Of a DNA stretch of 39,809 nt, positions 1-39,809 are shown piece by piece. Source of the stretch: Noviherbaspirillum denitrificans (GTDB taxonomy: Bacteria; Pseudomonadota; Gammaproteobacteria; Burkholderiales; Burkholderiaceae_D). Below the pieces are notes generated by a model. That model had not been told where the DNA came from. It did no database searches and was given only the letters and a program-made list of their open reading frames with translations. Position 1 is the stretch's first letter; every line of letters begins with the position of its first letter. Where the stretch lies: NCBI RefSeq assembly GCF_002211445.1, contig NZ_LSTO01000001.1, forward strand, positions 4,538,179-4,577,987, in the 5' to 3' direction. The position numbers were made by a program, and so were the translations under genes.

Positions 1-1189
1 ATTTTGGCGTCCCTAGCTGAGCGAAGCGCTCGCCGCCGGTGCGCGCGATCAGGCAGGCCGCAAGCAGGGTCTCGACGTTGTTCACGACGGTGGGCTGGTT
101 GAGGTAGCCGTTGGTCACGGGGAAGGGAGGGCGGTTGCGCGGTGTGCCGCGCTTGCCTTCAAGCGATTCGATCAGTGCCGATTCTTCGCCGCATACATAC
201 GCGCCGGCGCCAAGATGGATCTCGATGTCGAAATCAAATCCTTGCTTGCCGAGGATGGACGGGCCGAGCAGGCCTTGTGCCCGCCGGCGTGCCAGGACAG
301 TGTTCAATGGTTCAAGCAGGTAGCGGTACTCGCCGCGCAGGTAGAGAAAGCCACGCCGCGCGTTGATCACGGACGCACAGATCGTCATGCCCTCGAACAC
401 CCGGTCCGCATGCGACGTGAGCAGCACCCGGTCCTTGAACGTGCCGGGTTCGCCCTCGTCCGCATTGCATACGACGTAATGCTCCTCGCCCGGCGCCTTC
501 TTGCAAAGGTCCCACTTGAGGCCGGTATGGAAGCCCGCGCCGCCTCGTCCGCGCAGATTGGAGGCCTTGATCTGCTCCAGCATGCCATCGCTGCCCATGG
601 CCAGGGCAGCGGCCAGCGCTTCACCGGCCTTGAAGCTGTCGTTCAGCAGGACATCGGCACGCCGGATATTGTCTTCGACCTGGAAGAGGCCGGACGGCCA
701 TGCGTTGACCGGCACTTCCTTTCGGATCAGTTCGCAAATCCAGTCAATGCGCTCGGTTGTGAGGCGGGTAATTGCGCGACCGTTGACCAGCATTGCCGGC
801 CCCTGGTCGCACATGCCCGTGCAGGAGGTGGTATCGATGCTGAGCAAGCCGTCTGCCGACATCGCGCCCTGCGCTGCGCCGAAGTGCGCCATCATTCGGT
901 CAAGCAGGACCATGTTGCCCAGCATGCGATCGGTGATGTTATCGCTGAACAGGACACGGTACTTGCCGACGGGTTCCGTGTAGAGGAAGGAGTAGAACCC
1001 GGCCACGGCCTCGATCTTCGTGCGGGGCGTATTGAGCATGGCCTGCAGGTTGTCGATGACGTCCGGGGAAAGCCATCCGCACTGCTCCTGCACTTCGCGC
1101 AGTATTTGTAGCATGTAGGTGGCGTCGGAATCGTAGCGCTCGACGATGGGCCGGATGCGCGGGGCGACGGAGGTGCGCGGGGAGTTCAT
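1..1189 (-). CDS. hoxF: HoxF-type NADH diaphorase (NuoE-NuoF fusion), 3' part missing
   Basis: The reading frame starts at ATG 1187-1189 and runs off the window edge after 396 codons, so the C-terminal 4Fe-4S part is not visible. Residues about 10-160 resemble the NuoE (24 kDa) thioredoxin-like domain and residues about 180-396 the NuoF (51 kDa) FMN/NADH domain. RGRGGAGF (213-220) is the flavin/nucleotide glycine-rich loop, and NADEGEPGTFKDR (242-254) and GAGAYVCGEESALIES (327-342) are NuoF signatures. A NuoE-NuoF fusion is typical of HoxF, the NAD(P)-reducing subunit of soluble bidirectional [NiFe] hydrogenases; formate dehydrogenase FdsG and FdsB are normally separate. In the NuoE part only C123 and C127 (C-x3-C) remain of the usual four 2Fe-2S cysteines, and the first pair near residue 82 is replaced by F-S-D-N. 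Partner subunits (HoxU, HoxY, HoxH) would lie to the left. The diaphorase family is clear; that it serves a hydrogenase is inference. Confidence 0.72.
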   Translation of the reverse strand, partial: MNSPRTSVAPRIRPIVERYDSDATYMLQILREVQEQCGWLSPDVIDNLQAMLNTPRTKIEAVAGFYSFLYTEPVGKYRVLFSDNITDRMLGNMVLLDRMMAHFGAAQGAMSADGLLSIDTTSCTGMCDQGPAMLVNGRAITRLTTERIDWICELIRKEVPVNAWPSGLFQVEDNIRRADVLLNDSFKAGEALAAALAMGSDGMLEQIKASNLRGRGGAGFHTGLKWDLCKKAPGEEHYVVCNADEGEPGTFKDRVLLTSHADRVFEGMTICASVINARRGFLYLRGEYRYLLEPLNTVLARRRAQGLLGPSILGKQGFDFDIEIHLGAGAYVCGEESALIESLEGKRGTPRNRPPFPVTNGYLNQPTVVNNVETLLAACLIARTGGERFAQLGTPK

Positions 1190-1220
1190 GGCGGTGGGGA
1201 TCTCGGGATAACAGCTGGGC

Positions 1221-1235
1221 GCAAGAATCGTGCGG
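1221..1235 (-). promoter_or_regulatory. Possible sigma54 (-24/-12) promoter for the hoxF-like gene
   Basis: On the minus strand the bases read CCGCACG-ATTC-TTGC. This matches the -12 TTGC and most of the -24 box of the RpoN consensus TGGCACG-N4-TTGC, but the first of the two -24 guanines is a C. A start site would fall about 20 bases before the ATG at 1189. Hydrogenase operons of Ralstonia (Cupriavidus) are RpoN dependent, which makes the site plausible. The imperfect -24 box keeps confidence low. The rest of 1190-1520 shows no convincing gene on either strand. Confidence 0.25.
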
Positions 1236-1520
1236 CGCGGGTACATTGTCAATGAAGCGGATCAAGGATTTCGCAAGGACTCTTCCTGTGCTCGGTGCTC
1301 GCTTGGGTGGAATGCCTGACGCATGAATGTCACGCAAGTCCCGTGCCGTATGTTCCGTTTCTTGAGATGTCCTGCACGTCCCTCTGGAGCGCTGGGGCTA
1401 CCTGCCGTGTAGACACGGGATTTGATCTGATATCGGGAATCGCGGCACCGGCATTCCCATTGTTGAGAGAGGTGAGGACTGCGCCGAGAGGGGATATTTC
1501 CGAATGGATGCTCCGGAAAT

Positions 1521-1548
1521 GAAAACGGCTCCCATTGCTGGGAGCCGT
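1521..1548 (-). terminator. Rho-independent terminator of tRNA-Lys
   Basis: A perfect 10-bp stem (1525-1534 with 1539-1548, ACGGCTCCCA / TGGGAGCCGT) has a 4-nt loop. On the minus strand it is followed by TTTC. It lies 9 bases beyond the CCA end of the tRNA. The T run is short but the stem is strong and well placed. Confidence 0.75.
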
Positions 1549-1557
1549 CTTGTTTTC

Positions 1558-1633
1558 TGGTAGGCCGTGCGGGACTCGAACCTGCGACCAACGGATTAAA
1601 AGTCCGCTGCTCTACCAACTGAGCTAACGACCC
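1558..1633 (-). tRNA. tRNA-Lys (anticodon UUU)
   Basis: The 76-nt minus-strand sequence folds as a full cloverleaf. The acceptor stem pairs GGGTCGT with ACGGCCT (with G-U wobbles), followed by A73 and an encoded CCA. The D arm contains AGCTCAGTTGGTAGAGC, the anticodon stem is GCGGA/TCCGT with loop CTTTTAA, and the T loop is GTTCGAGTC. The anticodon is TTT, and the molecule closely matches the E. coli tRNA-Lys sequence. It follows cpoB, the same relative position as the lysT tRNA cluster after ybgF in E. coli. It has its own promoter and terminator, so it is a separate transcription unit. Confidence 0.97.
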
Positions 1634-1644
1634 GAAAGACCGGA

Positions 1645-1674
1645 ATTATATTGAACTTCCATGCTGCCTGTCAA
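1645..1674 (-). promoter_or_regulatory. Consensus sigma70 promoter of tRNA-Lys
   Basis: On the minus strand a perfect -35 TTGACA (1669-1674) and a perfect -10 TATAAT (1645-1650) are separated by 18 bases. Transcription would start near 1638, about 5 bases before the mature tRNA end. Both hexamers at consensus fit a strong stable-RNA promoter. Confidence 0.88.
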
Positions 1675-1745
1675 ATCACTCATGATGATTTTCATCAGGA
1701 ATTCCGATCTTGCAACCAGACGGAAACAGCATGTCGGAAAAACGC

Positions 1746-2495
1746 TTACTTCAAGACCGTCATTCGTTCCTTGGCCGTCTGAGCTGCCGGCGTGTCAGGA
1801 TACTGGGCGATCAGCGTTTCCAGTGTTTTCTTCGCGGCTGCCTTGTCCTTGAGTTCCATGTAGCAGCTTGCGATGTTGAGCAGCGCATCCGGCGCCTTCG
1901 GATTGTCCGGATAATTCTTCACGACTACCTGCTGTGCAGTAATCGCGTTCTTGTAGTCGCGCTGGGCGTAGTAGGTGTTGCCGAGCCAGTATTGCGCCGA
2001 AGGGGCAAGGCCGGACTCCGGATAGCGGCGGGTGAAGTCGAAGAAGGCAGCGCCTGCATTGCGGTAGTCGCCGGCCTTGAAGTAGGCGAGGGCGGCGTCG
2101 TACGCTTTCTGCTCGCCCTGTTCCATCATGACTTCCTTGCCGTCGATCGTGACCTTTTGCGGTTCCAGCTTGCGCAGTCGGGCGTCGAGGTCGACGTAGA
2201 AATCCTTCTGGCGCTTCTGGGTGTTGGCCAGCTCGTTGGTCAGGATTTCGATCTGGCCGCGCAGGCGCGCGATTTCCTGGCGCAACTGCTCGTTCTGGTT
2301 GTTCAGGTCGAGGCTGTTGGTCTTGTCCGCCTTGGCGTTGATTTCCGACTGCATGTTGGTGAGCCGGGCGCGGATGTCGAGGATGGCCTTGCGGGCTTCC
2401 TCGTCCTCGAAAAGGGCTGCCTGCGATTGCAGGGGCAGCAAAGAAAACGCGGCCACGAAGGCCGCTGCGAGTGATGTTCGGATGGTCTTGTTCAT
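1746..2495 (-). CDS. cpoB: Cell division coordinator CpoB (YbgF), periplasmic TPR protein
   Basis: The 249-residue protein has a cleavable signal peptide (about 1-26, ending SQA). A trimerising coiled-coil segment (about 35-100, rich in L, E, Q and N) comes next, then C-terminal tetratricopeptide repeats from about 125 on, including YWLGNTYYAQRDYKNAI. CpoB links the Tol-Pal system with PBP1b during septal peptidoglycan synthesis. The ATG at 2495 is preferred because AAGAG lies at good spacing before it; an in-frame ATG at 2516 would add seven residues and spoil the signal peptide start. It is the last gene of the ydfG-ybgC-tolQRAB-pal-cpoB series, 111 bases after pal. Family and context agree. 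Confidence 0.93.
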   Translation of the reverse strand: MNKTIRTSLAAAFVAAFSLLPLQSQAALFEDEEARKAILDIRARLTNMQSEINAKADKTNSLDLNNQNEQLRQEIARLRGQIEILTNELANTQKRQKDFYVDLDARLRKLEPQKVTIDGKEVMMEQGEQKAYDAALAYFKAGDYRNAGAAFFDFTRRYPESGLAPSAQYWLGNTYYAQRDYKNAITAQQVVVKNYPDNPKAPDALLNIASCYMELKDKAAAKKTLETLIAQYPDTPAAQTAKERMTVLK

Positions 2496-2606
2496 GATCG
2501 CTCTTGAACGCGTCAAACGGTTGTTCCCTTGTCGGGTTCCCCTTCCCGGACAGCAGGGAAGGGGGCGGGGGATGAGCGTTGGAGACCGCCGCCCATCACT
2601 GCATGC

Positions 2607-3131
2607 TTAGTTGTAGACGATGTCGGCGCGGCGGTTTTCGGCCCATGCAGCCTCGTCGCTGCCTTGTGCCTTCGGCTTCTCTTTGCCGAACGAGACGGCT
2701 TCCATCTGGGTGTCGGGCACGCCGAGCAGCGACATCGACTTGCGGACTGCCTCGGCACGCTTCTGGCCGAGTGCGAGGTTGTACTCGCGGCCGCCGCGTT
2801 CGTCGGTATTGCCCTGGATGATGATCTTGCGGCCCTTGTTGGCGTTCAGGTACTTGGCGTGCGCTTCGACCACCGGCTTGAATTCGTCCTTGACGATGAA
2901 GCTGTCATAGTCGAAGTAAACGCTGCGCTTGGCGAGGATGCCCTTCGGATCGTTCAGCGGATCGGTGGAGCCGGTGGAAACGGTTCCAACGGTGCGTGCA
3001 TCCGCGGTGTTCGTCGGCACGGCGCTACGTTCTTCTACCTTGACGTTGTCGTCCAGCTTGACCGACGAGCCGCAGGCGGTGAGGGCAAAAACGCCGGCGA
3101 GCATGAGGGCAAGGGTGGTGGTCTTACGCAT
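2607..3131 (-). CDS. pal: Peptidoglycan-associated lipoprotein Pal
   Basis: The 174-residue lipoprotein has the lipobox L-T-A-C at residues 17-20, so C20 would be lipidated and the protein anchored in the outer membrane. Residues about 65-174 form an OmpA-like peptidoglycan-binding domain with the Pal signature NTDERGGREYNLALGQKRA. Pal binds TolB and peptidoglycan and is pulled to division sites by TolQRA. The start at 3131 is chosen because GGGAG precedes it; an ATG five codons upstream lacks a good site. It begins 41 bases after tolB ends, in the usual order tolB-pal-cpoB. Confidence 0.96.
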   Translation of the reverse strand: MRKTTTLALMLAGVFALTACGSSVKLDDNVKVEERSAVPTNTADARTVGTVSTGSTDPLNDPKGILAKRSVYFDYDSFIVKDEFKPVVEAHAKYLNANKGRKIIIQGNTDERGGREYNLALGQKRAEAVRKSMSLLGVPDTQMEAVSFGKEKPKAQGSDEAAWAENRRADIVYN

Positions 3132-3172
3132 TACTGATTCTCCCAAGTGAAAATTGTTTCCAAAAACCCATA

Positions 3173-4444
3173 TTATTTCATGAACGGGCCCCAGGTGGGC
3201 TCCCGTATGTCGCCCGTTTGGGTTGTCAGGCGATGTTTGACGCGGCCATCGACGGACACGACGGCCAATGCGCCGCGGCGTCCTGCTTCGGTGGCGTACA
3301 TGACGTACTTGCCGTTCGGCGAAAAGCTCGGCGACTCGTCCTTGGTCGTATCGGACACGCGCAGCTCCTGTCCGCTCTGCAGGTCGAGGATATACAGCTG
3401 GAAGCGGCCTTCGCGGCGCGAAATGAATGCCAGGCTCTTGCCGTCCGGCGCGACGCGCGGGCTGATGTTGTAGCCGCCCGAGAAGGTGACGCGCTGGGCA
3501 TCGCCGCCGTTGACGCTCATGCGGTAGATTTGCGGCCCGCCGCTGCGGTCGCTGGTGAAGTAGATGAACTGGCCGTCGGCGGAAAACTGCGGTTCGGTCT
3601 CGATGCCGGTGGTATTGGTCAGCTGGCGCAGGCCGCTGCCGTCGGCGTTGACGATATACACCTGCGTATAGCCGCTACGCGACAGCGCGAGCGCGAGACG
3701 GCTGCCATCCGGCGACCAGGACGGCGCCGAATTGCTGCCGCGATGGTTGGCGATGACGGTGCGCTGGCGGCTGGTCAAGTCCTGCACATAGACCACCGGC
3801 TTCTTGGCCTCAAAAGATACGTAAGCGACCTTGGTGCCATCCGGCGACCAGGCGGGTGAGATGATCGGTTCGTTCGAGCGCAAGGCAACCTGTGTCCCCT
3901 CGCCGTCGGAGTCGGCCACTTCGAGGCGGTACTCGTTGCCCGACTTGGTGACATAGGCGATTCGGGTGGCAAAGGCGCCGCGCACGCCGATCAGCTTTTC
4001 ATAGATATCATCGGCAATCTTGTGGGCGGCGACACGCAGGCGGTCCTGCCCTGCAACCTGGCCGAAGCCGGACAGGTTGGCAGCCTTCACCGTATCCATC
4101 AGGCGGTAGCGCACATCGAAACGGCCGTCGGCCAAGCGGTGCACGCTGCCGACCACCAGCGCGTCCGCGCCCTGGCCCTTCCATTCGCCGAAGTTCACCG
4201 GCGTGGTTTCCGACATCGTGTTGCCGGTATCGATGATCTTGAAATAGCCGCTGCGCGCAAGGTCGGCCTTGATGATCGCCGTCACTTGCTGGGGCGCCAT
4301 GGTTTCGTCGGCAAAGCCGGCAATCGCGATCGGGATCTGGGTTGCGCCGACGCCGGAGGTTTCCACCCGCAACTGCGCCTGCGCCACGCCGGAAAGGCAG
4401 AAGGCGAACACGGCGAAACTGCGCAAGAAGAGATTTTTCATCAT
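3173..4444 (-). CDS. tolB: Tol-Pal system beta-propeller protein TolB
   Basis: The protein has 423 residues (E. coli TolB has 430). A signal peptide of about 23 residues ends AQA before QLRVETSG. The TolB N-terminal alpha/beta domain (about 24-160) is followed by a six-bladed propeller with repeated [15 protein letters not shown]-type blades (about 180-420). TolB is periplasmic and binds Pal, releasing it from peptidoglycan when pulled by TolA. Two adjacent ATG codons (4442 and 4439) could serve as start. The gap to tolA is 6 bases, so the genes are almost certainly co-transcribed. Confidence 0.97.
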
Positions 4445-4450
4445 GGTTGC

Positions 4451-5326
4451 TTACTGGTCTTTTGGTCTATGGATACCGATGAATGTGGATGGCACGTTGC
4501 CTGACTTGTCCCTAGGATACGGCTGCGAGCGCTCGATCGCGCGGGATACCGCTTCGTCGAAGCCGGGGATGCCGGACGATTTCAGCTTGCGAATACCTGC
4601 CACCGAGCCGTCAGGCAAAAGCCGAACCTCATATTCTACCGGTGGGTTGCCCTGCAAGCCTTCCGGCACGATGTAGTTGATGTTCGAACGGATCTTCGCC
4701 GCGATGCGCTGCACGTAATCGCCATCGGCGCGGCCACCCTGCGACTTCGGGGCTTCGCCGGTGCCGCCGGTTCCCACGGCGCCGGTCATGCGCTTCATTT
4801 CATCCTCGCGCATCTTGGCCATCAACTTCTGGTCGGCTTCTTCCCGGCGTTTCTTGTCGTCGGCTTCCTTCTTCGCCTTGTCGGCCTTTTCCTTCTCGAG
4901 GCGCTTCTTGCTTTCTTCTTCCTTGAGCTTGGCGAGCTTCTCTTCCTCGAGGCGCTTTTTCTCCTTGGCGACGCGTTCCTCTTCCAGGCGCTTTTTCTTT
5001 TCTTCTTCCTTGCGCTTCTTTTCCTTCTCCAGCGCGATATCCGGCTTGACGACCGGCGGCTCCTCGACCTTGGGCTTCGGCGCTTCCTTGACGACCGGCT
5101 TCGGCTCGGGTTCGGGTTCCTTCACGCGCGGCGGTTCGGGCAGGGGCGCGGCTTCGCGCGGCACAGGATCCCAGACCTCGGCTTCAATCGTCACCGGCGT
5201 CTGGCTTTGCCAGGCAATGCCGATCCAGAGGAACACGAACAGCGCGGCATGCACCAGTGCCGCCAGCGTCAGTGCGCGACCGCCACCGGGTTCCTTCGGG
5301 ACGATGTACGGGGTTGATGCTGTCAT
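4451..5326 (-). CDS. tolA: Cell envelope protein TolA
   Basis: The 291-residue protein has one N-terminal membrane helix (about 18-40), a proline- and glutamate-rich stretch (about 50-95) and a very charged K/E-rich helical rod (about 98-180). The globular TolA C-terminal domain (about 195-291) contains YVQRIAAKIRSNI and a TonB-like PPVEYEVRLLPDGSV stretch. TolA transmits the proton-motive force from TolQR to TolB and Pal across the periplasm. The start codon overlaps the tolR stop by 4 bases (ATGA), a sign of translational coupling. The rod is short compared with the 421-residue E. coli protein, as is usual in betaproteobacteria. Confidence 0.95.
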   Translation of the reverse strand: MTASTPYIVPKEPGGGRALTLAALVHAALFVFLWIGIAWQSQTPVTIEAEVWDPVPREAAPLPEPPRVKEPEPEPKPVVKEAPKPKVEEPPVVKPDIALEKEKKRKEEEKKKRLEEERVAKEKKRLEEEKLAKLKEEESKKRLEKEKADKAKKEADDKKRREEADQKLMAKMREDEMKRMTGAVGTGGTGEAPKSQGGRADGDYVQRIAAKIRSNINYIVPEGLQGNPPVEYEVRLLPDGSVAGIRKLKSSGIPGFDEAVSRAIERSQPYPRDKSGNVPSTFIGIHRPKDQ

Positions 5327-5757
5327 TGCTTCGTCGCCAGCCCCACGCGGGTAATGCCGATTTTCTTGGCTTCCGAAATCACCTGGATGACTTCGTCGTA
5401 CTTGATGTCCTTGTCGGCCGAAATCATCACCGGCAGTTCCGGATTGGCCGCATGCATGCTGCGCAGCTTTTGCACGAGGGCACTGCGGCCGCCCACTTTT
5501 TCAGGTCGGCCGCCGTCCTTGCCGCCATTGACCTCGATCGTCGCCGAGGTGTCGGGCTTGAGGGAAATCTGGATGTATTCCGTGGGCGGCAGCGCGGACT
5601 TCGCGGCCGTCGGCAGGTTGATGACGCCGGGATTGGTCAGCGGCGCGGCGACCATGAAAATCACGAGCAGCACCAGCATCACGTCGATATACGGAACGAC
5701 GTTGATTTCCGACTTGAACTTGCGGCCACGACCGCCGCGCATGGACGTGTTCGCCAT
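5323..5757 (-). CDS. tolR: TolR, ExbD-family stator protein
   Basis: The 144-residue protein has a short basic N terminus (GGRGRKFKSEINVVP), one membrane helix (about 22-40) with Y-I-D-V-M-L-V-L-L, and a periplasmic ExbD/TolR domain. The aspartate in the membrane helix (D25) is the conserved proton-pathway residue. With TolQ it forms the inner-membrane motor that energises TolA. It overlaps the end of tolQ by 1 base and the start of tolA by 4 bases. Confidence 0.96.
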   Translation of the reverse strand: MANTSMRGGRGRKFKSEINVVPYIDVMLVLLVIFMVAAPLTNPGVINLPTAAKSALPPTEYIQISLKPDTSATIEVNGGKDGGRPEKVGGRSALVQKLRSMHAANPELPVMISADKDIKYDEVIQVISEAKKIGITRVGLATKQ

Positions 5758-6458
5758 CAGCGTACCTGTCGCTGCAGGATGTTGGAAAATTCTTCGATGA
5801 AGCTCTCGAAACGGATCGCCAGGCGGTCGATGTCGTGCGAGTAGCGGTTGAAGGCCACCACGGCGGGGATCGCCGCGAACAGGCCGATCGCGGTGGCCAC
5901 CAGCGCTTCAGCGATGCCGGGCGCGACGGAAGCCAGCGTCGCCTGCTGCACGTTGGCCAGGCCGCGGAAGGCGTTCATGATGCCCCACACCGTGCCGAAC
6001 AGGCCGACGTAAGGCGATACCGAACCGACGGAGGCGAGGAAGGCGAGATGGGACTCGAGTGCATCCATTTCGCGCTGGTACGCTGCGCGCATCGCACGGC
6101 GCGCGCCGTCGATCATGCTGCCCGGGTCGACCGGACCCTTGCCGGCGAAGCTTGCCTTGGCCTTGATGAATTCACCCATGCCCGATTCGAAGATGCGTTC
6201 CAGCGCGCCGCTCTTGCCGCCGCTGCGGCGGCGGTTCGAGTTTGCTTCTTCATACAACGCGTTCAGGTTGCCGCCAGACCAGAATGCGCGCTCGAAATCC
6301 TCGGTCTGCGTCTGCGCGCTCCTGATGGCGAACATCTTTCGGAAGATGTAAGTCCAGCTCATGATCGAAACGAGCAGCAGCAGCGCCATGACGAGCTGCA
6401 CGAGCAGCGAGGCGTTACTGATCAGGGTAATGAAAGACAGATCTTGGGTGACAGTCAT
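5757..6458 (-). CDS. tolQ: TolQ, MotA/TolQ/ExbB proton channel protein
   Basis: The 233-residue inner-membrane protein has three predicted helices: about 15-38, about 135-160 (VGSVSPYVGLFGTVWGIM) and about 170-195. The middle segment is the conserved TolQ/ExbB signature. It forms the pentamer around the TolR dimer that uses the proton-motive force. It begins 78 bases after ybgC and overlaps tolR by one base. Length matches E. coli TolQ (230). Confidence 0.97.
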   Translation of the reverse strand: MTVTQDLSFITLISNASLLVQLVMALLLLVSIMSWTYIFRKMFAIRSAQTQTEDFERAFWSGGNLNALYEEANSNRRRSGGKSGALERIFESGMGEFIKAKASFAGKGPVDPGSMIDGARRAMRAAYQREMDALESHLAFLASVGSVSPYVGLFGTVWGIMNAFRGLANVQQATLASVAPGIAEALVATAIGLFAAIPAVVAFNRYSHDIDRLAIRFESFIEEFSNILQRQVR

Positions 6459-6536
6459 CGGTTTCTGTTAGAGATTTACAAATTGTTTCCGCAACGCGAT
6501 GCGCGGCTTTGCCGCGACCGTCGCGAAGCGGGAAGT

Positions 6537-6956
6537 TCATCCTGTGTGCTTGATCCGGTCCAGCACATCGTCCGGGATGGGGCTTGGGCGGAACGTGGCC
6601 GTGTCCACGCAACCGACCTTGATGCGGCCGCTGGCAAGCAGCCGAAGATCCTCTCCCTCGACGCGCCAGGCTTCTTGTATGAATTGCACGGAGGCGCGTC
6701 CGAGTCGTTCGACAACGACGGAGAGTTTCAGTTCATCATCTAATTTCGCGGGGGCATGATAATCGACCGCGGTGCTTTTGACCACGAACATCACGTGGTG
6801 CGATTCTGACAATAGCTGCTGGCCGATGCCGGCGGCGCGTAGCCATTCCGTCCGCGCCCGTTCGAAGAACTTCAGGTAATTTGCATAAAAGACAACGCCG
6901 CCGGCGTCAGTGTCTTCGTAGTAGACCCGTAGCTTCCAGGTGAAATCCGAAGTCAT
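6537..6956 (-). CDS. ybgC: Acyl-CoA thioesterase YbgC (Tol-Pal associated)
   Basis: The 139-residue hot-dog-fold thioesterase has the 4HBT signature YYEDTDAGGVVFYANYLKFF at residues 12-31, with D17 as the expected catalytic aspartate. YbgC hydrolyses short-chain acyl-CoA or acyl-ACP and is the usual first gene of tol-pal clusters. It lies 46 bases downstream of ydfG and 78 bases upstream of tolQ on the same strand, so it is probably in the same transcript. Confidence 0.95.
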   Translation of the reverse strand: MTSDFTWKLRVYYEDTDAGGVVFYANYLKFFERARTEWLRAAGIGQQLLSESHHVMFVVKSTAVDYHAPAKLDDELKLSVVVERLGRASVQFIQEAWRVEGEDLRLLASGRIKVGCVDTATFRPSPIPDDVLDRIKHTG

Positions 6957-7002
6957 TGCCGCCGGGTCCGTTCTCCGCGGCGTGTTACGCAGGATTCGTT
7001 CA

Positions 7003-7749
7003 TCAGGTGTTCCGTTTGATGTTGAAGGGAGAGAAGCCCTGGCAGGTGGGCATCATCTCGATGTAGTTGATGTTCACGTGCGGCGGCAGCGTGGCGATCC
7101 AGAAGGCGGTCTCGGCGATGTCTTGAGCGGTCAGCGGCACCGTGCCTTCGTAAACCTTGGCCGCGGCAGCATCGTCCTTGAGTCGGACATTCGAGAATTC
7201 GGTGCCGCCGCACAGGCCAGGCGCAATGTTCGTTGCGCGCACGCCCGTACCGACAAGGTCGGCACGCAGGTTCATGGTGAACTGGTCGACGAAGGCTTTC
7301 GTTGCGCCATACACGTTGCCGCCCGGGTAGGGGTAGGCGCCCGCCACCGAGCCGATATTGATGACCGTTCCGCGTCCGCGCGCCACCATGCCGGGCAGGA
7401 TCGCATGCGTCACCGTGACCAGGCCGGTGCAATTGGTGGCGATCATGGTTTCCCAGTCGTCGAGCGACGCCTTGTGCGCCGGTTCGATGCCAAGCGCGAG
7501 GCCGGCATTGTTGACAAGCACGTCGATGTCCTTCCAGCCTTCAGGCAGGGCGGCCAGTGCTGCGGTAATGGATGCCTTGTCGCTCACATCCATGGCGATT
7601 GGCAGGAGCGACGCGCCAAGTTCGGCAGCAAGTCCGTCAAGACGCTCCTTGCGGCGGCCGGTCGCGATCACCTTGTGGCCAGCCTGGGCAAATTTATGCG
7701 CCATTTCGGCGCCGAAGCCGGACGTTGCGCCAGTAATCAGCACGATCAT
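7003..7749 (-). CDS. ydfG: NADP-dependent 3-hydroxy acid dehydrogenase YdfG-like (SDR family)
   Basis: The 248-residue short-chain dehydrogenase has the Rossmann motif TGATSGFG (6-13), NNAG (80-83) and the catalytic S134, Y147 and K151 in GGNVYGATK. Similarity to E. coli YdfG is high over the whole length (for example VLVNNAGLALGIEPAHKAS, EPAHK and HVNINYIEMMP). YdfG oxidises L-allo-threonine, serine and other 3-hydroxy acids and reduces malonic semialdehyde. The ATG at 7749 is preferred because AAAGGAAAA precedes it and it aligns with E. coli; the in-frame ATG at 7848 would add 33 residues without homology. It leads the minus-strand series and is divergent from glyA. Confidence 0.9.
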   Translation of the reverse strand: MIVLITGATSGFGAEMAHKFAQAGHKVIATGRRKERLDGLAAELGASLLPIAMDVSDKASITAALAALPEGWKDIDVLVNNAGLALGIEPAHKASLDDWETMIATNCTGLVTVTHAILPGMVARGRGTVINIGSVAGAYPYPGGNVYGATKAFVDQFTMNLRADLVGTGVRATNIAPGLCGGTEFSNVRLKDDAAAAKVYEGTVPLTAQDIAETAFWIATLPPHVNINYIEMMPTCQGFSPFNIKRNT

Positions 7750-7849
7750 GTTGTTTTCCTTTCGAGCAGGGGCGATGGTTGCCAAAATTGTAGCCGAAAG
7801 GGGCCTTCTCCATCCTGCCCGCATACCCGCCGGCAGCATTCCCGTCAAC

Positions 7850-7878
7850 TTGCCGAAATGTGGTGGCTATCTTACAAT
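7850..7878 (+). promoter_or_regulatory. Sigma70-type promoter of glyA
   Basis: TTGCCG (7850-7855) and TACAAT (7873-7878) are separated by 17 bases. Transcription would start near 7885, just upstream of the riboswitch stem at 7893. This placement supports both calls. Confidence 0.65.
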
Positions 7879-7892
7879 CTAGCTCCATTTCG

Positions 7893-7990
7893 TCTCACGT
7901 AACTGGCGAGAAGCCGGAGCTGCATTCCGGCGAAAAGGTGGGCATCCACCGGGGAACGTGAGATATCCATAGCCGTTCGCCTGGGCAGCC
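7893..7990 (+). promoter_or_regulatory. ZTP (pfl) riboswitch upstream of glyA
   Basis: Stem P1 pairs TCTCACGT (7893-7900) with ACGTGAGA (7956-7963). Inside it lies the conserved AACTGGCG, an extra hairpin (7913-7918 with 7926-7931), then GGTGG-GCAT-CCACC followed by GGGGAACGTG, matching the pfl consensus CCACCGGGGAgCG. The second domain contains GCCGTTCGCCTGGGCAG (7972-7988), the conserved CGCCTGGGCA element. This RNA senses ZTP/ZMP, the alarmones of 10-formyl-THF shortage, and is known upstream of glyA, folD and purH. A possible expression platform is that GGCAGCC (7984-7990) can instead pair with GGCTGCC (8011-8017). No folding program was run. Confidence 0.87.
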
Positions 7991-8082
7991 CAAATGGAAT
8001 GCACGACTGAGGCTGCCTGTCATTTCCCTTTGGCCCTCATTCGATTCAGGCAAACCCGATTTGCAATCGATTGGAGTTTTTC

Positions 8083-9327
8083 ATGTTCGCAAAAGACCAC
8101 ACCATCGCCAAAGTCGATCCCGAACTTTGGTCCGCCATCCAGCAGGAAAACAAGCGCCAGCAAGACCACATCGAGCTGATCGCGTCCGAGAACTACACCT
8201 CGCCGGCCGTCATGGAAGCGCAGGGCTCCCAGCTGACCAACAAGTACGCCGAAGGTTATCCGGGCAAGCGCTACTACGGCGGCTGCGAGTACGTCGACAT
8301 CGCTGAATCCCTGGCCATCAACCGCCTGAAGGAACTGTTCGGTGCGGAAGCCGCCAACGTGCAGCCGAACTCCGGTTCCCAGGCTAACCAGGGCGTGTTC
8401 TTCGCCATGCTCAAGCCTGGCGACACCATCATGGGCATGTCGCTGGCTGAAGGCGGCCACCTGACCCACGGCATGGCGTTGAACATGTCGGGCAAGTGGT
8501 TCAACGTCGTTTCCTACGGCCTGAACGAGAAGGAAGAAATCGACTACGACGCGATGGAGCGCCTGGCGCACGAGAAGAAGCCGAAGATGATCATCGCCGG
8601 CGCGTCCGCCTATGCGCTGCGCATCGACTTCGAGCGCTTCGCCAAGGTCGCCAAGGATGTCGGCGCCTACTTCATGGTCGACATGGCCCACTATGCTGGC
8701 CTGATCGCCGCAGGCGTCTACCCGAACCCGGTGCCTTACGCCGATTTCGTCACCTCGACCACCCACAAGTCCTTGCGCGGCCCGCGCGGCGGCGTGATCC
8801 TGATGAAGGCCGAGCATGAAAAGGCCATCAACTCCGCGATCTTCCCGGGTATCCAGGGCGGTCCGCTGATGCACGTCATCGCCGGCAAGGCCGTCGCTTT
8901 CAAGGAAGCGCTGTCGCCGGAATTCAAGGCTTACCAGGAACAGGTTGTCAAGAATGCCGACGCACTCGCCAAGACCCTGATTTCGCGCGGCCTGCGTATC
9001 GTCTCCGGCCGTACCGAATCACACGTGATGCTGGTCGACCTGCGCGCGAAGAAGATCACCGGCAAGGAAGCAGAAGCCATCCTCGGCTCCGCCCACATGA
9101 CCTGCAACAAGAACGCGATCCCGAACGATCCGGAGAAGCCGTTCGTCACCTCCGGCATCCGTCTCGGCAGCCCGGCGATGACCACCCGCGGTTTCAAGGA
9201 GGCGGAAGCGGTCAAGGTCGGCAACCTGATCGCCGATGTGCTCGACAACCCGCACGACGCGGCAACCATCGAGCGCGTCAAGGCGGAAGTCAAGAAGCTG
9301 ACCGACGCGTTCCCGGTCTACGCCTGA
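8083..9327 (+). CDS. glyA: Serine hydroxymethyltransferase
   Basis: The 414-residue PLP enzyme converts serine plus tetrahydrofolate to glycine plus 5,10-methylene-THF, the main entry into one-carbon metabolism. Features include [10 protein letters not shown] near the N terminus, [14 protein letters not shown], the cofactor stretch [13 protein letters not shown], and the PLP lysine K229 in [14 protein letters not shown], the same number as in E. coli. The start ATG at 8083 is fixed by GGAG at 8073-8076. A TTG at 8071 overlaps that ribosome site and is not the start. The upstream ZTP riboswitch links its expression to folate one-carbon status. Confidence 0.98.
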
Positions 9328-9364
9328 TATCGCAGGCCGTCAGGCCAGTAAATAGCGCTACACT

Positions 9365-9399
9365 GATCGCCATCCCATGACCATGGGATGGCGATCTTT
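9365..9399 (+). terminator. Hairpin terminator after glyA
   Basis: GATCGCCATCCCATG (9365-9379) is followed by its exact reverse complement at 9382-9396, giving a stem of at least 13 bp once a loop is left open. TTTG follows. The long stem 38 bases after the glyA stop fits a terminator, although the T tract is short. Confidence 0.6.
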
Positions 9400-9488
9400 G
9401 CAAAAAGATAACAGAATCGCGTTATTGTTAATTTTTCATTGCGTTCCCGGACAGGGAGCGCGACCGGAATAAGGCTCGCGGTACCGCC

Positions 9489-9959
9489 ATGAAATGTCCC
9501 TTCTGCCATCACGAAGACACCCAAGTCATCGACACACGCGTGTCCGAGGAAGGAGACACCATTCGCCGCCGCCGCCGCTGCGCGCACTGCGACAAGCGGT
9601 TCACCACCTACGAGCGCATCGAACTGTCGATGCCCGTCATCGTCAAGAAGAACGGCAGCCGAGCCGACTTCGACCCCGCCAAGCTCCGCGCCAGCCTGAT
9701 GCTCGCCCTGCGCAAGCGTCCTGTATCCGCCGAAGCAGTTGATGCAGCGATCCACCGTATCGAAGAAAAACTGCTTTCCTCCGGTGCCCGTGAAGTGATT
9801 TCCGGCCATATCGGCGAACTCGTCATGCGCGAACTCAAGCGCCTCGACAAGATCGCCTATATTCGCTTTGCCTCCGTCTACAAGAGCTTCGAAGACGTCG
9901 CGGAATTCCAGGATGCGATCGCTGAGGTTGGGCGAGAGCGCAAGACACCTTCCAAGTAA
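9489..9959 (+). CDS. nrdR: Transcriptional repressor NrdR
   Basis: The 156-residue protein has an N-terminal zinc ribbon with C3, C6, C31 and C34 and an arginine-rich TIRRRRRC segment. An ATP-cone domain follows (about 46-136: [20 protein letters not shown]). NrdR senses dATP/ATP through the ATP cone and represses ribonucleotide reductase genes by binding NrdR boxes. The glyA-nrdR neighbourhood is common in betaproteobacteria. The start ATG at 9489 gives the canonical MKCPFC N terminus. Confidence 0.97.
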
Positions 9960-10024
9960 GACCATCTCCGGACGCAGTAACGAGCACGCTTTCGCATGCC
10001 AAAAATGTTGCCAATGTTATAATT

Positions 10025-10600
10025 ATGCCAAGCTTGAAAGCGAAATTGAACCGTGAAGCCGGTTATTCCATGACGGAAGTGCTCGTTTCCATACTGCTCC
10101 TGTCTACGGGCGTCCTCGGCACGGCCGCGCTGCAGGCTGCCGCCACCCGGACCACCCAACAGTCCGCCTATCAGACGACTGCCTTGCAGCTCGCGGCCGA
10201 CGTGGCCGATACGGTGCAAGTGATGGCGTCCGACGAGCGATACTTGCACCTTGCCGCAGCCGTCTTTGATATCGACTTCACGTCTTCACCGGATGAGCGG
10301 TTCGCCCCAAGTGCCTCCTGCCATTTCGCGATGTGTGCACCGGCAGAATTCGCGAACGCCGAACTCGACGAATGGAAGACGCGCCTTGCGGCCAATTTCC
10401 CCTCTGCGCGTCTCCGCATCTGCCACGACGACAGTCCATGGGAAGAGGCAGGTCATGCACATACTTGGGAATGCAGTGGCGCCGGGGCCGGTCCCTTGGT
10501 TGTCAAGGTCGGTTGGAAGGCGAAGAGCCCGGATGGCAGCTACGCCGACGAAGGCCGAAGCTTTCCACCGAGCGTAGTTGTTCCGGTCGCTCCTGTGTGA
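10025..10600 (+). CDS. pilV: Type IV minor pilin PilV
   Basis: The 191-residue protein has a class III prepilin signal: basic leader, cleavage after G13, then Y-S-M-T-E with E5 of the mature protein and a hydrophobic helix VLVSILLLSTGVLGTAALQ. The GVLG and AALQ elements are typical of PilV. Four cysteines occur in the globular part (AS-C-HFAM-C-AP, RI-C-HD and WE-C-SG). PilV joins the priming complex of type IVa pili. The ATG at 10025 lacks an obvious ribosome site and directly follows TATAAT (10018-10023), so a leaderless transcript is possible. It is the first gene of five minor-pilin genes. Confidence 0.85.
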   Translation: MPSLKAKLNREAGYSMTEVLVSILLLSTGVLGTAALQAAATRTTQQSAYQTTALQLAADVADTVQVMASDERYLHLAAAVFDIDFTSSPDERFAPSASCHFAMCAPAEFANAELDEWKTRLAANFPSARLRICHDDSPWEEAGHAHTWECSGAGAGPLVVKVGWKAKSPDGSYADEGRSFPPSVVVPVAPV

Positions 10601-10611
10601 AGGGGATGGCG

Positions 10612-11553
10612 ATGCGCCGCAGCCGCATATCTTCGTTTCGCTTCGCCGGTCAGGACGGTGTGACGCTGGTCGAACTGATGGTGTCGATGACCATCGGCCT
10701 GTTCCTGATCGCCGCGGCTATCGTGGTGCTCGTTTCGGCTAAGTCCGCCTACGTTGCGCAAAGCGACAGCACTCAGGTCCTTGACATGGGCCGTCATGCG
10801 ATTGACATCCTTTCGCGGACCGTGCGGCAGGCGTCCTATTTGGGCTGGGACGCTGTCGACGGTGCGGTTCTGGCTGCGGACGACGGCCCGGCGGTATTCG
10901 GCATGGATGCCAAAAGCCTGAAGAGCCGGACCGAAGGAGTCGATTCGCCGCTGTCGAAGTCGATCAACGGCAGTGATGTTCTTGTGGTGCGTTTTGGTGG
11001 TTCCGGCAAGGGCAGTAACGGGGATGGCTCGGTTCTCAATTGCGGCGGATTTGGTGTCGGTACGGGCGAAGTGGTCGGCGCAACTGAACGAGGGTGGAGC
11101 ATTTTCTATGTGGCCGAAGATGCCACCGGCGAACCCGAACTGTATTGCAAGTATCCCGGTGAAGAGGGTTGGTCGGCACAAGCTGTAGCACGGGGCGTGG
11201 AGTCTTTCCAGGTGCTGTACGGACTGGACAGCGACGGCGACGGCTATCCGAATTCAATTGTGAACGCGACTGCCATCGAGGGTATGGCGACGAGCAGTTC
11301 CGATCCTTACGCCTGGTGGAAAAAAGTAGTGGAGGTCAAGGTCGCTGTCCTTGTGCGCGGAGGAAGCCCCGTTCCCGCAGAACTTCCGGATGCGAGCTTC
11401 GACCTGTTCGGAGAGCCGTACTCATCCGCGCATTCGGGAAGGGACAAGGGCGTCCGGATCCGTGTGTCGGAATTGCCGAAAGCGGCGAGGAACAGGACGC
11501 GCAAGGTCTTCGCAGCGACCATCTGGCTGCGCAACCGGCCTGCCGCGAAATAG
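10612..11553 (+). CDS. pilW: Type IV minor pilin PilW
   Basis: The 313-residue protein has a prepilin peptidase site G-V-T-L-V-E-L at residues 16-22 and the hydrophobic helix MVSMTIGLFLIAAAIVVL. The body then shows VLDMGRHAIDILSRTVRQASYLGWD, the PilW-type segment after the helix. The ATG at 10612 is preferred because AAGGGG (10600-10605) sits six bases before it; an ATG at 10606 is too close. It starts 11 bases after pilV and is followed 2 bases later by pilX. PilW is a minor pilin of the initiation complex. Confidence 0.85.
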   Translation: MRRSRISSFRFAGQDGVTLVELMVSMTIGLFLIAAAIVVLVSAKSAYVAQSDSTQVLDMGRHAIDILSRTVRQASYLGWDAVDGAVLAADDGPAVFGMDAKSLKSRTEGVDSPLSKSINGSDVLVVRFGGSGKGSNGDGSVLNCGGFGVGTGEVVGATERGWSIFYVAEDATGEPELYCKYPGEEGWSAQAVARGVESFQVLYGLDSDGDGYPNSIVNATAIEGMATSSSDPYAWWKKVVEVKVAVLVRGGSPVPAELPDASFDLFGEPYSSAHSGRDKGVRIRVSELPKAARNRTRKVFAATIWLRNRPAAK

Positions 11554-11555
11554 GT

Positions 11556-12200
11556 ATGCGAAAACTGCCGACCCGCGGGCGCGAAAGCGGCGCCGCATTG
11601 ATCGTATGCCTGCTCCTGATGCTTGTGATCCTCCTGCTCGGCACTTCCGGCGCGCAGATTGCGCTCCAGGAAGAAAAGGCTTCGCGCCATGAACGCGACC
11701 GATTGCTTGCATTTCTGGCGGCGGAAAGCGCACTGAAGGATGCGGAACACGATATCAGTTCAACCACGCGGGTGGCGCTGTTTGAAAAATCGGAGCATGC
11801 GGCCGGCCAGTGCGAGGCAGGGCTTGGCAATCCCTTGCTTGGCTTGTGCCAGCCCTCGGCTCCCGACATGTTCCCGGTCTGGCAAAAGATTGATCTCGGA
11901 GCGGAAAGGACATCGGTCCCGTTCGGCTATTTCACGGGGCGCACATCCGCGTCAAAAGCGAGTGCGCTTCCGCCGTCCTACCTTGTCGAAATTTTGCCTG
12001 CGACCCCATTGCCGGAGGGCAGGCCGAGTACACCGGGCAAGGCGACTTATCGCATTACTGCAATCGGCTTCGGCACCAGCGAGGGGACGCAGGCTGTCCT
12101 GCAATCGTATCTTCGGAAGGCAGAGGACGGGCGGTGGGAGCGAGTGGGCTGGCGCGAGATTCAGAACTGGGAGGAAATGCGTGAAGCGCTTGAAAAATAA
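11556..12200 (+). CDS. pilX: Type IV minor pilin assembly protein PilX
   Basis: The 214-residue protein begins with a basic leader and RESGAALIVCLLLMLVILLL, the PilX N-terminal signature (G-A-A-L-I-V plus a hydrophobic helix, without the usual Glu5). EKASRHERDRLLAFLAAESAL follows. The start ATG lies 2 bases after the pilW stop and the C terminus overlaps the next gene by 20 bases, so translation is probably coupled. PilX-type pilins work with PilV, PilW and PilE at the pilus tip. Confidence 0.83.
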   Translation: MRKLPTRGRESGAALIVCLLLMLVILLLGTSGAQIALQEEKASRHERDRLLAFLAAESALKDAEHDISSTTRVALFEKSEHAAGQCEAGLGNPLLGLCQPSAPDMFPVWQKIDLGAERTSVPFGYFTGRTSASKASALPPSYLVEILPATPLPEGRPSTPGKATYRITAIGFGTSEGTQAVLQSYLRKAEDGRWERVGWREIQNWEEMREALEK

Positions 12201-12642
12201 GCGGAAGCAGGGTGGCTTTTCCCTCATACAAGTCATTGTCGCGCTTGCAGTCGTGGCCATCCTTGCCGGCATTGCATTGCCGTCCTTCAAGGAGGCAGCG
12301 AGAAAGGCAAAGCGCGCGGAAGGCCGGTCCGCGCTGTACCAGTTGATGCTGCAGGAAGAACGCTTCTATTCCCAGCGCAACAAGTACATTGCCTTTACGT
12401 CTGGCTCCTCCGGTGAGGAGGAGAAGCGGTTCAGGTGGTTTTCCGGAAATAGTCCTGAAAGCAGCGCCTATGAAATCAAGGCTGAAGCATGTGCCGGTGA
12501 AACAATCAGCGATTGTGTTCGGTTGGTCGCCACGCCGGGTACAGGTCGTGTCGACGCGAACTTCAAGGACCCCGAGTGCGGAGAATTCACGCTTGCCAGC
12601 ACCGGTGAAAAAGGGGCGAACAAGGCGGAGTGCTGGAGGTAA
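12181..12642 (+). CDS. pilE: PilE-like minor pilin with Gln in place of Glu5
   Basis: The 153-residue protein starts at GTG 12181, placed by GGGAGGA at 12170-12176. The class III leader KNKRKQGG is cut before F-S-L-I-Q, so position 5 of the mature protein is Gln (CAA) where almost all pilins have Glu. A hydrophobic helix VIVALAVVAILAGIALPSF follows, then a globular domain with LYQLMLQEERFYSQRNKY (PilE pattern) and cysteines near the C terminus (EACAGE, SDC, PEC, AEC). In related clusters the last pilin after pilY1 is PilE. The assignment as a minor pilin is firm; the symbol is by position and similarity. Confidence 0.78.
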   Translation: MKRLKNKRKQGGFSLIQVIVALAVVAILAGIALPSFKEAARKAKRAEGRSALYQLMLQEERFYSQRNKYIAFTSGSSGEEEKRFRWFSGNSPESSAYEIKAEACAGETISDCVRLVATPGTGRVDANFKDPECGEFTLASTGEKGANKAECWR

Positions 12643-12644
12643 GG

Positions 12645-13172
12645 ATGCGGCGCGAAACCGGCGGATTCACATTGGTCGAACTGACCGTGACTTTGTCCGT
12701 GGCGGCTATTCTTTTCACCGTAGCCGTGCCGAGCTTCGTCGGTATCATCAGGGACCTCCAGCTCAGCTCGGCGGCAAACGACTTCTTTGCCGCAATCAAC
12801 CTTGCACGGGCAGAGGCCGTGCAGCGAGGCTTGCGGGTCGACCTGATGCCGGTCGGCGACAGCGGAGACTGGGCGCAGGGATGGGTGGTCTTTGTCGACC
12901 GGAACCGCAATCGGAGACCCGACGGTGGCGAAGTCATCTTCCTTCACGGCCCAGCACCGGATGGTCTCCGGATTACGGCTGACTTGAGCGATTCGACAGT
13001 ACAATACCTCGCATACAACGGCGCGGGACGTACCCGTACCCATGCAAGTGGATACCGCACACAGTTCGGTACCTTCACTTTCGCGCTGGGCACGAAGGTC
13101 AGGAAAATCAAGCTGAACTTCCTCGGGCGTCCCCGCATCTGCAATCCGGACACGGACGCGGATACCTGCTGA
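12645..13172 (+). CDS. fimT: FimT/GspH-type minor pilin
   Basis: The 175-residue protein has leader MRRETGG cut before F-T-L-V-E-L and a hydrophobic helix TVTLSVAAILFTVAVPSF. The GspH/FimT core follows, with AANDFFAAINLARAEAVQRG and DWAQGWVVFVDRNRN. FimT pilins bind DNA and promote natural transformation in some gammaproteobacteria; whether this one does is not visible. The start ATG follows GGAGGT that overlaps the end of the upstream gene. In most clusters fimT comes first, while here it is last. Confidence 0.85.
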   Translation: MRRETGGFTLVELTVTLSVAAILFTVAVPSFVGIIRDLQLSSAANDFFAAINLARAEAVQRGLRVDLMPVGDSGDWAQGWVVFVDRNRNRRPDGGEVIFLHGPAPDGLRITADLSDSTVQYLAYNGAGRTRTHASGYRTQFGTFTFALGTKVRKIKLNFLGRPRICNPDTDADTC

Positions 13173-13217
13173 CCCGCTTCGGGCCTTTGCAGGCCGCTTG
13201 AGCGAAACAGGTCATCA

Positions 13218-14309
13218 GTGAGAATCGAAAACGACAACCAGGCTATGGAACTGGCGCTTCAATGGGCAGCCAGGTCCATGTTCATCACCGCACCCAACCC
13301 GCGCGTCGGCTGCGTCATCGTCAAGGACGGCTATGTAATCGGTGCCGGCAATACCCAGCCGCCGGGACAGGCGCATGCCGAGGTCCAGGCAATGAAAGAT
13401 GCCGCCAGTCGCGGGCATGACGTGCGCGGCGCAACGGTGTACGTCACGCTCGAGCCCTGCAGTCATTTTGGGCGCACTCCACCTTGCGCGGATGCGCTGG
13501 TCAAGGCCGGCGTCGCCAAGGTGGTGATGGCTGCGGGTGACCCGAACCCCCTGGTGGGCGGGCAGGGACGGGCAAAGCTCGAGGCGGCAGGCATCGAAGT
13601 TGTGTCGGGTGTGCTTGAAGCAGAGGCGCGTGAAATGAACATCGGCTTCATGAAGCGCATGCAACATGGCCTGCCGTGGGTAAGGATGAAGGCTGCCGCC
13701 AGCCTGGACGGCAGGACGGCGCTGCATAACGGTGTAAGCCAGTGGATTACGTCGCCGCCCGCGCGCGACGACGGGCACTGGTGGCGCGCCCGCGCTTGCG
13801 CCATCCTGACCGGAATCGGCACCGTGCAGGAAGACAATCCGCAACTCACGGTTCGTGCAGTCGATACACCTCGTCAGCCGCGCCGCATTGTTGTCGACAG
13901 TCGCCTGCAGATCAGTCACGATGCACGCATTCTCGAAGGTGGCGGCACCTGGATCGTTACTGCAGTAGCGAATGCGGAGAAGGAAGCGAGGCTGCGTGAC
14001 CTAGGCGCGGAAATTATCCTGCTCCCGAATTCCGCCGGGAAGGTCGATCTTCCGGCATTAATCAAAGAACTCGGCGCACGCCAGATCAACGAACTGCACG
14101 TCGAGGCAGGATTCAAGCTGAATGGCTCGCTCATCCGCGAAGGCTGCGTCGACGAACTGCTGCTTTACCTCGCGCCCAGCCTGATAGGCGACGCATGCGG
14201 CCTGTTCGACCTGCCTACACTGGAATCGCTCGATGGCCGCAAGGCGCTCGCTTTCCACGAAATCAAGCAAATCGGCCCCGATTTGCGTATCCTTGCCCGT
14301 TTTACCTGA
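13218..14309 (+). CDS. ribD: Riboflavin biosynthesis deaminase/reductase RibD
   Basis: The 363-residue bifunctional enzyme makes the second and third steps of riboflavin synthesis. The N-terminal cytidine-deaminase-like domain has H53-A-E55 and zinc ligands C81 and C90 in EPCSHFGRTPPC. The C-terminal reductase domain (about 150-360) has VRMKAAASLDGRTAL and GIGTVQEDNPQLTVR. The GTG at 13218 is used because the conserved N-terminal aspartate-containing segment starts before the first ATG (13245); the ribosome site is weak. It leads ribD-ribE-ribB-ribH-nusB. Confidence 0.95.
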   Translation: MRIENDNQAMELALQWAARSMFITAPNPRVGCVIVKDGYVIGAGNTQPPGQAHAEVQAMKDAASRGHDVRGATVYVTLEPCSHFGRTPPCADALVKAGVAKVVMAAGDPNPLVGGQGRAKLEAAGIEVVSGVLEAEAREMNIGFMKRMQHGLPWVRMKAAASLDGRTALHNGVSQWITSPPARDDGHWWRARACAILTGIGTVQEDNPQLTVRAVDTPRQPRRIVVDSRLQISHDARILEGGGTWIVTAVANAEKEARLRDLGAEIILLPNSAGKVDLPALIKELGARQINELHVEAGFKLNGSLIREGCVDELLLYLAPSLIGDACGLFDLPTLESLDGRKALAFHEIKQIGPDLRILARFT

Positions 14310-14321
14310 TCGGAATTGCCC

Positions 14322-14936
14322 ATGTTTACCGGAATCGTCGCCGCCGTCGGCAAAATCACTTCCATCACACCGCTTGGCACCCAGGCCGACGCCGGCGTTC
14401 GCCTCACGGTCGATGCTGGCGGCCTGCCGATGGCCGATGTCGCCTTGGGAGACTCGATTGCCCTGAACGGCGCGTGCATGACCGTCGTCAGCAAGACAGA
14501 GAGCGGCTTCACCGTCGATGTCTCCCGCGAAAGCCTGAACCGGACGGCCGGACTGGACAGCGCAGGCGAAGTGAACCTCGAAAAGGCGCTGACCCTCGCG
14601 GACCGGCTTGGCGGCCACCTCGTGTCGGGGCACGTCGATGGCCTCGGCATTGTTCGCAAGTTCGAGCCGGTCGGCGAATCAATGGAGCTGGTCGTTGCGG
14701 CACCGAAGGACCTGGGGAAGTATCTCGCTTACAAAGGCTCGATTGTCGTCAACGGCGTCTCCCTGACGGTGAACCGCGTGGAAGACGTGCCGGATGCTTG
14801 CACGTTTTCGATCAATCTGATTCCGCATACTGTCGAAGTGACAACACTCAAGCATCTGAAACCAGGCGTGAAGGTCAACCTCGAAATCGACCTGATCGCG
14901 CGCTACGTCGAACGAATGCTCAACACAAAGGACTGA
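14322..14936 (+). CDS. ribE: Riboflavin synthase alpha chain
   Basis: The 204-residue protein has two lumazine-binding repeats (about 1-97 and 98-195). It starts MFTGIVAAVG, the standard N terminus, and contains LNGACMTV in the first and VNGVSLTVN in the second repeat. It converts two 6,7-dimethyl-8-ribityllumazine molecules to riboflavin and a pyrimidine. A TTG at 14316 is in frame but ATG 14322 matches the family. It follows ribD by 12 bases. The gene is called ribC or ribE in different systems. Confidence 0.95.
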   Translation: MFTGIVAAVGKITSITPLGTQADAGVRLTVDAGGLPMADVALGDSIALNGACMTVVSKTESGFTVDVSRESLNRTAGLDSAGEVNLEKALTLADRLGGHLVSGHVDGLGIVRKFEPVGESMELVVAAPKDLGKYLAYKGSIVVNGVSLTVNRVEDVPDACTFSINLIPHTVEVTTLKHLKPGVKVNLEIDLIARYVERMLNTKD

Positions 14937-15026
14937 AAACCGTCCGGACAGCAGCACAAGTTTCAGCGGTGAAAGTAGCAAGACCCGCAAATCCTTTAAA
15001 ATAGCGTGTTACACAGGATTCAAGCC

Positions 15027-16139
15027 ATGGCTATTTCAACAACTCAAGAAATCATTGCCGAACTGCGCGCAGGCCGTATGGTCATCCTCGTCGACGAGGA
15101 AGACCGTGAAAACGAGGGTGACCTCGTGCTGGCCGCCGAGTTCGTGACCCCGGAAGCGATCAACTTCATGGCCAAGTTCGGCCGCGGCCTGATCTGCCTG
15201 ACGCTGACCGAAGAGCGCTGCAACCTGCTGAACCTGCCGATGATGACGACCCGCAACGGCACGTCCTACGGCACCAACTTCACTGTTTCCATTGAAGCAG
15301 CCGAAGGCGTCACCACCGGCATCTCCGCAGCTGACCGTGCAAAGACCGTGCAGGTTGCGGTGGCCAAGAATGCGAAGCCGTCCGACATCGTTCAGCCCGG
15401 CCATATCTTCCCGCTGAAGGCGCAGAAGGGCGGCGTGCTGATGCGTGCTGGACATACTGAAGCAGGCTGCGACTTCGCCGCGCTGGCCGGCCTCACCCCG
15501 GCGGCAGTGATCTGCGAAATCATGAAGGACGACGGCACCATGGCGCGCCTGCCGGACCTGATTGAATTCGCCAAGGAACACGGCCTGAAGATCGGCACCA
15601 TTGCCGACCTGATTCATTTCCGCAGCCAGAACGAAAGCATCGTCGAGCGCATCGCCGAACGCACCATGCATACCGTGCACGGTTCCTTCAGGACGATCGC
15701 TTACCGCGACAAGCCGAGCGGCGGCGCCCACTTGGCGCTGGTGCATGGCGACATCACCACGGACGTCGAAACCCTGGTGCGCGTGCACCAACCCGTTTCC
15801 ATCCTCGACCTGCTCGAAACGCAAGCCACCACGCACTCCTGGAACATGGCCTCGGCAATGGCCGCGATCAAGGCGTCGGAGCGGGGCGTCATGGTCTTGC
15901 TCAACTGCGAGGAATCGGCGGAACAGATGTTTGCGCAATTCGAGGCGCTCCTCAAGCCCGAACAGAAGCCCGCGCCGCGCGAGTCGCGTATGGACCTCCG
16001 TACCTATGGTATCGGTGCACAGATCCTGAAAGACCTCCAGGTCGGCAAGATGAAGCTGCTGGCGAGCCCGCGCAAGATGCCATCGATGACTGGTTTTGAC
16101 CTTGAGGTGACCGGCTACCAGGCAAAGCCGGAGAACTGA
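15027..16139 (+). CDS. ribB: 3,4-dihydroxy-2-butanone 4-phosphate synthase with degenerate GTP cyclohydrolase II domain
   Basis: The 370-residue protein has a complete RibB domain (1 to about 205) with the metal/substrate motif [11 protein letters not shown] (23-33), [22 protein letters not shown] and the closing TIADLI. The second half looks like GTP cyclohydrolase II in layout ([32 protein letters not shown]). However, the three zinc cysteines of RibA (C-x10-C-x-C, within SECLTGD...RCDC in active enzymes) are absent. It should therefore make DHBP but not open GTP, so a separate RibA is expected elsewhere. ATG 15027 follows AGGA (15014-15017). It lies 90 bases after ribE and is often annotated ribBA. 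Confidence 0.92.
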
Positions 16140-16258
16140 CCGCCTGGCGCAAGGCGCCGGCGGCATGTCGAACAAGAATAGGCCATACGCTGCCTCGTTC
16201 ATCGAGGTGGCGCATGGTTCCCATACCCATGAGCGCAATCGCGCATGAAGGAACAACC

Positions 16259-16744
16259 ATGACCGTAGGAACTTACGAAACGAATTTGAGCGGCGAAGGC
16301 CTGCGTATCGGCATCGTGCAAGCCCGCTTCAATGAAGACGTTTGCCACGGCCTCCTGTCTTCCTGCCTGGCCGAGCTGAAGCGCCTCGGTGTTGCCGATG
16401 AGGACGTGCTGCACGTTACCGTCCCGGGCGCACTTGAAATCCCGCTCGCACTGCAGAAAATGGCGGAAACCCAGCAGTTCGATGCACTGATCGCCATCGG
16501 CGCGGTCATACGCGGCGAGACCTACCACTTCGAGCTGGTGTCCAACGAGTCCGGTGCCGGTATCACCCGCGTCGGCCTGGATTTTGGCATTCCCATCGCC
16601 AATGCCGTCCTGACTACCGATACAGACGAGCAGGCCGAGGCACGCATGGCAGAAAAGGGCGCCGATGCAGCACGCGTTGCGGTCGAGATGACCAACCTCG
16701 CAATTGCACTGGAAGAACTCGCCGACGTCACAGAGGAAGAGTAA
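16259..16744 (+). CDS. ribH: 6,7-dimethyl-8-ribityllumazine synthase
   Basis: The 161-residue protein contains [11 protein letters not shown] (55-65), [12 protein letters not shown] (81-92, with catalytic H90) and [12 protein letters not shown], all lumazine synthase signatures. It condenses the RibD and RibB products and forms the 60-mer or pentamer core. The ATG at 16259 follows AAGGAA; an in-frame ATG at 16214 would add 15 unlike residues. It is 119 bases after ribB and 3 bases before nusB. Confidence 0.96.
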
Positions 16745-16747
16745 GCA

Positions 16748-17227
16748 ATGACGCAAAAGACCGCACACGCGAATCCGAACAAGAACCGCACGCCGCGTCA
16801 TCGCGCGCGCGAGTTCGCGCTGCAGGGCCTGTACCAGTGGCTGCTGAACAATGAGGATGCCGGCGCCATTGATGCGCACATCCGCGAAGCGCATGGTTTC
16901 AACAAGGCAGACGCGGAGCATTTCGACGCGTTGCTGCACGGCGCGATCAAGCAGGCGGCAGCGTTGCGCGGTGGTCTGGCACCGCTGATTGACCGCCCGA
17001 TCAACCAGCTCTCGCCGGTCGAGCATGCAGCGCTCCTGATCGGTGCGTATGAACTGGCCAACCACATTGAAATCCCGTACAAGGTCGTCATCAACGAGGC
17101 GGTCGAGTTGACCAAGTCGTTTGGCGGCATTGACGGCCACAAGTATGTCAACGGTGTCCTCGACAAGTTCGCGGCGACGGCCCGCGCCACTGAGGTCGAA
17201 GACGCCAAGAAGCGCGGCCAGCACTAA
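16748..17227 (+). CDS. nusB: Transcription antitermination factor NusB
   Basis: The 159-residue all-helical RNA-binding protein has an N-terminal basic arm ([19 protein letters not shown]) and the C-terminal NusB signature [29 protein letters not shown]. It binds boxA of rRNA leaders together with NusE (S10). Following ribH is the usual position in proteobacteria. The start lies 3 bases after the ribH stop. Confidence 0.97.
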
Positions 17228-17239
17228 ACCTACCACATC

Positions 17240-17264
17240 ATGCGCCGGCGTCATGCCGGCGCAT
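17240..17264 (+). terminator. Strong GC hairpin after nusB
   Basis: ATGCGCCGGC (17240-17249) pairs perfectly with GCCGGCGCAT (17255-17264) around the 5-nt loop GTCAT, 13 bases after the nusB stop. There is no T run, so it may be a processing/stability hairpin or a weak terminator between the rib-nusB operon and the aminotransferase. Confidence 0.4.
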
Positions 17265-17284
17265 GTCTTGAGCCTGTACCTCCG

Positions 17285-18472
17285 ATGAATCCAGTCCTCG
17301 CTTCCCGCCTTGCAAACATTGCTCCTTTCCACGTCATGGAACTGGCGAAGATGGCGGCTGAACTGGAACGGCAGGGCCGTTCCATCATCCACATGGGCAT
17401 CGGCGAACCGGACTTCACGGCGCCGCCACCTGTTGTCGAGGCCGCATCGCGTGCCATGGCCGACGGCCGGCTGCAGTACACATCGGCCGTCGGGATTCCC
17501 GCACTGCGGGAGGAGATCGCGGCGCATTACCAGCGGGTGTACGGTCTGCAGATCGCGCCGTCGCGTATCATCGTGACGGCCGGCGCGTCAGCCGCGCTGC
17601 TGCTAGCTTGCGCCGCGCTCGTGGACAAGGGCGCGGAAGTGCTGATGCCCGATCCGTCCTACCCCTGCAACCGGCACTTCGTGGCCGCATTCGATGGTGT
17701 CGCCAGGATGATTCCGAGCGGCCCGGAGCAGCGATTCCAGTTGTCGGACGCAGTGGTGCGCAAACAATGGTCGGAAACGACGCGCGGCGTGCTGCTTGCA
17801 TCGCCGTCCAATCCGACGGGAACGTCGATCCCCCATGCCGAACTGGCGAAGATTGTCGGAACGGTGCGGGAGAAGGGCGGTTTCACGATCGTTGACGAGA
17901 TCTACCAAGGCCTGACCTACGATGAAGAGCCGTTTTCGGCGCTGTCGCTGGGCGACGACGTCGTCGTGATCAACAGCTTCTCCAAGTACTTCAACATGAC
18001 CGGCTGGCGCCTGGGGTGGCTTGTGGTGCCGGAATACCTGGTGCCTCAGGTTGAGAAGCTGGCACAGAATCTGTTCATCTGCGCCTCCAGCATTGCCCAA
18101 CATGCCGGCGTTGCCTGCTTTACGCCGGAGTCGATTGCCATCTATGAAGAGCGCAAGGCCGAATTCAAGCGCCGACGCGACTATATCGTTCCTGCACTCG
18201 GGCAACTTGGCTTCCAGGTGCCGGTGATGCCTGACGGCGCTTTCTATGTCTATGCAAATTGTTCGGCACTGTCCGATGATGCGGACAGGCTGACGATCGA
18301 CATGCTCCACCAGGCCGGCGTCGTCCTTGTTCCGGGGCTGGATTTCGGTCCTTACACCGCCCGCGAATATATCCGGCTGTCCTACGCCACCTCGCTCGAC
18401 AACCTGCAAGAGGCGGTTGCGCGTCTCGCAAAGTTCCTAGGCTTAAATCCCGTTCACTCGCGGGTCTGCTAG
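17285..18472 (+). CDS. Pyridoxal-phosphate aminotransferase, class I fold
   Basis: The 395-residue enzyme has the fold-type I motifs MGIGEPDF (37-44), SPSNPTGT (173-180, with N177), VDEIYQGL (203-210, with D204 and Y207) and the PLP lysine K234 in SFSKYFNMTGWRLGW. RLSYATS near the C terminus holds the carboxylate-binding arginine. It probably transfers amino groups between an amino acid and 2-oxoglutarate; the exact substrate cannot be read from sequence, and aspartate, alanine and aromatic amino acids are all possible. ATG 17285 gives the usual N terminus; the upstream ATG at 17240 lies inside the hairpin. It stands alone before the flagellar region. Confidence 0.85.
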   Translation: MNPVLASRLANIAPFHVMELAKMAAELERQGRSIIHMGIGEPDFTAPPPVVEAASRAMADGRLQYTSAVGIPALREEIAAHYQRVYGLQIAPSRIIVTAGASAALLLACAALVDKGAEVLMPDPSYPCNRHFVAAFDGVARMIPSGPEQRFQLSDAVVRKQWSETTRGVLLASPSNPTGTSIPHAELAKIVGTVREKGGFTIVDEIYQGLTYDEEPFSALSLGDDVVVINSFSKYFNMTGWRLGWLVVPEYLVPQVEKLAQNLFICASSIAQHAGVACFTPESIAIYEERKAEFKRRRDYIVPALGQLGFQVPVMPDGAFYVYANCSALSDDADRLTIDMLHQAGVVLVPGLDFGPYTAREYIRLSYATSLDNLQEAVARLAKFLGLNPVHSRVC

Positions 18473-18604
18473 TACTGTAATGCCATATTGGCAACTCCTC
18501 CCCTGGTCTGCTCAGGCTGTATTCAAAAAATCCTTGGATCAGCCCTAAATCCGGCCGTCCGGCGACCGTAAACCAGAAAAGCAGGCTGCAAAAAAGGCGC
18601 TCCG

Positions 18605-18627
18605 AAAAATTTTTAAAAAAATTTTTA
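18605..18627. other. A/T-tract run upstream of flhD
   Basis: Alternating A and T runs (A5, T5, A7, T5) cover 23 bases in an otherwise GC-rich genome. Such tracts bend or stiffen DNA and attract nucleoid proteins such as H-NS/MvaT-type or IHF. It lies 10 bases upstream of the candidate FliA -35 element. A regulatory role is inference. Confidence 0.45.
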
Positions 18628-18636
18628 CCGGGACCC

Positions 18637-18663
18637 TAAATTTTGCGGAGTCACTGCCGATAA
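18637..18663 (+). promoter_or_regulatory. Near-consensus FliA (sigma28) promoter upstream of flhDC
   Basis: TAAATTTT (18637-18644), exactly 11 bases, then GCCGATAA (18656-18663). The enterobacterial FliA consensus is TAAAGTTT-N11-GCCGATAA, so 15 of 16 positions agree with perfect spacing. Transcription would start near 18670 and give a leader of about 340 nt to flhD. No gene begins between it and flhD. Confidence 0.65.
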
Positions 18664-18863
18664 ACAACACAACAGTAGTACTAGGTCCTTGAGAAAAACC
18701 GGCGAAAGCCATTTTTTGCGATCAAGAGCACATATCAAAAGAATAATTAATTACTAAATTTCCCTTGGGTAAGGGGACGTGCGCAGCCGGCATCGATCGG
18801 CCGCAAAGCCAAGGCCCAAGCCAATTTCCGCACCTTTTTCAGGTGCGCATCCGACGCTGCCCG

Positions 18864-18886
18864 GTGTTTGTAGGACAAACACCTAC
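18864..18886. promoter_or_regulatory. Overlapping inverted repeats, likely regulator-binding site
   Basis: GTGTTTGT (18864-18871), AGG, ACAAACAC (18875-18882) form a perfect 8-bp inverted repeat. Overlapping it, GTAGG (18870-18874) and CCTAC (18882-18886) form a second repeat with a 7-base spacer. The GTAGG...CCTAC pattern recalls sites of RcsB/LuxR-type response regulators upstream of flhDC in enterobacteria. The regulator here is unknown. It lies about 125 bases before the flhD start. Confidence 0.45.
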
Positions 18887-18905
18887 GGGTGGCGTTCGTG
18901 CGCGT

Positions 18906-18921
18906 CCGTATTTAAATACGG
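18906..18921. promoter_or_regulatory. Perfect 16-bp palindrome in the flhD leader
   Basis: CCGTATTTAAATACGG is a perfect palindrome with no spacer, about 90 bases upstream of the flhD ATG. Perfect dyads of this length usually mark the site of a dimeric repressor or activator. Alternatively it may fold as a small hairpin in the long leader. Seen directly; function is inference. Other content of 18473-19011: a hairpin at 18829-18847 (CGCACCT/AGGTGCG) and no convincing gene. Confidence 0.45.
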
Positions 18922-19011
18922 CGAAAGTCCTATTTTCTCAGGGCAACTTCACACCGAGAATGCATCTTACTGACAGGCAAAACTGCCGGTCCGATTGCAG
19001 ACGAGGTGAAA

Positions 19012-19329
19012 ATGAACGCGAACGACATGATGGCTGAAATCCGTGACGCCAACCTGAGCTACCTGATGCTCGCCCAGCAAATGATTCGTTCCGACAAAGC
19101 TAGCGCCATTTTTCGCCTCGGCATCAGCGCAGAAATCGCCGACATGCTGGAAGGCCTCAATAACGCCCAGATCCTCAAACTCGCGAGCACCAACATGATG
19201 CTTGCCCGCTTTCGCTTCGATGACGGCGCCATCCTCGGAATGTTGACGAATTACAACAAGGATCGCGGGCTTGCGCATTCGCATGCAGCCATTCTTATGG
19301 CAGGACAACAACTCGAAGAGATTTCCTGA
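19012..19329 (+). CDS. flhD: Flagellar transcriptional activator FlhD
   Basis: The 105-residue protein has the FlhD pattern: IRDANLSYLMLAQQMIRSDK at the N terminus, FRLGISAEIADMLEGLN in the middle and a C-terminal region resembling a helix-turn-helix. With FlhC it forms the D4C2 activator of class 2 flagellar genes. ATG 19012 is chosen because GAGGTG precedes it; a GTG at 19006 is part of the ribosome site. It lies 57 bases upstream of flhC and downstream of an unusually long regulatory region. Confidence 0.94.
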   Translation: MNANDMMAEIRDANLSYLMLAQQMIRSDKASAIFRLGISAEIADMLEGLNNAQILKLASTNMMLARFRFDDGAILGMLTNYNKDRGLAHSHAAILMAGQQLEEIS

Positions 19330-19386
19330 CAGAACAAATATTTCGAGTAATACTATATTGTTACTTCAGGATGGCACGGGGTCGGC

Positions 19387-19953
19387 ATGACTAAGAAAAG
19401 CGTAGTGACGGAAGCGCAAGAGATCCAGCTCGCGATCGAGCTCATCAACCTCGGAGCGCGTCTCCAGCTTCTCGAGTCGGAAACCAGCCTCTCCCGCGAG
19501 CGCCTGCTGAAGCTGTACAAGGAACTGAAGGGTGTCTCGCCGCCGAAGGGCATGTTGCCGTTCTCGACCGATTGGTTCATTACCTGGCAGCCGAACATCC
19601 ATTCCTCGCTCTTCATCAATATCCACAAATACCTCGTGGAGCACGCCCATGTGTCGGGCATCGAAGCGGTGATGAAGGCCTACAAGCTGTATCTCGAACA
19701 GGTCGAGCCGGATCCGAGCGGCGAACCCGTCCTGTCCCTCACGCGCGCCTGGACCCTGGTGCGCTTCTTCGAAAGCAAGATGCTCGAGACCGCGACCTGC
19801 TGCAAATGCGGCGGTGATTTCGTCGTCCATCGGCTCGATCTCCATGAGGATTATGTCTGCGGCCTTTGCCATATGCCCTCGCGTGCAGGCAAGACCAAGA
19901 AGCTGAAGGAAGAAGCTGCGGCGGCGTCCGCGTCGTCGCCAGCCCGGGTCTGA
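19387..19953 (+). CDS. flhC: Flagellar transcriptional activator FlhC
   Basis: The 188-residue protein has the FlhC signature (IQLAIELINLGARLQLLESE, LPFSTDWFITWQPNIHSS) and a C-terminal zinc site with cysteines at 138/139, 141, 158 and 161 (TCCKCGG and YVCGLC). These match the four zinc cysteines of E. coli FlhC. FlhC gives the main DNA contacts of the FlhD4C2 complex. An A/S-rich C-terminal tail follows the basic RAGKTKKLK. It forms an operon with flhD and is followed 12 bases later by a methyltransferase gene. Confidence 0.95.
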   Translation: MTKKSVVTEAQEIQLAIELINLGARLQLLESETSLSRERLLKLYKELKGVSPPKGMLPFSTDWFITWQPNIHSSLFINIHKYLVEHAHVSGIEAVMKAYKLYLEQVEPDPSGEPVLSLTRAWTLVRFFESKMLETATCCKCGGDFVVHRLDLHEDYVCGLCHMPSRAGKTKKLKEEAAAASASSPARV

Positions 19954-19965
19954 TCCGGACCGTTC

Positions 19966-20766
19966 ATGTTCAGCCGGCGCTCCGGCGCGGGCTCTTCGCT
20001 TCGTCCCGCGTTTTTCCGTATCCCCGCTGTGCTGGCACTGCTGGGGCAGTTGCTGGCATTCGGCTCGATCCTGCTGCTCGCTGCCGCGCTGACCAGCTTC
20101 GCGGGCATCCAAATATCGATTGCGCATGCTGCCCTGGTCCAGGGATGCGTTGCCGCAGTCGTTGCGCACCGCATGCGCCTTGCCATCTGGTGGCTTCCAA
20201 TCCAGCTCTGTTTTCCGCTGGCGGTCGTTGCTTCGCATGCGGTGCAGTTGCCGCCAGCACTCTACCTCGGGGCCTTCCTCTTTTTCCTGGTCCTGTTCTG
20301 GTCGACGTTTCGCACCCAGGTGCCGTTCTATCCATCCGGGCCATCGGTGTGGCGTGCTGTTGCTCAATTGTTGCCGGAAGGGCGGGCATTGCGCGTCGCC
20401 GATATCGGCAGCGGATTCGGCGGGATGGCGATGCATCTCGCGCGGGCGCGCCCCGAATGCAGGGTGACGGGCATCGAACTGGCGCCGCTGCCATGGATCT
20501 TTAGCCTGTTGCTGGGGAAGGCAAGTGGCAGTTCGGCGCGCTTCGTCCGAGGCGATTATGAAGCAGTCGACTTTGCCGATTTCGATGTCGTGTTTGCCTA
20601 CCTGTCGCCAGCCGCAATGCCCGCACTATGGTTAAAAGCACAAGCAGAAATGCGCAAGGGCAGCTTGCTGCTCAGTTATGAATTTGCCATCCCCGGTGTC
20701 GAGCCGGCGATAGCCATGCACCCTTTGCCGGATGGTCCGATGTTGTATGGCTGGCGCATGGGGTGA
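19966..20766 (+). CDS. Membrane-anchored class I SAM-dependent methyltransferase
   Basis: The 266-residue protein has about four hydrophobic helices in residues 20-115, then a cytosolic Rossmann domain. The SAM-binding motif I is ADIGSGFGGMAMHLA (about 145-159), followed by VTGIELAP with the acidic ribose-binding residue, and GDYEAVDFADFDVVFAYLSP as the later motif. Its substrate cannot be read from sequence. It starts 12 bases after flhC on the same strand and ends 159 bases before motA, so co-transcription with flhDC is likely. Flagellin or another envelope molecule could be the target, but this is conjecture. Confidence 0.8.
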   Translation: MFSRRSGAGSSLRPAFFRIPAVLALLGQLLAFGSILLLAAALTSFAGIQISIAHAALVQGCVAAVVAHRMRLAIWWLPIQLCFPLAVVASHAVQLPPALYLGAFLFFLVLFWSTFRTQVPFYPSGPSVWRAVAQLLPEGRALRVADIGSGFGGMAMHLARARPECRVTGIELAPLPWIFSLLLGKASGSSARFVRGDYEAVDFADFDVVFAYLSPAAMPALWLKAQAEMRKGSLLLSYEFAIPGVEPAIAMHPLPDGPMLYGWRMG

Positions 20767-20774
20767 ACGCACGC

Positions 20775-20801
20775 TCAAGTTTTGCCGCCGCGCGTCGTAA
20801 C
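20775..20801 (+). promoter_or_regulatory. Possible FliA promoter of motAB-che
   Basis: TCAAGTTT (20775-20782), 11 bases, then GTCGTAAC (20794-20801). The -35 part matches 7 of 8 consensus bases and the spacing is right, but the -10 part matches only about half. motA is a class 3 gene in enterobacteria, so the position is reasonable. The 124-bp gap to motA has no other clear element. Confidence 0.28.
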
Positions 20802-20925
20802 CGTCATGAAGGCCGTCATCAGGCCCGGACACTTCCCCCTCGTACATATTGGTTGTGATCCGCAGGACGAATTGGCACAATGTTGGCCTATAGAAAGGCC
20901 TCAATAACGACCGGAGCGCACACCC

Positions 20926-21786
20926 TTGTTAGTCATTGTCGGATATATCATTGTCATGGGGTCGGTGTTCGGCGGATTTGCATTATCCGGCGGGCACCTT
21001 CCGGCGCTGTTCCAGCCACTCGAACTGCTCATGATCGGCGGCGCCGCTGTCGGCGCATTCTTCGTCGGTAACAATACCAAGGCGATCAAGGCCACGCTCA
21101 AGGCGCTGCCAACGGTGTTCAAGGGTTCGAAGTACACGAAGGGACTCTACATGGAGCTGATGACGCTCCTGTTCGAGATCCTCAGCAAGGTGCGCAAGGA
21201 GGGCTTGATGTCGATCGAAGGCGACATCGAGAAGCCCGAGGAAAGCCCGATCTTCAGCAAGTATCCCGGCATCCTTGCCGATCACCACATCGTCGAATTC
21301 ATGACCGACTACCTGCGCCTGATGGTGTCGGGGAACATGGATGCGTTCCAGATCGAGAACCTGATGGATAACGAGATCGACACGCATCATGCCGAAGGCG
21401 AGGTGCCGGTGCACTGTGTCGCCAAGCTGGGCGACGGCATGCCGGCATTCGGTATCGTGGCCGCGGTGATGGGTGTGGTTCACACCATGGAATCGGTCGG
21501 CCTGCCGCCGGCGGAACTCGGCATCCTGATTGCCCACGCCCTGGTCGGTACCTTCCTCGGTATTTTGCTTGCCTACGGCTTCGTCGGGCCACTATCCGGT
21601 TTGCTGGAGCAGAAGCTGCATGAGTCTTCCAAGATGTTCCAGTGCGTGAAGGTGACTCTGCTGGCCAGCCTCAACGGCTATGCGCCGGCGCTTGCCGTCG
21701 AATTCGGCCGCAAGGTCCTGTTCTCTACGGAGCGTCCGTCGTTCAGCGAACTTGAAGAGCACATCAAGCAATCCAAATCGAAATAA
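20926..21786 (+). CDS. motA: Flagellar motor stator protein MotA
   Basis: The 286-residue four-helix membrane protein has the torque residues R90 and E98 in the cytoplasmic loop and P173 in GMPAFGIVAAVMGVVHTM, all at E. coli numbering. It forms the proton channel with MotB and pushes on FliG. Translation starts at TTG 20926: the sequence then reads MLVIVGYIIVMGSVFGG as in E. coli, and GGAG at 20913-20916 precedes it. No ATG or GTG lies at a fitting place. It is followed 32 bases later by motB. Confidence 0.96.
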   Translation: MLVIVGYIIVMGSVFGGFALSGGHLPALFQPLELLMIGGAAVGAFFVGNNTKAIKATLKALPTVFKGSKYTKGLYMELMTLLFEILSKVRKEGLMSIEGDIEKPEESPIFSKYPGILADHHIVEFMTDYLRLMVSGNMDAFQIENLMDNEIDTHHAEGEVPVHCVAKLGDGMPAFGIVAAVMGVVHTMESVGLPPAELGILIAHALVGTFLGILLAYGFVGPLSGLLEQKLHESSKMFQCVKVTLLASLNGYAPALAVEFGRKVLFSTERPSFSELEEHIKQSKSK

Positions 21787-21818
21787 CCCGGATCACCTAA
21801 CCACCAGCGGAAAGCATC

Positions 21819-22763
21819 ATGGCCGACGAAGGCTTGCGCCCCATTATCGTAAAGCGCGTCAACAAGGGCGGCGGCGGCCACCATGGCGGCGCATGGAAGA
21901 TCGCCTATGCCGACTTCGTGACGGCGATGATGGCGTTCTTCCTGTTGATGTGGCTGATGGGGTCGACTGCGAAGGGCGACCTGCAGGGCATCGCTGAATA
22001 CTTCAAGACGCCGCTCAAGGTGGCGATGTCCGGCGGCTCCGGCGCCGGTGACAGCTCGAGCGTAGTGCAGGGCGGCGGCAAGGACCTCACGCGCAAGGAC
22101 GGCCAGGTCAAGAAGGGCGACGATCCCGAGATCAAGAAGACCTACAACCTGCAGGCTGCACACCTCCAGCAGGCGGAAAAGGAACTGGAAAAGGCCGAGG
22201 CGGCACGCCTTCGTGGTCTCAAGGCCAAGATCGAAGAGGCGATCGAGTCCAGGCCGGCACTCAAGCAATTCAAGAAGCAACTCCTGATCGACATCACGAC
22301 GGAGGGGTTGCGCATCCAGATCGTGGATGAGCAGAACCGCCCGATGTTCGCCCTCGCCAAGGCTGAACTGCAACCCTACACTCGCGACATCCTGGTTGAA
22401 ATCGGCCGAGCGCTGAACGACGTGCCAAACCGCGTCAGCCTCTCCGGCCACACAGACGCCACACCCTACGCAAGCGGCGAAAAGGGCTACAGCAACTGGG
22501 AATTGTCGGCTGACCGCGCCAACGCTTCACGCCGGGCTCTTATCGCAGGCGGAATGGACGAGGCGAAGGTACTGCGCGTGGTAGGCTTGTCGTCAGCCGT
22601 GCTGTTCGACAAGCAGGATCCGTTCAACCCGATCAACCGGCGCATCAGCATCATTGTAATGAACAAGAAGACGGAAGAAAGTGCATCGAAAGATGGCGGC
22701 ACCGTCGAGGTCTCGAGCGAAACGCAGGCCAGGCAGGAACTGGCCGGCGCCGCCGCACGATAA
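21819..22763 (+). CDS. motB: Flagellar motor stator protein MotB
   Basis: The 314-residue protein has a short N terminus, one membrane helix (about 29-49) with the proton-accepting D32 in YADFVTAMMAF, a plug/linker and an OmpA-like peptidoglycan-binding domain (about 165-290, LSGHTDATPY and NRRISIIV). It anchors the stator to the cell wall. An extra charged stretch (about 85-150) rich in K and E resembles other betaproteobacterial MotB proteins. Confidence 0.96.
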   Translation: MADEGLRPIIVKRVNKGGGGHHGGAWKIAYADFVTAMMAFFLLMWLMGSTAKGDLQGIAEYFKTPLKVAMSGGSGAGDSSSVVQGGGKDLTRKDGQVKKGDDPEIKKTYNLQAAHLQQAEKELEKAEAARLRGLKAKIEEAIESRPALKQFKKQLLIDITTEGLRIQIVDEQNRPMFALAKAELQPYTRDILVEIGRALNDVPNRVSLSGHTDATPYASGEKGYSNWELSADRANASRRALIAGGMDEAKVLRVVGLSSAVLFDKQDPFNPINRRISIIVMNKKTEESASKDGGTVEVSSETQARQELAGAAAR

Positions 22764-22811
22764 GTATGTATCGCAGGCACTGGTAACGAAAAGCGGTGTG
22801 GGGACGGGACA

Positions 22812-23357
22812 ATGACAAGTGAAAAAAAGTTGGGTTCGCAGGTCAAGCACCTGCTGTCCAACCTGTCTGATCATGGAACGCAGCACCTGACCGAAGTCGA
22901 GACCGACCTGGTCCAGACCAGCTTTCTGCTTGGCGAAGCGATCGAGAAGCTGGGAGCGAGCTTCATGGCCATCCATGAAGCGATCACCGTTCAGCAGGAA
23001 GCGATCGACCTGCTGCTCTCCGGCGCCACGCCGACCCCGGAGATCGCAGAAAAAATCAAGGCCAAGCATAGCGAAATCGACAAGCACGTCAATGCCGCGG
23101 TGACCGGGCTCCAGTTCCAGGACATGACAAGCCAGCTCATCGGGCGCACCGTCCGCCGGGTAACCGGTTTGCGCGATGTCCTGGGTGGCATCGGCTCGGG
23201 AAGTTCGGGCATCTCCGAAAACAATGCGGAAGAAATCATTGCCACGCTCAACAGCATCAACAAGGTGCTGGAAGAACAGAGCGTGAAGCTCGAGAGCGCG
23301 CTCTGGAAGGCGGTTTGCCAGACACATATGGAGAGCGGCGACATCGAGCTGTTCTGA
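22812..23357 (+). CDS. CheZ-like chemotaxis protein with D-x3-Q signature
   Basis: The 181-residue, mostly helical protein contains FQDMTSQ at 102-108. True CheZ has FQDLTGQ, where D143 and Q147 (E. coli numbering) are the catalytic residues, so D104 and Q108 keep the D-x-x-x-Q pattern. It ends with ESGDIELF, an acidic tail with a terminal Phe. CheZ also ends in an acidic peptide with a final Phe that docks on CheY. The last residues nearly equal those of CheD (SGDVELFG). It lies between motB and cheY1, so its partner may be CheY1. A phosphatase role is inference; a plain adaptor is the alternative. Confidence 0.75.
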   Translation: MTSEKKLGSQVKHLLSNLSDHGTQHLTEVETDLVQTSFLLGEAIEKLGASFMAIHEAITVQQEAIDLLLSGATPTPEIAEKIKAKHSEIDKHVNAAVTGLQFQDMTSQLIGRTVRRVTGLRDVLGGIGSGSSGISENNAEEIIATLNSINKVLEEQSVKLESALWKAVCQTHMESGDIELF

Positions 23358-23421
23358 AGGACGCAGGCACAAGACGATACGGGCAGCCAGCCCGGACATG
23401 AAGAAAGCAGGAGTGAACACA

Positions 23422-23787
23422 ATGGCAAAGACGATATTGGCAGTGGACGACTCGGGCTCACTACGGCAGATGGTGGTGTTCAGCCTGAGGGCGGCCGGCT
23501 ACCAGGTCACGGAGGCAGTGGACGGGCAGGATGGCCTGGACAAGGCAAAGGGCCAGGTCTTCGACCTCGTCCTGACCGACCAGAACATGCCGCGCATGGA
23601 TGGGCTGACGCTGATCCGTTCGCTGCGCGGCCTGCCGACCTACCAGAAAGTGCCGATCCTCATGCTCACCACCGAATCGAGCGATGAGATGAAGAACAAG
23701 GGACGCGCAGCCGGCGCCAACGGCTGGCTCGTCAAGCCCTTCGATCCGCAGCGACTGACCGAGGTGGTCCGCAAGGTCATCGGCTGA
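23422..23787 (+). CDS. cheY: CheY-like response regulator (CheY1)
   Basis: The 121-residue single receiver domain has the acidic pair D9 and D10, phosphorylation site D53 (LTDQNMPRMDG), the threonines of MLTTESS and the lysine in WLVKPFDP. It differs clearly from the CheY at 36799, which is close to E. coli CheY, and resembles the CheY proteins encoded next to cheA in betaproteobacterial clusters. The ATG at 23422 is used because AGGAG lies upstream and it starts MAKTILAVDDS; an ATG at 23398 has no ribosome site. It lies 54 bases before cheA, its likely kinase. Confidence 0.88.
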   Translation: MAKTILAVDDSGSLRQMVVFSLRAAGYQVTEAVDGQDGLDKAKGQVFDLVLTDQNMPRMDGLTLIRSLRGLPTYQKVPILMLTTESSDEMKNKGRAAGANGWLVKPFDPQRLTEVVRKVIG

Positions 23788-23841
23788 CGCCAGCCCGTGC
23801 AGAGGCAAAGAAAACAAGAGCGAAGATGACGGAGTCCCATA

Positions 23842-26025
23842 ATGACCATTGACATGAGCCAGTTCTTTCAGGTGTTCTTTGACGAGACCGAAGAACTTCT
23901 CGCTGAAATGGAAAAGCTGCTCCTGGCGATCGACGTGTCGGCGCCCGACGAGGAAGACCTCAATGCAATTTTCCGTGCCGCGCATTCCATCAAGGGCGGC
24001 GCGGGCACATTCGGCCTGACCGACCTGACGGATGTCACGCATGTGCTGGAGTCGCTGCTCGACAAGATCCGCAAGGGAGAAATGTCGTTGTCGTCGGAGC
24101 ATGTGGACGCCTTCCTCGTGGCCAAGGACGTGCTCAAGATGCAGCTCGACGGACACCGTCTCCACACGCCGGTGGACCAGGAGGCTGTCGTCGACGCGCG
24201 CATGCTGCTCGAATCGCTGTCAAAGGGTGGTGTGCCCAAGGCGTTGCCTGCGGCTTCGCTCGACGTGGCGCCGAGGCAGGAAACGCACGTGCATGAACAC
24301 ACGGGTGCGCTCGCGCGGCAATTCCGCATCGAACTACCCCAGTTGCCCGAGCGCGACACCGAAGCGCTCATGGCTGAACTCGGCCTGCTTGGCAAAATCA
24401 GCAAGGAGATGCTGGCTGATAACCGTCCGGTATTTACGCTCCGCTGCAATAGCGGAGACGACGACATCATCGCGATCTGCTCCTTCATCGTCGATCCTGC
24501 GGACCTGAAGATTACCGAGGAGGCGGCGCCGCCAGCTGCTATCGATGATGCGACAGCAGCGCAGGAAGCGGCGCAGGGTTACGGCTTCTTCGACAACTTC
24601 GAGACGCATGAGCAGGCGATGGCCAGCAAGGCGGCGAAGGAAAACGCGCAGGGCTACGGCTTCTTCGACAATTTCGAAACGCATGAAATGAAGGAAGCCA
24701 AGGCGGCGGCCGCGCAGCCGGCAGCCGCTGCGTCCCCAGAGGCGGGCGCGCCGGCTGCGGCCAGTGCCACACCTGCGGCCCCCGAGAAGAAGGTGGTCGC
24801 CAGGCGCGAGCCGACGACTACCGCGCACAATTCGGAAACGACTTCCATCCGCGTGGGCATTGAAAAGGTTGACCAGCTCATCAACCTGGTCGGCGAACTG
24901 GTGATCACGCAGGCGATGATCGAGCAGCGGACGAACTCGCTCGACCCGATGGTCCACGAGCGCCTACTCAACAGCGTGAGTCAGCTTACCCGCAACACGC
25001 GCGACCTCCAGGAAGCCGTGATGTCCATCCGCATGATCCCGATGGATTACGTTTTCTCGCGCTTCCCGCGCATGGTCCGCGACCTCGCGGGCAAGCTAGG
25101 CAAGCGCATCGAATTCGTCACCCACGGCGCTGCGACCGAACTCGACAAGGGCCTGATCGAACGCATCGTTGACCCGCTGACCCATCTCGTTCGCAACAGC
25201 ATCGACCATGGCATCGAAATGCCCGATGTGCGCCGCGAGGCAGGCAAGAGCGAAACCGGCCGCCTGTCCCTCTCCGCCGGGCACCAAGGCGGCAATATCG
25301 TCATCGAGGTGACTGATGACGGTGGCGGTCTCAACCGTGAAAAAATCCTTGCCAAGGCGAAGTTGCAGGGCTTGCCGGTGACGGACAACATGCCGGATGC
25401 CGATGTCTGGCAGCTCATTTTTGCACCGGGTTTTTCCACTGCCGAAGTCGTGACCGACGTGTCGGGCCGCGGTGTCGGCATGGACGTCGTGAAGCGGAAC
25501 ATTACGGCGATGGGCGGCGTGGTCGACATCCGGTCCGCCAAGGGTTTCGGCACCACCATCTCGATTTCGCTGCCGCTGACGCTGGCAATCCTCGACGGCA
25601 TGTCGATCAAGGTCGGCAGCGAGATCTACATCCTGCCGCTGGGCTATGTTGTCGAATCGTTGCAGCCGGACCCGGCGGACGTGAAGGAGATCGCAGGGCA
25701 GGGGCGCGTCATCAAGGTGCGTGGCGAATACCTGCCGCTGATTCCGTTGTACAAGATGTTCGGCATCGAGCCGCGTTTCTCGGATCCATCGCAAGGCATC
25801 GTGGTGATCCTCGAATCCGAAGGCAAGAAGGCCGCACTGTTTATTGACGACCTGGTCGGCCAGCAGCAGGTCGTCGTCAAGAACCTCGAATCCAATTACC
25901 GCAAGGTTGCAGGTATTTCAGGCGCCACCATCCTCGGTGACGGCGGCGTATCCCTGATTATCGATGTGGCGGCATTGCTGCGCTCAAGCCGGCAGCTCGC
26001 TGCCGACGAATCCATTTTTTCCTGA
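23842..26025 (+). CDS. cheA: Chemotaxis histidine kinase CheA
   Basis: The 727-residue kinase has P1 with phosphorylated H48 in RAAHSIKGGAGTFG, and P2 (about 158-226, like E. coli P2, ending FIVDPADLKI), which docks CheY and CheB. A long A/P/E-rich linker (about 227-330) holds two copies of a GYGFFDNF peptide. P3 dimerisation starts near VDQLINLVGELVITQ. P4 ATPase has HLVRNSIDHGIE, VTDDGGGL and GRGVGMDVV, and P5 is the CheW-like domain (SIKVGSEIYILPLGYV). It phosphorylates CheY and CheB in response to receptors. cheW follows 15 bases later. Confidence 0.97.
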   Translation: MTIDMSQFFQVFFDETEELLAEMEKLLLAIDVSAPDEEDLNAIFRAAHSIKGGAGTFGLTDLTDVTHVLESLLDKIRKGEMSLSSEHVDAFLVAKDVLKMQLDGHRLHTPVDQEAVVDARMLLESLSKGGVPKALPAASLDVAPRQETHVHEHTGALARQFRIELPQLPERDTEALMAELGLLGKISKEMLADNRPVFTLRCNSGDDDIIAICSFIVDPADLKITEEAAPPAAIDDATAAQEAAQGYGFFDNFETHEQAMASKAAKENAQGYGFFDNFETHEMKEAKAAAAQPAAAASPEAGAPAAASATPAAPEKKVVARREPTTTAHNSETTSIRVGIEKVDQLINLVGELVITQAMIEQRTNSLDPMVHERLLNSVSQLTRNTRDLQEAVMSIRMIPMDYVFSRFPRMVRDLAGKLGKRIEFVTHGAATELDKGLIERIVDPLTHLVRNSIDHGIEMPDVRREAGKSETGRLSLSAGHQGGNIVIEVTDDGGGLNREKILAKAKLQGLPVTDNMPDADVWQLIFAPGFSTAEVVTDVSGRGVGMDVVKRNITAMGGVVDIRSAKGFGTTISISLPLTLAILDGMSIKVGSEIYILPLGYVVESLQPDPADVKEIAGQGRVIKVRGEYLPLIPLYKMFGIEPRFSDPSQGIVVILESEGKKAALFIDDLVGQQQVVVKNLESNYRKVAGISGATILGDGGVSLIIDVAALLRSSRQLAADESIFS
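24571..24687 (+). repeat. Tandem copies of an aromatic peptide in the CheA linker
   Basis: The 42-base units at 24571-24612 and 24646-24687 both encode AQGYGFFDNFETHE, residues 244-257 and 269-282 of CheA, separated by 11 residues. The amino acids are identical, while several synonymous bases differ (for example GGT/GGC, AAC/AAT, GAG/GAA). Selection on the protein therefore seems likely, and a fresh duplication unlikely. Confidence 0.85.
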
Positions 26026-26040
26026 CAAGAGATAACCAAC

Positions 26041-26553
26041 ATGACACAAACCGTTCAATCGATGGCCCAGGCCAATGGCGAGAAAGCCGATCGTGACATC
26101 ACTGGCCAGGAGTATCTTGCCTTCACCCTGGGCAAGGAAGAGTACGGTATCGATATCCTGAAAGTACAAGAAATCCGCGGGTATGAAACCGTTACCCGCA
26201 TTGCAAATGCACCCGACTTCATCAAGGGCGTGGTGAACCTGCGCGGCATTATCGTGCCGATCGTGGATATGCGAATCAAGTTCAATCTCGGCGAGCCGAC
26301 CTACGACCAGTTCACCGTGGTCATTATCCTGAACGTCGCAGGACGGGTGGTAGGCATGGTCGTCGACAGCGTGTCAGACGTGACGACGCTGTCGCCGGAG
26401 CAAATCAAGCCCGCGCCGGAAATGGGCACTGCACTCAACACCGATTACCTCATCGGGTTGGGCACCATCGATCAGCGCATGCTGATCCTGGTCGACATCG
26501 ACAGGCTGATGTCGAGCGCAGAGATGGGTTTGATCGAAAAGATCGCCGCATAA
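26041..26553 (+). CDS. cheW: Chemotaxis coupling protein CheW
   Basis: The 170-residue protein has two beta-barrel subdomains of the CheW family: [18 protein letters not shown] at the start, [19 protein letters not shown] in the middle, and [10 protein letters not shown] then LILVDIDRL at the end. It links CheA to receptor tips. It starts 15 bases after cheA. The following 104-base gap before the first receptor has two hairpins and no gene. Confidence 0.97.
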
Positions 26554-26605
26554 GACAGAACAGGTAGTACCAATGCCGCGAAGACGGCAATGACAGGAAA
26601 AAACA

Positions 26606-26632
26606 GGCCCGCTGACAACGTATCGGCGGGCC
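26606..26632 (-). terminator. Hairpin with T-run on the minus strand, between cheW and the first receptor
   Basis: GGCCCGC (26606-26612) pairs with GCGGGCC (26626-26632). On the minus strand the stem is followed by TGTTTTTTCC, the form of a rho-independent terminator; on the plus strand only ATTCC follows. No minus-strand gene is seen nearby, so it could stop antisense transcription. A second small hairpin (TGCCG/CGGCA, 26574-26589) precedes it. Confidence 0.4.
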
Positions 26633-26657
26633 ATTCCACACATTGAGGGTAGGGACG

Positions 26658-28370
26658 ATGCTTACAAATTTGACTATCAAGTCGCGGCTGGTGTTCGTCA
26701 TCAGCTTTCTCTCGCTGCTGCTCGTAGGTAGCGGCGTCATTGCAATTATCAGCCTGAGTGCGGCGAATACATCCACGAAGAAGATGTACGACGACCGTCT
26801 CATTCCGACCGGACAACTCAACATGATCGTCCGTCTCATCAGCGACAACCGGATGGCGGTCGCGGAGTCGATGAACGGCGATCCTTCTGTGGTCAGCAAG
26901 GCCATGGACAGCGTGGAAAAACGCATCGCGGAAGTTTCCCGGATCTGGGATGCCTACATGGCCTCCGAACTGACCGAGCTCGAGCGCACGCAGGCGAAGA
27001 AGGCGCAGGAAAGCCGCACGAAGTTCATTGAAGAAGGCTTGAAACCGACTGTCGCCGCCTTGCGCGCCTCGAACGTGCAGCAGGCCATGGAGCTGATGCA
27101 AGGGCCGATGTCCAAGGAATTCGTCGCGTTCCAGGCAGACGTCGATGCACTCCTCAAGACACAGGAAGAGGTTGCGAAGAAGGAGTACGAAAAGACCCAG
27201 CACATGTACGAGCTGGTGCGCAATGCGTCGATCGCTGCGATGCTCTTCGGCGTCACGCTGTCGGCCTTGATCGGTGTATGGCTGGTGCGCGCCATATCCG
27301 TTCCTTTGAGCGAAGCAGTGCGCGTGGCGCGCAGCGTTGCGGAGGGCGACCTCACACAGCAGATCGACATTCATTCGAAAGATGAAACCGGCCAGCTGCT
27401 GGCGGCGCTAAAGCTCATGAATGAGAGCCTATCGAGTACGGTGGGGCAGGTGCGCACCGGGACGGAATCGATGGGTGTCGCCTCGCGCGAAATTGCGCAG
27501 GGCAATGCAGATTTGTCAGCCCGCACCGAATCACAGGCCAGCTCGCTGGAAGAGACGGCTTCGTCGATGGAAGAGCTGACTTCGACGGTGAAGCAGAACG
27601 CCGAGAATGCACGCCAGGCCAACCAGCTGGTGGTATCGGCCTCCGACGTCGCGGTGCGCGGCGGCGAAGTTGTCGGCCAGGTGGTGGAGACGATGGGCTC
27701 GATCAAGGAAAGCTCGCGCAAGATCGTGGACATCATCGGTGTGATCGACGGCATTGCATTCCAGACCAACATCCTGGCGCTGAATGCGGCGGTGGAAGCG
27801 GCGCGTGCAGGCGAGCAGGGTCGCGGCTTTGCGGTGGTGGCGGCCGAGGTGCGCAACCTGGCGCAGCGTTCCGCAGGCGCGGCCAAGGAAATCAAGGAGC
27901 TGATCGGCGACTCGGTCGAGAAGGTCGATGCCGGCAGCAAGCTGGTGGACCAGGCGGGCAAGACGATGGATGAGATCGTGACCTCGGTCAAGCACGTGGC
28001 CGACATCATGAACGAGATCACCGCCGCCAGCGAGGAACAGAGTTCCGGCATCGAGCAGGTCAACCAGGCGATCAGCCAGATGGATGAAATGACGCAGCAG
28101 AACGCGGCACTGGTGGAGCAGGCCGCGGCTGCCGCCGACAGCATGCAGACACAGGCGGCAACGCTGGCGCAGGCGGTATCCATCTTCCGGATCAGCGGAG
28201 CCGCACAGCAGGTCGTCCCGGTGGCACTGAAGTCAGGTACACCTGCGCCGTCACTGCCGTCCAAACCGGCGGCCGCACGTGCCCTTGCGCCTCGCTCTTC
28301 GACGCCCCCCGGCGCACGAACCAAGCCAGTTGTGCCAGCGGGTACCGGAAGCGAATGGGAAGAGTTCTGA
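26658..28370 (+). CDS. Methyl-accepting chemotaxis protein 1
   Basis: The 570-residue receptor has TM1 (about 12-32), a periplasmic four-helix-bundle sensor (about 34-190), TM2 (about 195-215), HAMP and a Tsr-type signalling domain with the hairpin tip [20 protein letters not shown]. The C-terminal linker is proline-rich and ends SEWEEF, the CheR-tether pentapeptide (NWETF in E. coli Tar/Tsr). The ligand cannot be read from sequence. ATG 26658 is used, with TTG at 26643 rejected because the former starts a normal [11 protein letters not shown]. It is followed by two sister receptors with near-identical signalling DNA. Confidence 0.93.
27500..28030 (+). repeat. Long repeat shared by receptor genes 1 and 3 (first copy)
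   Basis: About 531 bases match 31194-31724 with only about a dozen differences counted by eye, nearly all at third codon positions. More than 150 consecutive bases near the start appear identical. Receptor 2 has a related copy around 29267-29794. Two similar repeats 3.7 kb apart in direct orientation could recombine. Confidence 0.8.
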
Positions 28371-28417
28371 TGCCGGCATCGGCACGCAGTGTTCACTACA
28401 ACTAAAGGAAAAACGCC

Positions 28418-30142
28418 ATGTTGAAGTTGTCGGATATGAGGATCGGGACACGCCTCGTGCTGGGCTTCGGCCTTGTGCTTTTGTGCGCCACCACGCTCCT
28501 CGTTATTGCGCTGTGGCGCATGAGCCACTTGCACGCTACTTCGGAGCGCATCGTCAATGAACGTGTCGCAAGCCTCACCAGCGGCATGGAAATGCGCGAG
28601 GCCGGATGGGGGCTGGCGCTGTCCCTGCGCAAGGTCGCCACCCCGACCGATGCGACCGAGGGCGAGCGCGAGGTCAAGCGCCTGGCCGTACTGCTCGATG
28701 TGTATACGAAGGCCGAGGCGACGCTACAGAAGTATTCAGATGATGCACAGTCGAAGTCGCTGCTCGCAGCGGCGACCGAGCAGAAGCAGGCGATTTTCCC
28801 GGTCATCGAAAAGATCAAGTCGCAGGTCGCCGGCGGGAACTATTTCGACGCTTCTTCGGTGCTCAAGAGTGACTTCAATCCACTCCATGAAAAATGGATT
28901 AACAGCCTTGTCGCGCTGGCGGATTACCAGCAGAAGGAAATGAAAGCGACATTCGAGCAGTCGCAGGCAAACTATGGCACGGCGCGCATGGGCATGCTGG
29001 CTATCGGCATCCTGACGATTGCCATCGGCGCATTCATCGCGGTGTTCATTACCCGGACGATTACCTCGCCGCTGCATGAAGCGGCACGGGTGGCGAACAC
29101 TATCGCCGGCGGCGACCTGACGGCCAGGATCGACGTGCAGGGCAAGGACGAGGCAGGAGAACTGGTCAATGCTCTCAAGACCATGCAATCCAACCTGGTC
29201 GAGACGGTCAATCAGATCAAGCGAGGGACCGAGACCATCTCCGTCGCCTCGCGTGAAATTGCATCGGGCAACGCGGATCTTTCGGCCCGTACGGAATCGC
29301 AGGCCAGCTCGCTGGAAGAGACGGCTTCGTCGATGGAAGAACTGACAACGACGGTGAAGCAGAATGCCGAGAATGCACGCCAGGCCAACCAGCTGGTGGT
29401 CTCCGCGTCGGACTATGCGCTGAAGGGCGGCGAAGTTGTCGGCCAGGTGGTGGAGACGATGGGCTCGATCAAGGAAAGCTCGCGCAAGATCGTGGACATC
29501 ATCGGCGTGATCGATGGCATTGCATTCCAGACCAACATCCTGGCGCTAAATGCAGCGGTGGAAGCGGCGCGTGCAGGCGAGCAGGGCCGGGGTTTTGCGG
29601 TGGTGGCGGCTGAGGTGCGCAACCTGGCGCAGCGTTCCGCAGGTGCAGCCAAGGAAATCAAGGAGCTGATCGGCGACTCGGTCGAGAAGGTCGATGCCGG
29701 CAGCAAGCTGGTGGACCAGGCGGGCAAGACGATGGACGAGATCGTGACCTCGGTCAAGCACGTGGCCGACATCATGAGCGAGATCACCGCAGCGAGCCAG
29801 GAACAGAGCTCGGGCATCGAAGAAGTCAACCGCGCCATCGCGCAGATGGACGAAATGACACAGCAGAACGCGGCGCTGGTGGAGCAGGCAGCAGCGGCAG
29901 CCGAAAGCATGCAGGACCAGTCCGTCAACCTGGCCCAGGCAGTCGGCGTGTTCAAGCTTGGCGCCGCGGAGCAGATGTTCGCGGCACCGGTTCCGGCTGT
30001 GGCAGCCCGTCCCCAGCCGCCGAAAAAGGTCACGGCGCCCGCACCCAAACCGGCGGCACGCGCGCCGGTCCCCACCACCAAGACGGCTGGAGCCGTCAAG
30101 CCGCCCGCAGGCAGCAGTGCTGACGAGTGGGAGGAGTTCTGA
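28418..30142 (+). CDS. Methyl-accepting chemotaxis protein 2
   Basis: The 574-residue receptor has TM1 (about 12-32), a four-helix-bundle periplasmic sensor (about 35-185), TM2 (about 190-212, [18 protein letters not shown]), HAMP and the same signalling hairpin as its neighbours. It ends SADEWEEF, a CheR tether. The sensor differs from those of receptors 1 and 3, while the signalling part is almost the same. Within it, SDYALKGG replaces the SDVAVRGG of the other two. GGAAAA at 28404-28409 supports ATG 28418. The 206-base gap to receptor 3 has no recognisable element. Confidence 0.93.
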
Positions 30143-30348
30143 GCCGGACGACAGTACAGTCGCGTACCGGCTTGATGCAGATTACTTCTCGCGGCAAATT
30201 GCTCCACCTTGACACACAAATCGTGGATAACGGGGTTGCTTCAGAGTAATATGCTTGGGAAACTGCATATCTGCAGGTCAATCAACAAGGCTGGCCGCTT
30301 CCACAAGACGGTCGGCAGTGATCAAGCAAAAAGAGTCGGGAGAAACAT

Positions 30349-32088
30349 ATGAATTTGCGTAGCTTGCGTATCGGCGCGCGCCTGGGGGCCGGTTTCGGTA
30401 TCCTCCTTGCCATCCTTGCATTGATGGTCGTCCTCGGGAATGTGCTGACGACCAGGAACAAGCAACGGCTGATCGACGGCCTTGAACTTGCCAACAGCAA
30501 GAGCGCGCTTGTCGCCACGATGAAGAGCGCCCTGCTGGAGGGCGGCGTCGCCATGCGCAACATCGGCCTTCAGTCCGACGTCGGCGCGATGCAGAAGGAA
30601 GAATCTCGTGTCAAGGAACAGAACAAGCGTTACTCCGAGGCGCGCGACAAGCTGACTGCGCTGGGTCTGACGGACGCCGAGAAAAAGATCGTGGCCGAGA
30701 TTTCCCGCCTCGACCAGGAAATCGCCGCGCCGTTCAAGGAGGCCATCGGCCAGGCACTGGCGTTCAACAGCGAAGGTGCCGCCAAGGTCATCGCCAGCCG
30801 CATCGATCCGCTGAACCACCAGGCCGTGTCCGAGATGGACAAGCTGGTAGCCCTGCAGCAGGCCGCGGTAAAGGAAGTGGTCGAAGGTTCGCTCTCCGAT
30901 GACAGCAGCCTCATGATCCTGCTGTATGTCCTCGGCGTGATCGCCATCGCGATCGGCAGCGTTTTCGCCTGGTTGATCACCCACAGTATCACCGGTCCGC
31001 TGAACGACGCTGTCGGCGTCGCAAGCCGCGTTGCCACGGGCGACCTGACTTCGCGGATCGACGACAACAGCCGCGATGAAATCGGCCAGCTGCTCGATGC
31101 ACTGCGCCAGATGAACAACAGCCTGTCTGAAATTGTCGGTAACGTCCGCACCGGAACGGAAAACATCGGTGTCGCCTCTGGTGAAATCGCACAGGGCAAT
31201 GCAGATTTGTCGGCCCGCACCGAATCACAGGCCAGCTCGCTGGAAGAGACGGCTTCGTCGATGGAAGAGCTGACTTCGACGGTGAAGCAGAACGCCGAGA
31301 ATGCACGCCAGGCCAACCAGCTGGTGGTATCGGCCTCCGACGTCGCGGTGCGCGGCGGCGAAGTTGTCGGCCAGGTGGTGGAGACGATGGGCTCGATCAA
31401 GGAAAGCTCGCGCAAGATCGTGGATATCATCGGTGTGATCGACGGCATTGCATTCCAGACCAACATCCTGGCGCTGAATGCAGCGGTGGAAGCGGCGCGT
31501 GCAGGCGAGCAGGGACGTGGCTTTGCGGTGGTGGCGGCGGAAGTGCGCAACCTGGCGCAGCGTTCCGCAGGCGCAGCCAAGGAAATCAAGGAGCTGATCG
31601 GTGACTCGGTCGAGAAGGTCGATGCTGGCAGCAAGCTGGTGGACCAGGCGGGCAAGACGATGGACGAGATCGTGACCTCGGTCAAGCACGTGGCCGACAT
31701 CATGAACGAGATCACCGCCGCCAGCCAGGAACAGAGCTCGGGCATCGAGGAAGTCAACCGCGCCATCGCGCAGATGGACGAAATGACACAGCAGAACGCG
31801 GCATTGGTGGAGCAGGCAGCAGCCACCGCGGAGAGCATGCAGCAGCAGGCCAGCACGCTTTCGCAGGCAGTGTCCGTCTTCAAGGTCGAAGGCATTGCCA
31901 GGATGGCCATGGCACCGGCCCCTGTTGCCAAGCCGCCTGCAAGCGTTCCGAAGACGGTAGAGCCCCCGCGCCCGGCGCGCCAGGTGTCTGCGCCGAAGAC
32001 GGCGGTTGCTCCGGCGGCGCCGAAACCGATCGCGCGGACAAAAGCTGTCGCACCGGTCAACGACGGTGGCGACTGGGAAGAGTTCTGA
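30349..32088 (+). CDS. Methyl-accepting chemotaxis protein 3
   Basis: The 579-residue receptor has TM1 (about 11-32), a four-helix-bundle periplasmic domain (about 35-190) and TM2 (about 190-212, [18 protein letters not shown]). HAMP and a signalling domain follow, the latter nearly identical to receptor 1 in its first part and to receptor 2 toward its end. It ends GDWEEF, the CheR tether. GGGAGAAAC (30338-30346) is a good ribosome site for ATG 30349. A strong terminator follows it. Confidence 0.93.
31194..31724 (+). repeat. Long repeat shared by receptor genes 1 and 3 (second copy)
   Basis: Counterpart of 27500-28030 at a fixed offset of 3694 bases, without insertions or deletions. Right after it the sequence switches to resemble receptor 2 (29796-29893 matches 31724-31821 almost exactly), so receptor 3 is a mosaic of its two sisters. 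Confidence 0.8.
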
Positions 32089-32151
32089 TTTCGACAGGAT
32101 GATTGACCGGGACATTGACATGTTTCGACAACAATCGGTCAATAACATGAA

Positions 32152-32179
32152 AAGCGTGCCTGCGAGGGCACGCTTTTTT
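32152..32179 (+). terminator. Rho-independent terminator after receptor 3
   Basis: AAGCGTGCC (32152-32160), loop TGCGAG, GGCACGCTT (32167-32175), with T74-T79 forming a TTTTTT run. This is a textbook terminator 64 bases after the stop of receptor 3, so the fourth receptor probably has its own promoter in 32180-32337. Confidence 0.9.
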
Positions 32180-32337
32180 GCATCAAAAACGGCTGGTTTG
32201 GCAGGCTGTTCCTTGGATTGGATAAGGGCCGTGCCATCGATAATCCGTCAGGGCACCGCCGGCGGTATGGAACGTACGGCAACGTGCGTTGGATATGCTA
32301 CGCTGAATTATCGGGATCGATACCCTGTGGAGGCCGA

Positions 32338-33978
32338 ATGAAGATGATGGAACACAAGCTGACTCGCACACTCATTGTCGGTGCGCTTGCGGTTGCATCA
32401 GGAACGGCGGTCGCGGCATTCGTCGGCTGGGCGGGCGGCGATGGGATCAGTCCGCTGCTTATGGCGGCGGCGGGCGCGCTGACGGCCACTCTGATCATGC
32501 CGCTGGCCGTTTCGCGCAACGGTGGTGGCACGTCCCACTTCATCGAGGCCATGGGTGAGGAGGTCGACCACATCATGATCGGTGCTGCCGAAACATCGTA
32601 CTTCGTCGACTCCATCAAGAAGAAGGTCGACATCGATCTGCAGACGACTGAAGAGATTGTCGGCCGCGCGCAGCAAACGGCACAAACCACCGAGCAGATC
32701 GCTGCCAACGCCGAGCGCGCCGCGAGGGTCGCGGCCGATGTGCGGACCGAGAGCGTCGCCGGGCGGTCAGAGGTCGACCAGGGGCTCAAGCAGATCAGCA
32801 ATGCGCGCATGGATGCGCAGGCAGCGTCGGAAGTGATGGGCAAGCTCCAGGAGCGCTCGCGCCGCATTCACGTGATTACCGAAGTCATCAACGAAATTGC
32901 CGCACGCACCAACCTCCTCGCGCTGAATGCCGCCATTGAAGCGGCGCGGGCCGGCGAGCACGGCCGCGGATTTGCCGTGGTAGCCGGCGAAGTCCGCCAG
33001 CTCGCGCAACGCACCAAGTCTGCGACGGACGACATCGGTGTCATGGTCCGCGAAATCAACGAGGAAGCCGAACGCGCGGCGGAAGGCATGAATGCACTGA
33101 CCGGCAAGGTCAACGAAGCGGCTCATAATGTCGAGCGCGTGCATACCTTCCTTGGCAATATCGAGCGCTCGGCAGTCGTCTCTGAAAGCGAGATCCAGCA
33201 AATCGCTGGCGCCTCGCGCGAGCACGTCGAGACGACCCACGTGATCGCCGATGCCATTTCCCGCATCCGCGACGGCATGCTCGCGACGGAAGACGAGCTT
33301 CCACGCGCTGCCAAATCGGCAATGGTCCTGTCGGAACGTGGCGAAATGCTGTTCGACGTCCTGTCGCATTCCAATGCCAAGACCTCGCATGACGACATCC
33401 GCGCCGTTGCCCAACAAGCAGCAAAGGATGTTGGAAAGCTTTTCGAGCAGGCGATCTCCTCCGGGCAGATTACTGAAGCGGCGCTCTTCGACCGTACCTA
33501 CAAGCCGGTTCCGAATACCAATCCACCAAAGCACAAGACGGCATTTGACACCTTTACCGACCGCGTGCTGCCGGCGATCCAGGAACCAATTCTGGAAAAG
33601 ATGCCGCATATCGCCTACGCGGGCGCTGTCGATAACAACGGTTATTTCCCGACGCACAACCGCAAATTCTCGAAGCCGCTGACAGGCAATTACGATGTCG
33701 ACCTGGTGAATAACCGCACCAAGCGCATCTTCAACGACCGCACCGGTTCGCGCTGTGGATCAAACACCAAGCCCTTCCTCCTGCAGACCTACAAGCGCGA
33801 CACGGGTGAGGTGATGCACGACCTGTCGGTGCCGATCTATGTGAACGGTAAGCATTGGGGCGGTTTCCGGGTTGGCTACAGGTCCAGTGCGCCGGTCGCG
33901 GCGAGTGCGCAGTCGGCACTGGCGCAATCGGCTGCACGCCCTGCGATCAAGGGCAAGTCCAAGGGGATGCAAGGGTGA
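32338..33978 (+). CDS. Methyl-accepting chemotaxis protein 4, C-terminal sensor type
   Basis: The 546-residue receptor has two N-terminal membrane helices (about 10-32 and 38-58) with almost no periplasmic loop. A signalling domain follows (about 70-365) with the tip VINEIAARTNLLALNAAIEA. After it come about 150 more residues holding PHIAYAGAVDNNGYFPTHN, NNRTKRIFNDRTG, LLQTYKRDTGEVMHDLSVPI and KHWGGFRVGY, a conserved globular module. That module is probably the cytoplasmic sensor, reminiscent of Cache/PAS-type folds, but I cannot name it. The xWEEF tether is missing. GTGGAGG (32327-32333) supports ATG 32338. Confidence 0.87.
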   Translation: MKMMEHKLTRTLIVGALAVASGTAVAAFVGWAGGDGISPLLMAAAGALTATLIMPLAVSRNGGGTSHFIEAMGEEVDHIMIGAAETSYFVDSIKKKVDIDLQTTEEIVGRAQQTAQTTEQIAANAERAARVAADVRTESVAGRSEVDQGLKQISNARMDAQAASEVMGKLQERSRRIHVITEVINEIAARTNLLALNAAIEAARAGEHGRGFAVVAGEVRQLAQRTKSATDDIGVMVREINEEAERAAEGMNALTGKVNEAAHNVERVHTFLGNIERSAVVSESEIQQIAGASREHVETTHVIADAISRIRDGMLATEDELPRAAKSAMVLSERGEMLFDVLSHSNAKTSHDDIRAVAQQAAKDVGKLFEQAISSGQITEAALFDRTYKPVPNTNPPKHKTAFDTFTDRVLPAIQEPILEKMPHIAYAGAVDNNGYFPTHNRKFSKPLTGNYDVDLVNNRTKRIFNDRTGSRCGSNTKPFLLQTYKRDTGEVMHDLSVPIYVNGKHWGGFRVGYRSSAPVAASAQSALAQSAARPAIKGKSKGMQG

Positions 33979-34021
33979 GGGCGGCTGAGCGGACAACGAC
34001 TAACACGAAAGAAACAGGCGC

Positions 34022-34909
34022 GTGGTGAATTCAGCAAAACAGAAACAGGAAACGTCGAAAGAATTCGACTTCACGCCTCGCGATTTCGAACGCGTGCGGT
34101 CCCTGATCTACCAGCGGGCCGGCATCGCGCTGGCCGACAGCAAGCAGGAAATGGTGTACAGCCGCCTGGCGCGGCGTCTGCGCGCGACCGGTATCCGGTC
34201 CTTCCAGGAATACCTGGACGGGCTGGAGAGTCATTCCGAAAGCGATGAGTGGGAGGCGTTCACCAATGCATTGACCACCAACCTGACTTCGTTTTTCCGG
34301 GAGTCGCACCATTTCCCCATACTTGCCGACCATGTGCGCGGCAAGCGCGATCCGCTCCTCGTCTGGTGCGCGGCCAGTTCCACCGGCGAAGAACCCTATT
34401 CCATTGCGATGACGCTTTGCGAGGCACTCGGCTCGCTCACACCCCAGGCGCATGTGATCGCCACCGATATCGACACCAACGTGCTGGCCACTGCATCGGC
34501 CGGAATCTATCCCATTGAGCGACTCGACAAGATGCCGCCCGAGCAGGCGCGCCGCTTCTTCCTGAAGGGGAAGGGCGACCGCGCGGGCTTCGTCCGGGTG
34601 CGGCCCGAATTGCGCCAGATGGTGACATTCAAGCAACTGAACCTCCTGTCCAACGACTGGCCGGTACAAGGGCCGTTCGACGCCATCTTTTGTCGAAACG
34701 TCATGATCTATTTTGACAAGCCGACGCAAGGTAAAATCCTTACTCGCTTTGCGCCTTTGATGAAGCCGGATGCGCTGCTGTTTGCCGGCCATTCCGAAAA
34801 CTTCTTGTATGTATCCGATGCATTCAAGCTGCGAGGCAAGACCGTTTATGAACTGGATCCCAACCGTGGCTCAGGCCATCGCGCGGTCCCACGCAGGACT
34901 GAGAAATAA
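34022..34909 (+). CDS. cheR: Chemotaxis methyltransferase CheR
   Basis: The 295-residue enzyme methylates receptor glutamates using SAM. It has the N-terminal helical CheR domain (about 15-90), SAM-binding WCAASSTGEEPYSIAM, ATDIDTNVL, and FDAIFCRNVMIYFD. The beta-subdomain that binds the xWxxF tail of receptors is present (IYPIERLDKMP to MVTFKQLNL), matching the tails of receptors 1-3. Start is one of two adjacent GTG codons (34022 or 34025). cheD follows 3 bases later. Confidence 0.95.
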   Translation: MVNSAKQKQETSKEFDFTPRDFERVRSLIYQRAGIALADSKQEMVYSRLARRLRATGIRSFQEYLDGLESHSESDEWEAFTNALTTNLTSFFRESHHFPILADHVRGKRDPLLVWCAASSTGEEPYSIAMTLCEALGSLTPQAHVIATDIDTNVLATASAGIYPIERLDKMPPEQARRFFLKGKGDRAGFVRVRPELRQMVTFKQLNLLSNDWPVQGPFDAIFCRNVMIYFDKPTQGKILTRFAPLMKPDALLFAGHSENFLYVSDAFKLRGKTVYELDPNRGSGHRAVPRRTEK

Positions 34910-34912
34910 GGT

Positions 34913-35524
34913 ATGAGCAACGGCCTCGAAGAACATTTTGCAACCAACGTCTACTACGATCGGACCTTCGACTGCGATGCGGCGAAGATTCTTCCGGGCG
35001 AGTACTACTACACCTGCAAGGACATGCTGATCGTCACCGTCCTCGGCTCCTGCGTGTCGGCATGCATTCGCGACCGCGTGACGGGGATCGGCGGGATGAA
35101 CCACTTCATGCTGCCCGACGGCGGTTCTGACTCGGACAGTCCGGTGTCGGCCTCCATGCGCTACGGCACCTATGCGATGGAAGTGCTGATCAACGACCTC
35201 CTCAAGGCCGGTGCGCGGCGTGAAAACCTCGAGGCCAAGGTCTTCGGTGGCGGCAACGTGCTGCGCGGCTTCATCGCCATCAATGTGGGCGAGCGCAATG
35301 CACAGTTCGTGCGCGATTACCTGCGTGCCGAGAATATCCGCGTGGTGGCGGAAGACCTGAACGACATCTACCCGCGCAAGGTTTACTTTTTCCCTCGCAG
35401 CGGTAAAGTGCTTGTCAAAAAGCTCAAGCAACTCAACAACAATACGCTCGTGAACCGCGAGCAGGATTACGCAAGCCGCCTCCTCACGACGCCAGTATCG
35501 GGCGATGTCGAGTTGTTCGGCTGA
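34913..35524 (+). CDS. cheD: Chemoreceptor glutamine deamidase CheD
   Basis: The 203-residue protein has the CheD catalytic C47 in [11 protein letters not shown]64 in GMNHFMLP and the threonine in [13 protein letters not shown]. It converts selected receptor glutamines to glutamates. The last residues SGDVELFG are nearly the same as the end of the CheZ-like protein at 22812. The cheR-cheD-cheB order with 3- and 21-base gaps shows a tight operon. Confidence 0.95.
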
Positions 35525-35545
35525 TTATTGCAGCAAGAGGGTGTC

Positions 35546-36622
35546 ATGAAGATTAAAGTTTTGATCGTCGACGACTCGGCGTTGATCCGCAGCGTCATGA
35601 ACGAGATCATCAGCAAGCAACCTGACATGGAAGTCGTCGGCGTCGCGCCCGATCCGATCGTCGCACGTGACCTGATCAAGCGAACCAATCCCGATGTGCT
35701 GACACTCGACGTCGAAATGCCGCGCATGGACGGCCTCGACTTCCTGGAAAAGCTGATGCGCCTGCGTCCGATGCCTGTCGTCATGGTGTCGTCGCTGACC
35801 GAGCGCGGCTCGGAAATCACGCTGCGTGCACTGGAGCTCGGCGCCGTGGACTTCGTCACCAAGCCCAAGCTGTCGATCCAGAGCGGCATGCTGGAGTATG
35901 CCGAGCTCATCACGGACAAGATCCGCGCTGCGGCCAAGGCCCGGGTGAGGGCGCGCACGATTCCGCATCCCGATGCGCCCAAGACGGCCGGCGAAGGCTT
36001 GCCGATGATCCGCAATCCGCTGACCAGTAGCGAAAAGCTCATCATCATCGGCGCCTCCACCGGCGGCACCGAAGCGATCAAGGATTTCCTGATGCAGATG
36101 CCGTCGGACTGCCCTGGCATACTGATCACCCAGCACATGCCCGAAGGCTTCACACGTTCGTTTGCAAAGCGCCTCGACGGCCTGTGCAAGATCACGGTCA
36201 AGGAAGCTGAGGGCGGCGAACGTGTGCTGCCTGGCCATGCTTTTATCGCGCCTGGACATTCGCACCTGCAGCTTGCGCGCAGCGGCGCCAATTACGTAAC
36301 TCAGCTCGACCAGGGACCGCCGGTGAACCGTCATCGTCCTTCGGTCGATGTCCTGTTCGAGTCGGCCGCCCGTTTTGCGGGCAAGAATGCGGTCGGCGTG
36401 ATCCTGACGGGCATGGGAAAGGATGGTGCCGCCGGCATGCTGACGATGAAGAACGCCGGCGCCTACAATTTTGCGCAGGACGAGGCGTCGTGTGTGGTGT
36501 TCGGCATGCCGCGTGAAGCGATCGCGGTTGGCGCGACCCATGAGGTCGGTGCGCTGCATGCGCTTCCGGGCATGGTGCTCGGCTATCTTGCCGCGCACAG
36601 CAGTCGTGCGCTGCGTGTCTGA
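35546..36622 (+). CDS. cheB: Chemotaxis methylesterase CheB
   Basis: The 358-residue protein has an N-terminal receiver domain with D9, D10 and phosphorylation site D55 ([12 protein letters not shown]). The C-terminal methylesterase has catalytic serine in [12 protein letters not shown], histidine in TQHMPEGFT and aspartate in [11 protein letters not shown]. When phosphorylated by CheA it removes receptor methyl groups. ATG 35546 is used, as AGAGG (35536-35540) precedes it; a TTG at 35528 is in frame but unlikely. The 176-base gap to cheY2 holds TATACT at 36727-36732 as a possible -10 element but no gene. Confidence 0.97.
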
Positions 36623-36798
36623 CGGTGTTGTCAGAAGATTCATTTTTCGAAGCGCCGGCCGCTGCTTTCTGTTGCCCTTCTTAAGAGTAGGTACTGCTTT
36701 AGGTGCATAATGAAGAGCGGAAGGATTATACTTAGGGCGGCTGTTTCACAATGCGCGTGAACAGCGCTTAAACGGTTTGAGTAACAATGGAGTAATTC

Positions 36799-37197
36799 AT
36801 GGCGGGTCCGAATACTAAATTCTTGGTGGTTGACGATTTTTCGACGATGCGTCGTATCGTTCGCAATCTGCTGAAAGAATTGGGCTACACGAACGTCGAC
36901 GAGGCGGAAGACGGTGCCATGGCGCTCTCCAAGCTTCGCAGCGAACAGTTCGACTTCGTCATCTCCGACTGGAACATGCCGGTGATGGACGGACTGACGA
37001 TGCTCCAGAATATCCGTGCCGATGCGGCACTGGCCAAGCTGCCGGTGCTGATGGTCACGGCGGAAGCGAAGAAGGAAAATATCATTGCAGCGGCACAGGC
37101 CGGCGCCAACGGCTACGTCGTGAAGCCCTTCACTGCTGCCACCCTGGATGAAAAGCTGACGAAGATTTTCGAGAAGCTGGAAAAAGTCGGAGCCTGA
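36799..37197 (+). CDS. cheY: Chemotaxis response regulator CheY (CheY2)
   Basis: The 132-residue receiver is very close to E. coli Che[21 protein letters not shown] at the start, D57 in [30 protein letters not shown], and K110-like [10 protein letters not shown]. Phosphorylated CheY binds FliM and changes rotation. GGAG (36789-36792) precedes ATG 36799. cheZ starts 2 bases after its stop, the classical cheYZ pair. Confidence 0.97.
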
Positions 37198-37199
37198 TC

Positions 37200-37850
37200 G
37201 TGGATCAGGCGCTGAACCAGGCGAAGTCTGCCGCCGACAACGCCGCGCAAGAGGAGATGCTCGCGCGCGTCGGGCAAATGACGCGCGTCTTGCACGACAA
37301 CCTGCGCGGACTGGGATTCGACAAGCTGCTTGCGAAAGCGGCACATGACATCCCCGACGCGCGCGACCGCCTCGACTACGTCGCCAAAATGACGGAGCAG
37401 GCGGCGCAGCGCGTTCTTACCGCCACCGAACTTGCCAGCCCGATCCAGGACCGGATCGAGGCCGATGCCGGCAGCATTTCCAGCGACTGGCAAGCAGCGC
37501 TGGCAGCCGGCTGCTCCGAGGAGCAGTATCGCGCGCTGGCTGAGCGCACCCTGGCCTTCCTCGGTGAGACGCGCGACGGCGCCGCGGTCACCAAGCAGCA
37601 GCTGATGGACATCATGATGGCCCAGGATTTCCAGGATCTGACAGGCCAGGTCATCAAGAAAGTGACCGAGCTTGCGCATAACATCGAGCAGCAGCTGGTC
37701 CAGCTCCTGGTGGATTACTCACCGACGGAAGTGCGGCGCGAAGTCAGCAACGGCCTGCTGAACGGCCCGCAGATCAACCCCACCGGCAATGCCGACGTCG
37801 TTTCCAGCCAGGGCCAGGTTGACGACCTGCTCGAAAGCCTCGGTTTTTGA
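37200..37850 (+). CDS. cheZ: Chemotaxis protein phosphatase CheZ
   Basis: The 216-residue protein dephosphorylates CheY-P. It has the catalytic D146 and Q150 in AQDFQDLTGQVIKKV (E. coli D143 and Q147) and the C-terminal CheY-binding peptide VDDLLESLGF. It starts at GTG 37200 with GGAG upstream inside cheY. Length matches E. coli CheZ (214). Confidence 0.97.
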   Translation: MDQALNQAKSAADNAAQEEMLARVGQMTRVLHDNLRGLGFDKLLAKAAHDIPDARDRLDYVAKMTEQAAQRVLTATELASPIQDRIEADAGSISSDWQAALAAGCSEEQYRALAERTLAFLGETRDGAAVTKQQLMDIMMAQDFQDLTGQVIKKVTELAHNIEQQLVQLLVDYSPTEVRREVSNGLLNGPQINPTGNADVVSSQGQVDDLLESLGF

Positions 37851-37901
37851 TCATGGCGGCGTCGCCAGCGTCGTCCATCACTCCCAACAAACAGCCCATT
37901 C

Positions 37902-39116
37902 ATGCAACAAGAGCACTTTATCATTCGTGAGCCGCTGCTCAATTCGCAGGAACGGGTGCTCGGATACGAGCTGTACTGGCAGCATGCCAATGTGCCAGGC
38001 CGGACACCGAACGCGGCCGAAATCGTATCGCTTGCCCATTTCGTTGCCGACCAGCTCAACAATACCGAATCCGGTGCCTTGCTCGGTGAGCAGACCCTGT
38101 TCATCGAGGCCGCTCCAGCGTTGCTGGGGCATGATGCACTGAATACATTGCCGCCGAAGGGAACCGTGATCGCCTTGCGCGGCGCCGACGTTGCCAATGA
38201 TGCCGCGGTGTCTGCGATTGCCGCCATGCGTGCCAAGGGTTATGGCATTTCGATTCGCGATGCCAATCTCACGGCGATCGACAGGCATCTCCTGCCGCAC
38301 CTGACGCATTTCGAAATGCAGGTCGGGGCGGCCGATTTCGTGCCACAGGTGCAGTACTACCGCTCGCTCGGGATGCCCACGCTGCGGCTGGTGGCGCGCA
38401 ATGTCAACAGCTGGCAGGCATACGACGTCTGCGCCCAGCTGAACATGCATGCCTTTGTCGGCCACCTGCATCTTTCTCCGCGCCCCGGCAACCATTCCAA
38501 GGAACTCAATCCGGCGCAGGCCATGATCCTGCAGCTGATGGACATGGTGCGGCGCAATGCCGACGTCAAGCAGCTCGAAAGCGTGCTCAAACGTGACGCA
38601 GCGTTGTCCTACAAGCTGCTCCGCTATATCAACTCGGCCGGCTTCGGACTCGGCTGCGAAATCCAGTCGCTGAAGCATGCGGTGACCATGCTGGGATATT
38701 CGCCCCTGTACCGCTGGCTGGCGCTGCTGCTGGCGACGGCAACGACGACCGGCTACTCTCCGGTGCTGATGCAGACGGCCGTCATCCGCGGCCGCTTCGC
38801 AGAGCTCCTTGGCAGCACCTTCCTGCCCAAGAACGAAGCGGAAAACCTGTTCGTGGCGGGCATGTTCTCGCTGCTCGACAAGTTGCTCGGCGTGCCGATG
38901 GAAGACGTGCTGGAAAAGATCCAGCTGTCCGAGTCGGTGACCCAGGCGCTCCTGGCGCGCGAAGGTATCTACGGACCTTTCCTGGCGCTGGCGGAAGCCT
39001 GCGAGTTGAATTCCAAGAAAGTTGACTCGATGGCAATGTCCTTGTGCATCGGTTCCAAGCAGGTCAACCAGGCGCAAATGTCCGCGCTCGCGTGGGCGCA
39101 AAGCCTCAAGATGTAA
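37902..39116 (+). CDS. EAL-HDOD domain signalling protein (YuxH/CdgJ type)
   Basis: The 404-residue protein has an N-terminal EAL-like domain (about 5-190) and a C-terminal HDOD domain (about 205-400; LKRDAALSYKLLRYINSAGFG and AVTMLGYSPLYRWLALLL). The EAL motif appears as G-Y-E-L-Y-W (21-26); other catalytic acidic and Asn/Lys residues are not conserved, so c-di-GMP hydrolysis is unlikely. Related proteins (CdgJ in Vibrio, YuxH in Bacillus) affect motility without enzymatic activity. It is placed after cheZ and before flhB. The start has a poor ribosome site. Confidence 0.88.
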   Translation: MQQEHFIIREPLLNSQERVLGYELYWQHANVPGRTPNAAEIVSLAHFVADQLNNTESGALLGEQTLFIEAAPALLGHDALNTLPPKGTVIALRGADVANDAAVSAIAAMRAKGYGISIRDANLTAIDRHLLPHLTHFEMQVGAADFVPQVQYYRSLGMPTLRLVARNVNSWQAYDVCAQLNMHAFVGHLHLSPRPGNHSKELNPAQAMILQLMDMVRRNADVKQLESVLKRDAALSYKLLRYINSAGFGLGCEIQSLKHAVTMLGYSPLYRWLALLLATATTTGYSPVLMQTAVIRGRFAELLGSTFLPKNEAENLFVAGMFSLLDKLLGVPMEDVLEKIQLSESVTQALLAREGIYGPFLALAEACELNSKKVDSMAMSLCIGSKQVNQAQMSALAWAQSLKM

Positions 39117-39134
39117 CCCCCCATCCAGTCTTGA

Positions 39135-39171
39135 CTCCCGTTATCCCGCTGCAGGGAATAACGGGAGGTTT
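39135..39171 (+). terminator. Hairpin after the EAL-HDOD gene
   Basis: CTCCCGTTAT (39135-39144) pairs with ATAACGGGAG (39158-39167), extended by CCC/GGG around a GCTGCA loop with one bulged A. GTTTCC follows. It lies 18 bases after the stop and probably ends the che operon before flhB, although the T run is short. Confidence 0.55.
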
Positions 39172-39277
39172 CCTCATTTATTCCCCGCATGGCAGCGTTG
39201 TTATTTCGCGAATAATCCTTCCTATTCGTCCCCAGTGCGTCGTCCGGAACGCACGGCGGGAAAAATAGGAGCCGGCG

Positions 39278-39809
39278 GTGGCCGAAGACAGCGATCTCGA
39301 AAGAACAGAACCCGCGTCGCCCAGAAGACTGGAGCAGGCGCGAGAGGAAGGCGACGTTCCCCGTTCGCGGGAACTGGCCACCTGTACGGTTCTGCTGGCT
39401 GCGGGAATGACGCTGATGTTCACCGGCGAGGGACTCGTGCGCCGGCTGAACGGCCTGCTGGCCAACAGCCTGACGCTGGAACGGGAACAGGCCTTCGATT
39501 TCAGCCTCCTCCTCACGCGCATCATTCCCGGTCTTGTTGACGTGGCAATCGGCCTCGCTCCCATTGCCGGCGTTCTCATCCTTGTCGCTGTCGCCTCGCC
39601 GTTGCTGATCGGCGGGTGGCTGTTCAGTACCAAGGCGTTGATGCCCAATTTCGGCCGGCTCAATCCGATGAGCGGACTGGGGAACATGTTCTCCAAGCGC
39701 GCCCTGGTCGAATTGGTCAAGGCCATCGGAAAAACCGTCCTGGTCGGCACCATCGCATGGATGGTCATCTCCGGCCAGACGGAGCAAATGCTGGCGCTGA
39801 GCGCCGAGC
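39278..39809 (+). CDS. flhB: Flagellar export gate protein FlhB, 5' part
   Basis: The first 177 codons are visible. They start at GTG 39278 after TAGGAG (39265-39270). AEDSDLERTEPASPRRLEQA and REEGDVPRSREL are the FlhB N-terminal signature, followed by hydrophobic helices (about 36-50 and 88-112) and NPMSGLGNMFSKRALVEL, the conserved loop before the third helix. FlhB is the autocleaving specificity switch of the flagellar type III export gate. The C-terminal NPTH site lies beyond the window. It likely begins the flhB-flhA-flhF operon. Confidence 0.93.
   Translation, partial: MAEDSDLERTEPASPRRLEQAREEGDVPRSRELATCTVLLAAGMTLMFTGEGLVRRLNGLLANSLTLEREQAFDFSLLLTRIIPGLVDVAIGLAPIAGVLILVAVASPLLIGGWLFSTKALMPNFGRLNPMSGLGNMFSKRALVELVKAIGKTVLVGTIAWMVISGQTEQMLALSAE

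Follow-up and report, generated by a model that had tools for sequence, protein, structure and literature searches.

The flagellar cascade is taught as a one-way sequence that runs from FlhDC to FliA and from FliA to the late genes. FliA (σ28) promoters follow the consensus TAAAGTTT-N11-GCCGATAA, with a TAAA −35 box, an 11-base spacer and a GCCGATAA-type −10 box. An A/T-rich block upstream of a −35 box is known as an UP element, and σ28-dependent small RNAs occur in E. coli. For enterohaemorrhagic E. coli (EHEC), Clarke and Sperandio (2005) carry FliA regulation of flhDC in the title of their paper, and a review that cites it names QseB, not FliA, in the citing passage. In addition, the accessible text of PMC10578931 describes MotR of E. 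coli, which begins at a FliA promoter within flhC. We examined how the flhDC region of Noviherbaspirillum denitrificans compares with these systems, within a 39,809-nt stretch of DNA that we refer to as the window.

Architecture of the predicted FliA promoter module

A preliminary description of this DNA had proposed FliA-type boxes upstream of flhDC, and their letters, coordinates, spacer of exactly 11 bases and single mismatch to the consensus all proved exact (Table 1). Elsewhere in the window, nothing matches the consensus with three or fewer mismatches; shuffled windows yielded a mean of 0.08 sites at this threshold, with at least one site in 8 of 100 shuffles. FliA is encoded in the same genome, as indicated by a match to the TIGR02479 model above its cut-off. 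The fliA gene (C1:3205606) lies 1.35 Mb from flhD (C1:4557190), and in genome G005 the two genes share one contig, within about 26 kb. Upstream, an aminotransferase gene ends at 18472, and the statement that no gene starts between the site and flhD held: the interval contains short mechanical ORFs only, none recognised as a gene, and the longest on the plus strand (18765–19037, overlapping flhD) has no Pfam match. Elsewhere in the window, a methyltransferase-like gene (19966–20763) lies between flhC and motA, four genes for MCP-domain chemoreceptors stand in a row followed by cheR (26643–33978), and a ZMP/ZTP riboswitch (59.9 bits, 7889–7993, plus strand) directly precedes a serine hydroxymethyltransferase gene at 8071.

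Table 1. Predicted and annotated features around flhDC, in window coordinates.
Feature	Position	Strand	Evidence
Degenerate distal FliA-like site, TAAATCCG-N11-ACCGTAAA	18546–18572	+	Sequence; lines up with the distal site in relatives
A/T block (A-tract/T-tract), UP-element-like	18605–18627	+	A/T fraction in relatives; ACCC immediately before the −35 box
Proximal FliA (σ28) promoter, predicted	18637–18663	+	TAAATTTT-N11-GCCGATAA, conserved 5' of flhD in relatives
A/T-armed hairpin after the expected start (~18670)	18694–18717	+	Folding z −1.1; arm changes in L005, L006
Inverted repeat CGCACCT/AGGTGCG	18829–18847	+	Hairpin of drifting sequence here in many relatives
Long hairpin/palindrome containing TTTGTAGGACAAACACCTAC	18856–18893	+	Most conserved block between the FliA sites and flhD
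GAGAAT, −10-like element of a presumed separate flhDC promoter	18956–18961	+	Conserved alignment columns; presumed function
flhD	19012–19329	+	Pfam PF05247, E 6.2e-44; ATG start at 19012
flhC	19387–19953	+	Pfam PF05280, E 1.7e-90

Judged by its sequence, each copy of the module consists of an UP-like A/T block, ACCC, TAAAGTTY, an 11-base spacer and GCCGTTAA. In relatives, 55 proximal and 45 distal sites share this context, in which a 20-bp A/T block is separated by roughly six free bases from ACCC and the −35 box. The A/T fraction at −30 to −11 from the −35 box is 0.85–0.93 for the proximal sites (n = 55) and 0.79–0.91 for the distal sites (n = 45), so that the block, lying 11–30 bp before the −35 box, resembles an UP element in its placement. 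Seven other FliA-type sites of this genome that were compared are without the full context of A/T block and ACCC, as judged by eye.

The distal site, overlooked in the preliminary description, precedes the proximal one by 91 bp, and tandem sites in relatives are 63–119 bp apart. Of the two copies in this genome, the proximal one stays close to the consensus and the distal one appears to have decayed. Three of four clades show low conservation upstream of the distal A/T block and a rise around it; in the Janthinobacterium group, the sequence is well conserved again further upstream. Conservation falls between the FliA module and the proximal regulatory block in several clades, and the conservation profile is therefore no proof that transcripts reach flhD.

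Genomic background of the motif

Across the whole genome (5.8 Mb), two sites carry one mismatch, namely the proximal flhD site and a site before flgM, and two carry two mismatches, one before fliS and one before the gene of a DUF4214 protein. The motif thus precedes flgM and fliS, and also flaG. With up to three mismatches there is no excess over the reversed control (19 matches vs 22), nor is there with the pattern TAAA-N15-GCCGWTA in this genome (8 vs 8); over 17 genomes this pattern gave 73 matches vs 169 in the reversed control. Since such loose patterns show no excess, a sequence match alone is insufficient for a FliA claim, and the FliA reading draws its support from the conservation of the sites at flhD in relatives. 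FliA-like sites also stand before genes for a DUF4214/Ig-like protein, a TPR glycosyltransferase (family 41) and an HD-domain protein (this genome, L034, L054, L059); the genes behind these sites are possible late flagellar genes.

Conservation upstream of flhD in relatives

We analyzed the best 80 of 390 FlhD loci, mostly from Oxalobacteraceae and including some metagenome-assembled genomes (MAGs) with broader labels; 79 had sufficient upstream DNA and were scanned. The strict pattern, TAAA-N15-GCCG[AT]TA, was found in 48 of these 79 loci (77 sites, all in the sense of flhD, with at least two sites in 29 loci), and the looser pattern in 54 (93 sites, at least two in 39 loci). The controls over the same 79 loci were nearly empty: the opposite strand held no strict and one loose site, the reversed pattern gave none, and 20 shuffles of each locus produced one strict and 18 loose sites in total. 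Within the genus of the window, a site was scored in 13 of 15 loci (none in L015 and L016). Among the best matches kept, the nearest to the window by FlhD are Herbaspirillum sp. ST 5-3, a proteobacterial MAG and Noviherbaspirillum sp. Root189, and the nearest, Herbaspirillum sp. ST 5-3 (L068), has a site. The genome also carries a second flhD-like gene (L187, C1:4128237–4129077; 60% identical), with no FliA site upstream.

Twenty-five of the 79 loci have no loose site. Twenty of them are Herbaspirillum-named and still retain flhD, which counts against feedback from FliA to flhDC; three others (L073, L097, L130) have near-sites and two (L091, L146) have none. A second set of 40 further flhD-type loci, mostly more distant and from other families, contained a site in 8: one of four loci of the window's family, and seven loci in four other families (f34, 2 of 4; f25, 3 of 3; f29, 1 of 1; f42, 1 of 1). 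No locus from 17 other families in this set carried a site, and the 32 loci that keep flhD without one likewise count against feedback. The locus sets share species and are therefore not independent of one another.

The extended motif was then compared across genomes. In 60 genomes, ACCCTAAA-N15-GCCGWTA gave 23 matches vs 2 in the reversed control, 18 of them at most 700 bp upstream of flhD and in its sense. The stricter form CCCTAAAGTT-N12-GCCGTTA excludes the site in the window itself. Searched through 145 family genomes, it matched 43 times, in 34 of them, against once in the reversed control, and 38 of the 43 matches lie upstream of flhD. The 30 fetched loci hold 38 matches, 33 of which are 304–668 bp upstream of flhD; the five outside the fetched loci are all at flhD too. 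The five matches not at flhD precede flgK (one), flgM (one) and fliT (two), or, in L210, no recognised gene. A motif found at flhD and also before flgK, flgM and fliT is therefore that of a flagellar σ28 promoter whose chief place is flhD. With position, orientation and both boxes conserved, and the extended motif before these late genes, the comparison of sequences gives good support to 18637–18663 as a FliA promoter, and the alignment of close relatives that the preliminary description had suggested as a check came out in its favour.

Predicted structured elements between the module and flhD

The palindrome at 18856–18893 is part of a stretch (18855–18905) that folds with −24.1 kcal/mol (z −2.5). 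In the form TTTGT-N2-GACAAA-N2-CCTACA it lies upstream of flhD in most aligned loci, with or without FliA sites. We take it to resemble the operator of a NarL/LuxR-type regulator, and it may be such an operator or an RNA hairpin. In Herbaspirillum loci without FliA sites, three elements are also conserved: the TTTGTAGGACAAAC-ACCTAC palindrome/hairpin, an AAATAC...CCTATTT block, and CAGAAT, which is the counterpart of GAGAAT in most aligned relatives. These three probably belong to a regular promoter of flhDC. We considered by eye whether the GCCGCAAAGCC stretch could be a σ54 element or a riboswitch and dropped the idea, with no tool result in its favour.

In many loci, the hairpin of drifting sequence comes to an end some 20 nt upstream of the palindrome, and a stem of at least 6 was found in 59 of 75 anchored loci vs 40 in the neighbouring 60 nt. 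Its co-occurrence with FliA sites was counted in 78 loci, with five FliA-bearing loci without the box left out and shared ancestry ignored: 41 loci have both, 7 the FliA sites only, 9 the hairpin only and 16 neither.

Covariation was assessed on an alignment (A1) that joins the window to 48 loci with FliA sites. In the palindrome, the inner helix was 76% paired, exceeded all slid controls and outscored every one of the 500 shuffles on four of five measures, with 7 of them reaching its value on the fifth; it is likely structured. For the drifting hairpin the result is suggestive of structure: it was 58% paired, and no shuffle matched it in pairing or covariation score, but some did in the number of pair types or of changed pairs, and one slid version reached 55%. 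The outer stem was no better than slid controls in this alignment, and RNAalifold predicted no pair in it. The inverted repeat may be a protein operator instead of an RNA structure.

The preliminary description had also suggested that the hairpin at 18694–18717 could end or attenuate the transcript. The hairpin exists, and in the close relatives L005 and L006 its A/T arms are altered yet, by eye, largely complementary. Its stability is ordinary (−6 kcal/mol; z −1.0 for a 66-nt stretch), and a simple terminator scan of 18400–19100 found none. Terminator-like structures, defined as a hairpin at or below an energy cut-off followed by a T-run downstream of the proximal site, were counted in 55 loci and in shuffles, giving 18 vs 10.0 at −3 kcal/mol, 11 vs 5.6 at −5, 4 vs 1.6 at −7 and 0 vs 1.0 at −9. 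The proposed role thus gains little from its stability or from these counts (11 of 55 vs 5.6); a weak terminator or pause is possible. No terminator is conserved between the site and flhD in these 55 loci. In some clades (L126, L129, L132) a hairpin and T-run do follow the site, which counts against feedback. The first 60 nt after the sites fold ordinarily (mean z −0.69 for 55 proximal and −0.66 for 45 distal sites). Folding is strongest at 101–160 nt downstream of the proximal start (mean z −2.05, with 26 of 55 below −2). Where the proximal site is near −305, this stretch covers the palindrome; in the window, it falls immediately upstream of the palindrome.

Discussion

We lean towards reading these sites as auxiliary FliA promoters, tandem in many relatives, that would feed flhDC and so provide feedback from the last stage of the cascade to the first. 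The predicted module, its orientation towards flhD, its conservation and the identity of its motif with that of late flagellar promoters are evident in the sequences compared. The auxiliary-promoter reading is favoured because the module faces flhD, with no conserved terminator and no recognised gene between them. Once the hook is complete and FlgM is exported, free FliA would fire the module promoters, and their transcripts would cross a structured leader of about 340 nt before entering flhDC. In the late stage, FliA would thereby add to the master regulator that a presumed separate housekeeping promoter near 18956 supplies, possibly as positive feedback.

A serious rival, though in our judgement a rather unlikely one, is that the tandem promoters instead produce short FliA-dependent RNAs, one each, which end before flhD and act in trans. 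Such products would suit tandem units 63–119 bp apart, the hairpin and T-run that end some proximal units, and the precedent of MotR with its FliA promoter within flhC (PMC10578931, in its accessible text). The predicted distal transcript is also 0.87–0.94 identical over −380 to −321 in seven Pseudoduganella, Duganella and Massilia loci; in the same loci, −300 to −261 is about as conserved (0.86–0.92). However, transcript sequences vary between clades as judged by eye, the first 60 nt have a mean z of only about −0.7, and terminator-like hairpins number 11 of 55 against 5.6 in shuffles. Nor does any Rfam family match above its cut-off at the site: a search of 18400–19100 with E values up to 5 returned four matches, all far below the family cut-offs, which we took as chance. 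The Betaproteobacteria toxic small RNA (RF02278) was considered and rejected, with no match at the site; the four copies inspected elsewhere are of the CUCCUCC type with a terminator. RF02278 has 8 matches in this genome and occurs in 47 of 58 other genomes, with up to 25 copies per genome.

Negative feedback, in which transcription started by FliA passes over the control region of flhDC and disturbs the regular promoter there, appears improbable. The geometry would permit it, as the sites lie 270–670 bp upstream of flhD in the same orientation with the presumed flhDC promoter and operator downstream, but nothing in the data is specific to interference and the regular promoter is itself presumed. 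Finally, it is very improbable that the match arose by chance or marks a binding site from which no transcription starts: single-genome counts do not exceed the reversed control and the accessible part of PMC4183435 states that RNA levels did not change around many non-canonical FliA sites in E. coli, but boxes, spacing, strand, place and A/T block are conserved across genera.

Taking the auxiliary-promoter reading to its full extent, we tentatively suggest that a duplicated, UP-boosted σ28 promoter produces a structured RNA with covarying hairpins that controls the master regulator after assembly, closing the cascade at its top in much of Oxalobacteraceae and among members of four further families in the order. 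With a conserved σ28 promoter pair aimed at flhDC, environmental bacteria would allow a direct test of such a feedback loop, and Herbaspirillum, with its loci mostly lacking the sites, offers a natural comparison.

An effect of FliA on flhDC has already been claimed for EHEC. We found no description of the paired, A/T-flanked module at flhD in the open-access literature searched, whose partial coverage makes this absence weak evidence. The EHEC system, as far as the accessible sources describe it, resembles ours in an effect of FliA on transcription of the flagellar master operon; it differs in involving QseBC and a single pathogen, whereas the module described here is conserved, often tandem and A/T-flanked in another lineage. 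MotR likewise shares a FliA promoter adjoining the flhDC genes and a possible short RNA product, but according to the accessible text of PMC10578931 it starts inside flhC and constitutes the motA 5' UTR, whereas the present promoters lie upstream of flhD. The late promoters before flgM, flgK, fliS, flaG and fliT in these genomes have the same boxes at the same spacing, yet they precede late genes, whereas the module described here precedes flhD.
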